Assembly: GCA_029242765.1 (NCBI GenBank)
Contig: JAQWTJ010000038.1
Span: 1-64,000 of the forward strand
Direction of reading: 5' to 3'
From: Flavobacteriales bacterium
GTDB lineage: Bacteria; Bacteroidota; Bacteroidia; Flavobacteriales_D; Sanyastnellaceae
Length of the DNA stretch: 64,000 nucleotides
The notes under the pieces are model-generated. The model did not search any database. It was not told where the DNA came from and saw only the letters and a program-made list of their open reading frames with translations. How positions within the stretch are numbered: the first letter of the stretch is position 1; each line of letters starts with the position of its first letter. The translations under genes and the position numbers were made by a program. Of this stretch, positions 1 to 64,000 are shown piece by piece.

Positions 1-2880
1 TGTGTGCCGGACTGGCCGCTTGCAAGGCTTCCATCATCAAAATCCCAAGTCGTTGCAGTGAAATTGAAGCTTCCGGCGTCAGAGAAATTGAAGACGTTGC
101 AATTGGGGGACTGCTGGACCATGTTGATGACCGGGGTGAAAGGGTCCGTGTTGCACGGCGGCGGCGGGTCGCAATTGTCAGTTTCGAAAACGAAATAAGG
201 GTCAGAGGTTCCAGTGCACCCGGTCAGGGTGTTGATGGCCTCAACGGTGTAGGCCCAGCTTCCATTGACACCAGCCAGTGGGTGGGTGAAAGAGGAATTG
301 GGGGTTGGAATGCCTTGAGCGCTTCCATTGCAGTACCATTGATAGATTAAATTGGAGTTGGTCGGGGTGACCATGGTGACCAAATGGGGGGCGGTGATGC
401 AAATCACATCCGGATCTCCAGATGTGATGACAGGCTCAGGCCCAGGGACTTCTGCTGCAATATGAGATGCTGTGGCCGCACAACCATTCGCGTCAACTGT
501 TGTCACGGAATAGGTGCCACTAGATGAGATGGTTGTTGTAGCACTATTGGGGGCGCTTCCACCGGGATTCCAAGAAATTGGAGAGAAAGTGCCGCCGGTG
601 ACACTGAGTTCGGCCGTGCCACCAGGGCAGATGGCCTGATCTTGCGAGATGGACGGCACAATCGCCTGATTGATCTGCTCGCTAGGAAAAATGGACTCGG
701 TTTGGCCACAAAGTTCCACGTTGACACTCAGGGTGTTGTTTCCAGTGTAGTTGTTCCACTGGATGGAGGCGATGTCTTCGCCTTGACCGCTCAATACACT
801 ACCGGCCAAGGGGTCTCCAATGGTCCAAGTGATAACGGAAGCGGGATCTGGCGCAGGGGCAATCGCGAACCCAGCAAGATCGTTGGCACAAAAGGGCCCG
901 CCACTTAAAGTATAGGGGCCATTGAAGTCGAAGTGGACGGGCTGGATGTTCACATCAGTGGAGCTGCAGTATGCTGGAGAATTCATGCTCTGGTAGAGCG
1001 TCAACTCATAGGGCCCGGTGGGGTTCCAGTCTACAGATATAGAGGCCCCATTGCTAAGGGTCTGCGTTGTTGTTCCGGTGATGAAGCCGCCTGTGATGGA
1101 CCAGTAGAATGTCGTTCCTGTTTCCGTTGTAACGGCGGTGTAGGTTTCAGTGGCCCCCGGGCAAATGATAGTTTCTCCTTCAATAGAAGGCGCCTCAGGG
1201 ACGTCGGACACCACGACCGGGAGAACGATTTCAGCGTTGCACCATTCCGTGCTGACCAGTGGCGTTGCTGTGACGATATAGAGGCCAGAAGCACCCCATT
1301 CAATCTCAGCATTGTCACCGTTGGGGGTGATGTTTGGCGTGGAAGGAACGACAGTCCAATTGTACCCTGAACCGCCTGAAGCGCCCCATACGGTGGTGGT
1401 CTGGTCTACACAGGCTTGACTCTGTGTGTACATGGTGAATTTAGGCCGCACATTCACATTGAGATGACCGGTTCCTTCACAATCTCCAGGGTCTGCTCCA
1501 GGCAAGCCCCCTAAGAATGAATTGCTATAGGTCACATCGATGGTGCCTTGCGGGCCGCTGCCCCAGAAAATTTGGATGCTGTGGGTGCCTTGCCCGGCAA
1601 TGACCGTTCCACCGTCGACTTGCCATAGGTAATCGGTGTCGGCCCATTTGGGCAGTTCGTATTCTGCAGTCTCATATGCACACACAACAACAGGCCCGAC
1701 GGGCTCTTCTACGGTGGAAATGATGGGGATGATAACCGAGGTGGGTTGATCACACAAGTCGGGGTTGCATCCGCTGACTTGCAAGGTGACGGTGCCAAAC
1801 GGGCCATCGCCCCAGTCGACATTGATTGAATCGGTGAATTCTCCGGTTAGGATGGGCACGATGTTTCCATCGGCATCGGTCACCGTCCAGATGTAAGTTG
1901 CACAGTTCTGGGCATCGGTCCAGTAGCTGCTGTTGTCAAATGCACAAAGCGTAGAAACGCAGTGAATTTCTGGCCCGGGCAGGGGGTCTACAACGACCTC
2001 GTACTCCTGGATGTCTGCGCAGCAACACAGCGGCTTACCCGTGCTGGTGGTGTTTTCTGCATAGGCCGTCAGAGACACCGTGTAGGTGCCGGCCGCAGTG
2101 AACGTATGTGCCGGGTGCTCAAGTGTCGAGGTGGGCGAGCCGTCGCCAAAGTCCCAGAGGTAGCTGTCTGCACCTGAGGACGTGTTATTGAACTGAAAAT
2201 TGGCGCCCAAGCATGGCGATCCCGTAAAGCTGAAATCAGCTTCAGGCGCCTCGAGAATGTCCACGCAGAATTGCAAGTTTTGGACGTGGCCATTGGCGTC
2301 GATGATGTCAACGAAAATGAACCCAGATCCCGATGCCCCCCATTCAATTTGGATCTCGGCATCATGGGCTCCAGGAGAAGAGACGCCCCCTTGGACGGTC
2401 CAGGTATAACTGCTCGAAGGGTTGTACGGGAGGAAAGCTGTGGAAGTTGTAAACTCACAGGCGGCTAGACAGCCCCCTTCTCCATCTCCATTGATGCCAC
2501 CGGTGGCGCCTCCCAGGTCCCCCAGATCTAAGAAGGTGCAATCGGGCTTTCCACACTCAACCGTAACAGTCACCGTTGCAAATTCCACGACGAACGGCCC
2601 CTCAAACAGGTAGTACCTGAATTCGTGTGTGCCACAACAGTCGTCAAGATTTAGCAACTCGAGATTGCCCAAACTATCGATGTGGAAACAATAAGGCCAC
2701 CCTGCTTCGCCGGGCCCAATGGTGAACCCGTTGATTGGGGCATCATTGTCCAGTACGTTGCCTATAACACCTGCTGTAGAAGTGGTATAGAAGTCGTCAA
2801 CAAGAAAAGTGTCTTGCGCTGCAATTGCGGTTGAAAAAGCAAGTAATAGCACGAGAAAGAGGCGGGGAGAAATCTTCATG
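1..2880 (-). CDS. Large secreted PKD-domain protein, C-terminal part beyond the left window edge (partial)
   Basis: Hand translation from ATG at 2880 gives an uninterrupted frame to base 1: MKISPRLFLVLLLAFSTAIAAQDTFLVDDFYTTSTAGVIGNVLDNDAPING... with signal peptide and PKD motif (FSFTGSPCLGANFQFNNTSSGADSYLWDFGDGSPTSTLEHPAHTFTAAGTYTVSLTA). Absent from ORF track because it is open at the edge. Confidence 0.88.
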
Positions 2881-2920
2881 GTGAAGCGGGATATTGGAGG
2901 CAAGAGTTGAATCTTCGATG

Positions 2921-2928
2921 TATATTCG
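2921..2928 (+). promoter_or_regulatory. Candidate -7 box (TATATTCG) upstream of tRNA-Val
   Basis: One mismatch to the Bacteroidota TAnnTTTG element, 15 bp before the tRNA 5' end. Confidence 0.3.
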
Positions 2929-2943
2929 CGGTCGCTTTAGGAA

Positions 2944-3021
2944 GGGCAATTAGCTCAGCTGGTTCAGAGCGCTGCCTTGACAGGGCAGAGGTCACTGGTT
3001 CGAGCCCAGTATTGCCCACCA
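2944..3021 (+). tRNA. tRNA-Val (anticodon GAC), CCA encoded
   Basis: Acceptor GGGCAAT/ATTGCCC, anticodon arm CTGCC-TTGACAG-GGCAG, TTCGAGCCC T-arm, followed by A-CCA. Confidence 0.95.
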
Positions 3022-3035
3022 GTTTCATATCGAAG

Positions 3036-3065
3036 ACGCCCGGAATCCTCTGGGCGTTTTTTTTT
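3036..3065 (+). terminator. Rho-independent terminator after tRNA-Val
   Basis: ACGCCC-ggaatcctct-GGGCGT hairpin followed by a run of T. Confidence 0.75.
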
Positions 3066-3226
3066 GGTGTGAGTTAAGGCGTACGCGTAGAGTAAGATGA
3101 TTGACAATGTAAGGTAGTTTCAATTGTGTGGTTTGTACCGTGGCAATGACTTCTGTCATAATGAATTCGGAACAATACCTTGATTGAGGGATGGTGGATC
3201 CGACCTGCAGGAGCGACATTTGTGGC

Positions 3227-3469
3227 ATGGCACTCAAGCGCATCAGCGAGTTGAAAGCAAATGAATCCGGTCAGATTGAGCGGGTGGATTGCTCGGATGC
3301 GATGGTAGCTCTGATGGAGCTGGGTTGCGCGGTGGGAGAGACCGTAGAGCTTCGGCACGTGGCGCCGCTTGGCGACCCGCTAGCTGTAGCGATGGGAGGC
3401 CAAGTGGTGGCGATGCGCCGGAAGCAGGCCTGCGAGGTGTGGGTGCGGGTGCCGGAGATTAGCTGGTAA
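3227..3469 (+). CDS. feoA: FeoA-domain ferrous iron transport protein
   Basis: MALKRISELKANESGQIERVDCSDAMVALMELGCAVGETVELRHVAPLGDPLAVAMGGQVVAMRRKQACEVWV, typical FeoA fold sequence; the ORF track start at 3191 is an upstream extension. Confidence 0.85.
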   Translation: MALKRISELKANESGQIERVDCSDAMVALMELGCAVGETVELRHVAPLGDPLAVAMGGQVVAMRRKQACEVWVRVPEISW

Positions 3470-5516
3470 AACTGAAGGCGGCCCAAGCGGCGAGCCATGC
3501 AACGGCGGTCATGCCGAGGGCTTGAGCGATGGCCCACCCCCAACTTGAGAGTTCACGTCGGACCACCGCAATGGTGCTGGCGCATTGCATTGCGAACATG
3601 TAGAATACGATGAGCGATAGTGCGGTGGCGGGCGTGAGTGTGCCGCTATCGGCGAGCCGAGTTTTGAGGGCCCTGATGCCCGGCTCACTTTCTTCGGCGG
3701 CATAGAGGGTGGCCATTGTGCCGACAAAAACTTCCCGGGCCGCAAACGAGGCGATCAATGCGATGCCCAGCCGACCGTCGTATCCGAGGGGGGCGATGGC
3801 CGGCTCGATGAAGCGGCCGAGTTCGCCTGCCCAAGATGCGTCTGAGCGGGCGGCGATGTGTTCGAGCGATCGTTCTGGGGCGGTTGCGGTCGCGGTTGCA
3901 AATCGGGCATCGACGTGCTCAAAGGCCCCGCTCGGCGCGGTGTTGGCCAGCACCCAAAGGACGATGGAAACCGCGACGATGACGTGGCCCGCTGAGGTGA
4001 TGAAGTCTTTAGATCGTCCGACAATTTGGCGCCCGATGTTCTGCAGTGAAGGCCAACGGTAGGGCGGCCACTCCTGGGTGAACTCGCTTTCTGACCCCTG
4101 TGGCAAGGTGCGGTGCAGCACGAAGGCTAGAGCGAGTCCCGCGAGCAGCCCCGCCCCGTACACGCCGAATAAGAACAGGCCTTGGAGGTTGAAGCCGAAC
4201 CAGTGGGTATCGGGGACGGCGAAGCCCACAAGAAAGACGTAGACGGGCAGGCGAGCCGAACAGGTCATCCAGGGGGTAATCAAGATGGTGAGCAGGCGCT
4301 GGCGACGGCCCGGAATCGCACGCACGGCAATAATGGCCGGCACGGCACAGGCAAAACCGCCCATCAGCGGAACAGTGGAACGACCGTCCAAGCCAAGGGC
4401 CCGCATCCATCGGTCGTTCATGAAGGAGACGCGCGTCATATAGCCCGACTCTTCGAGGGCGGTGACCGCACCAAACAAAATGGCGATTTGAGGCACGAAA
4501 ATCACAACACCCCCAATGCCGGGGATGATGCCTTCGACGAGTAGACGGGTAAGCCACCCTTGCGGCAGGGATTCAGCAGCGAGCTGGGCAAAAGCGGCCA
4601 TTCCGACGTCGATCTGATTCATCGGCCAACCCGACCAGGCGTACACGGCCTGGAACACCATGAAGAACACTGCGGCCAGGATTGCACCGCCCAGCACCGG
4701 GTGGGTCAGCACCTTGTCGAGCGCTCTTGTGGCCGGCTGCTCAAGGACGGGCCCCTCCTCAAAAACTTGTGCAGCTGCTGCGCGCACGGCCTCACTTCGA
4801 CGTGTGGCCTCTGTGAGCTGGTTGTGTGCAGGTGAGCCTATGCGGCCTTTGCGAGCTTGTTTTAGCGCCGAAATTTGAGCTGGGGTGCTGACCCAATTGG
4901 GCAAGGCGCTTGAGTTGATGAGCAGGCTCCGACCGAAATCACTCAAACTCGGGAATGCCTCCTGCATGGCGAGGTGGATTGCTGGTTTATCGGCAGGCGG
5001 AACAACTGACGCGTCGCTGCCCTTGAATTGAGCTATTTTGAAAGCCAGCGCCAGCTTCAAGGCTTCGATACCCGTGCCACGCAATGCGTTCACCCGAAGG
5101 AGCGGCAGGCCCAGCACCTCCTCCAGAGCTTCCGCATTCCACGAAGAACTCTGTGTTTCGTTGACCACCACGAGCATGGGCAGTTCTAGATCGCGCACTT
5201 GAAATGCGAGGTAGAGGTTCCGTTTGAGATTGGCCGCGTCCATCACCATAACAACAGCATCGGGGCGGTGAGGCCCTGTGGGGTTGAGCAGCACGTCGCG
5301 CGTGACCAGTTCGTCCAAGGCTTTGGGGTGCAAGCTGTGCACGCCAGGCGTATCCACAAGTTCAATGCTCACCCCCTCAGGGAGCCCCGAAATCTGCGCC
5401 ACGTGGGGTTCGACGGTGACACCAGGTAGGTTGGCGACCTTCGCCCTTGAGTTGGTCAGGGCGTTGAACAGGGTTGTTTTTCCGCAATTGGGATTGCCGA
5501 CGAGCGCGATTTTCAC
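3459..5516 (-). CDS. feoB: Ferrous iron transporter B (GTPase plus membrane domain)
   Basis: VKIALVGNPNCGKTTLFNALTNSRAKVANLPGVTVE (G1), VDTPGVHSL, nucleoside-recognition/Gate-type TM domains. GTG start at 5516; the 70 aa upstream in the ORF track are read-through into the neighbouring gene. Confidence 0.93.
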   Translation of the reverse strand: MKIALVGNPNCGKTTLFNALTNSRAKVANLPGVTVEPHVAQISGLPEGVSIELVDTPGVHSLHPKALDELVTRDVLLNPTGPHRPDAVVMVMDAANLKRNLYLAFQVRDLELPMLVVVNETQSSSWNAEALEEVLGLPLLRVNALRGTGIEALKLALAFKIAQFKGSDASVVPPADKPAIHLAMQEAFPSLSDFGRSLLINSSALPNWVSTPAQISALKQARKGRIGSPAHNQLTEATRRSEAVRAAAAQVFEEGPVLEQPATRALDKVLTHPVLGGAILAAVFFMVFQAVYAWSGWPMNQIDVGMAAFAQLAAESLPQGWLTRLLVEGIIPGIGGVVIFVPQIAILFGAVTALEESGYMTRVSFMNDRWMRALGLDGRSTVPLMGGFACAVPAIIAVRAIPGRRQRLLTILITPWMTCSARLPVYVFLVGFAVPDTHWFGFNLQGLFLFGVYGAGLLAGLALAFVLHRTLPQGSESEFTQEWPPYRWPSLQNIGRQIVGRSKDFITSAGHVIVAVSIVLWVLANTAPSGAFEHVDARFATATATAPERSLEHIAARSDASWAGELGRFIEPAIAPLGYDGRLGIALIASFAAREVFVGTMATLYAAEESEPGIRALKTRLADSGTLTPATALSLIVFYMFAMQCASTIAVVRRELSSWGWAIAQALGMTAVAWLAAWAAFSFTS

Positions 5517-5586
5517 CTCGGCAAGATGGGTCTTGTGGCCGCGGCGTGCAATCCCGCGATGAGGGGATATACTCCGGTCTTGAGCG

Positions 5587-6834
5587 TCAGTGTGCGATCC
5601 ACAACAGGGGGTCGCTGGGCGAAGAGCCCCCGGCGTCCCAAATTTCAAAATGGGACGCCGCGCCGTCGCCCAAGTCCAGCACTTGGCCCAGCTTCGCACC
5701 GGTGGCCACGAGGTCGCCCTTTGCAACGACGGGCGCGCGTAAATTGGAGTACACGCTGCGGTGGGAGCCGTGGTCGATCATCACCACCCAGCCCAGACCC
5801 GGGAATTCTGTCACGTTGCTGACTTGCCCGTTGAACACGGCGCGGATTGTGGCATCGGCCGTGGTGGCAATGTCGATTCCATTGTTGCTGACCACGATGC
5901 CCGGGAAGCTTGGGTGAGGGTGCGTTCCGAATGTGCCCACCAATGTCCCTTCGCGAACAGGCCAATTCAACCGCCCCTTGTTGGATACAAATTCAGCAGC
6001 TGTGGCCTGGCCTTCAGGCGTTGCACCATAGCCTCGGCCAGCGGCAGCAGCTTTTCGCGCCGCTTCAATCATGGCGGCGATGGCTTTGTCGAGCTCCTCC
6101 TGCTTCTTTTGAGCGGCGGCGATGTCCTTGTGAAATTCTGATTCCTCGGCGCGCAATCGGCTCAGCGTCCGCTGTTGCGAGCTGCGTTTTCGATTCTGAA
6201 CGGTGCGCTCATTTTGCAACTGACGACTCACCGCGTCAAGTTCATTCTGCTTGCCCTCAAGCCGGTCGTGGCGTTTTTCAATCCGGGCCAATGTGGCCTC
6301 GAGTTCATCGGCTTGTTCCAGCCGCAGCGCCGTGTACGACCGCACCCAGCCCCAGCGGCGCATGGCCATCGTGAAGGACTCGGCGTCGAGCAAGAAGGCC
6401 CATAGATCGTCACTCGCGCTCAACCGTTGCGTGGTGCGCAGCGTCGTTCCAAACTCGGCCCGTAGGCGAGCCAGGCGCAGCTCGAGTGAATCGAGCCCCC
6501 CCGCCTCACTTGCCAAAGCCGCCCCCACAGCGCCCTGCTCTTTGCTCAAGTTCTCGAGCAGTTCATCGCGAAGTTCAATTTCGCGCCGAATCAAAGCCAG
6601 ACTGCGACGGTTCTCTTTTTGATCGGCTTCGCTTTTAGCGATTAGCGACTGTGCCCGTTCGATTTGCTTGTCCAGTTCAGCACGTTCACCCTGCAAGGAT
6701 TGCGTGCTTTGCGCAGGTTGCTGTGTGCTGCTTTGTGCCCAAGATAGAGGGGCAGAAAAAACAACCAGCACGGCCAAGGTGCACCAGTGCTGGCCGCGGA
6801 TAAAGCGGCTAAAACGTGCTGCGAAGCTCCACAT
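5587..6834 (-). CDS. EnvC-like murein hydrolase activator / M23 peptidase family protein with coiled coil
   Basis: Signal peptide, long coiled coil, C-terminal LytM/M23-like domain (VGTFGTHPHPSFPGIVVSNNGIDIAT...VVMIDHGSHRSVYSNL). Confidence 0.85.
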   Translation of the reverse strand: MWSFAARFSRFIRGQHWCTLAVLVVFSAPLSWAQSSTQQPAQSTQSLQGERAELDKQIERAQSLIAKSEADQKENRRSLALIRREIELRDELLENLSKEQGAVGAALASEAGGLDSLELRLARLRAEFGTTLRTTQRLSASDDLWAFLLDAESFTMAMRRWGWVRSYTALRLEQADELEATLARIEKRHDRLEGKQNELDAVSRQLQNERTVQNRKRSSQQRTLSRLRAEESEFHKDIAAAQKKQEELDKAIAAMIEAARKAAAAGRGYGATPEGQATAAEFVSNKGRLNWPVREGTLVGTFGTHPHPSFPGIVVSNNGIDIATTADATIRAVFNGQVSNVTEFPGLGWVVMIDHGSHRSVYSNLRAPVVAKGDLVATGAKLGQVLDLGDGAASHFEIWDAGGSSPSDPLLWIAH

Positions 6835-7735
6835 CGGCGGGCAGTTTGAACGGCATTTCATACGCGCGGCCCGACCTCAGCCGCGTGATTTCAATTTCAA
6901 TTTTCTGCTCCAAATCACCGCTTATGACCATCATCGTCGTCTTTTGAGGGACCAAGCCACCGCCTTCAATCGTGTGTCGGGTGTGAAAAACGTCAATCGA
7001 TTGGCTGTTGTACAGGTCGTCAAATTTACTGTGCACCAAGTACCCTTGCAGCCCGTCGAACCAGTAGCGTTTTATCAGCAAGTCCTCTCCTTCTGAGCGA
7101 TCCAATACGCGCTCGACCACCCGTGCGTCGCGGGCCGTGGTTTCGACGATTTCCAAGTCGGTATCAGGATGAATTTCTTTGTCTTTTGCCCCCACAAGTC
7201 GCATAACGCGACGCTTGTATTTGGTGATCAATACATAGGAAAGCTCGTCAATGCGCGATATGTAATCGTCCCCATCAGCATTGAGCTCCACGGCATGCCC
7301 GAGCAGCACAGATTGCAGCATCTTGAAGTCCACCGGCGCTCCGAAATTGTTTTCTACGGCGGTGTAATCGCCGAGGTAACCGAAGCGATCGCCCGGTACT
7401 TTCGAAAAGAATTTCACAGAATCCTCGGTGAGCATGATGCGTGCAACTTCGACACCTAAGGCCGGGGTGATACTGAGCCAAATCGCTGAATCGCGACGCA
7501 TGCGGACGTTCACCTTGAAACTTTGGTTATCCGATTCGCTGTGCGATGAGACGGCGAGCCGCATTCCGTACCAATCCGCATTGGAGATCGTCGATTCGTA
7601 CCGGTGCATGATTTTCCCGACGCCTTGATTCTTCAGCGGTTTGCCCATACCCAAGCGCCGCACATTGGAACAACCGCTTGCAATCAAAGTGAGAACCAAC
7701 AGGCCCCAAACCCTTATGTTGCGTGCGCGAATCAT
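6809..7735 (-). CDS. DUF4292 family lipoprotein
   Basis: Lipobox LIASGC; RDSAIWLSITPALGVEVARIMLTEDSVKFFSKVPGDRFGYLGDYTAVENNFG is characteristic of DUF4292. Confidence 0.82.
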   Translation of the reverse strand: MIRARNIRVWGLLVLTLIASGCSNVRRLGMGKPLKNQGVGKIMHRYESTISNADWYGMRLAVSSHSESDNQSFKVNVRMRRDSAIWLSITPALGVEVARIMLTEDSVKFFSKVPGDRFGYLGDYTAVENNFGAPVDFKMLQSVLLGHAVELNADGDDYISRIDELSYVLITKYKRRVMRLVGAKDKEIHPDTDLEIVETTARDARVVERVLDRSEGEDLLIKRYWFDGLQGYLVHSKFDDLYNSQSIDVFHTRHTIEGGGLVPQKTTMMVISGDLEQKIEIEITRLRSGRAYEMPFKLPADVELRSTF

Positions 7736-7743
7736 CGTATTGT

Positions 7744-9540
7744 TCAGTCCTGTATTTCCGCCTTCGCTTTGGCAACCTTGATGGCGATTGTCTCAGCGTC
7801 TGCGCCGTTGGCCATAGCCCGTTCCCACAATTGGACGGCCTCCTCACGGCGACCACAGGCCCGTGCAATGTCGCCGGCGTGGTCGAGTAAGGTGCCTCCG
7901 ACGCGCCTGCCTTGGGCTTCTTCGGTGGCGATGGCGCGCTGAATCCACTGCTCAGCTTCTTCGAATTGGCCTGACTTGAACAGCACCCAAGCATAGGTGT
8001 CTTCGATGGCAGCGTCGCCCGGAATGTTCTCGTTGGCGAATTGGGCCAAGGCCACGGCGCGCTCTAAATTTTCCGACTGCTCGGCCAACGAATAAGCGTA
8101 GTTGTTTTGCAGCCAAGGGGAATCGGGCACCTTTGCAATGCCCGTTTCGTAGCGGTCCCATGCGGCCTGGGATTCACCAAGATTTAAATGAGCGCGAGCG
8201 GCCAACCCACAAAATCCAAGATGCAACTCGCGGTCCTCTAACACCAGCGGCCAACCTGCATCCACCGCTTCAACCACCTGTTCTGACCGGCCCAGTTCTT
8301 CGTGTATCAAGGCGGAGAAGTAGTGAAAGGATGGTAGCATTGGAAAGAGTTCAGTGCCCTTCTCGCTGGACTCTAAAGCTCTTCCCCATTGGTCAGTTTC
8401 GAGAAAAATCACAACGGCCCTCCCCAGTGTTGCAGGGTCGTTCGGCATCAAATCAGCCGCAGTAAGGTAGGCCTCGGCAGCCGCCTTCAACTCTCCTTGG
8501 TTCACCAGATTTTGAGCGAGCATCACGCGCACCTCTGCACTTTTTGGCTTGGCTTCGACCAGAGCCAAAATCAGCGATCGCTGCTGTGACACCAAGGCCG
8601 GCATTCCCGAAGAGGCGAGCAGCCAACGCGAGCAGACTTGTATGGCATTGACATGGTCTTCGTCGTTTAAACGGCCCAATCCAGTGAGCAGAGAGGCGTG
8701 CGCAGAGACGAGTTGTCCGATGTCTATATCGTGGACGGCGCGCAGCATATGCAGGGCGCCGCGTTGTGGGTTGTGAGCAAGGGCGCGGTCAATCGTTTCG
8801 ACCAACTCGACCCCCATCCCCAACGACTCGTAGGTGGAGAGCAGTCGAAACAGCACATCGAGGTCGTCGGGCTGTGCTGCGTGCCGTGCCAGCAATTCAT
8901 CTATTGCATCACGCTGCATTCCAAAGAGTTCATACGTGTTGTTGCGCAACTCTTCCCAAAAAGGATCCGGCCCCATGATCGATTGCATGCGATCGATGGT
9001 GTTCAGCACCTTGTCAGGTTCGCCTGTGGCAGTGTAGGCGGAGATCAACCCTTCAAAGGCGGCGTGATCCTCGGGGGCGTTATCCGCCACCCATTCGTAG
9101 TGCTTGATGGCTGTTTTGTATTGGCCTAAATCCAAGGCCAGATCTGCCAATGCTCTACGGTACCAACGATTCTCTGGCTCGGATTTTACGGCGTTTTCAA
9201 ATCGCCCCCACGCTGCTTCTACGCGGCCCGCCTGCAAATCAAGACGCCCCAATTCGAAGCGCAATGCCGCCACGGTGCTTTCGGACAAGTCGTCGCGCCC
9301 CTTGTTCTCTTCGAGTTCCAGTGCCTTGCTCAAAGCCCCGTAGGCGCGCTCGGGGTCGTTCTTGAGCTTTGCCAATTGGGCGGCATAAAACCCATCCAGC
9401 ACTTCAGGCGAGGTCAACCCGCCGCGCTCCACGTCTGGGCCGGTTGCCGATGTTTGGGTCGCGTGCCGGCCGCTGCTTCCGCAGCCAACAAGGCCCACCG
9501 ACAGTACAATCGCGCTCCATATCGTCCCCGCTTGATTCAT
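7744..9540 (-). CDS. Tetratricopeptide-repeat lipoprotein
   Basis: Lipobox VGLVGCGSS and many TPR-like helices (ALSKALELEENKG..., FENAVKSEPENRWYRRALADLALDLGQYKTAIKHYEWVADNAP). Confidence 0.85.
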   Translation of the reverse strand: MNQAGTIWSAIVLSVGLVGCGSSGRHATQTSATGPDVERGGLTSPEVLDGFYAAQLAKLKNDPERAYGALSKALELEENKGRDDLSESTVAALRFELGRLDLQAGRVEAAWGRFENAVKSEPENRWYRRALADLALDLGQYKTAIKHYEWVADNAPEDHAAFEGLISAYTATGEPDKVLNTIDRMQSIMGPDPFWEELRNNTYELFGMQRDAIDELLARHAAQPDDLDVLFRLLSTYESLGMGVELVETIDRALAHNPQRGALHMLRAVHDIDIGQLVSAHASLLTGLGRLNDEDHVNAIQVCSRWLLASSGMPALVSQQRSLILALVEAKPKSAEVRVMLAQNLVNQGELKAAAEAYLTAADLMPNDPATLGRAVVIFLETDQWGRALESSEKGTELFPMLPSFHYFSALIHEELGRSEQVVEAVDAGWPLVLEDRELHLGFCGLAARAHLNLGESQAAWDRYETGIAKVPDSPWLQNNYAYSLAEQSENLERAVALAQFANENIPGDAAIEDTYAWVLFKSGQFEEAEQWIQRAIATEEAQGRRVGGTLLDHAGDIARACGRREEAVQLWERAMANGADAETIAIKVAKAKAEIQD

Positions 9541-10553
9541 GCGTCGTTGACTTTGCTGCCGATTTCACAGTAATCGCCCACCGAAAGCCGGTCGAAAGCG
9601 CGCGAGACTTTAGCGTGGTTCCCTACCATCGACTGCTCGAGGTGCGCCCCCACAATGCATGTGTTCTCACCGACTAAGCAGTCTTTCAAGGTCGACCGCT
9701 CAACGATGCAATCGGCCCCTAAGCTTACGCGAGGACCAACCACCGCATTGCGAATCACCGTGCCCTCCCCAATAGTGCAAGGCGGGATCACCACCGCATC
9801 ATCCAGCACCACTGAAGGGTGAATCTCAGCACGGTCGCCTAGGATTTCCAGAACTTGCGAGTTGGTCTCCACCGTCACTGTTGCGTTGCCGCAATCCATC
9901 CATCGGTCGACAACACCCGGCACAAAGGGCGTGCCTTGCTCGGTCATATCACGCAGGGCATCGGGCAATTGGTATTCCCCCCCGTGGCGCACATCTTCAT
10001 CAATCAAACGCTGAATAGCAAGCCCCAATTTTTCGCCTTCGCAAATGTGATAAATACCGATCATCGCCAAGTTTGAAACGGGGTTTTCAGGCTTTTCAGC
10101 ATACGACTTGATGCGTCCATTTTCATCGAGCACCACCACACCGAATTGCCGCGGATCTTCAATTTCCTTGACAAAAAGCGTACCGCCTTGCGAGCTCAGT
10201 TTGAAGTTGGCCTGAAACAGCGTGTCGGCGAATGCGATGATGACCTCCCCCTCGAGCAATTGCTTTGCGCACCAGATGGCGTGTGCCGTTCCGAGCGGTT
10301 CGGTCTGCTCCACCACGAGGGCTTCTGCACCGAATCGGGCCGCAGTTTTTTCAAGTTTGGCGGTCACTTCACTGCCGAAGTCTCCCACCACGAATGCAAT
10401 TCGCTCGACTTTCTCGGGTGAAAGTTCCACGAGATGCTCCACAAGCCGCTCCACAATGGGCACGCCCGCAATGGGGATGAGTGGCTTGGGGACCGTCAAG
10501 GTGTGGGGGCGCAGACGGCTGCCGCGCCCGGCCATGGGGATGATCAAATTCAT
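9537..10553 (-). CDS. Sugar-phosphate nucleotidyltransferase with left-handed beta-helix C-terminus
   Basis: MNLIIPMAGRGSRLRPHTLTVPKPLIPIAGVPIVERLVEHL signature; hexapeptide-like C-terminus. Confidence 0.88.
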   Translation of the reverse strand: MNLIIPMAGRGSRLRPHTLTVPKPLIPIAGVPIVERLVEHLVELSPEKVERIAFVVGDFGSEVTAKLEKTAARFGAEALVVEQTEPLGTAHAIWCAKQLLEGEVIIAFADTLFQANFKLSSQGGTLFVKEIEDPRQFGVVVLDENGRIKSYAEKPENPVSNLAMIGIYHICEGEKLGLAIQRLIDEDVRHGGEYQLPDALRDMTEQGTPFVPGVVDRWMDCGNATVTVETNSQVLEILGDRAEIHPSVVLDDAVVIPPCTIGEGTVIRNAVVGPRVSLGADCIVERSTLKDCLVGENTCIVGAHLEQSMVGNHAKVSRAFDRLSVGDYCEIGSKVNDA

Positions 10554-10560
10554 GCTGGAC

Positions 10561-11355
10561 CTATTTGCCGGGGAAACTCGGTTTGCGCTTTTCCAAGAAG
10601 GCGGCCACGCCTTCTTTGAAGTCTTCCGTTGCAAAAAGCCGGCCGAAAGCCGCAATTTCCACCTCGAAGCCCTCGGTTGTTCCACTGGCGTTCACCGCGT
10701 TGATGGCTTCAGACACGGCTATGGGGCCGTTGCGAGAAATTTTAGCGGCGCATTTCATAGCGGCGTCCATCAATGCCTCTGCCGCCACAACTTGGCTTAC
10801 CAGCCCCGAGTTGAGGGCCTCCTCAGCGCCGACCATGCGAGCGGAGAGCACCATTTCCATGGCACGGCCGCGGCCGATCACGTGAGCGAGGCGCTGTGTT
10901 CCACCGTAGCCAGGAATTAGCCCAAGCGTTACTTCGGGCAGTCCCATCAGCGCGCCCTCACAGGCCAGCCTTACATGGCAGGCCAAGGCGAGCTCCAGCC
11001 CTCCGCCCAGCGCGAAGCCGTTGATTGCAGCCACAAAGGGCACCCGCGAACCGGCAATCGCATTGAACAAGGTTTGTTGCCCCTTGGCGGCCAAGGCCTG
11101 GCCTTGTTCCGCGTTGAAACCTGAAAATTCGGTGATGTCCGCCCCGGCCACAAAGGCCTTTTCGCCGCTGCCGGTCAGCACCACGGCACGGATACCGTTA
11201 TCGTTCTGTAAGCGCTGCACTTCGGCAGCCAATTCCTCAATGCATACACCGTTCAGGGCGTTGAGCTGTTTCGGTCGTTCGATGGTGAGAACGGCAACCT
11301 GGCCGTCGTCGCGGCGAGAAATGTGGGCGTAGCTGGGGGTAGAATGGGCATCCAT
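10561..11355 (-). CDS. Enoyl-CoA hydratase/isomerase (crotonase) family protein
   Basis: AFVAGADITEF, FVAAINGFALGGGLELALACHVRLACEGALMGLPEVTLGLIPGYGGTQRLAHVIGRGRAMEMVLSA. Confidence 0.92.
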   Translation of the reverse strand: MDAHSTPSYAHISRRDDGQVAVLTIERPKQLNALNGVCIEELAAEVQRLQNDNGIRAVVLTGSGEKAFVAGADITEFSGFNAEQGQALAAKGQQTLFNAIAGSRVPFVAAINGFALGGGLELALACHVRLACEGALMGLPEVTLGLIPGYGGTQRLAHVIGRGRAMEMVLSARMVGAEEALNSGLVSQVVAAEALMDAAMKCAAKISRNGPIAVSEAINAVNASGTTEGFEVEIAAFGRLFATEDFKEGVAAFLEKRKPSFPGK

Positions 11356-11367
11356 GGCGGCCGCAAA

Positions 11368-12894
11368 TTAAACCACACCTAACCCCGCCGCTGAAATCAG
11401 CCGAATAGTTATAGAATGTTGAGGGTTGGCACAGAGAGCATCCGCCTGGGCGACCTCAACAATGTGCCCTTGGTCCATCACTGCGATGCGGTCACACATG
11501 TAGCGCACGGCCCCCAAATCATGCGAAATGAACAGCAAACTCAGGCCTCTGCGCGTTTTCAAGTCGTTGAGTAAATTCAGCACTTGCGCCTGCACACTCA
11601 CGTCTAGCGCGGCCACCGCTTCGTCGCAAACCAGCACATCGGGTTGAGCTGCTAAGGCGCGGGCAATCACCACTCGCTGACGCTGCCCCCCAGAAAAGGC
11701 GCCAGGCAAACGCTCGGCGGCACCAGTTTCAAGCCCCACCTCTTCCAGTAAATCACAGGCTTGACCCCACGCCTCAGCGCGCCCCATCCCGCGCACCTCC
11801 ATCACTTCGGCCACCGCTCTGCCTACGCTCATGCGCGGATTCAGTGAGGCGAACGGATCTTGAAACACCAGCCCCGCTCGCCCATCAAGGCGCAGGCTCC
11901 CGCGGTCCAACCCCCGCAATCCCAGCACAACCCGGGCCAATGTTGATTTTCCGCAACCACTCTCACCCACCAGCCCCAACGACTCACCGCGCTTCAGCTC
12001 CAAGGTCACCCCATTGAGCGTAGGCTCGGTTGCCCCTGGGTAGGTTAGCGTTGCATCTTCAATTGCCAACACGACGGGGGCCTTGGCAACGGGTGCGACC
12101 AGTTCAATTTGCGCAGATTGGTCCACCACGGCGCCCACCGTGGAAAGCGGGTAGGGGCGCCCTGAACGGGGCACTTGGCTGGCGAGCAACGCGGCCGTGT
12201 AAGGATGCGAGGGCTGCGCCAGAACTTGTTCCATTGCACCGCACTCCACCAGTTCACCTGCACGCATCACGGCCACAATGTCGGCGGCTTCCCGCACCAC
12301 ACTTAAATCGTGCGACACCAGCACAGTGGCCAATCCGCGCTCCTTTGAAATCCGAGCAATCAGTCGCATTATTTCATGGCGCACGGTCGAATCAAGCGCT
12401 GTTGTAGGTTCATCAGCGAGCAGCACCTTCGGGTCGCAGGCCAGGGCCATGGCAATCAAAACGCGTTGTTTCTGTCCGCCAGAGATTTCGTGTGGATACG
12501 CCCGTGCAATGCGCTCGACGTCGACCAACTTGACCTCTTCAAAAAGCGCAAGGACGCGGTCAAAAGCAGCTTTTCGGGACTTTCGTCCCCTTTGGCCGCC
12601 GTGTCGCAAAATCACCTCCTCGACCTGCCTCCCGCAGCGCATTGTCGGGTCAAGACTGGTCATGGGCTCTTGAAAAACCATAGCCACCCCCGGGCCGCGC
12701 GCCAGGTGGTTGACACTTCCTGAAATGACCGAGCCTTTGGGCAACATATCTAAAGCTGCCATGCACAGCAGCGTTTTGCCGCTGCCTGACTCGCCCACAA
12801 TCGCTGTGGTTTGACCCGCGTCCACCGTCAAGCTAACGCTTTGCAGCAGCGCCCGCCCGTCGAGTTCGACACTGAAGTCAGTCCACCGAATCAA
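11368..12894 (-). CDS. ABC transporter ATP-binding protein with two fused ATPase domains (oligopeptide type, YejF-like)
   Basis: Two Walker A (GESGSGKT, GESGCGKS) and two signature motifs (SGGQKQRV, SGGQRQRV) in one ORF. Confidence 0.92.
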   Translation of the reverse strand: MIRWTDFSVELDGRALLQSVSLTVDAGQTTAIVGESGSGKTLLCMAALDMLPKGSVISGSVNHLARGPGVAMVFQEPMTSLDPTMRCGRQVEEVILRHGGQRGRKSRKAAFDRVLALFEEVKLVDVERIARAYPHEISGGQKQRVLIAMALACDPKVLLADEPTTALDSTVRHEIMRLIARISKERGLATVLVSHDLSVVREAADIVAVMRAGELVECGAMEQVLAQPSHPYTAALLASQVPRSGRPYPLSTVGAVVDQSAQIELVAPVAKAPVVLAIEDATLTYPGATEPTLNGVTLELKRGESLGLVGESGCGKSTLARVVLGLRGLDRGSLRLDGRAGLVFQDPFASLNPRMSVGRAVAEVMEVRGMGRAEAWGQACDLLEEVGLETGAAERLPGAFSGGQRQRVVIARALAAQPDVLVCDEAVAALDVSVQAQVLNLLNDLKTRRGLSLLFISHDLGAVRYMCDRIAVMDQGHIVEVAQADALCANPQHSITIRLISAAGLGVV

Positions 12895-12909
12895 AGCAAA
12901 AAGTCTCCA

Positions 12910-14046
12910 TTAAAGCGTCCCGCGAAGCTCTTGTTCGCGCTCGATGGATTCAAAGAGGGCCTGAAAATTACCCTTGCCAAAGGACGTCGCCCCCTTGCGT
13001 TGGATAATCTCGAAGAACATCGTCGGGCGGTCCACCACGGGCTTTGTAAACAACTGCAGCAAATAGCCCTCGTCGTCCCGGTCGATCAAAATTCCGTGCT
13101 TTTTCAAAATTGCCAATTCTTCATCGATTTCCCCCACCCGGTCAAGAATGGTGTCATAGTAATTTTCAGGCACGTACAAGAATTCCACGCCGCGTGCTTT
13201 CAAGGCCGAAACGGTGGCTACGATATCGGTGGTCGCCAAGGCTATGTGCTGGCAACCCGCCCCCTCATAGAAGTCGATGTACTCCTCGATTTGGGACTTC
13301 TTTCGGCCTTTTGCAGGCTCGTTAATCGGGAATTTGATGCGCCCGTTCCCATTGCTCATCACCTTGGACATCAATGCGGTGTACTCCGTGGAAATGTCCT
13401 TATCGTCGAATGAAATAATTTGCGCAAAGCCCATGACTTCAGCATAGAATCGGCACCAGGTGTTCATCTGCCCCCAGTCCACGTTGCCCACCATATGGTC
13501 GACATAGAGCAGCCCTGTGTCCTTCACCTGAAAATCGGGGTTCCAATCCATATATCCAGGTAAAAACGTTCCGGTGTAGTTCTGCCGTTCAACAAAGACG
13601 TGCACCGTCTCGCCGTATGTCTTGATTCCGCTCAACACAACCTCGCCGTCGTCGTCCTTGCGCACAACAGGCTCAAAGGCGCTCTCGGCACCACGCGCCA
13701 CGGTTTCTTTCCAGCTCTTGCGCGCATCACCCACCCACAGTGCGATGGACTTCACCCCGTCCCCATGCGCCTTCAAATGTTCGTTGATGTGGCTCTTTGA
13801 ACTTAGTGGCGTGGTCAAGACCAATGTGATTTTTCCTTGCCTCAATACATACGAGACCTCGTCCTTAGCACCGGTTTCTAGTCCGCGGTAGGCCAACGGT
13901 TGAAAGCCCCAGGCGCTCATATAGTAATAGGCGGAATGCTTTGCATTGCCCACGTACAATTCGATATGGTCTGTGCCGAGAATCGGGAGGAAGTCGGCCG
14001 CTTCTGCGATGACTTTTTCAGGATTTGGAAGGGTGGATTCTGCCAT
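12910..14046 (-). CDS. hppD: 4-hydroxyphenylpyruvate dioxygenase
   Basis: DHIELYVGNAKHSAYYYMSAWGFQPLAYRGLETG...LYVDHMVGNVDWGQMNTWCRFYAEVMGF...LLQLFTKPVVDRPTMFFEIIQRKGATSFGKGNFQALFESIEREQ. Confidence 0.96.
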   Translation of the reverse strand: MAESTLPNPEKVIAEAADFLPILGTDHIELYVGNAKHSAYYYMSAWGFQPLAYRGLETGAKDEVSYVLRQGKITLVLTTPLSSKSHINEHLKAHGDGVKSIALWVGDARKSWKETVARGAESAFEPVVRKDDDGEVVLSGIKTYGETVHVFVERQNYTGTFLPGYMDWNPDFQVKDTGLLYVDHMVGNVDWGQMNTWCRFYAEVMGFAQIISFDDKDISTEYTALMSKVMSNGNGRIKFPINEPAKGRKKSQIEEYIDFYEGAGCQHIALATTDIVATVSALKARGVEFLYVPENYYDTILDRVGEIDEELAILKKHGILIDRDDEGYLLQLFTKPVVDRPTMFFEIIQRKGATSFGKGNFQALFESIEREQELRGTL

Positions 14047-14067
14047 GATTTCAGTTCTCACGAGGGG

Positions 14068-15240
14068 TTAATGTGCGCCGGGTAGCCAGCTTTTCCCATA
14101 TTCTCCGCCTTCGATATCGAGGGCTTGTTGGGTCAATTGAAGCGGGGCAAAGGTATCGACCATGACAGCTAATTCTTTGGTTTCTTTCTTGCCGATGCTG
14201 CCTTCATACGTGCCGGGGTGTGGCCCGTGTGGAACGCCCGCTGGGTGAAGAGTCAGGTGGCCTGACGCAATATCATTGCGGCTCATAAAGTTGCCTTTCA
14301 CATAGTAGAGCACCTCATCAGAGTCGATGTTAGAATGATTGTAAGGGGCGGGGATGGATAGGGGGTGGTAATCATACATCCGCGGCACAAAACTGCAAAT
14401 CACAAGCCCATCGCACTCAAAGGTTTGGTGAGTGGGTGGAGGCTGGTGAATGCGGCCTGTGATCGGTTCAAAATTGGCAATATTGAAAGCGTACGGGAAG
14501 TGGTACCCATCCCAACCTACCACGTCAAATGGGTGATCGAGGTATACGATGCTGTGCAGCTGCCCGGCCTTGCGGACTTTGATTTCAAACTCGCCTTGCG
14601 CGTCGATGGCCTCGCGATGCACGGGCGTGCGGATGTCGCGCTCGCAAAATGGCGAATGCTCGAGCAATTGGCCGAAGTGATTCCGGTAGCGCTTGGGCGT
14701 GTAGATGGGGTGGCGGCTCTCCACGATCAGTTGCCGATGCGTGCCGCAGTCCTTGTCCAACACGAACTTGTGGATGATCCCGCGCGGAATAACCAAGTAG
14801 TCGCCGGGGCCGAATCTCAGATCGCCGAATATCGATTCGAGGACCCCCGACCCTTCATGAATGAAGACGACCTCGTCGCTGTCGGTGTTCTTATAAAAAT
14901 AGTCGACCGACAGCGAAGTCGGAGACGCCAGCCTCAAGGTGCAATCGCTGTTGAACATCACGGGCACGCGTGCGGCTAAATGGTCCGCCACCGGCGCCAC
15001 ATCAAACCCAACGAGCTTGCGTGCTTCCATGTTATTCTCCACGGCAGCCACAGGGCGGTCGTCCACAGGGTCTTCAACGCGCACCACGCGCGTCGGGGGA
15101 TTCACGTGGTAAAGCAAGGAGCTCATCCCGGCAAACCCCACGGTTCCAAATAACTGCTCGTGGTACAACCCTCCATCGGGCTTGCGAAACTGCACGTGAC
15201 GTTTGTCGGGCACATCGCCCTGGCGCTTGTAAAATGGCAT
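14068..15240 (-). CDS. hmgA: Homogentisate 1,2-dioxygenase
   Basis: MPFYKRQGDVPDKRHVQFRKPDGGLYHEQLFGTVGFAG...; cupin-type HLTLHPAGVPHGPHPG near the C-terminus. Confidence 0.92.
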   Translation of the reverse strand: MPFYKRQGDVPDKRHVQFRKPDGGLYHEQLFGTVGFAGMSSLLYHVNPPTRVVRVEDPVDDRPVAAVENNMEARKLVGFDVAPVADHLAARVPVMFNSDCTLRLASPTSLSVDYFYKNTDSDEVVFIHEGSGVLESIFGDLRFGPGDYLVIPRGIIHKFVLDKDCGTHRQLIVESRHPIYTPKRYRNHFGQLLEHSPFCERDIRTPVHREAIDAQGEFEIKVRKAGQLHSIVYLDHPFDVVGWDGYHFPYAFNIANFEPITGRIHQPPPTHQTFECDGLVICSFVPRMYDYHPLSIPAPYNHSNIDSDEVLYYVKGNFMSRNDIASGHLTLHPAGVPHGPHPGTYEGSIGKKETKELAVMVDTFAPLQLTQQALDIEGGEYGKSWLPGAH

Positions 15241-15244
15241 GGCG

Positions 15245-15252
15245 CAAATATA
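15245..15252 (-). promoter_or_regulatory. Candidate -7 box TATATTTG upstream of hmgA
   Basis: Exact match to TAnnTTTG, only 4 nt from the hmgA ATG. Confidence 0.35.
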
Positions 15253-15278
15253 GCCGCCGAGCGACTTGTTCCCCTGAT

Positions 15279-15650
15279 TCAAGCCGACCCCATAAGGCAG
15301 GCCATCACCTCAGGCTTGCGGCGCGTGGCCACGGGTACGCGCGCCCCGTCGCTCAGCACGACAATGCCGGCCCCAATTTTTCGCATCTCCCGGACAAAAG
15401 CCAAGTTCACCAGATGCTTCTGGTGGGTCCGCAAGAACCCGAACGCTCTCAGCTCCCGCTCAAAGGTCATCAAGCTTCGTGTCGCCAGCACGCTCTCACC
15501 GCCCACAAGATGCAGCAACGAATACGAGCCCTCCGACGCGACCCGCACGATTTCGCGGATCGGCAATAAGCGGACCCGATCCACCCCATTGATCGCTATC
15601 CGACCCTGAATATGTCCACATGCACACGCGCTCACACTCGGATGACGCAC
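15279..15650 (-). CDS. LytTR DNA-binding domain protein without a receiver domain (GTG start)
   Basis: DRVRLLPIREIVRVASEGSYSLLHLVGGESVLATRSLMTFERELRAFGFLRTHQKHLVNLAFVREM is typical LytTR. Confidence 0.82.
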   Translation of the reverse strand: MRHPSVSACACGHIQGRIAINGVDRVRLLPIREIVRVASEGSYSLLHLVGGESVLATRSLMTFERELRAFGFLRTHQKHLVNLAFVREMRKIGAGIVVLSDGARVPVATRRKPEVMACLMGSA

Positions 15651-15746
15651 GCCTCATTCAACCTATTGCTTGACGCTCTCAAATTTCACGCAAATTGTAA
15701 AATAGCGACACCGTGTTCCCCGCCACGCCGTAACGCTCCCACAACG

Positions 15747-16832
15747 TCAGTCCGGATTGTCGAAAATTCGTGCAAACCACGGCACGCGACCGTTTTTATC
15801 CGGCGTAAAGCGCAGCGCGACTTTCTCGCCAACGCGCAACGGTCGGTCCGCACTTTCCCCATGTCGCTTGACCAATACATCCAGCTTTACTCCGTGCATA
15901 GCGCTCACTTTGCGTAAAGTCTCCCCCGCGGTTGCTACATGCCAATGCCGGGCGCCCCGCCGCCTTTTCGGCTGCACATAAATGCGGTCCCCTGTCTTCA
16001 ATGTCGAATTGCTCTGGAGGTCGTTGTACTTTCTCAGCTGCCAAGCCATCATGTCCAGCTCAGCGGCCAACTTTTTGAAGGTGTCGCCCGTCCCGGCCCG
16101 CACCCACACCACGTTGTTGTTGCTCAAACCCCAGTCGCGCGTCCCGAGCACCAGCCCAGCCGCCGCCACTGATTCGGCAACCGCCGCCTTCTCTTCGGCC
16201 TTCTCGCCGTTATTCACCACGGATTCTTCGAGCCCCTCGTCCGAAACGTCTGCAGGGGAATCCGGCACTTTGCCCTTCTTTATCCAGCGCACGCCCTCCT
16301 TGTCGTAGGCCTCTAAATCATGGTTTTCTATCAATTCAATCAGGAGCTTAGCATAGGCCGGATTGGTGGCGTAACCGCACTTTTTCAAGCCGCGCGCCCA
16401 CCCTTTGTAGTCCGTGATTTTCAATTCGAACAACTTCTCGTAGCGCTTGCGCTTGAGGAATAAACTGTGGTCTTGGTACGAGGCACCGGGGTTCTCATAC
16501 ACACGAAAACACTCCCCTTTTTCATCGTCGTCGTGGTATGTTCTCGCGCCCTCCCACCCGGCATGGCACTTGATGCCGAAATGATTGTTGCTCTTACGCG
16601 CCAATTCGCTATCCCCCGACCCGCTCTCCAAAAGCCCTTGTGCCAAGGTGATGCTTGCAGGAATCCGGTACAAGACCATTTGACGAATCGCCTCGTCGTG
16701 CCAACGCTCGATGTAGCCGTCACGCGCGCTCCCCTCCACAATTGCACTCTCGTGCATGCTTGCGGCTTGCAAAGGGCTAAAAAACAGACCCGCCACAAAG
16801 ACGAGGGTCGAAAAAATCACACGTTTGAACAT
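15747..16832 (-). CDS. Secreted glucosaminidase-domain protein with C-terminal LysM-like region
   Basis: IPASITLAQGLLESGSGDSELARKSNNHFGIKCHAGWEGARTYHDDDEKGECFRVY...; LysM-like VRAGTGDTFKKLAAELDMMAWQLRKYNDL and VATAGETLRKVSAMHGVKLDVLVKRH. Confidence 0.88.
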   Translation of the reverse strand: MFKRVIFSTLVFVAGLFFSPLQAASMHESAIVEGSARDGYIERWHDEAIRQMVLYRIPASITLAQGLLESGSGDSELARKSNNHFGIKCHAGWEGARTYHDDDEKGECFRVYENPGASYQDHSLFLKRKRYEKLFELKITDYKGWARGLKKCGYATNPAYAKLLIELIENHDLEAYDKEGVRWIKKGKVPDSPADVSDEGLEESVVNNGEKAEEKAAVAESVAAAGLVLGTRDWGLSNNNVVWVRAGTGDTFKKLAAELDMMAWQLRKYNDLQSNSTLKTGDRIYVQPKRRRGARHWHVATAGETLRKVSAMHGVKLDVLVKRHGESADRPLRVGEKVALRFTPDKNGRVPWFARIFDNPD

Positions 16833-16902
16833 GAGCTACGAAGCTAACGTCGGTGGGGCGGTGTCCGTGTGTGCGCCACGCCAAATGCGAACAGTTGGCT
16901 GT

Positions 16903-17889
16903 TCAGCTCCGGCGTCGAATCGTGAAGTCGACCAATTTGATCATCGCCGCACGCGCCTCTGAGGCGGGAAAATTTTCAAGTGCGGCCACGGCCAAATCGC
17001 GGTAACGGGCCATTTCGGCCTCGGCATATTCAATGCCGGGCCCACCGATCACCGTTTGCATTACGTGTTCCACGTGTCGCGTGGACTGGTGGCGGTACTT
17101 GATGGTGCGGATGAGTTTGCGCCGCTTGCTGGAGGGCATTTGGGCCAATGTGTGGATTAGAGGCAGCGTCATCTTCCGTTCGCGGATATCACCGCCGCGC
17201 GGCTTCCCCGTGATGGTGCTTGGCTCATAGTCTAGAAGGTCGTCCTTGATTTGAAAAGCAATCCCGACGTGCTCTCCTATTTGCCGCATGGCCTCGACGG
17301 TCTGTTCATCTGCTTCGCCGGAAGCTGTGCTGGAGGCCGCGCCAGCAGCGCAACAAGCGGCGATGAGTGAGGCGGTTTTTCGCCGGATGATGTCGAAGTA
17401 GATGTCTTCAGTGATGTCGAGCCGGCGTGCCTTTTCGATTTGCAACAACTCGCCCTCGCTCATTTCCTGCACCGCCCGCGAGGTGATATGCAACAGGTCG
17501 ACACCGTCCTTTTCGATGGATATCAGCAGTCCACGAGAGAGCAAGTAATCACCGATTAGGACGGCCACTTTTGTCTTCCACAAGGCGTTGATCGAGAAGA
17601 AACCGCGCCGCTTTTCCGACTCGTCAACCACGTCATCGTGCACCAAAGTGGCTGTATGCAGGAGTTCAATCAGGGTGGCTGCCGTGTGGCTGCGTTCCGA
17701 AGTTTTACCTACAACAGCTGCCGACAAGTAAACGAACAAAGGCCGGATTTGCTTGCCCTTGCGCCGCACGATGTAACGCATGATGCGATCGACCAGCGGC
17801 ACGGTGGTGCGCATTGCATCTTTGAAATGCAACTGGAATTCTCGCATTTCTCGTTCCACCGGCTGGCGAATGGCCTTGAGCTCTGACAT
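16903..17889 (-). CDS. Polyprenyl (octaprenyl-type) diphosphate synthase
   Basis: LLHTATLVHDDVVDESEKRRG (FARM) and AFQIKDDLLDYE (SARM). Start assigned at MSELKAIRQPVE. Confidence 0.93.
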   Translation of the reverse strand: MSELKAIRQPVEREMREFQLHFKDAMRTTVPLVDRIMRYIVRRKGKQIRPLFVYLSAAVVGKTSERSHTAATLIELLHTATLVHDDVVDESEKRRGFFSINALWKTKVAVLIGDYLLSRGLLISIEKDGVDLLHITSRAVQEMSEGELLQIEKARRLDITEDIYFDIIRRKTASLIAACCAAGAASSTASGEADEQTVEAMRQIGEHVGIAFQIKDDLLDYEPSTITGKPRGGDIRERKMTLPLIHTLAQMPSSKRRKLIRTIKYRHQSTRHVEHVMQTVIGGPGIEYAEAEMARYRDLAVAALENFPASEARAAMIKLVDFTIRRRS

Positions 17890-17939
17890 GGGGCGAAAAT
17901 ACCCCCGAACTGCGGCGGGAGTGGTGCCGAACTGCGCCG

Positions 17940-17947
17940 TATTTTTG
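17940..17947 (+). promoter_or_regulatory. Candidate -7 box TATTTTTG upstream of yicC
   Basis: Exact TAnnTTTG match 18 bp before the ATG at 17966. Confidence 0.4.
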
Positions 17948-17965
17948 CCCAAAGCACAAAAAAGA

Positions 17966-18838
17966 ATGACGCAGTCCATGACAGGGTTTGGAAAGGCCGA
18001 GGGCCAAATCGGACCGCGCGTGTTCGCCATCGAAATTCGAACACTCAACAGCAAGCAGTTGGACTTGAATGTGCGCATGCCTGGGTTTTTGCGAGAACGA
18101 GAAATGGTCGTTCGTAAACAAGCGACAGTGGCTATCGGGCGAGGCAAGGCTGAACTTTTCGTTGGTTATGAGTCGGTTGGAATGGACGGTGCGCCTCAAA
18201 TTGATGCCGGCCGGGTTGCCCATTATGTGGGCCAGTTGCGAGAGATCGCCCAGGCAAATGACCAAGCTGCTGACGAATTGCTGCCAGCTGTTTTGCGGCT
18301 CCCCGACGTGGTGACACCTGTGCGCGAGGCGCTGGACGACGACGGCTCGGCTGCTTTCCACGCCCTTGTCGCTGAAGCGCTTGAAAAACTTGAAGCTTTC
18401 AGAGAGAAGGAAGGCGCCACATTGGCTGAAGATTTGCGAATTCAAATTGCGGCCATCACCGAGCTCGAAGCCCTTCTGGATGGGCCTATTGCGGCCCGTA
18501 TTGACCGCCTTCGCGCCCGCATCAAGGACAACTTGGCTTCGGTGATTGACCCCGGTGCCATCGACAACAATCGCTTGGAGCAGGAGCTGATCTACTACAT
18601 CGAGAAACTCGACGTCCATGAGGAGCGCGTGCGACTCCATGCCCATCTGAAGCATTTTCTCGAAGTGCTTGATGCGCCGGGCACGAAGGGAAAAAAACTA
18701 GGGTTCATCGCACAGGAAATAGGACGAGAGGTGAACACATTGGGCTCCAAAGCAAACGACGCTGGCATGCAGCACACGGTTGTTGAGATGAAGGATGCGC
18801 TGGAAAAAATCAAGGAACAAGTTCTCAATGTCAAGTGA
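17966..18838 (+). CDS. yicC: YicC family endoribonuclease
   Basis: MTQSMTGFGKAEGQIGPRVFAIEIRTLNSKQLDLNVRMP...; C-terminal FIAQEIGREVNTLGSKANDAGMQHTVVEMKDALEKIKEQVLNV. Confidence 0.95.
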   Translation: MTQSMTGFGKAEGQIGPRVFAIEIRTLNSKQLDLNVRMPGFLREREMVVRKQATVAIGRGKAELFVGYESVGMDGAPQIDAGRVAHYVGQLREIAQANDQAADELLPAVLRLPDVVTPVREALDDDGSAAFHALVAEALEKLEAFREKEGATLAEDLRIQIAAITELEALLDGPIAARIDRLRARIKDNLASVIDPGAIDNNRLEQELIYYIEKLDVHEERVRLHAHLKHFLEVLDAPGTKGKKLGFIAQEIGREVNTLGSKANDAGMQHTVVEMKDALEKIKEQVLNVK

Positions 18839-19451
18839 TCAAGCGGTCCCCACGCCGTCCGATTTCGTCGGCAAAGGCATCGTCTTCAGTGCGCCTTCGG
18901 GAGCCGGAAAGACAACGCTTGTTCGGCGCTTGCTAGCAGAACGGGATGATTTACGCTTCAGCATTTCGGCCACCAACCGTCCCCAGCGCGGCACCGAACA
19001 GCACGGAGTGGACTACTACTTCTTGTCAACTGAAGAATTCAAGGAAAAAGCACGGGCTCGGGGTTTTCTTGAGTGGGAGGAGGTCTACGATTTCAGATTT
19101 TACGGGACGCCACACGGGGAGGTGGAGAGAATTTGGGCCTCTGGCCATCACGTTCTGTTTGACCTCGACGTCAAGGGAGGCGTTCGTGTCAAGAAGAAGA
19201 TGGGCAAAAACGTCTTGAGCATTTTCGTCAAACCCCCGTCGCTCAAAGTCTTGCGCGAAAGGCTTGAGGCTCGCGGGACAGATGACCCCCAGGAAATTGA
19301 TCACCGCATGGAGAAAGCCGAAAGCGAATTGACCTATGCAGACCAATTCGATTGGGTGTTGAACAACGATGATCTCGAAGTGGCCGTAGCTGAAGTGATT
19401 GAGCGCGTAAACGCTTTCGCCCCTCGCCCCACTAAGTCAGCCACCCCATGA
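18828..19451 (+). CDS. gmk: Guanylate kinase
   Basis: GIVFSAPSGAGKTTLVRRLL...FSISATNRPQRGTEQHGVDYYFLSTEEF...FLEWEEVY. Confidence 0.96.
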   Translation: MSSDQAVPTPSDFVGKGIVFSAPSGAGKTTLVRRLLAERDDLRFSISATNRPQRGTEQHGVDYYFLSTEEFKEKARARGFLEWEEVYDFRFYGTPHGEVERIWASGHHVLFDLDVKGGVRVKKKMGKNVLSIFVKPPSLKVLRERLEARGTDDPQEIDHRMEKAESELTYADQFDWVLNNDDLEVAVAEVIERVNAFAPRPTKSATP

Positions 19452-20050
19452 GAATCGGGCTTTACTTCGGATCGTTCAATCCGATTCATACGGGCCACTT
19501 GATTATCGCCCAACACATGTGTGCGCATCAACACCTCGAGTCGGTGTGGTTTGTGGTGACCCCCCAAAACCCGATGAAATCCTCAACGGTTATGCTGGCC
19601 GATCAGGATCGTTTGGAGATGGTGCGTCGCTCAGTTGCGGACAATCCACTCTTTGAGACCAGTGACGTGGAGTTTGGGCTGCCCCGCCCCAACTTCACTG
19701 CAAACACTATGGATTTACTCTCTCGTCGGCACCCCGAACACGATTTCTATATCATCATCGGGGGGGACAATTTACGAAACCTGCAGCATTGGGCGCGTTG
19801 GAAATCGCTGGTTGACAACTACGTGTTTCTGGTTTACCCCCGGGCCTATATCGACGGTGAGCAGCAGGTCCCTGAAGGCACAATCAGCGCCGATGGCGAA
19901 CGCATCATTCAGACGTCGGCCCCATTGATTAGCATATCCTCAACATACTTGCGTGAGACCTTCTCTCGGGGCGACTCTGCACGCTATTTGCTTCCCGATC
20001 CAGCGCGCCTCTACATTGAGGAACGCAGCTTGTACGGCTGGGCCAAATAG
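19448..20050 (+). CDS. nadD: Nicotinate-nucleotide adenylyltransferase
   Basis: MRIGLYFGSFNPIHTGHLIIAQHM...ISSTYLRETFSRGDSARYLLPDPARLYIEERSLY. Confidence 0.95.
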   Translation: MRIGLYFGSFNPIHTGHLIIAQHMCAHQHLESVWFVVTPQNPMKSSTVMLADQDRLEMVRRSVADNPLFETSDVEFGLPRPNFTANTMDLLSRRHPEHDFYIIIGGDNLRNLQHWARWKSLVDNYVFLVYPRAYIDGEQQVPEGTISADGERIIQTSAPLISISSTYLRETFSRGDSARYLLPDPARLYIEERSLYGWAK

Positions 20051-20060
20051 ATCGAGCAAT

Positions 20061-20083
20061 CAACCTGCGTAACTCACAGGTTG
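20061..20083. terminator. Possible hairpin between convergent nadD and pth
   Basis: CAACCTG-cgtaactca-CAGGTTG inverted repeat, no clear T tract. Confidence 0.3.
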
Positions 20084-20637
20084 TTAAAGTTCGACATGGT
20101 TTGGGCGAGCCCGTGAAACACGTAGCTCTGGATCAGCTCAACACTTTGCGCCAAGCGGTCTTTCAACGCCTCCTGTTCCTCGTCTGAAAAGTCGCTCAAT
20201 ACGTGGTCGCTCTGCCGACCGGCCGAAAACTCTGCGCCCACTCCAAATTTCAGCCGAGCATACGCCGCTGAGCCGAGCACCTTTTCAATGTCGCGTAAGC
20301 CGTTGTGTCCCCCGTGACTCCCCTTGCCCCGGATACGTAGAGTACCGAAGGGCAGATGAATGTCGTCACTGACCACCAATACACGCTCGAGCGGAATTTT
20401 AGAGGTGTCCATCCAATACCGCACAGCATTCCCGCTGAGGTTCATGAACGTCGCAGGCTTGAGTAGAATTAAATTTTGACCTCGATAACGCATTTCAGCC
20501 ACGTCGCCGAGTCGGTTTGTTTTAAAATCCGACCCGGACGCCGTGGCCAATGCGTCTAAAATCATGAACCCTACATTGTGTCGAGTTCGTCCATATTCAA
20601 CCCCTGGATTGCCCAGGCCCGCGATGAGATACTTCAC
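20074..20637 (-). CDS. pth: Peptidyl-tRNA hydrolase
   Basis: MKYLIAGLGNPGVEYGRTRHNVGFMILD...LKPATFMNLSG...KGSHGGHNGLRDI. Confidence 0.97.
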   Translation of the reverse strand: MKYLIAGLGNPGVEYGRTRHNVGFMILDALATASGSDFKTNRLGDVAEMRYRGQNLILLKPATFMNLSGNAVRYWMDTSKIPLERVLVVSDDIHLPFGTLRIRGKGSHGGHNGLRDIEKVLGSAAYARLKFGVGAEFSAGRQSDHVLSDFSDEEQEALKDRLAQSVELIQSYVFHGLAQTMSNFNNL

Positions 20638-20652
20638 GCTGACGCGTTGAGT

Positions 20653-21306
20653 TTACTTCTTATCGCCTTCGCCGCCTTCGCTACCTTCAGCGCCTTCGCT
20701 ACCTTCAGTGCCTTCGTCGCCTTCAGCACCCTCAACACCTTCCGCATTTTCTTCGGCCATAGCTGCACGCGTACGGCGTATGGCGATTACAACAGAGTCG
20801 TCGTTCAAAGGAATCGTGCAACCATCCACGCTAAGGTCGCTCACGCGAAGCGAGTCGCCTATTGCCAATTCGGTGATGTCCCCTTCGATGGAGTCTGGGA
20901 TTAGATCGGCGAGCCCCACCACTGGCAAGCGCCGGAAGATGGCATACAAACGCCCACCGTCTGAAACACCGACACTCTTGCCCACAGGGTGCACGGGGAT
21001 TTCCACGCGCACGGGCTTGTCGGCAAAGACCCGAAGTAGATCCACGTGCGTAATGCGGTCCGTGACAGGATGGAACTGCACGTCTTGGATGATGCAATCC
21101 ACAGTTTGATCGCCGAGTTCAAACGCCAGACGGTAGGTGTCCGGATTGAAAACAATCTTGTTTATAGCGTTTTCTTCTATGTGGAAGTGGAGTTGATCCT
21201 TGCCGCCGTACAATACGCCGGGGACACGCATTGCTGCACGCAATGCTTTTGCATCCTTCTTCCCTACGTTCTCTCGAGGAGAACCGCTCAATGATGCTGA
21301 CTTCAT
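20653..21306 (-). CDS. rplY: 50S ribosomal protein L25/Ctc with acidic Glu-Gly tail
   Basis: MKSASLSGSPRENVGKKDAKALRAAMRVPGVLYGGKDQLHFHIEE...; tail EGVEGAEGDEGTEGSEGAEGSEGGEGDKK. Confidence 0.95.
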   Translation of the reverse strand: MKSASLSGSPRENVGKKDAKALRAAMRVPGVLYGGKDQLHFHIEENAINKIVFNPDTYRLAFELGDQTVDCIIQDVQFHPVTDRITHVDLLRVFADKPVRVEIPVHPVGKSVGVSDGGRLYAIFRRLPVVGLADLIPDSIEGDITELAIGDSLRVSDLSVDGCTIPLNDDSVVIAIRRTRAAMAEENAEGVEGAEGDEGTEGSEGAEGSEGGEGDKK

Positions 21307-21318
21307 AGTCTTATGGTT

Positions 21319-22266
21319 TTATGATATTAAAAAATGAGGGCTAATGCTCTTGTTGTTTACGAGGCTATTAAGGACCGACCCAAAGAGGTCCGCTACGCCC
21401 AACACGTGAATTTTATCGTGGGGCTTATCGTTGTTGAGTGGAATGCTGTCGGTGACAATCAATTCACTCAAAGCTGATTCGGCAATCCGCTCGTAGGCGG
21501 GGCCGCTCAATACGGGGTGTGTGCACACGGCGCGTACGCTGCGGGCCCCATGTTCGAGCATCAAATCGGCTGCTTTTGCTAATGTGCCGCCTGTGTCACA
21601 AATGTCGTCTACAAGGAATACGTCCTTGCCGGTAACATCGCCGATTAGGCGCATGCTGTCCACCTTGTTTGCAACCTTTCGCTGCTTGTAACAGATGGCC
21701 ATGTCCACGCCGAGGTATTTAGCGTATGCGTTGGCCCGCTTGGTGCCGCCCGTATCCGGGGTGGCGATGAGCATGTTCTCACGGTCGAAGTTTTCTTCCA
21801 TGTAGGGCAGAAACAAGGTGCTGCCGTACAGGTGGTCGACCGGCACTTCGAAAAACCCTTGAATCTGGTCGGCGTGGAGGTCCATCGTGATGATGCGCTG
21901 TACGCCTGCCGCGGTTAGCATATTGGCCACGAGCTTGGCGCCGATGGCTACACGCGGAGCATCTTTTCGGTCTTGGCGCGCAAACCCGAGGTAGGGAATC
22001 ACGGCGATGATGCGCTTCGCGGAGGCCCGCTTAGCAGCGTCTACAATCAACAAGAGCTCGAGTAAATTGTCGGCCGGGGCAAAGGTCGATTGGACAATCA
22101 CCACTTCTTTGCCGCGCACCGTTTCTTCAATGGTGACGCGGAATTCGCCGTCTGAGAAGTTTGTACGAACCACATCGCCAAGCGGTGCACCGAATGAATC
22201 GGCGATGCGTTGGCCGAGCTCTTTGGAGGCAGATCCGGCTAAAATTCGGATGGAATTATCGTACAT
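21319..22266 (-). CDS. prs: Ribose-phosphate pyrophosphokinase
   Basis: IRILAGSASKELGQRIADSFGAPLGDV...FLVDDICDTGGTLAKAADLMLEHGARSV. Confidence 0.97.
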   Translation of the reverse strand: MYDNSIRILAGSASKELGQRIADSFGAPLGDVVRTNFSDGEFRVTIEETVRGKEVVIVQSTFAPADNLLELLLIVDAAKRASAKRIIAVIPYLGFARQDRKDAPRVAIGAKLVANMLTAAGVQRIITMDLHADQIQGFFEVPVDHLYGSTLFLPYMEENFDRENMLIATPDTGGTKRANAYAKYLGVDMAICYKQRKVANKVDSMRLIGDVTGKDVFLVDDICDTGGTLAKAADLMLEHGARSVRAVCTHPVLSGPAYERIAESALSELIVTDSIPLNNDKPHDKIHVLGVADLFGSVLNSLVNNKSISPHFLIS

Positions 22267-22289
22267 GACGCGGGGCTTGACGTGCGAAA

Positions 22290-23681
22290 ATGGGGTGCAA
22301 ATATACTGCGTATTTTCACGGCGTGAATCGCTACCGCACCAACCTACTTATTGCCGCCATGATCATGGTCTTTGTCGGGCTGGTGGTCCTCCAATTTTCA
22401 TGGGTCCGTTCGACGATTATCACTCGGGACCAAATCTTCACTGAAAGTGTGGGATCGGTGCTCCAGAGCATGGAAGAGGTCTTTGCTAGGGCCAATTTCA
22501 CACTGCCCCACGCCTCGGGTTCTGCGAGCCCGGACGACCCGCTAGCCGCACTTCCAGCAACGGGTGCTGCAGCGACAGTTCATCGAGACAGCTTGAGAAA
22601 CGCCCCGCCCGTCATTTCGCGCATGGCAAAAATGCAGGTCATCGACTCCATGCTCACAATCGCGTTTGCAGCCCAAGGGGTGGAGGGTGTTTACCGCACG
22701 GCGGTCTTCGACCGCTTCGGACGCCCGATTTTTGTGCGCGAGGCGGACGACTCATCAATTTCAGAGTTCCTCAATCAGGGTTTTCGCATCCATTTGGGCC
22801 AAAATGTCAAACCCGACGATCTGCAAATCTTATACGTGTGGTTTCCTCACCAGACGTTCGACCGCGTGGCGGGGCTGTGGTTGCAGCTCGTGCTGACCGT
22901 ATTGCTGATGGCCGTGATGGTCTTTTTGACGTTGTATACGGCCACGGGGCTGCGCAAGGCACAGAGGCTCAACAAGCTGAAAGCAGACTTGATCAACAAC
23001 ATGACCCATGAACTCAAGACGCCCATCTCGACCATCGGGCTGGCGGCGGAGGCACTCAGCGATCATAGCATTGCGTCCCACCAGGACGACCGTCAATACT
23101 ACTTGCGCATGATTCGCGATGAAAATCGCCGGCTGACCGTCCTTGTTGAGAACGTGCTGAATGCCGCGGCGCTTGATCAAGGCGTCTTGCAATTGGTCTT
23201 GGAACCCATCAATATGCACGACCTTCTGAGCGAGGTGGTGAAGAAGCAGGCCATCTCGATTCACAAGCGAGGCGGACGGGTCCAACAGAAGTTTTCAGCG
23301 GAGCAGCCGATTATTGAAGGCGACCATACCCACTGGACAAACGTTGTGTTTAATTTGGTTGACAACGCCATGAAATATGGTGGGGATAAGCCAATTTTGC
23401 TGCTCGAAACGTGGAATGATGGCAACCGCTTACACGTCAGCTTCAAGGACAATGGCGTGGGCATTAGCAAGGAGCACCTGTCGAAGATTTTCGATAAATT
23501 GTTCCGGGTCCCGACCGGCCTTTTGCATGATGTGAAGGGATTTGGGATTGGGCTGAGTTATGTGAAATCTGTGGTGGAGCAGCACGGTGCCAACATCGAC
23601 GTGACGAGTAAAATTGGTGTGGGAAGTACGTTTGTACTGACCGTTCCGTTAAAGAACTTGAAACCAACTAAGCATGAGTAA
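22290..23681 (+). CDS. Sensor histidine kinase
   Basis: Two TM segments, H-box MTHELKTPISTIGLAAEAL, N-box NVVFNLVDNAMKYG, G-boxes DNGVGISKEHLSKIFDK and GFGIGLSYVKSVVEQHGANIDV. Start could be GTG at 22323. Confidence 0.93.
   Translation: MGCKYTAYFHGVNRYRTNLLIAAMIMVFVGLVVLQFSWVRSTIITRDQIFTESVGSVLQSMEEVFARANFTLPHASGSASPDDPLAALPATGAAATVHRDSLRNAPPVISRMAKMQVIDSMLTIAFAAQGVEGVYRTAVFDRFGRPIFVREADDSSISEFLNQGFRIHLGQNVKPDDLQILYVWFPHQTFDRVAGLWLQLVLTVLLMAVMVFLTLYTATGLRKAQRLNKLKADLINNMTHELKTPISTIGLAAEALSDHSIASHQDDRQYYLRMIRDENRRLTVLVENVLNAAALDQGVLQLVLEPINMHDLLSEVVKKQAISIHKRGGRVQQKFSAEQPIIEGDHTHWTNVVFNLVDNAMKYGGDKPILLLETWNDGNRLHVSFKDNGVGISKEHLSKIFDKLFRVPTGLLHDVKGFGIGLSYVKSVVEQHGANIDVTSKIGVGSTFVLTVPLKNLKPTKHE
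22298..22305 (-). promoter_or_regulatory. Candidate -7 box TATATTTG upstream of prs
   Basis: Exact TAnnTTTG match, 31 nt from the prs ATG. Confidence 0.45.
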
Positions 23682-24369
23682 ATTACGCGACATCCTATTG
23701 TGCGAGGACGACCCGAATTTGGGCAAGCTCCTGAGCGCATACTTGACCCGAAAGGGCTACAACACAACGTGGGCGCAGGACGGCGCAGATGGCATGCGAA
23801 AATTTCGCGTAGGTTCCTTCGATTTTGTGATTCTCGACGTGAACATGCCAGTGAAGGACGGGTTCCAAGTGGCGCGCGAGATTCGCGGGCTCGACCGCCA
23901 CGTGCCCATCTTGTTTTTAACGGCGCGCAGTCAGCGTGAGGACACACTCAAGGGCTTTGAATCGGGCGCCGACGACTACATGGCCAAGCCCTTTTCGATG
24001 GAAGAGTTGCTCGCTCGCATCGAGGCGATTATGCGCCGCTCGGCGGCCTTGCCAGAGCCGGACGAAGAGATCGGGATCAAACCCATCGGCGCCTACAATT
24101 ACGATTACAACCGGCAGACGCTGACCCACGGCGAAGCGACACAGCGACTGACCACCAAGGAGAACGAGCTGCTGTATTTGCTGGTCCAAGCGTCCAATGG
24201 GCTTCTCGAGCGCGATTATGCCCTGAACGCGGTATGGGGCGAGGCGAACTACTTCAATGGCCGCAGCATGGACGTGTACATCGCCAAACTCCGCAAGCAC
24301 TTCAGTGGAGATTCCCGTGTGGAAATCCTCAACGTTCACGGTAAGGGCTTTAAATTGCTGACCCACTGA
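23674..24369 (+). CDS. OmpR-family response regulator
   Basis: REC domain (ILLCEDDPNLGKLL, VILDVNMPVKDGFQ) plus winged helix; overlaps the kinase gene by 8 bp. Confidence 0.95.
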   Translation: MSKLRDILLCEDDPNLGKLLSAYLTRKGYNTTWAQDGADGMRKFRVGSFDFVILDVNMPVKDGFQVAREIRGLDRHVPILFLTARSQREDTLKGFESGADDYMAKPFSMEELLARIEAIMRRSAALPEPDEEIGIKPIGAYNYDYNRQTLTHGEATQRLTTKENELLYLLVQASNGLLERDYALNAVWGEANYFNGRSMDVYIAKLRKHFSGDSRVEILNVHGKGFKLLTH

Positions 24370-24408
24370 CGCGCTGGTTGATCCATTCGCTGACCCAATT
24401 TTTTCGCT

Positions 24409-26466
24409 GTGATACCCAAAGAAACCGTTGACGCCATTTTTCAAGCCGTCGTTATCGAGGAGGTGGTGGGCGACTTTGTGCAGCTGAAGAAGAGCGGTTC
24501 GACTTTCCGTGGGCTCAGCCCGTTTACCAGTGAGAAGACGCCGTCGTTTTACGTCGTGCCGTCCAAGGGGATTTTCAAGGACTTCAGCTCGGGAAAAGGG
24601 GGCAGCGCTGTCAATTTCTTGATGGAGCATGAGAAATTGTCCTACCCAGAGGCGCTCAAGTGGCTGGCCAATAAATACGGGATTGAAATCGTCGAGCGCG
24701 AGCAGACAGCCGAAGAGGTTGCCGCGCAGACTGAACGCGAGAGCTTGGCGGCCGTTTCGACTTTTGCTCAGAAGTGGTTTACATCCCAATTGTGGGAGAG
24801 TGACCAGGGCAAGAGTGTGGGCCTGAGCTACTTCCGTGGTCGCGAATTTTCGGACACGGCGCTGCAGGATTATTTAATCGGCTATGCCCCAGAGGGCGAT
24901 CGCTCCCGGCCGGGGCTGTTTGCAGAGGCGGCAATTGCGGCAGGTTACGACAAGAAGTGGCTGCTAGCTGCTGGCCTGTGCAAGGCGCGGGATGACGGCT
25001 CGCTTTGGGACTTTTTCGGCGGCCGCGTGATCTTCCCGATTCGGGATGTGACGGGGCGGACCGTCGGCTTTGGCGGGCGCACATTGCGCAGCGACAAGAA
25101 GATAGCCAAGTACTTCAATTCGCCCGAGAGCCCGCTCTACGACAAGAGCCGAGTGCTGTACGGCATCCATCTGGCGCGGCACGCCATCATCCGTGAGGAC
25201 CGCTGCATTTTGGTTGAGGGCTACACCGATGTGATGGCCATGCGCCAGGCGGGCGTGGAGAATGTGGTTTCGTCGTCAGGCACAGCTCTTTCCTCATCCC
25301 AAGTCCGCTTGATCAAGCGCTTCTCTCAACAGGTGACGATGTTGTTCGATGGCGACCCGGCCGGTTTGCGCGCTGCAGTGCGCGGGGTGGATATCGTGCT
25401 GCGTGAAGGGCTCGACGTGAAGGTGGCGGTGCTGCCCGACGGCGAGGATCCGGACACCTTTGCAAAGGCCCGTACCGCTGAGCAACTGCAAAATTGGCTG
25501 GCTGACCACGCCACAGATTTCATTCGATTCAAAACGGACTTGCTTTCGGCCGAAGCGGGCCAGGACCCTATGGCACGCGCTGACTTAGCGCGCAGCGTGG
25601 TGGCGAGCATTGCCGCCGTACCCGACGCACTCAAGCGGAGCGTGTTGCTGCAGGAGAGCGCCGCCCGGCTCGGCCTCAAAGAAGACGTCCTCATCGAAGA
25701 AATGCGGCGCATGGCGGTCGAGCAAGCCGCCCAATCACGCCGCGATGCTGAGCGTGCCGAGCGTGCCGCCGGGCGCTCTTCGCGCTCCGGATCAACTTCT
25801 GCTCCTGTCGATTCCGACATGACCGGCGCTCCGCCCCCGGACGAGGCACTGGACCTTGCCGGCGGTCGGGGAACGGCACCCTTCAGCGGGCCTCGCCTTG
25901 CAGGTGAAGTCGGTCGCCCTGCGCGCGAAAAGGACCTGCTCCGCCTATTGCTCATGTACGGCAAGGATCTCGTCGAAGTCCCCACCGACGACGGCCCAGT
26001 CAAGATGACACTCGCCGCGTGTTTGTTTGAAGAGCTTGAGACCCTTCAAATTGAGATTGGTCACCTGACAGTCCACAAGGTGCTGGCCTTGTATCGGGAT
26101 GAAACTTCCGATGAAGGGGATTGGAATGCGGACATATTGACTCAGCACGCGGATATGGAAATTGCCAAGTTGACGGCCGACCTGCTCGTTTCCCCGCATG
26201 AGCTGAGTCACAATTGGTCTGAGCGGCACGGCATTTTTCCTGCGCTTGAGAGCGACAGCTTGATCGAGGCGCTGCAGTCGTCTTTGCACCGTCTGCTTAT
26301 GGACGAAGCACGTGATCAAGGCGACCAGATTTCTAAAGCGCTTGAGGCTGCAGAAGCGGAAGGCAACACGGCGAACACCACCGAATTGCTACGCAATAAA
26401 ATCGAGATCCAAAAGCACATTCAACAGCTCAGCCGGCATTTTGGCAGCACCATTCTGGGCGGCTGA
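24409..26466 (+). CDS. dnaG: DNA primase, zinc-ligand-less N-terminal domain
   Basis: MIPKETVDAIFQAVVIEEVVGDFVQLKKSGSTFRGLSPFTSEKTPSFYV...; TOPRIM VEGYTDVMAMRQAGVENVVSSSGTAL. Confidence 0.95.
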   Translation: MIPKETVDAIFQAVVIEEVVGDFVQLKKSGSTFRGLSPFTSEKTPSFYVVPSKGIFKDFSSGKGGSAVNFLMEHEKLSYPEALKWLANKYGIEIVEREQTAEEVAAQTERESLAAVSTFAQKWFTSQLWESDQGKSVGLSYFRGREFSDTALQDYLIGYAPEGDRSRPGLFAEAAIAAGYDKKWLLAAGLCKARDDGSLWDFFGGRVIFPIRDVTGRTVGFGGRTLRSDKKIAKYFNSPESPLYDKSRVLYGIHLARHAIIREDRCILVEGYTDVMAMRQAGVENVVSSSGTALSSSQVRLIKRFSQQVTMLFDGDPAGLRAAVRGVDIVLREGLDVKVAVLPDGEDPDTFAKARTAEQLQNWLADHATDFIRFKTDLLSAEAGQDPMARADLARSVVASIAAVPDALKRSVLLQESAARLGLKEDVLIEEMRRMAVEQAAQSRRDAERAERAAGRSSRSGSTSAPVDSDMTGAPPPDEALDLAGGRGTAPFSGPRLAGEVGRPAREKDLLRLLLMYGKDLVEVPTDDGPVKMTLAACLFEELETLQIEIGHLTVHKVLALYRDETSDEGDWNADILTQHADMEIAKLTADLLVSPHELSHNWSERHGIFPALESDSLIEALQSSLHRLLMDEARDQGDQISKALEAAEAEGNTANTTELLRNKIEIQKHIQQLSRHFGSTILGG

Positions 26467-26520
26467 CCGCCTTGTTCATTCGGGCGTACCGTAGGCTAAG
26501 GTCAGATTGAATGAAGGAGC

Positions 26521-28272
26521 TTACTCCTCGGACTCGGGCCACCAGGCCTCGATGGCCACGCGCGGTTTGACCTCACCACGGTAGGTTTCGCTTTGCACGT
26601 TGAATACAGCTGTGAACCGCTCACAGTTATTCCAGCGCTGAAAGTCTTCGCCGAAATTGAAGGCGATCGCTTCGACAGGGTAGGTGGTGGTGTCGCTCCC
26701 GAGGCCGACACGCAGATGCCGCTCTTCTTTTCCGACAAGGCGCAATTTGAATGCATGCCGGAGGTTGCGGGCTAGAAAAACAGGAGCCCTGGCACCGGGC
26801 CCGTAAGGTTCGAATTGGCGCAAATTCTGGAGAACCGAGGGCTTGAGATCTGCGAGGTCGACCTCCATGTCGTAGAACTTCGGCTCGAGTTGGGGCCCTT
26901 GTTTAAGCTGTTCAGCTACAGCCCGGTCGAGGGCTTCGGCGAAGACGATTTCGCGGCCGGGTTTGATGGTCAGACCGGCGGCCATGGAATGGCCGCCAAA
27001 TTGGTCTAAATGCTCACCACATGCCCGAAGCGCCTCATGGATGTCAACGCCTACAACCGAGCGGGCACTCCCAACCAAGACACGTTGATCATCGGACACA
27101 TCGAGGTCCTTGTCGTCGGAAATGACCACCGACGGACGGTGGCGATGCTCGATCAATCGACTGGCCACAATGCCGATAACGCCGCGATGCCAACCTTTGC
27201 CCCACACGATGTTCAGATGCGGATACTTGTCGTGGCTTTCAAGTTGCCTCAGGGCAGACTCTGTCACTTCTGCGTCGAACTGCCGCCGCAAATCGTTGCG
27301 ACGATCCAGGTCGGCCGCCATCTTATTGCAACTTGAATTGTCATGTGAAATCAACAAATCCACAGCTTCCATAGCGTGGCCTATTCGACCGGCGGCGTTG
27401 ATTCGTGGCGAAATGCGGAAAAGGATGTCGCGGGCGGTAATCAGGTCGGGGGAGCAATGTGCCGTGCGAATGAGCGCGCTGATGCCAGGCCGGACTTTTT
27501 CCTTGATGCGCTCCATGCCGTGGTAGAGCATCACGCGATTTTCACCGGTGACCTCCACCAGGTCTGCTGCGATACTCAAGGCTACCAAGTCCAGCCCGTC
27601 GTAAGCTGACACGTCGGGCAGACCGCGTTGTTCTACAAGGGCTTGGGTTAGTTTAAACCCCACCCCGCAGCCGCTCAGGTGCTTGAAAGGGTATGGGCAA
27701 TCCTCTTGTTTTGGATTTAAAATGGCGCAGGCCGGCGGCAATTCGGGGCCCGGAAGGTGGTGGTCACAGACGATGGTGTCGATGCCGCGGGAGCGTGCCT
27801 CGCCAATCAATTCGCATGCACGGATGCCGCAATCGAGCATAATAATCAAGGTGCACCCCGTTTTTTCAGCGTAGTCTATACCCTTCCTGCTCAGGCCGTA
27901 TCCCTCTTTGTAGCGGTCGGGGATGTACGGTTCAACGTGAAATCCGTTGTTGCGCAAAAATTCACTCATCAGCGAAACGGAGGTGGCGCCATCCACGTCA
28001 TAATCGCCATACACAACAATGCGCTCGCCGTTTTGGTCGGCCTCTTGGATGCGTTCGACGGCTAAATCCATGTCCTTCATCAGCCACGGGTCGAGCAAAT
28101 CTTCGAGGCGAGGACGTAAAAACCGATCCTCTTGTTCAGGGGTATGCATCCCGCGTAATTGCAGAAGCCGTGCAACCACTGAGGTTGAGCCTGCGTTGTC
28201 TTGGGGTGAATTGGCCTCACGATTGCGAAGCGTCCAAACGGATGTAGCAGATGTGTGGAGGGATTCCTTCAA
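26521..28272 (-). CDS. recJ: Single-stranded-DNA-specific exonuclease
   Basis: IVVYGDYDVDGATSVSLMSEFL...VCDHHLPGPELPPACAILNPKQEDC...GGHSMAAGLTIKPG. Confidence 0.96.
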   Translation of the reverse strand: MKESLHTSATSVWTLRNREANSPQDNAGSTSVVARLLQLRGMHTPEQEDRFLRPRLEDLLDPWLMKDMDLAVERIQEADQNGERIVVYGDYDVDGATSVSLMSEFLRNNGFHVEPYIPDRYKEGYGLSRKGIDYAEKTGCTLIIMLDCGIRACELIGEARSRGIDTIVCDHHLPGPELPPACAILNPKQEDCPYPFKHLSGCGVGFKLTQALVEQRGLPDVSAYDGLDLVALSIAADLVEVTGENRVMLYHGMERIKEKVRPGISALIRTAHCSPDLITARDILFRISPRINAAGRIGHAMEAVDLLISHDNSSCNKMAADLDRRNDLRRQFDAEVTESALRQLESHDKYPHLNIVWGKGWHRGVIGIVASRLIEHRHRPSVVISDDKDLDVSDDQRVLVGSARSVVGVDIHEALRACGEHLDQFGGHSMAAGLTIKPGREIVFAEALDRAVAEQLKQGPQLEPKFYDMEVDLADLKPSVLQNLRQFEPYGPGARAPVFLARNLRHAFKLRLVGKEERHLRVGLGSDTTTYPVEAIAFNFGEDFQRWNNCERFTAVFNVQSETYRGEVKPRVAIEAWWPESEE

Positions 28273-28305
28273 GGCCTTAATTTGCGAACTGTGAAATGTA
28301 AAACA

Positions 28306-29277
28306 ATGCGAGCGATTCTCTCACTGTCAGTGCGCGCCACTTTAGGCCTTGCTGTCTTGGCGTTTACGATTGGAATGTCATCCTGCCTGAATGACGACAA
28401 CAAGATTCCACCCAATTGTTTCGACGGTATTCTCAACAACGGTGAGGATTTGATCGATTGTGGCGGTCCGATATGTGCACCCTGCGACCCCTGCGAAAAT
28501 GGCGTTTGGGACCCTTTGCTCGGCGAGCAATGGGTGGATTGTGGCGGTGAATGCGCCCCCTGTGACTTGGCGTTCAACGGCCAAATGGATCCAGGCGAAA
28601 CGGGCATTGATTGCGGCGGAACGACCGGCATTGCCTGCGGAGAACTTTGCGGAGACGGTTTGCTTAACGGCAATGAGATCGACGTGGATTGCGGTGGACT
28701 CGACTGCGATGCGTGCCCCACTTGTACGGACGACGAGATGAATGGCGATGAGATTGGCATCGATTGCGGCGGCCCTGATTGCGCGCCGTGTCCGACCACG
28801 GGCGACTGCACCAACGGCCTGCTCGACGGCGATGAACTCTACATTGACTGCGGCGGCAGCACTTGCCCCGATTGCGAGGGCATAATAACGTGGAAGGCAA
28901 CCGGCACGGATTATGCGGCTGATTTTTCGACCAGCTGCACATTGGCGGGCGGAACACTCACCATCAACGGGGTGTCGATCACCACGGATGAGCTGTCCAT
29001 AGCTCTAGAAGAGCCAGACCTTGTGGGCTGGCAAGATGGTGTGAGCATCACGTGCAATACGAATTCAGCCCCAGGCAGTGTGGCGACTTACGCCTCGGCC
29101 AGCGGAGGCAACTTCTCGACCAATGTCGCAGGGGCCAACTTCACCGTCGATATCACGTACATCCTAGCGGAATCTGGGGGCATCGTGGTTGGCACATTCT
29201 CGGGCAGTTTGCTTGGCGTGGGCGGATCGGGCGGCATCACGCTATCGCAAGGCACGTTCATCTTACCGATCGATTAA
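28306..29277 (+). CDS. Lipoprotein with Cys-rich NGxxDxxExxxDCGGxxCxxC repeats and a C-terminal beta-rich domain
   Basis: Signal/lipobox FTIGMSSC; repeats NNGEDLIDCGGPICAPC, NGVWDPLLGEQWVDCGGECAPC, NGQMDPGETGIDCGG, NGNEIDVDCGGLDCDAC, NGDEIGIDCGGPDCAPC, DGDELYIDCGGSTCPDC. Confidence 0.82.
   Translation: MRAILSLSVRATLGLAVLAFTIGMSSCLNDDNKIPPNCFDGILNNGEDLIDCGGPICAPCDPCENGVWDPLLGEQWVDCGGECAPCDLAFNGQMDPGETGIDCGGTTGIACGELCGDGLLNGNEIDVDCGGLDCDACPTCTDDEMNGDEIGIDCGGPDCAPCPTTGDCTNGLLDGDELYIDCGGSTCPDCEGIITWKATGTDYAADFSTSCTLAGGTLTINGVSITTDELSIALEEPDLVGWQDGVSITCNTNSAPGSVATYASASGGNFSTNVAGANFTVDITYILAESGGIVVGTFSGSLLGVGGSGGITLSQGTFILPID
28432..28878 (+). repeat. Six imperfect DCGG coding repeats
   Basis: Repeated GAT/TTGC GGC GG(N) units (gattgtggcggt, gattgcggcgga, gattgcggtgga, gattgcggcggc, gactgcggcggc). 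Confidence 0.75.
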
Positions 29278-29299
29278 CCGCCCCCCCCCGGCCGGAACT

Positions 29300-30298
29300 T
29301 CAGTCTTCGAGCAAGTCGTACAATTGATCGAGCTTGGGCGCGAGGATGACCTCGATTCGGCGGTTGCGATCACGCGCCTCGGGATCGGCACTCACAGGAT
29401 GAAACTCACTGCGGCCCGATGCGCTTAGAAGCGTAGGGCTGATTGAGCTGTTGTTGGTGAGGATTTCTACGACAGCCGTTGCGCGCAATACACTCAACTC
29501 CCAGTTGTTCTTCGGCGAAACCGTGGAGGCGAAGGCGACGTCATCGGTGTGCCCCTCAACCACGACTTCAAAGTCGGTTTCTGATTCGATGGCGTGGGCC
29601 AGGTCAACCAGGGCCTGGCGACCTTCGATGTCGACTTGGGTGGACCCGGAGGGGAAGAGCAATTTAGCCGCCAAACTCACGTACACCTTGCCGTCGCGTT
29701 CTTCCACGCTCAGCCCTTTGTCGCGGAAACCAAACAAGGCACCGGCCAAGCGTTCTTTCAGCAGGCGACTTGCCCGGCTTTGCGCATCGACAAGGGCTTG
29801 CAGTTCGTTGACGCGCACTTCGCGCTGGCGCAAATCGCGTTCGAGTCGAAACAGCGAGTCCTCCTGAATTTGTAGCGCTTCGCGCATGGATTGCAGCTCG
29901 ACGAGCAGGGTGCGGTTCTCTTCAGAAACCTCGGACCGCAGGCGGTCACTGCGCTGGGTTAGCAGCTCGTTCAATTCATTCAGTTTGTCGTATTGGCTGC
30001 GCAGCCGGCGAAGCGAAGTTCCCATCGAGGTGGTGTCCATCACCAAATTGCCCATCCGCTTTTCCAAGGATTGAATCTGTGAGGATTGCTCTTCGTCTCT
30101 CAGAGCCAATTCTTGGTTCCGCTTGGCCAGGTCTTCGTTTTCGACGATTAGGCCGTCATGACCGGACCGCAATTCGTCGTACTGCCGGGCGGTGACGCAG
30201 CCCGTGAGGGCGGCGGCCAGGGAGACGGCGGCCAGAAAAAGGACGGCAGCCGATGCGCCGGCGCGGGCGGCTGAGGGGGTGGAGTGACGCTGAATCAT
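29300..30298 (-). CDS. OmpA-family (MotB-like) coiled-coil envelope protein
   Basis: Lipobox-like LTGCVTA, long coiled coil, OmpA domain (VVVEGHTDDVAFASTVSPKNNWELSVLRATAVVEIL...SGRSEFHPVSADPEARDRNRRIEVIL). Confidence 0.9.
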   Translation of the reverse strand: MIQRHSTPSAARAGASAAVLFLAAVSLAAALTGCVTARQYDELRSGHDGLIVENEDLAKRNQELALRDEEQSSQIQSLEKRMGNLVMDTTSMGTSLRRLRSQYDKLNELNELLTQRSDRLRSEVSEENRTLLVELQSMREALQIQEDSLFRLERDLRQREVRVNELQALVDAQSRASRLLKERLAGALFGFRDKGLSVEERDGKVYVSLAAKLLFPSGSTQVDIEGRQALVDLAHAIESETDFEVVVEGHTDDVAFASTVSPKNNWELSVLRATAVVEILTNNSSISPTLLSASGRSEFHPVSADPEARDRNRRIEVILAPKLDQLYDLLED

Positions 30299-31746
30299 AG
30301 TCCGATGCAGATGTTTTGTTGTTCGGTAAAGAAACGCATGGATTCGAAGCCGCCCTCACGGCCCACACCACTGCTGCGTGTCCCTCCGAAGGGCGTTCGT
30401 AAATCACGCACGAGCCAGCAATTGAGCCAGACCATACCGGTATCGAGAGCCGCAGCGACGCGATGCGCGCGCTTCAGATCGGCGGTCCAGACCGACGCGG
30501 CAAGGCCATATTGACCGTCGTTGGCCAGTGCGATGGCATCGGCTTCAGCACGAAATGGCTGCAGCGTTGCGACCGGGCCGAAGATCTCTTCTTGGTTGGT
30601 GCGACAACCGGGCCCCAGGCCCTCGATTAAGGTGGGCTGCACGAAGAAGCCTCCTGCAATTCGATCTTCGGTTGGCACGTGGGCCTGCCCGCCACAAAGC
30701 ACACGGCCGCCCTCCTGGCGCGCCATCTCGATGGCGGCCAATATTTTGTCGCGATGCCCTTCTGAAACGACTGCCCCCATGCGCGTTCCGGACTCGAGCG
30801 GGTCGCCGATTTTCATGGCCTCCACCTTTGCAACGAGTCGCTCTTTGAACGCATCGTAAACCTCTTCGGCCACCAAAATGCGAGAACCACAGAGGCAGAT
30901 TTGGCCCTGATTGGCAAAAGCCGCTCGCGCGGCCCCGGAAACTGCAGCGTCGAGGTCGGCATCACCGAAAATCACCGTTGCGTTTTTCCCACCGAGCTCA
31001 AGTGAGGTTTTCTTGAAAGTGGCTCCAGCACGCGCTGCAATTCGCGCCCCTGTTGCCGTGCCGCCCGTGAATGAAATCGCCTTCACATCCGGATGATCAA
31101 CCAAGGCCTCGCCCGCCTCCGGCCCCAACCCATGAACCACATTGAACACCCCGTCGGGCACTCCAGCCTGGCGGAAGTATTTCGAAAAAAGGTAGGCCGT
31201 CATCGGCGTCACCTCGCTGGGTTTGGCCACTACACAATTGCCTGCCGCAAGCGCCGGGGCAATCTTCCACGTCAACAAGTACAAAGGCAGATTCCACGGC
31301 GAAATGCAGCCCACCACGCCCAGCGGTTTGCGCAAGGTGTAATGCACTGTACCGTCGCCCATGGCGTGCGAAGAGCTTGAAAAATGTTCGCAAGCCGAGG
31401 CGTAAAACCGCATGTTTTGCTCAGCGCGCGGAATGTCCACAGCGCTAGCCAAAGCAACGGGTTTACCGTTGTCGCGTGCTTCAGCCTCAGCCAAAGTCGC
31501 GGCATTCGCCTCGATCAAATCGGCTACGCGCATCATCGCAGCACGCCGATCGGCCGGCTCCCAGGCCCGCCATTCATCAAAAGCTGCCGAAGCCGCCTGC
31601 ACGGCGGCCTGCACATCTGCGGCTCCAGAACGCGGAATCCTACTGTAAACACGGCCTGTTGCAGGCTCCACATTGTCCACCCATTCCCCCGATGAGGGGG
31701 GCTGAAATGCCCCCCCAATCAAATTCAACAAATCTCTTTGTGCCAT
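30295..31746 (-). CDS. Aldehyde dehydrogenase family protein
   Basis: SLELGGKNATVIFGDADLDAAVSGAARAAFANQGQICLCGSRILV; the upstream 42 aa in the ORF track are antisense tRNA translation. Confidence 0.95.
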   Translation of the reverse strand: MAQRDLLNLIGGAFQPPSSGEWVDNVEPATGRVYSRIPRSGAADVQAAVQAASAAFDEWRAWEPADRRAAMMRVADLIEANAATLAEAEARDNGKPVALASAVDIPRAEQNMRFYASACEHFSSSSHAMGDGTVHYTLRKPLGVVGCISPWNLPLYLLTWKIAPALAAGNCVVAKPSEVTPMTAYLFSKYFRQAGVPDGVFNVVHGLGPEAGEALVDHPDVKAISFTGGTATGARIAARAGATFKKTSLELGGKNATVIFGDADLDAAVSGAARAAFANQGQICLCGSRILVAEEVYDAFKERLVAKVEAMKIGDPLESGTRMGAVVSEGHRDKILAAIEMARQEGGRVLCGGQAHVPTEDRIAGGFFVQPTLIEGLGPGCRTNQEEIFGPVATLQPFRAEADAIALANDGQYGLAASVWTADLKRAHRVAAALDTGMVWLNCWLVRDLRTPFGGTRSSGVGREGGFESMRFFTEQQNICIGL

Positions 31747-31772
31747 TGGGCAAAGAACGTAAATCCTTGTTG

Positions 31773-31780
31773 TACTTTTG
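31773..31780 (+). promoter_or_regulatory. Candidate -7 box TACTTTTG upstream of tRNA-Gln
   Basis: Exact TAnnTTTG match 17 bp before the tRNA. Confidence 0.45.
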
Positions 31781-31797
31781 CCGTCCGCTGTCGCGGA

Positions 31798-31871
31798 TGC
31801 CCTATGGTGTAAAGGTAGCACACCGGTTTTTGGTACCGATAGTCCAGGTTCGAATCCTGGTAGGGCAACCA
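31798..31871 (+). tRNA. tRNA-Gln (anticodon TTG), CCA encoded
   Basis: TGCCCTA/TAGGGCA acceptor, loop TTTTGGT, GGTTCGAATCC T-arm, A-CCA. One C-A mismatch in the anticodon stem. Confidence 0.93.
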
Positions 31872-31906
31872 CACAGCCAAAGCGACTTCAACTCGCCCTC
31901 TTTTGT

Positions 31907-33058
31907 TTATTCGCCTCCTCCCAACAGCTGCTCCACGGCAGCTTCCAGCGCGACGATGCGCACGAGCAAACTGTCGTTGGCTGTCCACAGGCTGTCGTTG
32001 CTAACGCTCAAGGCGTCGATCGCGTTTAGCACGACCACTCCGCCGGCGGTCACCCCGCCCGAGACTTCAAGTGACCCATCGTCATGGACGACCAATGCAT
32101 TGCTCACATCGTCGATCCCGACCCCATTGCCTACCACAAAAAGTGAGCCAGAGGTAAGGGGGACATTGTACTTGCCCACCACCGTTTGGTAGGGGACGTC
32201 AGCTACGGTGTAGTATCCTGCAGCGCTAGATGCGTAGGCGGTGGCGTCGGTTTGATAGCCCTCAGCGTGCGAGGCAAATCCGCTCGCTACGGTGGTGTGG
32301 CCTTCAGAGTGGGAGGCGTCGGCTGTGGCTGAAGTGCCCTCGCCTTCGGCGTGTGAACAGGTGGCTGATGACAAGGTGTTGCGGCCTTCACTGTGCGAGA
32401 AGTAGCCTATGGCTTCCGTGTTGTAACCCTCGGCGTGTGCCGAACTTTGTGTGGCGCTTGTGGCGTACCCTTCGGCGTGGCTGTAGTTGCCTTCGGCCTT
32501 GGACCCGTAACCCTCAGCGTGTGCTGTGGTGGCCGTTGCGTCGGTGAACATGCCCTCGGCGTGTGAGGCTGTGCCCGAGGCTTCGGTGTTTTCGCCTGAG
32601 GATGACGAACAGGTGCCCGAGGCGATCGTGCCTCTGTTTTGCGCGTGCGAGTAGGCGCCGCCAGCTTCCGTCCCGCTTCCCGAGGCGTGTCCATAAGATC
32701 CCAATGCAACAGAACCTGCTCCTTGGGCGAATTCACCTGACACCCGCATATCGCCTTCAACCCACGTAGCCGTGTAGACGTTGATGCCCAAGGTGTACGT
32801 TGAATCTTGGATGGCCGACAATCCCAAGTTGATGCGGGCTGAGTCGGCGTCGGCCGCACCGGTGCCGCCGTTTTCAATTTCGATTACGCCGGTTACCTGG
32901 TAGTAGCTGCCGTAAACGCCAAGCATTTCTAAGATGTCGGTTGACCCGATGAGTTCATTGCCGTCCGCGTCCGGATTCCAAGGGAATTGGCCTGAGGCAG
33001 AGGGACAGATAAAGAGTACGAGCAAAGCGAGCACGACGGGAGTGCGGAGTGATTTCAT
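31907..33058 (-). CDS. Secreted SHAEG-repeat (YadA-head-like) protein with C-terminal coiled coil
   Basis: Signal MKSLRTPVVLALLVLFICPSASG; about 12 repeats of ~14 aa (SHAEGYGSKAEGNYSHAEGYATSATQSSAHAEG...); C-terminal heptads VLNAIDALSVSNDSLWTANDSLLVRIVALEAAVEQLL. Confidence 0.85.
   Translation of the reverse strand: MKSLRTPVVLALLVLFICPSASGQFPWNPDADGNELIGSTDILEMLGVYGSYYQVTGVIEIENGGTGAADADSARINLGLSAIQDSTYTLGINVYTATWVEGDMRVSGEFAQGAGSVALGSYGHASGSGTEAGGAYSHAQNRGTIASGTCSSSSGENTEASGTASHAEGMFTDATATTAHAEGYGSKAEGNYSHAEGYATSATQSSAHAEGYNTEAIGYFSHSEGRNTLSSATCSHAEGEGTSATADASHSEGHTTVASGFASHAEGYQTDATAYASSAAGYYTVADVPYQTVVGKYNVPLTSGSLFVVGNGVGIDDVSNALVVHDDGSLEVSGGVTAGGVVVLNAIDALSVSNDSLWTANDSLLVRIVALEAAVEQLLGGGE
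32190..32700 (-). repeat. ~42-bp periodic coding repeats (SHAEG)
   Basis: Recurrent 'ccttcggcgtg/ccctcggcgtg' units at roughly 42-bp spacing. Confidence 0.75.
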
Positions 33059-33116
33059 GGTGAAGTGAAAGGTACAACGGGATGGATAAAGGGTTTGCTC
33101 TGTGCGGTTTAGTATA

Positions 33117-36100
33117 TTATTTCTGTATGACAAGTCTTTTTGTGATTTGATGCCCAGCGCCGCTGACGCGAACTTGATAAACGCCCGAAGGCAAGTCCTC
33201 GACCCAGATGTCGAGCAAATAGGTGTGGCCGGGTTCGGCCGACCCGCTGTACAGAGCTTCTGTACTGCGTCCGTCCATGCCTATCAGGTCGATGTTGACG
33301 CGCATGAGACGGTCGACTTCGAATCCGATGCGCGTGGTGCTGGATGCGGGGTTCGGGCTGAGTGAGGCCATGCGCACGGGCACGGTTTGCCCGTCGGAAA
33401 GTTCGGAATTGTCAGCCGTTGAGAAGCCAGCGTCGGGCTCCACGGGCGCTACACCTGCGTCCTCGCAGTCGCCGCCGTTGACTTCCACGCTGTGTTCAAA
33501 CGCAGCCACATTGCCAGAGCAATCTGTTGCCGTGTGCGTGTAACTCACTGTGTAGGGGAGCGCGCAATCCAACTCACCGAACAAGTCACCGCTGCCGTTG
33601 ATCGGCTCACCGTCAAATGTGCCCTCGTAGAAGAACCATCCGCTGTAGCCGTAGGCGTCGTTCATATTGTTGGCAGCAACGCCCACTTGGAATCCATAGA
33701 ATAAGTTGGCCGGTTGATGGCTAAGCGTCATCTCACTACCGGCATATTCGCCCCATCCGCTCAGCGTTCCGCTGCTCAAAATCCAGTACATCCAGTCTTC
33801 ATGTAAATCGGGTAAATCCTCGCAGTCTTGCTTGAAGTCCGTCTCGAAAGGCTGGGTGTCCCAAGCATTCCAATCCATTCCGCCGGTGAGTAAGACCTCG
33901 ATATCGAAGCCCGCTGCCGGGTTTTCTAGGCTGGCCACAGTTTGCGTAATCGTCCATGATCCGTCGGCCATTTGGCTGACTATGCCTTCGCCCACGCTCA
34001 CATAAAATTCATCGCCGGCGAAGTTGAACATCCGCATGTCGTGCGGGTCGTAGCCGGTGCAGGTCATGCCGCCTTCCCACGCTTCGGGCGTTGCAGTAGC
34101 GCAGAATTGGGTGACGCTGTCGTTCGGGGCAAATCCACCTTCAAAGCTTGCACTCCAGGCCAATTCCACCTCGCCTCCGCAACCGTCTTCAGCTGCCGTT
34201 TCACAGAACCCAGGGAACTCAGGGGTCTCTCCCGTATAGTCTTCGCCACAGTAGGTTGTCAACGCGCCATCAGCCAGATCACAGGTCGACGTCCACGCAG
34301 GCGCTGTCGTGTCGTTGACCGTGATGGTGACGGTTTGCACTGCGGAGTTGCCACAGCCGTCCGTCGCCGAGAAGCCATACGCCACGACGCTATTGCCACA
34401 ACCGTCTGATGACAAGGTGTCGATCCAGGCCGCCAGCACAGGCTCGGCATCGCATCCGTCTGTGGCCGTGGCCACAAGCTGTGGCACATCAGCCGCACAG
34501 ACCACGCTCATATCTCCGAAATTCAGGCTCAACTCAGGCGCCGTTATATCCTCCACGCTCAGCACTTGTGTCCAGTCGCTTGTGTTTCCGGCGCAGTCGC
34601 TCGCTTGCCAAACACGCGTCACCGTCCAGCTCTGCGGGCAATCGCCCTCGGAACTCGTCTCGCCTACAAATTCAATCGTTACCGCCCCGCTGCAATTGTC
34701 TGTTGCTTCCAAAGCCTCCAAACCAGCGGGTTCGGGCACCTCGTCGCAAGCCACCACCGCATCGGCGGGTCCGCTTATAAACTGAGGCGCAACTTCGTCC
34801 GTCACCTCGATCAATTGCACATGCGTCACCGCATTGGCCGAACAATCTTCAGCCGTCCAAACACGCGTGATTGTGAACTCGCTTGGGCAATCTCCAAGGC
34901 CGCTGGTGTCGGCAGAAAAGCTCACAGCCACCGCTCCGGAACACGCATCGGAAGCAGTCAACACCTCCACCACAGGCACCGCGTCACAGCTTACCGTTAA
35001 GTCCTCGGGCAAGCCCTCCACAAAGGCGGGTCCCACCGTATCCACCACGTTAATCGTTTGGGAGGCGCTGGCTGTATTGCCACAATTATCTTCAGCCGTC
35101 CACGTCCGCACCACGGTCATCACACCATCGCAGGATCCCGGCTCTACAGCGTCGGTGTACTCGACCTCAACATTGCCATCGCACAGGTCTTCAGCCGCAG
35201 CCTCCCCCGTGAATTCTGGCGCAACATCATCTCCGCACTGCAATGTCAAATCGGTCGGAACTTCTGTAAATACTGGAGCAGTCGTGTCAATCAATGTGAT
35301 GTTCTGTATCATCTCAGTGCTGTTTCCACAACCGTCGGTGGCGGTGTACGTCACCAAGTAAGAGGCCACGCACGAACCGCTGAACGGCATCAGGTCGTCC
35401 ATCACAATATCCACTTCTCCACCGCAGGGGTCGTAGGCCGTCACGTACACGGCACTTTCGTCCCACAATTCGCATGACAATTCTATTTCCATGGCGCCCT
35501 CAAATACAGGGGCACTGTCGTCAATTACATTCACGACTTGCTCGTGCTGCACGGCATTGCCGGCGCAGTCGATAGCACTCCAAGAGCGCGTAATTACCTC
35601 CGTGTCGCCGCAGTCTCCTGGGGTGGACCATTGGTAGAATACAATTTCTGCAGTGGGGTCGCAGAGCTCGAAGATGGCCATTTCGGCCGGTTCGGGGATG
35701 GACAAGCAGCTCACCGTTGTATCGGCTGGCAGGGCCGTAGTGAACACCGGCGCCACCGTGTCGATCACCGTCACAACTTGCGCGTGCGAAATCCCATTTC
35801 CACATGCATCGCTCACCATCCAGCTGCGCAACAGCGTGTACTCGCCGGCGCACTCGCCGCCTATGGTCTCTTCATCAAAGAGCACTTCAATGTCCGCATC
35901 GCAGCCGTCCACAGCCTCTAAAATGTCAGCTGCAGGCACGCTGCCGCAAGCCACGGTAGTATCTGCAGGCAGCGTCTCGATTTCAACCGTCCAAACGGGG
36001 GCAATCGTGTCGCTTACACTGACCAGTTGTGCGCAGGAGATGCTTGTAAAATTGTCACACATATCCATTGCCGTGGCAGTGAACGTCCGGATGAAGCTGT

Positions 36101-39100
36101 AGCTACCGGCGCAGTCAGCACTGACCAATTCGTCGTAATAGCTGTAGCTTGTTTCAAGGTCCTCGTCGCAGTTGTCGCTATAAATCACCAGCGCCTCACC
36201 AAGGGTTGCCACGGTAGTATCTGCAAAACAATTCGCATCGGCATAGAGCGCCAAATCGTCGGGGCAGACCAGCGTAATTATAGGTGCCACCGTGTCGATT
36301 ACGTTGATGATTTGTGTGTAGTGGCTTGAATTACCGCAGTTGTCATAGGCGTCGTACTCACGCAACCATGTGCCAGCGCACGAGGCGCTCACAGGGTAGG
36401 CTGCGGTGATGACAATCTGCACATTGCTATCGCAGCCGTCGCTTGCGGTCAAGGCGTAGACACTGTCCGGGCTGAAAATGTCGCAGGCCACAAAGGTGTT
36501 GAACTCGCCTTCAAAGACGGGCGCCGTGATGTCTAGAGCGGTGATGGTCTGCACGCAGCTGACCGTGTCACCGAGGTTGCCACAGCCGTCCACCGACGTG
36601 GCGTAGAAGGTGCGTTCGAAGGTGAAGCTGCCCTGGTCGCCGCCGTCCTCGCCCTCACAGAGCATGGTCGAATCACTGTCTTGGTACCACCATGAAGTGC
36701 CCGTTGCTGGGTCGCAGGCATCCAATGCGCTCACAGCCGGCGAGCCGAGGGCGTCGTAGCTCAAGTCGGCGCTGCAATTTGCGTCGAGTGAAACCGTCGT
36801 GTCCGGTGGGCAAACCACTGAAGTCACAGGCCCTGTTATATCGATTACCGTGATGGTCATATCACAGCTGGTCGTGTCAGTGTTTCCGCAATGGTCTGTG
36901 GCCACCGCTGTAAACGTGCGCACCAAGGTGTACTCGCCAATGCATCCAGGCAACGGCAATCCGTCTTCGAATGTGATTTCAATCGCCGGCTCATCGACCC
37001 CGCAATTGTCCGTAGCTGAGACTTCGGCCCAACCCAGAAGGTCCACACTGAGGTCGGTCATGCAGTCGGCATCGACCACCAGCACCGTGTCGGCAAGGCA
37101 TTCGATGGACACCACAGGGGGCGTCTCGTCATAGAGTTCAAGGTATTGTTCGAAAGACCCTGCGTTTCCACAGTCATCAGTGAAAGTGTACTCGCGCAAT
37201 ACGAGTCCAAAGGGCTGCACGCATCCGCCAGAAAACGGCGTATCCGTCCAAATCAAGTCCACTTCACCACCGCAGCCGTCCTCGACGGAAATCAAAGCGG
37301 GTGCGCTGTTGTCGCTTGTGTATTCCTCGCAAGCCAGGGTATACGGAGTCACCCCGTCAACAACATACGGTGCGTTGAGGTCCACGACGGTCACGGTCTG
37401 TTGCACGGGCAAGGTGTTGCCGCAGTCGTCCACAAAGGTGTAGGTTCGGTCGACTTTGAAGCTGCCCGCACACTCTACGGCGTAGACGCTGTCCTCGACC
37501 CAGCTGAAGGCCACGTCCGAGTCGGTGTTGTCCGAGGCGGTCCATTCCGTGTACGCCGTGCTAGGATCGTATACTTCGCAGGTCACCACCGAGTCGGTCA
37601 AGGTCGCCACAGGGGCCACCGTATCTAACAGGTTCACCAGCTGATCGCACGAGCTGCTGTTGCCACATTCGTCCGTTACGGTGAAGGTCCGCGTGAAGGT
37701 CAAAGTGCCTTCGGGTGTAAGGTCGTCTCCATCGCAGGCCACCACAAAGTCGCTGTCGATATGGTCGATGACCAAGGCTTCGAGTCCGGCACAATTATCA
37801 CTCACCTCCGGCATACCCAAGGCCACCGTTGTTGTGTCATCGTTGGGGTTCTCGTCGAGATAAATTTCAATGTCGGCCGGGCATTCAATGCCAGGGGCCG
37901 TCGTGTCGATTAGCACCACTTCTTGGTCGAAGGTTGCGCTGTTTCCGCAGTCGTCAGTGATGGTCCAGCTGCGCATCCATGTGCCGGGGCATGACCCTGT
38001 GCCCTCGACGGCTACCGCAGAAACGCTGACCGCCACGTCGTCGTCGCAGCTGTCACCGAAATCCAATGCAACCAAGCTTGGATCCGTCGGATCGTAGAGC
38101 AGTTCACAAGAAACCGTCACCGAGCTGTCTGCATCGATGAACACCGGTGCCGTTTGGTCGAGCACTTCGACGGTCTGCACACATGTAATGGTATCGCCCA
38201 CGTTGCCACAGTCGTCCATAGCATACGCGTAAAACGTCCGCTCAAAAGTGTAGCTTCCTTGGGTCTGGGCGTCGTCCCCGGTGCACGAATATGCAGCCGG
38301 TCCGTCGATGTGGAAAAGGGACACGTCCGGCGCGCTGTCGCAGCCGTCTTCGGCCGCTCCTGAAGCGTCGCCTAATGCGTCCAGGCTCAAGTTCACCTCG
38401 CAAGCAGCATCGAGCACCACGGTCGTGTCAACCGGGCAGTCGATGGACACCATCTCGGGGGCTGTCACGTCCAAGACTGTGATGAGCACGGAGCAGGTTT
38501 CAGTCGCTGTATTGCCGCAGTGATCAAGCGATGAGGCCGTCCAAGTGCGCGTCACTTCAAAGGATCCCTCCCCGGTTTCACAAAGCCAATTGGGTTCAGA
38601 ATCCACCACATCCACCTCCAGAGAGGGGGCCGCGTCGCAATTGTCGCTCACGCTGACTTGCACAGGCGCCAGCGCGGATTCACTCCAGTCCGCCTCGCAA
38701 AATGCATCGAGAAGTACGGTCGTATCGGGTGGGCACACCAACGAAATCTCAGGTGAAACACTATCGATCAGTGCTATGAATTGGCTCTCGAGCGCGGTGT
38801 TGCCACAGGCGTCCACCACGGTGTACACCACGTTGAAAGTGGGAGCGGGCGTTACGCAGCCACCGGACATGCCGTAGCACGTGGCGTAGGCCGTGTCAAT
38901 CACGCAGTTGTCGGCGTAAGTCAGGATGCCGTACTCGACGAGTTGGTCGATATCGCAGACCCATTGGTCGCAGGCTAGTTCGGCTTCCACATCGCTCAAA
39001 CCAATACTAGGGGCGATGATGTCCTGTACATACAAATACTGTGTTCCGCTGGCTTCGCTGACGTTGCCGCACGAGTCGGAGACAGTCACGGTCCAAACGC

Positions 39101-42100
39101 GTTCGGTGGTGAAGCATCCGCTGGAGACGCTGTCCACAGTGAAATCTTCGTAGACCAATTCAGTCCCATTCAGCACGCAATTGTCGCTTGCCTCAAATGT
39201 GGCATATCCCGTCATATCGGGGTCATTGAACACACCGCACAACGCGTTGACATTCAACGTCACGTCGCCTGGAATTTCGATGCTCACCTGGGGGGCAATA
39301 CTGTCGACAATTTGCAGCGTCTGCGTGCAGTAGGCGATATTGCCAAAGAGGTCTTCTGCCTGCCACCGGCGCTCAAGTGTGTAACAGCTCGTGGCGTCGA
39401 ATGCGACTTCGAACTCGCCCAAATATGAAATTTCCGGGCTCCCGGCATCGTCGCAATTGTCCTGGGCTTCGACCCAGCCCAACACGGGCAAGTCCTCCCC
39501 GCAAGCCAGTACAGTATCGCTGGGGCATGCCGTGAAGACGGGTGCCGTCGTGTCGAGGCGGCAAACTTGTTGCTCGTAGGTGTAGACGCCACAGCTGTCG
39601 CCAAAGACCGTGTAAATATTTGTCAGACAAGCCTCAGGCCCTTCGTTGGGCACGTCAGTCAACGTCACGTCGGCAATTACATCGCCCATCGAGCCCATCA
39701 CAGGCGTCCCGCCAATTTGTCCGCTCCAGTTGAACCAGCCGCCTATGCCCGTGTTGCAGTTGTGGTCATTGGCACTTTCACCCACTTGGAAACCGAAGTA
39801 CTGGGAAACAGGAGCGTGGCCCACGTGCAGCAAGCTGCCTTCGTATTCGCCAAGGCCGTGCAGATAGCTTTGGTCGCCCTGCAAGATGTAAATCGTCCAA
39901 TCCTCGAACGGGATAGAGTCGCAAGCGAAAAGGTGCTTGTATCCGCGCCCCAGATCGCCCCAGGTTCCGCCGTCCATACCGTCTTCAAAGACGTAGAACA
40001 CTTGCCAGCGCTGGTTGGGGTTGAGTTCGTTGGCGATTTCGCCTTCGAGCACGGCCGTTCCGTTGTCGTATTGTGTGAAGCTCAGCCCATCACCCACCTC
40101 CAAGAAGAAGTCTGATGCGGCAAAGCCCAGCATGGCCAATCCGTAGATTCGGATCACTGCATCAGGGCCATTGCCCATGGCCGTGGTGGCCGTTCCAATG
40201 GTGTAGCCCTCGAGATTGGGCGCAGAGTAGCAACCCCAATCTAGGGTGTCTTCCGTGCAGTTGTTCACCACGGTGATGTCGTCGCAGCCCAGCCCCTCAA
40301 AGTCCTCCAAGCATTCGAGCGTATAGTCCTCGATGCCCGGTGTGATCACCAAGCATTCCGGATCGCAAGGGTCGAGCCCCAGCGTATTGCCATTGCAGTC
40401 GAAGCCCGCCTCAGCGTACTCACAGCTGCCGTCGTCATCGCTCGCCTCATCGTTGTAGTTGCAAGCCTCAGTGTCGGTGCAACCTTCAATTTCATCGCCG
40501 TCGCATACCCCGTCGCCATCGGCGTCTTCCAAGCACGCGCCGTCGCAGTCGTATCCGGCCTCAGCGTACGTGCATTCGCCGCTGTCAATGGATGCTTCCA
40601 CATTAAAGTTGCAGGCCAATTCATCCATGCACCCAGCACAACTTGTGTACTCACAGCTCGCGTCGTCGTCGGTCGCCGCCTCATCAAAGTTGCACGCTGC
40701 GGTGTCGGTGCAACCTTCAATTTCATCGCCGTCGCATACCCCGTCGCCATCGGCATCATTTAAGCACGCGCCGTCGCAGTCGTATCCAGCTTCAGCGTAT
40801 GTGCATTCACCGTTGTCAATGGATGCTTCCATATTAAAGTTGCAGGCCAATTCATCCATGCACCCTTCACAACTTGCGTACTCACAGCTCGCGTCGTCGT
40901 CGGTTGCTGATTCATCAAAGTTGCACGCCGCGCTGTCAGTGCAGCCCAAGATTTCATCTTCGTCGCATACCCCATCGGCATCGGCATCATTTAAGCACGC
41001 GCCGTCGCAGTCGTATCCGACCTCGGCGTATTGGCATCCGCCGCCATCGATTGTTGCTTCAAGGTCGAAGTTGCATGCGCCGGGATCTATACAACCTGCA
41101 CAGCTTTCATATTCGCATGAGCCGTCATCCAAGGCGGCCTCGCTGTCGTAGTTGCAGGCCAGTGCGTCCATGCACCCAGCGCAGCTGGTAAATTCGCAGT
41201 CGCCGCTGTCCAAAGTCGCCGTCTCGTCAAAATTGCACGCCAGCGCATCCATACAACCGGCACAGCTTTCAAAGTCACACGTCCCGTCGTTATCCGTCGC
41301 CGTTGCGTTGTAGTTGCAAGCCTCGATTTCCGTGCAGCCTTCAATCTCGTCTTCGTCGCAAATTCCGTCTCCATCAGCGTCTTCCAAACACGCACCGTCG
41401 CAATCATAACCGACGTCCGCATAGGTGCAGTCTTCGTTGTCCAGGTTGGCAGTATTGTCGAAATTACAGGCGGATTCATCCATGCACCCCCACAGAGGAT
41501 TGCACAGGGCGTCGAAGGCCAATGGCGTCTCATAGCTTCCCCAAGACTCGCCTTCTGAGGAAATCTGAACTTCCCATAATACAAGGCATTCATTGCACGT
41601 GGCGGGGTTGAAAATACTGAACTCCACCGTCTCGCCGGCCTCCGCATACACAGATATATTCACGTAAGCAGTGCCCTCAAACATAAAGGGCTCGGCCACT
41701 CCACGGGTCTGCCCGTCGACGCGAGCCAGCACCCAAATATCATTGGAAGTCGCCCCGTCAAAGCTCACCGTTGCGATGAAAGTCGCAGGAATGATGGGCA
41801 ACACTTCAGCTGTCAAATCCGGCTCCAAACAAGGGTCGTCTCCGTCGCAAATTCCATCCCCGTCGGCGTCCTCGAGGCAGTCGCCCTGGCAGTCGTACCC
41901 CACCTCAGCGAACGTGCAGCTTCCGTCATCTATCGTGGCAATTGCATCGAAGTTGCAGGCCTGTGTATCGGTGCAGCCCGTCAATGATCCGGCGCACAAG
42001 GCGTCGATGGCCGCCGGTTCAGCAAAGCTCCCCAGCTCGGCGCCGAGCGACCAAACGGTGGTGGTGGCTCCCGCCGCCTCGCAGTCCTCACAAGTCGCCT

Positions 42101-43493
42101 CGCGGAATACAGAAAAACTCACCTGGTCGCCCGTTTCGGCGTAGATAGCCAAGTTCACGAAGGCCTCACCCTCGAACTCAAATGTTTGGCCTGCTCCCCG
42201 AACCTGTCCGTCCACGCGGGCTATTACGGTGGCGTCAAAGGCCGGCTGACTATCGTAGCTCACCTGAGCGATCATTGTCGCTGGAATAATTGGCAGCACT
42301 TCGGCGTCGGTGCTTGGGCCCAAGCACGGGTCCACGTCGTCGCACACCCCGTCACCATCTTCGTCGGCGAAGCAATCGCCACCACAAACACCTAACACGT
42401 CTTCGCTTGCACAGGAGCCGTCGTCATCTGTGGCGCTGTTGTCGTAGTTGCAGGCTAGCACGTCGGTGCAACCTTCAATCTCGTCTTCGTCGCAAATCTC
42501 GTCTTCGTCCGCATCGTTCAAGCACACTCCGTCGCAATCGTAGCCCATCTCGGCAAACGTGCAAGTCCCGTTGTCGTCTGTGGCGCTGCCGTCGAAGTTG
42601 CAGGCCAGTACATCGGTGCAACCCGCGATTTCGTCTTCGTCGCATATGTCATCGTCATCTGCGTCATTGAAGCACACGCCGTCGCAGTCCACAGCTGTGC
42701 TTCCATACATATCCATAGGGTACTCGCAAGTGCCGTCATCTTCAGTAGCATCTAGATTGAAGTTGCACGCCTGATTGTCCGTGCAGCCTGGCGTGGATTC
42801 ATCGGGGCCGAAGAAGAAGGTGTCGCGAAATTCAGTGGTGCCCAATCCGTTGATGAACACTTGGGTGTAGAGTTGGCCGCTGATATCTCCGTCGGTCGTG
42901 AATTGACCCACCAAGATGCGGAGGGCGGCTCCTGGCACGCCGTTGGAATCGCCGTTGAGCGCGTACCATGCGCCGCCGATGGGGTCGTCGATGGCGATGC
43001 TAGCACCGGCCGTCCCGAAACCGGGGTCGAACACCGTAGCCCAAGGGTTGCCGGTGCTTTGAACTGTTGAAATGTTGGCTTCTCCAGCTGCGGCATTGGC
43101 GGGCCCCTCAAGCCCGATAGTGACATAGCTGTCGTATTGAAGATCCGGGTAAACCGGGAAGAGCAAGGGGTTTGAATTGCTGGCCGTGAGTCCTCCGATC
43201 GCGGCGTGATGGAATGCAGTGGTGGTGTAGACGTACGTCGGGTTGAGCACGTCACCTGAAATGGATGACAGGAAATCGTCTTCATTGACAAGCTCGATGT
43301 AGAGTCGGTAACAAGCGTAACCGGTGAGGTCGACCGTTCCGGTCACCCCGACCAATAGGCCAATGTCAGCTGAAACAGTGTCCACAGACAACTCATAGCC
43401 CTCAGGGGCCGTGTTGCTGTTAATGTACTGCGCACTGACCGTTGGGACGATGCACAAGAGCATCATGATCCCAGTGAGGAATAGGCGTTGCAT
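33117..43493 (-). CDS. Giant (~3,458 aa) secreted adhesin-like protein with GCTD/TSP3-like repeats, HYR-like repeats and T9SS type A sorting domain
   Basis: Signal MQRLFLTGIMMLLCIVPTVSAQ; ~14 GCTDxxACNF repeats; ~21 D(T/I)(T/V)APVF...C HYR-like units; C-terminus SLSPNPASSTTRIGFEVDRLMRVNIDLIGMDGRSTEALYSG...LDIWVEDLPSGVYQVRVSGAGHQITKRLVIQK. Start at ATG 43493; the ORF track start at 43685 is upstream extension. Confidence 0.92.
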   Translation of the reverse strand: MQRLFLTGIMMLLCIVPTVSAQYINSNTAPEGYELSVDTVSADIGLLVGVTGTVDLTGYACYRLYIELVNEDDFLSSISGDVLNPTYVYTTTAFHHAAIGGLTASNSNPLLFPVYPDLQYDSYVTIGLEGPANAAAGEANISTVQSTGNPWATVFDPGFGTAGASIAIDDPIGGAWYALNGDSNGVPGAALRILVGQFTTDGDISGQLYTQVFINGLGTTEFRDTFFFGPDESTPGCTDNQACNFNLDATEDDGTCEYPMDMYGSTAVDCDGVCFNDADDDDICDEDEIAGCTDVLACNFDGSATDDNGTCTFAEMGYDCDGVCLNDADEDEICDEDEIEGCTDVLACNYDNSATDDDGSCASEDVLGVCGGDCFADEDGDGVCDDVDPCLGPSTDAEVLPIIPATMIAQVSYDSQPAFDATVIARVDGQVRGAGQTFEFEGEAFVNLAIYAETGDQVSFSVFREATCEDCEAAGATTTVWSLGAELGSFAEPAAIDALCAGSLTGCTDTQACNFDAIATIDDGSCTFAEVGYDCQGDCLEDADGDGICDGDDPCLEPDLTAEVLPIIPATFIATVSFDGATSNDIWVLARVDGQTRGVAEPFMFEGTAYVNISVYAEAGETVEFSIFNPATCNECLVLWEVQISSEGESWGSYETPLAFDALCNPLWGCMDESACNFDNTANLDNEDCTYADVGYDCDGACLEDADGDGICDEDEIEGCTEIEACNYNATATDNDGTCDFESCAGCMDALACNFDETATLDSGDCEFTSCAGCMDALACNYDSEAALDDGSCEYESCAGCIDPGACNFDLEATIDGGGCQYAEVGYDCDGACLNDADADGVCDEDEILGCTDSAACNFDESATDDDASCEYASCEGCMDELACNFNMEASIDNGECTYAEAGYDCDGACLNDADGDGVCDGDEIEGCTDTAACNFDEAATDDDASCEYTSCAGCMDELACNFNVEASIDSGECTYAEAGYDCDGACLEDADGDGVCDGDEIEGCTDTEACNYNDEASDDDGSCEYAEAGFDCNGNTLGLDPCDPECLVITPGIEDYTLECLEDFEGLGCDDITVVNNCTEDTLDWGCYSAPNLEGYTIGTATTAMGNGPDAVIRIYGLAMLGFAASDFFLEVGDGLSFTQYDNGTAVLEGEIANELNPNQRWQVFYVFEDGMDGGTWGDLGRGYKHLFACDSIPFEDWTIYILQGDQSYLHGLGEYEGSLLHVGHAPVSQYFGFQVGESANDHNCNTGIGGWFNWSGQIGGTPVMGSMGDVIADVTLTDVPNEGPEACLTNIYTVFGDSCGVYTYEQQVCRLDTTAPVFTACPSDTVLACGEDLPVLGWVEAQDNCDDAGSPEISYLGEFEVAFDATSCYTLERRWQAEDLFGNIAYCTQTLQIVDSIAPQVSIEIPGDVTLNVNALCGVFNDPDMTGYATFEASDNCVLNGTELVYEDFTVDSVSSGCFTTERVWTVTVSDSCGNVSEASGTQYLYVQDIIAPSIGLSDVEAELACDQWVCDIDQLVEYGILTYADNCVIDTAYATCYGMSGGCVTPAPTFNVVYTVVDACGNTALESQFIALIDSVSPEISLVCPPDTTVLLDAFCEADWSESALAPVQVSVSDNCDAAPSLEVDVVDSEPNWLCETGEGSFEVTRTWTASSLDHCGNTATETCSVLITVLDVTAPEMVSIDCPVDTTVVLDAACEVNLSLDALGDASGAAEDGCDSAPDVSLFHIDGPAAYSCTGDDAQTQGSYTFERTFYAYAMDDCGNVGDTITCVQTVEVLDQTAPVFIDADSSVTVSCELLYDPTDPSLVALDFGDSCDDDVAVSVSAVAVEGTGSCPGTWMRSWTITDDCGNSATFDQEVVLIDTTAPGIECPADIEIYLDENPNDDTTTVALGMPEVSDNCAGLEALVIDHIDSDFVVACDGDDLTPEGTLTFTRTFTVTDECGNSSSCDQLVNLLDTVAPVATLTDSVVTCEVYDPSTAYTEWTASDNTDSDVAFSWVEDSVYAVECAGSFKVDRTYTFVDDCGNTLPVQQTVTVVDLNAPYVVDGVTPYTLACEEYTSDNSAPALISVEDGCGGEVDLIWTDTPFSGGCVQPFGLVLREYTFTDDCGNAGSFEQYLELYDETPPVVSIECLADTVLVVDADCMTDLSVDLLGWAEVSATDNCGVDEPAIEITFEDGLPLPGCIGEYTLVRTFTAVATDHCGNTDTTSCDMTITVIDITGPVTSVVCPPDTTVSLDANCSADLSYDALGSPAVSALDACDPATGTSWWYQDSDSTMLCEGEDGGDQGSFTFERTFYATSVDGCGNLGDTVSCVQTITALDITAPVFEGEFNTFVACDIFSPDSVYALTASDGCDSNVQIVITAAYPVSASCAGTWLREYDAYDNCGNSSHYTQIINVIDTVAPIITLVCPDDLALYADANCFADTTVATLGEALVIYSDNCDEDLETSYSYYDELVSADCAGSYSFIRTFTATAMDMCDNFTSISCAQLVSVSDTIAPVWTVEIETLPADTTVACGSVPAADILEAVDGCDADIEVLFDEETIGGECAGEYTLLRSWMVSDACGNGISHAQVVTVIDTVAPVFTTALPADTTVSCLSIPEPAEMAIFELCDPTAEIVFYQWSTPGDCGDTEVITRSWSAIDCAGNAVQHEQVVNVIDDSAPVFEGAMEIELSCELWDESAVYVTAYDPCGGEVDIVMDDLMPFSGSCVASYLVTYTATDGCGNSTEMIQNITLIDTTAPVFTEVPTDLTLQCGDDVAPEFTGEAAAEDLCDGNVEVEYTDAVEPGSCDGVMTVVRTWTAEDNCGNTASASQTINVVDTVGPAFVEGLPEDLTVSCDAVPVVEVLTASDACSGAVAVSFSADTSGLGDCPSEFTITRVWTAEDCSANAVTHVQLIEVTDEVAPQFISGPADAVVACDEVPEPAGLEALEATDNCSGAVTIEFVGETSSEGDCPQSWTVTRVWQASDCAGNTSDWTQVLSVEDITAPELSLNFGDMSVVCAADVPQLVATATDGCDAEPVLAAWIDTLSSDGCGNSVVAYGFSATDGCGNSAVQTVTITVNDTTAPAWTSTCDLADGALTTYCGEDYTGETPEFPGFCETAAEDGCGGEVELAWSASFEGGFAPNDSVTQFCATATPEAWEGGMTCTGYDPHDMRMFNFAGDEFYVSVGEGIVSQMADGSWTITQTVASLENPAAGFDIEVLLTGGMDWNAWDTQPFETDFKQDCEDLPDLHEDWMYWILSSGTLSGWGEYAGSEMTLSHQPANLFYGFQVGVAANNMNDAYGYSGWFFYEGTFDGEPINGSGDLFGELDCALPYTVSYTHTATDCSGNVAAFEHSVEVNGGDCEDAGVAPVEPDAGFSTADNSELSDGQTVPVRMASLSPNPASSTTRIGFEVDRLMRVNIDLIGMDGRSTEALYSGSAEPGHTYLLDIWVEDLPSGVYQVRVSGAGHQITKRLVIQK
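34240..39560 (-). repeat. HYR-like domain array (~21 copies) within the giant adhesin
   Basis: Units beginning DTTAPVFTACPSDTVLACG, DTVAPIITLVCPDDLALYAD, DTTAPVFTEVPTDLTLQCG, DTVGPAFVEGLPEDLTVSCD and similar. Confidence 0.8.
40395..42788 (-). repeat. GCTDxxACNFxxxATxDDGSC / DxDGDGxCDxDE repeat array (~14 copies)
   Basis: Counted in the translation; includes near-identical 231-bp tandem units at 40471-40932. Confidence 0.85.
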
Positions 43494-43553
43494 TGCAGTG
43501 ATATAGGTGGGCTCAGGTGAGATATGCATGGATAAGCTCTGCAAAGATGGTGA

Positions 43554-43586
43554 ATAATGCTCGATAAAACAAGCATAATGCTCGAT
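43554..43586. promoter_or_regulatory. Perfect 12-bp direct repeat (ATAATGCTCGAT) at 21-bp spacing upstream of the adhesin gene
   Basis: Copies at 43554-43565 and 43575-43586, 5 bp upstream of a CATCTTTG box (43542-43549, minus strand). Confidence 0.5.
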
Positions 43587-43724
43587 GAAGGTGTCATTGG
43601 CGTCGACGAACGAGCTAAACCGCACAATGCATCCCCGCGCAATGCCGCTTAGAATGCGGGACGCGCAGCTTGAGCCCCAGTTCAAGGACTTTTCAAAAAA
43701 CTTACAGAAAAGCTATCGCGGCGA

Positions 43725-46469
43725 TCAGACCACAATGTTGACGATTCGCCCGGGGACGACGATCACCTTTTTGGGCCTGTTGCCCTCAAGCTGAGCGGCA
43801 GCTCGTGCATCGCCCAGCGCAGCCGCCTCAACATCGGACGGCGACATATCGGCCGCCACCATCAACTCAAAACGCACCTTGCCGTTGAACGACACCGGGT
43901 AGGTTACCTCAGCCTCCACCAAATGAGCGGCATCGAAAACCGGCCACGGCGCGTCGCACACGCTACCCTTCTTGCCGAGTAGCGACCACAAATCCTCAGC
44001 AAGATGCGGGGCATACGGCGAGAGTAAGACGGCCAACGGCTCGAGCAGTTCGCGCTGATGGGCGTCTTGTGCTGTGAGCTCGTTCACTCCGATCATCATC
44101 GCAGAAACCACCGTATTCCAGCTCAAGCGGTCCAGATCTTTTGACACTTTTTTGATGGTCTTGTGCACGGTGCGCAGGCCGTCAGCGGCAGGTGCGGAAT
44201 CCACCACGAGGCAGGCGCCATCTTGATCGCGGTACAGCCGCGCGAGTTTGCGTAGGAAATTGTGCACCCCGCTGATGCCTTTTGTGTCCCAGGGTTTGGC
44301 CTGCTCCAGAGGCCCCAAGAACATTTCGTAACAGCGCAGCGTGTCCGCTCCATAGCGCTCAACCAAGTCGTCGGGGTTTTCCACATTGAACTTCGACTTG
44401 GACATCTTCTCGACTTCAGACCCGCAGCGGTAGCTACCGTCTTCACTCAGCTCAAACGTCGCATTGGCATACTCGGGGCGCCAATTCTTGAAGGCCTCGG
44501 TGTCCAACACATCGCCGTCCACAAGTGACACGTCCACATGCAAGCGCTGGGTCTTGAACTCTTTCCTCCGGTCAAAACTCACAAAACACGGCCCGCCTTC
44601 GATGCGGTAGACAAAGCTGCTCCGCCCCAAAATCATCCCCTGATTGACCAACTTTTTGAACGGCTCATGAAAGCCAATCAAGCCCCTGTCAAACAAAAAC
44701 TTTGTCCAGAAACGACTGTAGAGCAAATGGCCTGTGCCGTGTTCGGCACCGCCGATGTACAGGTCGACTTGGCCCCAGTAGTCGCTCTTGCTGCGATCGC
44801 AAAAGGCCGCGTTGTTCGCAGGGTCCATGTAGCGCAAGAAATACCAACTGCTGCCCGCCCAACCTGGCATGGTGTTGTACTCCATGCGTTCGCCTGTGGG
44901 CACACTCCACCGGGTGGCTCTGGCCAGGGGCGGGTCGCCGTCGGCTGTCGGCAAGTATTCATCTACTTCAGGCAGGACCACTTGGCCATCTTCTACAAGC
45001 TGTGGAATCCCGTCTTTGTATCGAATAGGGAAGGGTTCACCCCAATAGCGTTGCCGGCTGAACACGGCATCGCGCAGGCGATAATTCACTCGGGCTTCGG
45101 CCGCCCCCTTTTCTTCGAGCAGCTCAATTGCTATGGCCATTGCATCCTTTGCCGCCAATCCATCCAGCGCCCCACTGTTCATGAGTACGGCTGATTTGTC
45201 CACGGTTGCACCTTCACCGGTGTCGTGCCCCTCAAAGATGGCTGGAATCGGAAGATTAAAGTGCTGAGCAAAAGCCCAGTCCCGGTCATCGCCAGCGGGC
45301 ACAGCCATCACAGCCCCTGTTCCATACCCGGCCAGCACGTAATCTGCCGCCCAAACCGGCAGCTGCTCCCCGCTGATCGGTGAGACGGCATAAGCCCCAG
45401 TGAACACCCCGCTGATTCCCCGCTCCCCGCTCATTCGCTCGCGCTCGGAAGCCGCCCCCGCCTGCTCGCAGTACGCCTCCACCTTTTTGCGCATTTCCTC
45501 GGTGGTAATCTGCTTCACCAGGTCGTGCTCGGGCGCAAGCACAATAAAACTCGCCCCGTAAATCGTGTCGGGCCGCGTCGAAAAGACTTCAATTTTCAAG
45601 GGGTTGCCGGCTTCCCTCGTGCCGGCCACCTCAAAGCGGATGCTCGCGCCGGTTGACTTCCCAATCCAATTGCGCTGAATTTCCACAATCGAGCTGGGCC
45701 AATCCACCGTGTCTAAGTCGTCAATCAAGCGGTCAGCATACGCCGTGATGCGCATGATCCACTGGCGCATGGTCTTCTGTTCCACGGCGTGCCCGCCGCG
45801 CTCGCTTCGTCCGCCCGAAATTTCGTCGTTTGCCAAGACGGTGCCCAACGCCGGGCACCAATTGACCTGAGAATCTGCCAAATAGGCAAGTCGGTGCTCC
45901 ATCAGCACGGTGCTCTTCTGCCCCTCGTCCATCGTCGCCCATGCCTTGTCCTCACGCTCAAAGCGTGCGACCAGCTCAGCGATCGGGCGGGCACCTCCGG
46001 CCTCCACATCATACCAACTCTGGTAGAGCAGCCCGAAAATCCACTGGGTCCATTTGTAGTATGCGGGGTCGCTGGTGCGCACCTCCCGCGACCAGTCGAA
46101 GCTGAAGCCCAACAAGTCCATTTGCTGGCGGTAGCGCGCAATGTTCGTCTCCGTGGTCACCGCCGGGTGCTGACCCGTTTGGATTGCGTACTGCTCGGCG
46201 GGCAGCCCGAAGCTGTCGTATCCCATAGGGTGCAGCACATTGTAGCCCTGATGCCGCTTGTAGCGCGCAATCACATCCGATGCGATGTAGCCCAACGGAT
46301 GCCCCACATGCAGCCCAGCCCCTGAAGGGTAGGGGAACATATCTAAGGCGTAAAACTTCTTTTTCGGCGTGCCATCAGGGGCCAAAGCGCCTTCGGTCAC
46401 ACGGTAGGTCTCGTCTTCATTCCAACGCTTGCGTTGGGCCGTTTCAATCGAGAGAAAATCGTATTCCAT
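43725..46469 (-). CDS. leuS: Leucyl-tRNA synthetase
   Basis: FYALDMFPYPSGAGLHVGHPLGYIASD...MSKSKFNVENPDDLVERYGADTLRCYEMFLGP. Confidence 0.97.
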   Translation of the reverse strand: MEYDFLSIETAQRKRWNEDETYRVTEGALAPDGTPKKKFYALDMFPYPSGAGLHVGHPLGYIASDVIARYKRHQGYNVLHPMGYDSFGLPAEQYAIQTGQHPAVTTETNIARYRQQMDLLGFSFDWSREVRTSDPAYYKWTQWIFGLLYQSWYDVEAGGARPIAELVARFEREDKAWATMDEGQKSTVLMEHRLAYLADSQVNWCPALGTVLANDEISGGRSERGGHAVEQKTMRQWIMRITAYADRLIDDLDTVDWPSSIVEIQRNWIGKSTGASIRFEVAGTREAGNPLKIEVFSTRPDTIYGASFIVLAPEHDLVKQITTEEMRKKVEAYCEQAGAASERERMSGERGISGVFTGAYAVSPISGEQLPVWAADYVLAGYGTGAVMAVPAGDDRDWAFAQHFNLPIPAIFEGHDTGEGATVDKSAVLMNSGALDGLAAKDAMAIAIELLEEKGAAEARVNYRLRDAVFSRQRYWGEPFPIRYKDGIPQLVEDGQVVLPEVDEYLPTADGDPPLARATRWSVPTGERMEYNTMPGWAGSSWYFLRYMDPANNAAFCDRSKSDYWGQVDLYIGGAEHGTGHLLYSRFWTKFLFDRGLIGFHEPFKKLVNQGMILGRSSFVYRIEGGPCFVSFDRRKEFKTQRLHVDVSLVDGDVLDTEAFKNWRPEYANATFELSEDGSYRCGSEVEKMSKSKFNVENPDDLVERYGADTLRCYEMFLGPLEQAKPWDTKGISGVHNFLRKLARLYRDQDGACLVVDSAPAADGLRTVHKTIKKVSKDLDRLSWNTVVSAMMIGVNELTAQDAHQRELLEPLAVLLSPYAPHLAEDLWSLLGKKGSVCDAPWPVFDAAHLVEAEVTYPVSFNGKVRFELMVAADMSPSDVEAAALGDARAAAQLEGNRPKKVIVVPGRIVNIVV

Positions 46470-46496
46470 GGCGCTGGGAGTCTTGCCGAAGCGCCG

Positions 46497-46504
46497 CAAA
46501 TTTA
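46497..46504 (-). promoter_or_regulatory. Candidate -7 box TAAATTTG upstream of leuS
   Basis: Exact TAnnTTTG match 27 nt from the leuS ATG. Confidence 0.45.
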
Positions 46505-46508
46505 CCCC

Positions 46509-47915
46509 TTACTCAGGACAAGCCGAACCGAATTCTCCAAGGATCGTCAGCACGTCTACCACCGTGGTCATGTCGTCCCCGTCGAGATCGCCCTCACAGC
46601 CGCTCGAGCACCCGAAATCACCTAAAATGATCAGGACATCCACCACGGTCATGTAGCCGTCACCGTTTAAGTCAGCAGGGCAAGGCGGCGGCGGGGGGTC
46701 CAGCGTTGGCCGCAAAATGTACAGCCCGTTTTCGATGTGGCTGACGATTACGTTGCCCGAAGCGAAATAGGGGTAGTTGCTCCACGTCCCGTTGAAAGCG
46801 GGGGCATTGCTCGTGGGGTACACGTCGAAGTAGGCCACTTCCTCGAGGTTTCCATTGGCTATATCATCGAGGTCCAAAATGCGCAATCCTGCGCGGTAAT
46901 TCGATTGGTAGCAACGCCCCTGATGCGTGTAGAGGTTGTGATCAATAGCGGAGGTGGTGCCGGTGAACGTGCCCAATAGCGTCGGCGCATCGAGATCCTG
47001 TACGTCCCAAATGAAGGTCTTTGTGTTGCCGCCGAAGTAGTACTCGTCGAGCTCGTCGTTGGACAAGAAGTACCGATGATCCTCGGTGAGCCACCCTTGG
47101 TGAGTGTACGCTGAGCCGCTGTACCCTGGGCTGGATAACTCCACGGCATCGTTGGGGCTTGAGACGTCGACTATGGTGACCGTATTTTCATTACAGGCGA
47201 AGGCGATCTCTTTGCCAATATGCTGGCTGTCTGGTCCGGAATAAGTCACCACTTGCGCGTCATGCGTGTAGCCGTCTTCAGAGAAAGTGCCGATGGTCAC
47301 CGGGTTGGTGGGGTTGGCCAAGTCAATGATGTGGAGTCCACCGGATGCGGTGCTGCCTCCCACGGAAAAGGCGTGGCCTGTGGTTTCGTTGATCACCAGG
47401 TTGTGTGCAGAGCCAAATCCGCTGAAGTGGCCGTCTTCGGTGAAGGTTTCGGGCGGGAAGGACACGTTGCGAAGACGCGTCAAGTCGAAGATCTGCATCC
47501 CGTGGCCGCCCGCCTCTGACACGATGTAGGCGTAGTTGTTGTGCACTTTGATGTCACGCCAGATAGAATTGCTGGTGTGCGTGGGCAATTGGCCTAAGTA
47601 CAACGGGTTGATTGGATCGGTGATGTCGATAAACGACGTGCCGGCCTCGCGACCGATGATGGCGTATTCGCTGTCGTCAAGCGGGTCGGTCCAGCCCCAG
47701 ATGTCGCTCATCTCGCCCCCGCCAATATTGCTGGGAGACATGTGGGCCATCAGGTCGACCTCGTTGCACGGATAACCCGCGGCCAAACCGTTGATGCAAG
47801 GGGATTGAGCCGAAAGGGAATAGGAAGAAAGTGCAAGGCAAGTAGCCGCGTAGAGGGGGAAGTAGAGTGCTTTCAAAGCGAAAAATTTGCGGCTTGAGCA
47901 AAGCGCATTCGGCAA
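46509..47915 (-). CDS. Choice-of-anchor B family (LVIVD-type) secreted protein with two C-terminal dockerin-like motifs
   Basis: SFIDITDPINPLYLGQLPTHTSNSIWRDIKVHNNYAYIVSEAGGHGMQIFDLTRLR...; C-terminus DLNGDGYMTVVDVLIILGDFGCSSGCEGDLDGDDMTTVVDVLTILGEFGSACPE. N-terminal start uncertain. Confidence 0.85.
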   Translation of the reverse strand: MPNALCSSRKFFALKALYFPLYAATCLALSSYSLSAQSPCINGLAAGYPCNEVDLMAHMSPSNIGGGEMSDIWGWTDPLDDSEYAIIGREAGTSFIDITDPINPLYLGQLPTHTSNSIWRDIKVHNNYAYIVSEAGGHGMQIFDLTRLRNVSFPPETFTEDGHFSGFGSAHNLVINETTGHAFSVGGSTASGGLHIIDLANPTNPVTIGTFSEDGYTHDAQVVTYSGPDSQHIGKEIAFACNENTVTIVDVSSPNDAVELSSPGYSGSAYTHQGWLTEDHRYFLSNDELDEYYFGGNTKTFIWDVQDLDAPTLLGTFTGTTSAIDHNLYTHQGRCYQSNYRAGLRILDLDDIANGNLEEVAYFDVYPTSNAPAFNGTWSNYPYFASGNVIVSHIENGLYILRPTLDPPPPPCPADLNGDGYMTVVDVLIILGDFGCSSGCEGDLDGDDMTTVVDVLTILGEFGSACPE

Positions 47916-47953
47916 GACAGAACGAAAAGTTAAGCAAAATCTTTGTGACAGCG

Positions 47954-48595
47954 ATGTCTATCTGCAAATTTGCGGCCGTGTATTTGTCTAAGACCCCGGC
48001 TTTGATGCCGGCAATTTTTTCGGACTTTATGTGGAGAGGGCTCCCTGAGGTGGATGGTGTGGGGCAAGTTTATTTGACGTTTGATGACGGTCCTCACGAG
48101 CAGTGGACGCCGTGGGTGATGGACCAGCTGGAGGCACACAACGGGCTAGGGACGTTTTTTCTGGTCGGTGAAAACGTGGACCGCCACCCGGAATTGTATG
48201 CGCAAATTCTTGAGCGCGGCCACCGTGTTGGCGGCCATACCCAATCGCACACCAACGGTTGGGAAGCTTCAAACATCACCTACCTGCGTTCTTATTTGCA
48301 ATGTCAGGAGAAGGTTGAAAGCGACTTGTTCCGTCCCCCCTTCGGCCGCATCAGCACAGCGCAGGCCCGCGCAGTTTCTACGAGATCTAAGATTGTGATG
48401 TGGGATGTGCTAACGGGTGATTTCGACCATTCGAGGTCGCCTAAATCATGCGTGGATTCGACATTGGCCGCGGTTGAGCCGGGCTCCATTGTGGTGATGC
48501 ACGACAGTGAAAAGGCCGCACCACGCCTCCGAGAAGTCTTGCCAGCCCTGCTCAACCGTTTGGATGAAAAGGGCTGGTCTGCCGCGTCTTTGTAA
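47954..48595 (+). CDS. Polysaccharide deacetylase (NodB-type) family protein
   Basis: YLTFDDGPHEQWTPWVMDQLEAHNGLGTFFLVGENVDRHPELYAQILERGHRVGGHTQSHTNGW...FRPPFGR. Confidence 0.92.
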   Translation: MSICKFAAVYLSKTPALMPAIFSDFMWRGLPEVDGVGQVYLTFDDGPHEQWTPWVMDQLEAHNGLGTFFLVGENVDRHPELYAQILERGHRVGGHTQSHTNGWEASNITYLRSYLQCQEKVESDLFRPPFGRISTAQARAVSTRSKIVMWDVLTGDFDHSRSPKSCVDSTLAAVEPGSIVVMHDSEKAAPRLREVLPALLNRLDEKGWSAASL

Positions 48596-48666
48596 GCCGC
48601 TTCCCACGTGATCTTACGGCAACCCTCCTACGTCCTGTCAGAATCTATAGGGCGAAATTGCACCCT

Positions 48667-49077
48667 ATGCCATTACCACTTCATGTACTGTACATTGACG
48701 ACGACGAGGTCGCCTTGGTTACGGCCCAACTTCAGCTCATGCGCGACGGTATTCAAGCTGAAACTACAGCCTACCCCCTTGAGGGGATTTCGATTCTAGC
48801 ATCCCAAGACATCGATTTGGTGGTCATCGATGTGATGATGCCTGCAATCGACGGTTTAGATTTTGTGCGCCTGATGCGGTCGCTTGATCTGCATCATCCT
48901 GTGGTGTTCCTCACTTCAGCTGACATCGTCGAAATCAAAGACGAAATTTACGGATTGGGTGCACTCGGGGTGCTCAGTAAATCGGAGCGAAAGGGCCGGC
49001 TTAGTGAAAGATTGCGGGCATTGTACAAGTCGGCGTCACCTCAGCTCTCGCTGGGCTCCACCGTCTCGGCCTTCTGA
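48667..49077 (+). CDS. Single-domain response regulator (receiver only)
   Basis: VLYIDDDEVALVTAQLQLM...DLVVIDVMMPAIDGLDFVRLMRSLDLHHPVVFLTSAD. Confidence 0.87.
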   Translation: MPLPLHVLYIDDDEVALVTAQLQLMRDGIQAETTAYPLEGISILASQDIDLVVIDVMMPAIDGLDFVRLMRSLDLHHPVVFLTSADIVEIKDEIYGLGALGVLSKSERKGRLSERLRALYKSASPQLSLGSTVSAF

Positions 49078-50819
49078 CGGGCATTGCGCAGCATTTGCAA
49101 CTTGCGCTTGATTTCCTCGATTTCACGGTGCTCCTTGTCGATTTTCTTTTGAAAATCAGCGAGCATGGACTCTGCGCCCTTGCCCGTGAAAAAGCCCATG
49201 TTGTTTTCGAACTGGTTGATATGCGTTTGCAGACGATTGATTTTATCGCGCAAGGCCCGCTCTTCTTTTTGTGCCATTTGTTCAGAGCCTGCGCCCGTTA
49301 CTAAGGACTCGGCCCGCTGCTTGTACGCGTCCACTGAACGTTCCGAGCGGTTGGCCCCCAAGGCGTCGTATTTCACATCCAAGGCTGCACGGTATCGGTC
49401 CACCACCTTGTCAAATTCGCGCCGGGGCACGTGCCCCGATTCATTCCAACGCGTAGAGAACACTTTTAAGGCCCCCAGGTCATCCTCGTGTTTACCCGTG
49501 AGAGTGTATGCCTCGATTTCCTTAATCAGCACTTGCTTCGCTTTGAGGTTGCCCTCATACGCCTTGTCCTGCTCTGCAAAGTGGTTCTTCTTCCCTTTGA
49601 AGAACTTGTCGCAAACCTTTCGGAACTCGCGCCATAAACGCTGGTCCTCCCGGCCGGCTGGACCCACGTCCTTCCACTGCTTTTGCAGCTGAATCAACTG
49701 ATGGCTCGCCTCCTTCCAGTCGGTGCTGCTGCCCAGCTCAGTTGCTTCTTTTATCAGTTCGCGCTTGCGGTCGCGATTGTCCTTTTGCTCCTTACGGATA
49801 TCGGCAAAGGCCACGTTACGCTTTTCAAAGAACGAGTCGCACAGGCCGCGGAAGTCGGCCCACGCCTTTTGGTCGTCCGCACGTCCCGCGAAGCCGACTG
49901 TTTTCCATTCCTGCTGCAAGGCTTTCACTTCCTCTGCAGCCGGGGTGAAGACTTCTGGGGTTTCCAAGTCGCGCGTCAGAATGTCGCGCAGCGTGTTGAT
50001 TATGACTTGCTTGGCGTCGAAGTTTGCTTTGTAGCCTTCGCGCAATGAGTCGTAATGCGACTTGACTTTGTCGAGGGCGGACCGCGTCAGGCCGAAGAAC
50101 AAGTCGCCGATCTCTTCATACGTGTCGCGAGGGGTTGGGCCGATGTCGAGCCACTGCTTTTGTAGCGAGCGTGCGAGCATCTCCTTCTCTTTCAAATCCG
50201 TGACTTCAACCAGAGTTTTTGCGCGCTCAATAAGGGCCTCCTTGAGTTTGAGGTTCACCTTTAGGTCGTTGTCCGCAAGCTGCTTGTAGATGTTGATGTT
50301 GTAGAAAAAAGAATCGCGAAGGCGGTGCCACTCGTCGTTGAGCGCCGTATGCTGGTCACCCGGCACATTGCCCACCTCCTTCCACTGTTCACTCAGTGTA
50401 TTGAAGGTGTTAAACGCTTTTCCGATGTTCTCCTCCTCCTTGATCAGCGTGTCAAGCTCTGTTACAAAGCCCTTCTTCTTTTCATAATTGTCCTTTTGTT
50501 CCAATGCAATGGCGTCTCGCCATACCTTTTCCCGTGCTTTGAACGACTTGTGGAACTCGTCATTTTTCGCGTCTTCTTCGTCGGGTGCATACGTGAAGCG
50601 AAGCGGCTCACCAACTTCGTCGACTTGGTCAGGGCCAAGGGCCTCAAAGGCCTTGCGCTGGGTCGAAACCTCCTTCTCGCGCTCGTCTCGGTAGACCGAG
50701 AAGGCGGTGCGCACATCCACACGGATGGCTTCGATTTCCGGGTTCTCGAGGAGTCCGGCGATGCGCAGATTGATTTCAGCTTTCATCGTAGTCGGGTGCT
50801 GGGGTACATTGCCGTCCAT
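49041..50819 (-). CDS. DUF349 domain protein (about five repeats)
   Basis: Repeats such as QQEWKTVGFAGRADDQKAWADFRGLCDSFFEKRN and QKQWKDVGPAGREDQRLWREFRKVCDKFFKGKK. Confidence 0.9.
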   Translation of the reverse strand: MDGNVPQHPTTMKAEINLRIAGLLENPEIEAIRVDVRTAFSVYRDEREKEVSTQRKAFEALGPDQVDEVGEPLRFTYAPDEEDAKNDEFHKSFKAREKVWRDAIALEQKDNYEKKKGFVTELDTLIKEEENIGKAFNTFNTLSEQWKEVGNVPGDQHTALNDEWHRLRDSFFYNINIYKQLADNDLKVNLKLKEALIERAKTLVEVTDLKEKEMLARSLQKQWLDIGPTPRDTYEEIGDLFFGLTRSALDKVKSHYDSLREGYKANFDAKQVIINTLRDILTRDLETPEVFTPAAEEVKALQQEWKTVGFAGRADDQKAWADFRGLCDSFFEKRNVAFADIRKEQKDNRDRKRELIKEATELGSSTDWKEASHQLIQLQKQWKDVGPAGREDQRLWREFRKVCDKFFKGKKNHFAEQDKAYEGNLKAKQVLIKEIEAYTLTGKHEDDLGALKVFSTRWNESGHVPRREFDKVVDRYRAALDVKYDALGANRSERSVDAYKQRAESLVTGAGSEQMAQKEERALRDKINRLQTHINQFENNMGFFTGKGAESMLADFQKKIDKEHREIEEIKRKLQMLRNARQKAETVEPSES

Positions 50820-51276
50820 GGAAAAGGACTGGGTTGGATTCGCGAAGATACGGAATTGGTGTGCTTTACGTGAGCGAAGTGCGGCCGATGTGCGTAGAAA
50901 ATTGTTTGCGTTAAAATCTGATTTGCAACTGTCTGCCGTCTTGGATCGACTGCACGAGGAGGATTTTCTCAACGAGCCCCGATTTGCTGAGGACTTTGCC
51001 CGGGGAAAACTGCGCATCAAACGCTGGGGTCCCGCGAAGATCAAGGCCGCACTTCTGGCGAATCACAGCCTGGACTCAAGCGCAGCGCAAGCCGCTGTTG
51101 ACACTTTGGAGCCTGACGACTTGAGGGAGGCGGTAGACGCTGCATTGGCCGCCCGTCGCCGCGTACGGCCCGGCCATGAACCGGAACAGCTCATCCGCCA
51201 TGTATGCCAGCGCGGCTTTGCCTACGCCGAGGCGCGTGATGCGGTCGCACGAAGTACCTTTACATCTCCATGTTGA
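50818..51276 (+). CDS. recX: Regulatory protein RecX
   Basis: CALRERSAADVRRKLFALKSDLQLSAVLDRLHEEDFLNEPRFAEDFARGKLRIKRWGPAKIKAALLAN. Confidence 0.87.
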   Translation: MEKDWVGFAKIRNWCALRERSAADVRRKLFALKSDLQLSAVLDRLHEEDFLNEPRFAEDFARGKLRIKRWGPAKIKAALLANHSLDSSAAQAAVDTLEPDDLREAVDAALAARRRVRPGHEPEQLIRHVCQRGFAYAEARDAVARSTFTSPC

Positions 51277-52373
51277 ATGCTGACCATATCGTTCAGGCGC
51301 TCAAGCGCCTCGAAGGACTCAAGACCTACTTGGCCATCGACCAGAAATTGATCGAGATTCAGGAGGATGAGAAGCTCACCCAGGACCCTGATTTTTGGAA
51401 TGATTCAAAGGCGGCTGAATTGGTGATGAAGAAGATTCGGGGCAAGAAAGCTTGGGTCGAAGGGTACCAATCCTGCGAATCAAACCTTGAGGACTTGCAG
51501 GTGCTGTTTGACTTTTTTAAAGAGGGGGAGAGCACCGAGGCCGAGGTGGATGCGCTGCACAAGACGATTGTCAATCAGATCGAGGCGATGGAGTTCAAGC
51601 AAATGCTTTCGGACGAGGCCGATTCGCTCAATGCGGTGGTGCAGATTACGGCTGGAGCGGGAGGGACGGAGAGCTGCGACTGGGCCTCTATGCTTCTTAG
51701 AATGTATGTGATGTATGCGGAAAAGGCCGGCTTCAAGGTGAGTGAGTTGAACCGCCAAGACGGTGACGTGGCGGGTGTCAAGCAGGTCACCATGGAGATA
51801 GAAGGCGACTTTGCATTCGGGATGCTCAAAGGCGAGAACGGCGTGCACCGCTTGGTGCGCATCAGTCCCTATGATTCAAATGCCCGGCGCCACACATCGT
51901 TTGTGTCGGTGTACGTGTACCCGCTAGTGGACGATTCGATTGAGATAGAAATCAATCAAGCTGACATTTCCTGGGACACCTTCCGTTCAGGTGGTGCAGG
52001 CGGCCAAAACGTGAACAAGGTGGAAACGGGCGTGCGGGTTCGACACAAGCCATCGGGCATTATCATTGAGAATACAGAAACGCGATCCCAATTGGGCAAC
52101 CGTGAGAAGGCGCTCCAGCTATTGAAATCCCAGCTCTACGAACTGGAGATGGCGAAAAAGAACGCCGCGCGCGATGAAATCGAGGCGGGGAAGAAGAAAA
52201 TAGAGTGGGGCTCGCAAATCCGCTCCTATGTCATGCAGCCCTACAAGATGGTCAAGGACGTGCGCACGCAGTACGAGACGTCGAACGTTGATGCCATCAT
52301 GAACGGGGAAATTGAGGATATGCTTCGAGCCTACTTGATGGCGCAGGGCAGTGAACAAACGATGGCTGATTGA
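51270..52373 (+). CDS. prfB: Peptide chain release factor 2 (single continuous frame)
   Basis: [56 protein letters not shown]-equivalent region in FRSGGAGGQ context; no in-frame stop after the N-terminus. Confidence 0.95.
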
Positions 52374-52405
52374 AGCCAATATCTAAACATTCTACACGAA
52401 TTCAG

Positions 52406-53800
52406 ATGGAGTATCGCATCGAAAAAGACACCTTAGGCGAAGTCCGAGTGCCGGCTGACAAGTACTGGGGCGCGCAAACTGAGCGCAGCCGAAACAATTT
52501 CCCGATCGGCCCGGGGGGCTCGATGCCCATAGAGATTGTCCACGCCTTCGGCCATTTGAAAATGGCGGCGGCGCGGGCGAATTGTGATGCGGGCGTGCTC
52601 TCGGCTGAAAAGCGCGACCAAATTGTGGCCGTGTGCAAGGAGATCATCGCCGGCGAGCTTGACGATTGCTTCCCGCTGGTGATTTGGCAGACGGGCAGCG
52701 GCACCCAGTCGAATATGAATGTGAATGAAGTGGTGGCCGGCCGGGCGCATGTGTTGGCTGGGGGTGTTCTGGGTGCAGGCGAGCAGCCGATCCATCCGAA
52801 CGACGATGTGAATATGAGTCAATCCTCGAATGACACCTTTCCGACGGCCATGCACATTGCCGCCTACACGACGATTGTTGAGACGACTTTGCCGGGGGTG
52901 CAGCGTTTGCGCAAAGCGCTCGGCGATCAGGCTGCCGCCATGGGCGACGTAGTTAAGATCGGACGCACCCACTTGATGGACGCAACGCCCTTGACCTTGG
53001 GGCAGGTCTTCGGCGGTTATGTTGCCCAGCTTGACCACGGGATGCGTGCGGTCCAGGCGACCCTCGGCCATCTTGCGGAACTGGCCTTGGGCGGTACGGC
53101 TGTGGGCACCGGCATCAACACACCGGAAGGCTACGCTGAAAAAGCGGCCCAGTATATGGCGGCCTCCACGGGCCACCCGTTGGTCACAGCGCCCAACAAG
53201 TTTGAAGCGCTCGCCGCCCACGATGCGGTCGTTGAGGCGCACGGCGCCCTCAAACAGCTCGCCGTCGCGCTCAACAAGATCGCCAACGACATCCGGCTGA
53301 TGGGCTCCGGCCCGCGCTCGGGCATTGGCGAACTGAATTTGCCAGCCAATGAACCGGGCTCGTCCATTATGCCGGGCAAGGTGAACCCAACCCAATGCGA
53401 AGCGCTTACGATGGTGTGCGCCCAAGTGATGGGCAACGATGTGGCGATATCTGTGGGCGGCGCCCAGGGCCACTTTGAACTGAACGTATTCAAGCCGATG
53501 ATGGCGCGTAATATTCTTGAATCGGCACGACTCATTGGCGATGCATGCGACTCGTTTGCACAGCGCTGCGTGGAAGGCATCACGCCGAATTTGGAACGTA
53601 TCGGGCAGCTTGTGAACGACTCTTTGATGTTGGTGACAGCTTTAAATCCGCATATCGGCTACTACAAGGCGGCCGCCATTGCACAGAAAGCTCACGAGGA
53701 GGGGACAACCTTGAAGGAGGCGGCGCTTGCCTTGGGGCATTTGACCGAGAAGGAGTACGACAGCTGGGTTGTGGCTGCCGATATGTGCGGCGAGCGCTAG
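52406..53800 (+). CDS. fumC: Class II fumarate hydratase
   Basis: [35 protein letters not shown]...[30 protein letters not shown]. Confidence 0.97.
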
Positions 53801-53822
53801 TACAACCGCGCCTACACGCGCA

Positions 53823-54932
53823 CTACGCCTTGCCGCGCGACTTCATTTCAACGGCGACCGATTTCACCCATTGCTCTTGATCGCGGGGGCAGATCAAAAG
53901 AGCGTCGCCGGAGTCGACTACGATGAAGTTGTCCAGCCCGCGCACCACGACTGTTTTTCCGTCGGGAGCAGCAATGATGTTGCCCGTGGAATCCTCAAGC
54001 AACAGCCCGTCTTCGCTTACCCCGCACAGGGCATTGGCTGAATCATCGCGGTCGAGTTGATGGTAAAGCGAAGCCCATGTGCCGAGATCGGACCATCCAA
54101 AATCACCGAGCACCAACCCTGCATTGTCGACCTTTTCCATAACGCCGAAGTCGATGGAGATGTTCTCGCAAGCCTCGTAAATATCGGCCACAGCCTCCGC
54201 CTCACGGGCGGTTCCAAAGTCGCTAGAACGGGCAGAAAAAAGGGCGTCCATAGCGGGCAAATGCGCTGCAAAAGCCGCCTGAATGTCGGAGAGATTCCAG
54301 CAGAAGATTCCAGCGTTCCAAGCGAAGTCGCCTGAAGCGATGAACCGCTCAGCATTCGACCGATTGGGTTTTTCTACAAAGCGAGTGACCGCCCGCAGGC
54401 GCGGGTCGTCTGAACACCCGGGCGATGACTTGTCCAATGCACGGTGCTCAATGTAGCCATAGCCTGTATCGGGGCGTGTGGGCGCAATACCCACACTGAC
54501 CAACTGGCCTGCCGATGCGGCCAGTCCAAGCGCGGCGGTTATCACTGAACGGAAACCGTCCTCGTCTTCGATCAGGTGGTCGGCTGAAGCGACGACGATT
54601 TGAGCGTTGGCATTTCGTGCAGCGACGACGGAATTGGCATAATGCAAGCAAGGGGCCGTGTTGCGCATGCGCGGCTCGCAAAGGATGTTCGCCGCGGGCA
54701 AGTCGGGCAGGGCCGAGGCGACGTCGCGGCGATATCGTTCGTTTGTGACGACCAGGATGCGATCGGCGGCGGTCAAGGGCAGCACACGGTCGTAAGTCAT
54801 CTGAATCAAGGAGCGGCCGCAGCCTAGAATGTCCATGAACTGCTTGGGCCGGGCGTCGCGACTCATCGGCCAGAAGCGCGTGCCCACGCCGCCGGCCATG
54901 ATCACCACAAAAGTGTGCTCAGGATTTGTCAT
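53823..54932 (-). CDS. Mannose-1-phosphate guanylyltransferase
   Basis: FVVIMAGGVGTRFWPMSRDARPKQFMDILG...FVEKPNRSNAERFIASGDFAWNAGIFCW. Confidence 0.93.
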   Translation of the reverse strand: MTNPEHTFVVIMAGGVGTRFWPMSRDARPKQFMDILGCGRSLIQMTYDRVLPLTAADRILVVTNERYRRDVASALPDLPAANILCEPRMRNTAPCLHYANSVVAARNANAQIVVASADHLIEDEDGFRSVITAALGLAASAGQLVSVGIAPTRPDTGYGYIEHRALDKSSPGCSDDPRLRAVTRFVEKPNRSNAERFIASGDFAWNAGIFCWNLSDIQAAFAAHLPAMDALFSARSSDFGTAREAEAVADIYEACENISIDFGVMEKVDNAGLVLGDFGWSDLGTWASLYHQLDRDDSANALCGVSEDGLLLEDSTGNIIAAPDGKTVVVRGLDNFIVVDSGDALLICPRDQEQWVKSVAVEMKSRGKA

Positions 54933-55135
54933 GTGGCGGTGAAGGTAGCTTCAGCCATCGGGTCGTTGCGCCAGAACGGACAGGATTCACACTTTTGTCG
55001 CTTGCTTCGTTTTTGTTTGGGCTTGTGCGGCCCTTGCATGCTGCGCCGGGCGGCGCACGAGCTCAGAAGCGAGACACATATCACGCCCAGAACGAGCAGG
55101 CGAAGAGCGGTGAATAAGGAACGGGCAAGTTTCAT
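54929..55135 (-). CDS. Small (68 aa) putative lipoprotein with CxxCPFW motif
   Basis: MKLARSLFTALRLLVLGVICVSLLSSCAARRSMQ...KRQKCESCPFWRNDP; lipobox LLSSC; 4-bp overlap with the guanylyltransferase gene; exact TACCTTTG box upstream. Confidence 0.65.
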   Translation of the reverse strand: MKLARSLFTALRLLVLGVICVSLLSSCAARRSMQGPHKPKQKRSKRQKCESCPFWRNDPMAEATFTAT

Positions 55136-55156
55136 ACCGTATGAGGCCTATGCGAA

Positions 55157-55921
55157 ATGCAAAGGTATACCTTAGCTAACGTGACATCGTTGCTGTTTCA
55201 TATCGGACGCTATTTCGCCTTTTTAGTGGCGGCGTTCCGCCGCCCGCGCAAGGTGCGCGTGTTCGGCCGAGCATTGGCTGCTGAACTGGAGATGATTGGC
55301 CTGCAAAGCTTGGGCATTGTGGTGTTGCTCTCCCTGTTTATGGGCGCGGTAATTGCCATCCAAACAGCACACCAGATTGGCGGCTGGATTCCGGCTTACA
55401 CCATTGGTTTCGCCGTGCGACAAACGATGATTCTCGAGTTTGCTCCCACCATCATCCCGGTCATCCTTTCGGGAAAAGTGGGGTCGAATATTGCATCGCA
55501 AATCGGCACCATGCGTGTGAGCGAGCAAATTGACGCACTGGAAGTGATGGGCGTAGCTGCGATTTCGCATCTGGCCCTTCCAAAAATTCTGGCTGGCGTC
55601 ATCATCTTTCCGTTCTTGGTGATCATCGCTATGGTTTTAGGCATTGGAGCGGGCGCGTGGATTTCAGTGGCTGCCGACCTGAGTAGCATGTCAGACTTTC
55701 AGTACGGCATGCAGATTGATTTCGCGCAATACGATGTTATGTACGCCTTGTTTAAGACCACCGTTTTTGCCGCCATTATTACGAGTGTATCGGCTTACCA
55801 CGGGTTTTATACTTCGGGGGGCGCACTGGAAGTGGGCCGCTCTAGCACGAAGGCTGTCGTCTACAGCGTCGTCCTGATTATGATTACCAACTTGGTCATC
55901 ACCCAACTTCTGTTGACATGA
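55157..55921 (+). CDS. mlaE: MlaE-family ABC transporter permease
   Basis: LGIVVLLSLFMGAVIAIQTAHQIGG...MILEFAPTIIPVILSGKVGSNIASQIGTMRVSEQIDALEVMGV. Confidence 0.93.
   Translation: MQRYTLANVTSLLFHIGRYFAFLVAAFRRPRKVRVFGRALAAELEMIGLQSLGIVVLLSLFMGAVIAIQTAHQIGGWIPAYTIGFAVRQTMILEFAPTIIPVILSGKVGSNIASQIGTMRVSEQIDALEVMGVAAISHLALPKILAGVIIFPFLVIIAMVLGIGAGAWISVAADLSSMSDFQYGMQIDFAQYDVMYALFKTTVFAAIITSVSAYHGFYTSGGALEVGRSSTKAVVYSVVLIMITNLVITQLLLT
55160..55167 (-). promoter_or_regulatory. Candidate -7 box TACCTTTG upstream of the small lipoprotein gene
   Basis: Exact TAnnTTTG match 24 nt from the ATG at 55135. Confidence 0.45.
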
Positions 55922-56691
55922 TCTGCGCGACCGACGTCCACAAGGCCTTTGGGGAGAAGGTGGTGCTCAACGGTGTATCCGCGGACTTCAAACCCGGTCA
56001 GGTGAATTTCATTATCGGCCGTTCAGGGTCTGGGAAATCAGTGCTCACCAAGTGTCTGGTAGGCTTGCTTGAGGTTGACCGCGGGTTGGTGACGTATTCC
56101 GGCCCCTCAGGCGATAGAGATTTTACAGCAATGCGTCCGCGCGAGCGGGAGGCGGTGCGCCATGAAATCGGGATGCTCTTTCAGGGCGGCGCATTGTTTG
56201 ACTCGATGACGGTCCGTGAAAATGTGATGTTTCCATTGACGATGTTCGCCAACTTAGACCCCGTTCAGATGGAGCGCCGCGTGCAGGAGTGTCTCCAGCG
56301 TGTCGAGCTCGGGGATTCAGGCCAATTTTTCCCCGCTGAAATCTCCGGGGGCATGCAAAAGCGCGTCGCACTGGCTCGCTCCATCGTTATGCGCCCACGC
56401 TTCTTGTTTTGCGATGAGCCCAATTCAGGCTTGGACCCCCAGACGGCTATTGTCATCGACACGCTCATTCGAGAGCTTACCCATGAATACGAGACGACCA
56501 CCGTGGTGGTGTCCCACGATATGAATAGCGTCATCGAAATCGGTGAGCACATTCACTTCGTTCACGACGGGGACATCCCTTGGACGGGCGACAGTGCGGC
56601 CATTTTGAGAGCCGAACTTCCCGCGCTCGAGGAATTCGTGTACGCCTCCGACTTGATGAAGGACGTGCGAAAAAAAATGCTCGGCTTGTGA
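55918..56691 (+). CDS. mlaF: MlaF-family ABC transporter ATP-binding protein
   Basis: GRSGSGKSVLTKCLVGLLEVDRG...ISGGMQKRVALARSIVMRPRFLFCDEPNSGLDP. Confidence 0.94.
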   Translation: MICATDVHKAFGEKVVLNGVSADFKPGQVNFIIGRSGSGKSVLTKCLVGLLEVDRGLVTYSGPSGDRDFTAMRPREREAVRHEIGMLFQGGALFDSMTVRENVMFPLTMFANLDPVQMERRVQECLQRVELGDSGQFFPAEISGGMQKRVALARSIVMRPRFLFCDEPNSGLDPQTAIVIDTLIRELTHEYETTTVVVSHDMNSVIEIGEHIHFVHDGDIPWTGDSAAILRAELPALEEFVYASDLMKDVRKKMLGL

Positions 56692-57380
56692 AAGGCTTCC
56701 AACGTCACGCCCCCCACCGCTTCAGCCATAACGAAATGCGCGCTCGACTGGCGGACTTTGAGCAGTCCCTGGAAAGCCGTCGCAGCGTCCGGAACTTCAG
56801 TTCGGACCCCGTCCCCATGGACATCATCGAGTCAGCTATTCGCATCGCATCGTCGGCTCCTTCGGGCGCGCACAAGCAGCCCTGGACGTTTTGTGTGGTG
56901 ACCGACCCGGTCCTCAAGTCGGCCATCCGCAAAGCGGCCGAGGCCGAAGAGCGCATCTCTTATGGAGGCCGCATGTCGAAGCGCTGGCTTGACGACCTGA
57001 AATTTGTGGGCACCGACCACAATAAACCCTTCATTGAGGACGCGCCAGCGCTGATTATCGTGTTCAAGCGTGTCTTTGAATGGGTTGATGGGGAGGGTGC
57101 TGATCGGCAGAAAGCGCCGAACTATTACGTGCCAGAAAGCGTCGGCATCGCCACAGGCTTCTTGCTCGTGGCTTTGCAGCAGGCCGGGCTGTCCGCCTTG
57201 ACCCACACGCCCTCTCCAATGAACTTTTTGGGCGAGCTTCTTCGGCGCCCGGACAACGAGCGCGCTTTTTTGAATATCCCGGTGGGATGGCCAGCTGAAG
57301 GGGCAGAAGTGCCTATAATTCACCGTAAATCTATGGATACGGTTCTGGCCCAATACTCCGAAATTGACAATGAGAAGTGA
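56688..57380 (+). CDS. Nitroreductase family protein (iodotyrosine deiodinase-like)
   Basis: FSHNEMRARLADFEQSLESRRSVRNFSSDPVPMDIIESAIRIASSAPSGAHKQPWTFCVV; GTG start at 56688 overlaps the mlaF stop. Confidence 0.87.
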   Translation: MKGFQRHAPHRFSHNEMRARLADFEQSLESRRSVRNFSSDPVPMDIIESAIRIASSAPSGAHKQPWTFCVVTDPVLKSAIRKAAEAEERISYGGRMSKRWLDDLKFVGTDHNKPFIEDAPALIIVFKRVFEWVDGEGADRQKAPNYYVPESVGIATGFLLVALQQAGLSALTHTPSPMNFLGELLRRPDNERAFLNIPVGWPAEGAEVPIIHRKSMDTVLAQYSEIDNEK

Positions 57381-57468
57381 TTAATTGGTTGAATGTAAGA
57401 GGATTACGGCTTATACACGAACATTCCAAGGGTGTGTGCTTGTTGGCGTGGAATGCGTTTACTTTGCA

Positions 57469-57476
57469 GCGCAATT
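57469..57476 (+). promoter_or_regulatory. Candidate -7 box TTACTTTG upstream of acpP
   Basis: One mismatch to TAnnTTTG, 22 nt from the ATG. Confidence 0.35.
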
Positions 57477-57498
57477 GGCAAAAAAATTGAGTAGCGCT

Positions 57499-57732
57499 AT
57501 GTCTAGTATTCGTGAAAAAGTAACAGCAATCATCGTCGACAAACTCGGCGTCGATGCATCAGAGATTAACGACGAGGCCGGCTTCACCAATGATTTGGGA
57601 GCAGATTCTCTTGACACCGTTGAGTTGATCATGGAATTCGAGAAGGAATTCAACATCGCTATTCCGGATGATCAGGCTGAGAAGATTGGCACGGTTGGAC
57701 AGGCCGTCGAGTACATCGAGGCGACCGTCTAA
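57499..57732 (+). CDS. acpP: Acyl carrier protein
   Basis: [58 protein letters not shown]. Confidence 0.98.
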
Positions 57733-57744
57733 TTCAGCCCTGAG

Positions 57745-58992
57745 GTGGAGCTGAAGCGGGTCGTTATCACGGGTGCCGGGTGCTTGACACCTCTGGGCAA
57801 CGATGTAGCGACATTTTTTGAGGCGCTCAAGAATGGTGAAAGTGGCGCAGGCCCGATCACACATTTTGATGCCACCCATTTCAAAACCCAGTTCGCATGT
57901 GAGCTGAAGGGGTACGACCCACTGGACCACTTCGATCGGAAGACGGCCCGGAAGCTCGATCCTTTTGCTCAGTATGCAATGGTAGCAGCCCGCCAGGCTG
58001 TGAGCCACGCTGGCCTTGACGCAGAGGGCATTGACCTGGATCGCGTGGGCGTAATTTGGGGCAGTGGCATCGGCGGGCTGTTCACCTTTCAAGAAGAGGT
58101 GCGCAACTACGCCAATGGTGACGGTACGCCTCGCTTCAACCCTTTCTTTATCCCGAAAATGATTGGAGACATTGCTGCGGGGCAAATTTCCATCGAATTC
58201 GGGTTCCGCGGTCCGAATTACGGCTGTGTTTCGGCGTGCGCAAGTGCGACGAATGCTGTCATCGATGCGTTCACAACCATCCGCATGGGCAAGGCCGATG
58301 CGATTGTAACGGGCGGATCTGAGGCGGCTTGCGTGGAGGCCGGCATCGGGGGCTTCGGTGCGATGAAGGCACTGTCCACACGCAACGATGATCCGCAAGG
58401 GGCTTCGCGTCCTTTTGACGTGACGCGCGATGGCTTTGTTTTGGGCGAAGGTTCGGGTGCCATGGTGCTCGAGTCACTTGAGCATGCTCAAGCGCGCGGA
58501 GCAAACATTTTGTGCGAGGTTATGGGTGGCGGCGCTTCGGGTGACGCGCACCATTTAACAGCACCCCACCCGGAGGGCACAGGCGCCATTCGTGTGATGC
58601 GGGCCACATTGGAAGATGCGGATATGCAGCCCGATGAAGTGGATTATATCAACGTGCACGGCACCTCGACACCACTTGGCGATTTGGCAGAAGTCAAAGC
58701 AATCGAGGAGGTCTTCGGCGACCACGCCTACAAGTTGAGCATCTCGAGCACCAAATCCATGACGGGCCATTTGCTGGGAGCGGCTGGCGCGGTGGAACTG
58801 CTCGCCTGCGTCTTGTCTTTGCAGGAGCAGATTATCCCACCGACAATCAATTCGAGCGAGCCGGACCCTGCGCTGAATCTCGAATTGGACTTCACGTTCA
58901 ACACGGCCAAAAAGCGCGAAGTGCGCGCGGCTCTCTCGAACACCTTCGGCTTTGGCGGTCACAACGCTTGTGTGATCATTCGTAAATTTTGA
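57745..58992 (+). CDS. fabF: Beta-ketoacyl-ACP synthase II (GTG start)
   Basis: RVVITGAGCLTPLGNDVATFFEALKNGESGAGPIT...VSACASATNAVIDAFTTIRMG...NTFGFGGHNACVIIRKF. Confidence 0.97.
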   Translation: MELKRVVITGAGCLTPLGNDVATFFEALKNGESGAGPITHFDATHFKTQFACELKGYDPLDHFDRKTARKLDPFAQYAMVAARQAVSHAGLDAEGIDLDRVGVIWGSGIGGLFTFQEEVRNYANGDGTPRFNPFFIPKMIGDIAAGQISIEFGFRGPNYGCVSACASATNAVIDAFTTIRMGKADAIVTGGSEAACVEAGIGGFGAMKALSTRNDDPQGASRPFDVTRDGFVLGEGSGAMVLESLEHAQARGANILCEVMGGGASGDAHHLTAPHPEGTGAIRVMRATLEDADMQPDEVDYINVHGTSTPLGDLAEVKAIEEVFGDHAYKLSISSTKSMTGHLLGAAGAVELLACVLSLQEQIIPPTINSSEPDPALNLELDFTFNTAKKREVRAALSNTFGFGGHNACVIIRKF

Positions 58993-59699
58993 TGCGCCTT
59001 TTTAAAAAGGTCAGCCAGCGCGAAACGGAAGTTCGGGCCTATATCAAGCAGCATTTTGGGGTTCGTGTCAAGCGCATTGAGAATTATATGGAAGCCCTAC
59101 GCCACAGCAGTTCGCTTGAGGTACAAGGCGGTGGAGTGAGCAATGAACGCCTGGAGTTTTTAGGCGACGCAGTGCTGGATATGATCGTGGTGGACGACCT
59201 CTACCACCGCTTCCCCGATGAAGACGAAGGGGGGCTTACACAGATGAAATCGCGGGTGGTCAGCCGCACCACTTTAAATGGGTTGGGCAAGGCCATTGAA
59301 TTGGTCGAAATGATGGACTTGCAGATGGGCAGCAATGAGGTCCATGCGAGTATTTATGGCAATGCTTTTGAAGCCGTTGTGGGTGCGGTGTATCTGGATT
59401 TGGGATACAAGCAAACCAGAGCAAGTGTCAACCGATTATTTGAGGAATATGACATACAGGGCCGCATTCACCAGACGGTGGACTTCAAGAGCAAGCTCTA
59501 TGAGTGGTGCCAAAAGCGCCGCAAGAGCATTGAGTTTGAAGTGGTCCGGACCTTTCATCAAAGCGGCCAGAACAAGTATGAAATGCAGGTGCGCATAGCG
59601 GGCAAGGTGCGCGGGAAAGCTGTGGGGACGTCAAAGAAGTTGGCAGAACAAGGTGCCGCGCGCATCGCCTGTGAGCATATCTTCGGTCCGCAGAACTGA
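58992..59699 (+). CDS. rnc: Ribonuclease III
   Basis: NERLEFLGDAVLDMIVVDDLYHRFPDEDEGGLTQMKSRVVS...NAFEAVVGAVYLDLGY plus dsRBD. Confidence 0.96.
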   Translation: MRLFKKVSQRETEVRAYIKQHFGVRVKRIENYMEALRHSSSLEVQGGGVSNERLEFLGDAVLDMIVVDDLYHRFPDEDEGGLTQMKSRVVSRTTLNGLGKAIELVEMMDLQMGSNEVHASIYGNAFEAVVGAVYLDLGYKQTRASVNRLFEEYDIQGRIHQTVDFKSKLYEWCQKRRKSIEFEVVRTFHQSGQNKYEMQVRIAGKVRGKAVGTSKKLAEQGAARIACEHIFGPQN

Positions 59700-59712
59700 T
59701 GCCCCGACCCCT

Positions 59713-60126
59713 ATGGCGACCACTTTGCGTCTAGATATTGAGGAGGAATACACCTTCAAAGTAATCGGCGTGACGTGCGCAGATGAAGGGGCTAGGTTTT
59801 GTGGAAATGTGAATCGCAGCCTCGGGATTGACCTGGCTTACCACGGTGAAATTGAGGCAGAGAATCGCGCGGGCCGTACCACACATGCCATTTGGAGGCA
59901 TGAAGACCTCAGGGAATGGACCCTGGATGTGGTGTGGAATCGCATGGCCGACGGGGCAATGATCCCCGTGCTCCAGCATTTCGATTTTCTTGTTCGCGTG
60001 GAATCCCATTTCGGTGACCACGGGCAAGAGCTGTTGAAGTCATTGCGGTTGGTTCGAAACGTGACCTCGTGCTTTGCAGTTGAACTCGAAAAATTGCCGG
60101 CGGCTCACCACCTTGATTTCGATTGA
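59713..60126 (+). CDS. IPExxxVDY family protein
   Basis: ~137 aa, IPVLQHFDFLVRVE near the C-terminus; position between rnc and pyk is the usual context in Bacteroidota. Confidence 0.7.
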   Translation: MATTLRLDIEEEYTFKVIGVTCADEGARFCGNVNRSLGIDLAYHGEIEAENRAGRTTHAIWRHEDLREWTLDVVWNRMADGAMIPVLQHFDFLVRVESHFGDHGQELLKSLRLVRNVTSCFAVELEKLPAAHHLDFD

Positions 60127-60161
60127 AATTGGGATGGGAATGATATGATAAAGAGAGAATA

Positions 60162-61577
60162 ATGAGAGCCACTAAAATTGTTGCAACGGTCGGTCCGGCC
60201 TCTTCATCCCTGGAAGTGATTCGAGAGATGGTGAAGGAGGGGGTCAATGTGATGCGCCTGAATTTCTCACATGGCGTGTACGATGACCATGCGGCGGTGG
60301 TCAATGCCGTTCGAAAGGTGGACGCTGAGCTCGGCACCAACACGGCGCTGCTTGCCGATTTGCAAGGCCCGAAGATTCGGGTTGGAGCCATGACTGAAGG
60401 TGCTTTGCTTGTGGACGGTGCTGAGTTTGAGTTTCGCGTGGGCGAAGGCGAAGGCTGTGCCGAATATGCGTACACCACTTATCCTGATTTTGCGGGCGAC
60501 GTTAAGCCGGGCGAGCCGGTGCTGCTGGACGATGGAAAACTGCGGCTTGAAGTGTTGTCAACCGACGGGAAAAAGAAGGTGACATGCCGCGTAATCCACG
60601 GGGGATTGCTGTCTTCTCGCAAGGGCATCAATTTACCCAACACCGAGATTTCACTTCCGAGTTTAACCGAGAAGGACTGCGAGGATTTAGACTTTGCTCT
60701 GAGTATAGATGTGGATTGGATCGGGCTGAGTTTTGTGCGATCGGCGCAGGACATCACCGACTTGCGCGCTATCATCAATGGCCAGCAAAAGCACGCGCGG
60801 ATTGTCGCGAAGATTGAGAAGCTCGAGGCGGTGGAACAGCTGCAGCAAATCGTTCATCAGACCGACGCGGTAATGGTGGCCCGGGGTGATTTGGGCGTGG
60901 AGGTGCCTATGGAGCGCGTGCCTCTGATTCAGAAGCGCATCATCGAATTGTGCTTGCGGGGGAGCAAGCCGGTCATTGTGGCCACGCAGATGATGGAGTC
61001 GATGATTGAGAACATCGCACCCACCCGAGCCGAAGTCAACGATGTAGCCAATGCCGTGCTCGATGGCGCCGATGCGGTGATGCTCAGCGGTGAAACTTCG
61101 GTGGGACAGCACCCCGTCGAGGTGATACGCGCCATGCGATCGATTATCGAAGAGGTTGAGAAAGAGGATCATATTTACTACTCAGAGAGGCCACCGGCGG
61201 AGAGTGAATCGGAACGCTTCATCTCGGACCACATCTGTTACAACGCCTGTCGATTGGCAAAAAGAACGGGTGCACGAGCGATCATCACTATGTCCTACTC
61301 GGGCTACACGGCCTACAAGGTTTCCGGCCAACGTCCGCGCTGCCCCATCATCGTGTTCACCGGGAACAAGGCGATCTTGGGACAAGTTTCATTGGCCTGG
61401 GGTGTAACGGCTTACCCCTACACGAAGATGATTTCCACCGATCACACGATTTCGGACGTGAAGCGCATTTTGTATCGAGATGGGCGGGTGGTGGACGGCG
61501 ACCTCATCATCCATATTGCGTCCATGCCCATTGGCGAATCCGGCATGACGAACATGCTCAAGCTCGACCGAATCTGA
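60162..61577 (+). CDS. pyk: Pyruvate kinase
   Basis: RATKIVATVGPASSSLEVIREMVKEGVNVMRLNFSHG...VMVARGDLGVEVPMERVPLIQKRII...GSKPVIVATQMMESMI. Confidence 0.97.
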   Translation: MRATKIVATVGPASSSLEVIREMVKEGVNVMRLNFSHGVYDDHAAVVNAVRKVDAELGTNTALLADLQGPKIRVGAMTEGALLVDGAEFEFRVGEGEGCAEYAYTTYPDFAGDVKPGEPVLLDDGKLRLEVLSTDGKKKVTCRVIHGGLLSSRKGINLPNTEISLPSLTEKDCEDLDFALSIDVDWIGLSFVRSAQDITDLRAIINGQQKHARIVAKIEKLEAVEQLQQIVHQTDAVMVARGDLGVEVPMERVPLIQKRIIELCLRGSKPVIVATQMMESMIENIAPTRAEVNDVANAVLDGADAVMLSGETSVGQHPVEVIRAMRSIIEEVEKEDHIYYSERPPAESESERFISDHICYNACRLAKRTGARAIITMSYSGYTAYKVSGQRPRCPIIVFTGNKAILGQVSLAWGVTAYPYTKMISTDHTISDVKRILYRDGRVVDGDLIIHIASMPIGESGMTNMLKLDRI

Positions 61578-61654
61578 CGCCGAAAACGGTGTGAAAAGTG
61601 GCGTGAAAAGCGGGCTTATCTTCGCGCAAGTTTCAATTGCTTTGAACGCGTAGT

Positions 61655-64000
61655 ATGGCACATGAATTTCCCAGCCGGGGCTCCTTGAATCTTCCCGAAG
61701 TTATGCGCGATGTCCAGGCGCAGTGGGACGCCGAGGACGTGTTTCGTCGCAGCGTAAGCGAGCGACCCAAGGAAAACAGCTTCGTTTTCTATGAGGGCCC
61801 CCCATCGGCCAACGGCCAGCCCGGCATCCACCACGTGATGGGCCGCGCAATCAAGGATATTTTTTGCCGGTTTCAAACGCTCCAAGGCAAGCGGGTTGAA
61901 CGCAAGGCGGGCTGGGATACGCACGGCTTGCCTGTGGAGTTGAGTGTTGAGAAAGAGTTGGGCATCACCAAGGAGGACATCGGCACCAAGCTCTCGGTTG
62001 AGGATTACAACGCCGCTTGCCGCAAGACCGTGATGCGTTACACGGACCGCTGGAATGCGTTGACCCGGGAGATGGGCTATTGGGTGGATATGGAGTCGCC
62101 CTACATCACGTACGAGAGCAAGTACATCGAGTCGGTATGGTGGCTTTTAGCCCAATTGTATAAGCGCGATTACATTTATAAGGGCTACACGATTCAACCC
62201 TTTAGCCCCAAGGCGGGCACGGGTTTGAGCACGCACGAATTGAACCAACCGGGGGCCTACCAAGACGTGACGGACACAACCGTGATTGCGCAGTTTCGCT
62301 TGGTCGGAACGAGTGCAGAGCGGCTTCTGGGTCTGGATGGCGTTGCGACGGGCGTGTCGGACAGCGGACTCACGGGGCCGGTCGACTTGCTGGCCTGGAC
62401 CACCACGCCGTGGACGCTGCCGTCGAACACGGCATTGACTGTGGGCGCGAAGATTGACTATGTGGTGGTGGCCACGTGCAATCGCTACACTCAGGAGGCC
62501 GGCCTTGTGGTGCTGGCCGAGGCGTTGTACTCAAAGCAATTCGAGGAAAAAAACGCACCGCAGGGAGAGATCGTCGGGCGTGTGAAGGGGGCTGATTTGG
62601 TCGGCCTTCGGTACGAACAGTTGATCGATTGGGCGCAGCCGATGGGTTCGCCCGAGGCGCCCGCTGAGGCCGCGTTTCAAGTCATCGCTGGAGATTTTGT
62701 GACGACCGAAGATGGAACGGGAATCGTGCACACGGCGCCGACCTTTGGTGCGGATGATGCGCGGGTGGCTGCGGCTGCGGGCGTGCCGCCGATGTTGGTT
62801 GCTGATGACGTGGCCGCTGCACCGGGGTCTAGCGCAGGTTCTGGCGGGGGGATGCCGTTGGTGGACCGCAGGGGCCGCTTCATCGGGTGCTGTGGGCCGA
62901 TGGCCGGGCGGTATGTAAGGAACGAGTATTACGATGAGGGCCAAGCTCCTGATCGCTCTGTTGATGTGGAGATTGCGATTGAATTGAAGACGCGCGGCCG
63001 GGCTTTCAAAGTCGAGAAGTACACCCACAGTTATCCGCATTGTTGGAGGACGGACAAGCCCATTTTGTACTACCCTATGGACAGCTGGTTTGTCCGGGCG
63101 ACGGCGGCCAAGGAGCGTATGATGGAGTTGAACAAGACCATCTTGTGGAAGCCAGCATCAACGGGAACGGGCCGCTTTGGTAAATGGCTGGAAAACCTGA
63201 ATGATTGGAATTTGAGCCGCTCACGATTCTGGGGGATCCCTATTCCAATTTGGCGGACCGAGGATGGCGATGAAGCCCTATGCATCGAGTCTGTGGAACA
63301 ATTGAAGGCGGCGTGCGATGAAGCGGTGCTGGCCGGTGTGATGGCTCAGAACCCACTGGCGGACTTTGCACCGGGCGATATGTCGGCTGAGAATTACGAA
63401 GGGGTTGACTTGCACAAGCACCGTATGGACGACATCGTCCTGGTTTCAAGCGATGGTCGTCCGATGAAGCGCGAGGCAGATTTGATTGACGTGTGGTTCG
63501 ATTCAGGGAGCATGCCATACGCTCAAGGCCACTATCCTTTTGAGTCGCCCGAACGCATTGACCAAGGCACGGCTTTTCCAGCAGACTTTATTGCTGAGGG
63601 TGTGGATCAAACGCGGGGCTGGTTTTACACCTTGCACGCCATTGCTGTGATGGTGTTCGACAGCGTGGCGTACAAATCGGTGGTGTCCAATGGTCTGGTG
63701 CTGGACAAGCACGGTGTCAAGATGTCGAAGCGCCTAGGCAATACGGTGGATCCTTTTGAGACAATTGGCAAGTATGGCGCGGATGCAACCCGGTGGTATA
63801 TGGTGACCAATGCCCAACCTTGGGACAACTTGCGTTTTGACATTGAAGGCATCGGGGAGGTGCAGCGCAAGTTCTTCGGGACGCTGCACAACACGTATGC
63901 CTTCTTTGCTATGTATGCTCAGATTGATGAGTTCCAACCCCATGTTGACAAGGGCAATTCGGGCCCTATAAGCGTCGCAGATCGACCGGAAATTGACCGT
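61655..64000 (+). CDS. ileS: Isoleucyl-tRNA synthetase (partial, runs off right edge)
   Basis: Hand translation from ATG 61655: FVFYEGPPSANGQPGIHHVMGRAIKDIFCRFQTLQGKRVERKAGWDTHGLPVELSVEKELGI...VKMSKRLGNTVDPFE; open at the edge so missing from the ORF track. Confidence 0.95.
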   Translation, partial: MAHEFPSRGSLNLPEVMRDVQAQWDAEDVFRRSVSERPKENSFVFYEGPPSANGQPGIHHVMGRAIKDIFCRFQTLQGKRVERKAGWDTHGLPVELSVEKELGITKEDIGTKLSVEDYNAACRKTVMRYTDRWNALTREMGYWVDMESPYITYESKYIESVWWLLAQLYKRDYIYKGYTIQPFSPKAGTGLSTHELNQPGAYQDVTDTTVIAQFRLVGTSAERLLGLDGVATGVSDSGLTGPVDLLAWTTTPWTLPSNTALTVGAKIDYVVVATCNRYTQEAGLVVLAEALYSKQFEEKNAPQGEIVGRVKGADLVGLRYEQLIDWAQPMGSPEAPAEAAFQVIAGDFVTTEDGTGIVHTAPTFGADDARVAAAAGVPPMLVADDVAAAPGSSAGSGGGMPLVDRRGRFIGCCGPMAGRYVRNEYYDEGQAPDRSVDVEIAIELKTRGRAFKVEKYTHSYPHCWRTDKPILYYPMDSWFVRATAAKERMMELNKTILWKPASTGTGRFGKWLENLNDWNLSRSRFWGIPIPIWRTEDGDEALCIESVEQLKAACDEAVLAGVMAQNPLADFAPGDMSAENYEGVDLHKHRMDDIVLVSSDGRPMKREADLIDVWFDSGSMPYAQGHYPFESPERIDQGTAFPADFIAEGVDQTRGWFYTLHAIAVMVFDSVAYKSVVSNGLVLDKHGVKMSKRLGNTVDPFETIGKYGADATRWYMVTNAQPWDNLRFDIEGIGEVQRKFFGTLHNTYAFFAMYAQIDEFQPHVDKGNSGPISVADRPEIDR

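Follow-up and report, generated by a model that had tools for sequence, protein, structure and literature searches.

A 21-bp-phased repeat before an adhesin gene probably marks a control circuit common to the cell-surface proteins of an uncultured flavobacterial family

How is a gene for a secreted adhesin of several thousand residues switched on and off? To our knowledge, the transcription factors that govern the many large secreted adhesins of the Bacteroidota are little known. The family considered here is represented by assembled genomes only. The question is raised by the window, a stretch of 64,000 nucleotides from a 2.2-Mb Flavobacteriales genome assembled in 110 contigs, in which the 231-bp intergenic region between leuS and such an adhesin gene contains a perfect direct repeat:

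33117 to 43493, minus strand: adhesin, the target gene, 3458 aa, with a signal peptide and HYR_4C domains
43725 to 46499, minus strand: leuS, the upstream neighbour of the adhesin
43554 to 43586, plus strand: perfect 12-bp direct repeat ATAATGCTCGAT, with copies at 43554-43565 and 43575-43586, including the TCGAT part of the units U1 and U2 listed further below

The best start codon of the adhesin is 43493-43491, opening on the signal peptide MQRLFLTGIMMLLCIVPTVSA, and its C-terminal stretch matches Por_Secre_tail, the sorting tail of the type IX secretion system (T9SS), with a score below the curated cut-off. By the relatives of its leuS, the genome belongs among Flavobacteriales-like Bacteroidota. 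The leuS-adhesin gene order is kept in 13 of 16 congeners. The N-terminal domain of the adhesin is common to a very large paralogous family, with 44-89 matches per genome in this genome and its genus. Two similar exact repeats, one with 18-bp spacing within a coding frame at 20673-20709 and one at 42477-42509 within the adhesin gene, probably reflect protein repeats.

A first, sequence-only reading of this DNA had pointed to the 12-mer pair with its 21-bp period, to a promoter-like box beside it, and to a distance of about 60-90 bp from the ATG. All are indeed there: the two copies of ATAATGCTCGAT are exact and 21 bp apart, they lie 61-93 bp upstream of the best start codon, and the box CAAAGATG (minus strand CATCTTTG) is found at 43542-43549. 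Taken as a plain repeat, the 12-mer pair is no more than mildly unusual. Dinucleotide shuffling of the intergenic region produces an exact 12-mer repeat within 60 bp in 20 of 20,000 cases, shuffling of the window's non-coding part does so in 8 of 300 (2.7%), and a shuffled 64-kb window contains about 0.18 such repeats. The 33-bp repeat (43554 to 43586) is unique within its genome and its exact form is species-specific; the exact pair was not found in 16 congeners, even allowing three mismatches. Lone near-matches of the 12-mer in its own genome fell mostly in coding-like sequence and formed no pattern, and with the complete intergenic region as a nucleotide query, congeners gave only short chance matches. 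Since the exact pair is absent from the congeners, a refutation test built on the 12-mer motif would have misled.

The element that persists between species is a different one. Octamers resembling TCGAYGAA, 21 bp apart, occur in the adhesin promoters of congeners, both orthologous and paralogous, and a motif, TCGAYRAA-N13-TCGAYRAA, was derived from these relatives' promoters with the window left out. Base counts by position give an 8-bp core, TCGAYRAA, adjoined by A/T, with an AT-rich spacer. In a search of 17 genomes this motif had two mismatch-free matches in the window, both on the plus strand (43561-43589 and 43582-43610), so that the site consists of three units in and around the adhesin promoter:

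43561 to 43568, plus strand: operator unit U1, TCGATAAA, which reads TTTATCGA on the strand of the adhesin and is flanked by the -33 and -7 boxes
43582 to 43589, plus strand: operator unit U2, TCGATGAA, upstream of the -33 TTG with 9 bp between them, and 21 bp from U1
43603 to 43610, plus strand: operator unit U3, TCGACGAA, 21 bp from U2
43570 to 43572, minus strand: TTG, the -33 element of the adhesin promoter, lying between U1 and U2
43542 to 43549, minus strand: -7 box CATCTTTG, 20 bp from the TTG (Bacteroidota consensus TAnnTTTG)
43537, minus strand: predicted transcription start, placed from a box at -12 to -5

The period of 21 bp had thus been seen correctly, whereas the repeating unit is not a 12-mer in two copies but TCGAYRAA/TTYRTCGA in three. 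The 12-mer spans half of units 1 and 2, its other half, ATAATGC, falls outside the conserved motif, and the third unit at 43603-43610 had been overlooked. Chance falls far short of explaining three perfect TCGAYRAA units phased at 21 bp. The whole 2.2-Mb genome holds three perfect motif pairs, two of which make up the window site (the other lies at C92:1410). The octamer occurs 44 times in 238 kb of sampled stretches of this genome, and only the window units form pairs spaced 8-60 bp; a perfect 21-bp pair appeared in none of 40,000 shuffles. Bare TCGA is not enriched in non-coding DNA, and a literature search for the motif found nothing relevant.

The promoter is the best conserved part of the region. 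In all 14 orthologous promoters, the window included, TTG is followed after exactly 20 bp by [CG]AT[AC]TT[TCA]G, and outside this block the orthologous intergenic regions are nearly unalignable; the promoter-like box is thereby borne out. The sigma-A promoter of Bacteroidota has its -7 box at -12 to -5, with the consensus TAnnTTTG (PMC9723704), and TTG-N20-CATCTTTG fits the arrangement of a TTG some 20 bp upstream of such a box near a gene start. Transcription starting near 43537, as this position of the box predicts, would give a leader of about 44 nt. The literal pattern TTG-N19-21-TAnnTTTG, scanned over 238 kb, proved too strict, giving two matches, neither near a gene start. Among paralogous adhesin genes, a strongly conserved 5' leader (...GGAACCAAATCACTTGTGATG) lies about 100 nt after TATAATTCGACGAA (loci L138, L140, L144, L152, L222, L228, L230, L240, L246 and L255); a structured leader was considered and rejected, as folding of these paralogue leaders found no conserved RNA fold.

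Conservation upstream of orthologues, the check that had been proposed for the repeat, fails for the exact 12-mer pair and holds for the 21-bp-phased operator. When 13 orthologous promoters, without the window, were compared with shifted copies of themselves, an analysis free of any motif, 21 bp gave the highest similarity of all shifts from 12 to 44. Scored with the motif, 19 adhesin promoters reach at least 14/16 at lag 21 and at most 4 do so at any other lag, an enrichment that is not independent, the motif core having been refined on the same promoters; less affected by this refinement are the motif-free analysis, the 17-genome search and the AT-tract counts by genus and family given below. 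U1 keeps its position in 9 of the 14 orthologous promoters, its TCGA ending 9-11 bp before the -7 box, and a clear U1 is absent from the other five. In most leuS-adhesin orthologues the unit pair points toward the promoter, in the orientation opposite to that of the window, and in the five measured it ends 11 bp above the -33 TTG. In most congeners U1 lies 29-30 bp from this opposite-oriented upstream pair, so that the exact layout is not fixed. The window, congener G007 and promoters of further genera have units that point away from the gene. In G007 the same three-unit array recurs with a 2-bp shift (-51/-30/-9 from the box, compared with -53/-32/-11 in the window). In the window and in other genera the units straddle the TTG, the nearest ending 7-11 bp before the -7 box; upstream of adhesin-like genes of other genera, straddling is seen at L371, L374-L378 and L382-L384. 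Triples phased at 21 bp occur elsewhere too, for example in G087, G082 and G060.

How far does the arrangement extend? Counted over all spacers, the 21-bp spacing gives about 116 matches against 66 for an 18-bp control, and with AT-rich, non-coding-like spacers 64 against 14. Once an AT tract is added to the pattern, 57 matches are obtained in the genus against 1 for the reversed control; over the 114 genomes of the GTDB family the corresponding counts are 235 and 24, with matches in 16 of 21 genera, genus and family being used here as labels of kinship. Few or no sites were counted in genera g4, g13, g19 and g10. The same-face 21-bp arrangement is thus upheld by orthologues and by genome- and family-wide searches alike. 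Because some loci had been fetched for their adhesins, the subset fetched by motif only is reported separately: 58 of its 71 sites are intergenic, and a signal-peptide-like gene start adjoins 34 of 46 intergenic loci, compared with 45% of random intergenic positions in this crude test. Some matches lie inside genes or adjoin genes without signal peptides. The targets listed, as judged from automatic ORF calls, comprise at least adhesins resembling that of the window, further secreted proteins with repeats and an OmpA-like protein, and several genera add a DUF6272 gene. The window site has all that marks this set of sites, namely a motif match, the 21-bp phase, an intergenic position and a place upstream of a secreted-protein gene. 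Of the dedicated adhesin operator suggested from the window, a putative operator at the adhesin promoter stands, backed by orthologues and by the genome and family searches; its exclusive dedication does not, as the element is common to other secreted-protein genes. Genes for DUF6272 proteins (SiaB-like, PF19788; two were tested) have the operator 35-43 bp upstream in several genera (L260, L356, L358 and L370), a placement hinting at a link of the regulon to partner-switch signalling.

What, then, do the units represent? A functionless origin of the direct repeat, by chance or by local slippage, is hardly credible: the species-specific exact 12-mer pair and the 2.7% of shuffled non-coding sets containing such a repeat would suit it, but a motif that was defined in other species matches the site perfectly three times, phasing and placement are conserved, and the 17-genome search, the octamer counts over 238 kb and the shuffles already contradict it. 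Nor does it seem at all probable that the units are parts of a promoter for an alternative sigma factor. In 9 of 14 orthologues U1 keeps a near-fixed distance from the -7 box, as it would in such a promoter; yet units are found in either orientation and as triples, their distances from gene starts vary, and there is a normal TTG/TAnnTTTG promoter besides. For asymmetric units that follow one another head to tail along one face of the DNA, the best explanation is a transcription factor that binds cooperatively. To which family would it belong? OmpR-type regulators, one of the suggestions first made for this repeat, use repeats of about 10-11 bp and fit poorly, since the units recur at lags of 21 and 42 bp only, with none at 10-11 bp. 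AraC/XylS sites repeat about every 21 bp, and a factor of this type, or another helix-turn-helix protein, might read the repeats and repress by occlusion where they overlap the promoter. The spacing agrees, as does the position of U1 between -33 and -7 in the window and in other genera; what is conserved, however, is an 8-bp core with an AT-rich spacer rather than the 15-17 bp half-site placed near -35 by AraC/XylS proteins, and we consider this option unlikely.

Recognition of the LytTR type is possible in general, and a LytTR-domain protein, two or three monomers of which would bind in head-to-tail order and activate transcription from a position some 10 bp upstream of -33, may be put forward as a tentative candidate by analogy. 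In LytTR sites, direct repeats of 9 bp are separated by 12 bp, hence a period of 21 bp, and lie about 10 bp upstream of the -35 element (PMC6193735). The start-to-start distances of 21 and 21 bp fall within the 20-22 bp or so of such sites, and the distance of the pair to the TTG is exactly 11 bp in five congeners and 9 bp for U2 in the window. LytTR genes are present in 17 of 17 genomes, with one to five in every congener and a receiver-LytTR protein in 15 of the 17. Against this, the half-site TCGAYRAA departs from the ACCNCTTA-type consensus and its GTT core (sequences in PMC6193735), the LytTR genes examined carry 3-mismatch sites only and no well-matching operator, and at many sites, as with U1 here, a unit sits inside the core promoter. 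The window itself encodes a short LytTR-domain protein lacking a receiver (15279-15650), to which the repeat had speculatively been linked. With only about 21% identity to the LytTR proteins retrieved from congeners, it is a poor candidate for an operator found genus- and family-wide; having no close relatives among those LytTR genes, it was rejected as the regulator.

We favour a reading of the site, drawn from sequence comparison, as very likely a three-unit operator through which one factor serves a family-wide set of genes for secreted and surface proteins; that a protein binds the units, and that a single factor reads all sites, is what we infer. The factor would bind asymmetric TCGAYRAA half-sites head to tail on one DNA face, one every two helical turns (21 bp). 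Acting on a housekeeping promoter of the Bacteroidota kind, TTG-N20-CATCTTTG, it would control the T9SS-type adhesin gene; U1 lies within the core of this promoter, and U2-U3 sit immediately upstream of -33. As a working model, U2-U3, whose edge lies 9 bp above -33, would serve activation, while additional occupancy of U1 would block RNA polymerase. The same factor would control secreted- and surface-protein genes throughout the family: as the same 21-bp switch site stands before genes for secreted surface proteins across it, the repeat probably marks a control circuit that the cell-surface proteins of this uncultured flavobacterial family share. We lean, with some reserve, towards calling this a new family-wide regulon, in which a single factor, recognizing a new sequence (TCGAYRAA every 21 bp), would coordinate surface adhesins together with other secreted proteins throughout an uncultured Flavobacteriales family, in a conserved layout that has the core promoter embedded in the operator, and in which the DUF6272 (SiaB-like) gene may provide a coupling to partner-switch signalling. 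With a defined operator and a list of target promoters, the regulator could be found by DNA pull-down or DAP-seq, and the operator could serve as a marker for surface proteins that are switched together.

Set beside known systems, the site resembles LytTR operators (AgrA, ComE, HdrR/BrsR, LRS) in its head-to-tail 21-bp period, its AT-rich gap and, in several orthologues, a pair ending about 10 bp upstream of -33/-35, and differs from them in having TCGAYRAA instead of a ACCNCTTA-like half-site, an extra unit in the core promoter and both orientations in use. With AraC/XylS operators (araI, Pm) it shares direct repeats of about 21 bp adjoining or overlapping the promoter, but the half-site here has 8 bp in place of 15-17 and comes in three phased units. 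The promoter is like that of Bacteroidota sigma-A in its TTG-N20-CATCTTTG before the adhesin, although its -7 box starts with C or G where TAnnTTTG has T. In Flavobacterium, SprB-type adhesins are controlled from sigma-54 and SM5 promoters (PMC9723704). Both cases would have dedicated transcriptional control of a secreted adhesin in common; Flavobacterium relies on alternative sigma factors, whereas here a putative operator would act on a promoter of the sigma-A type.
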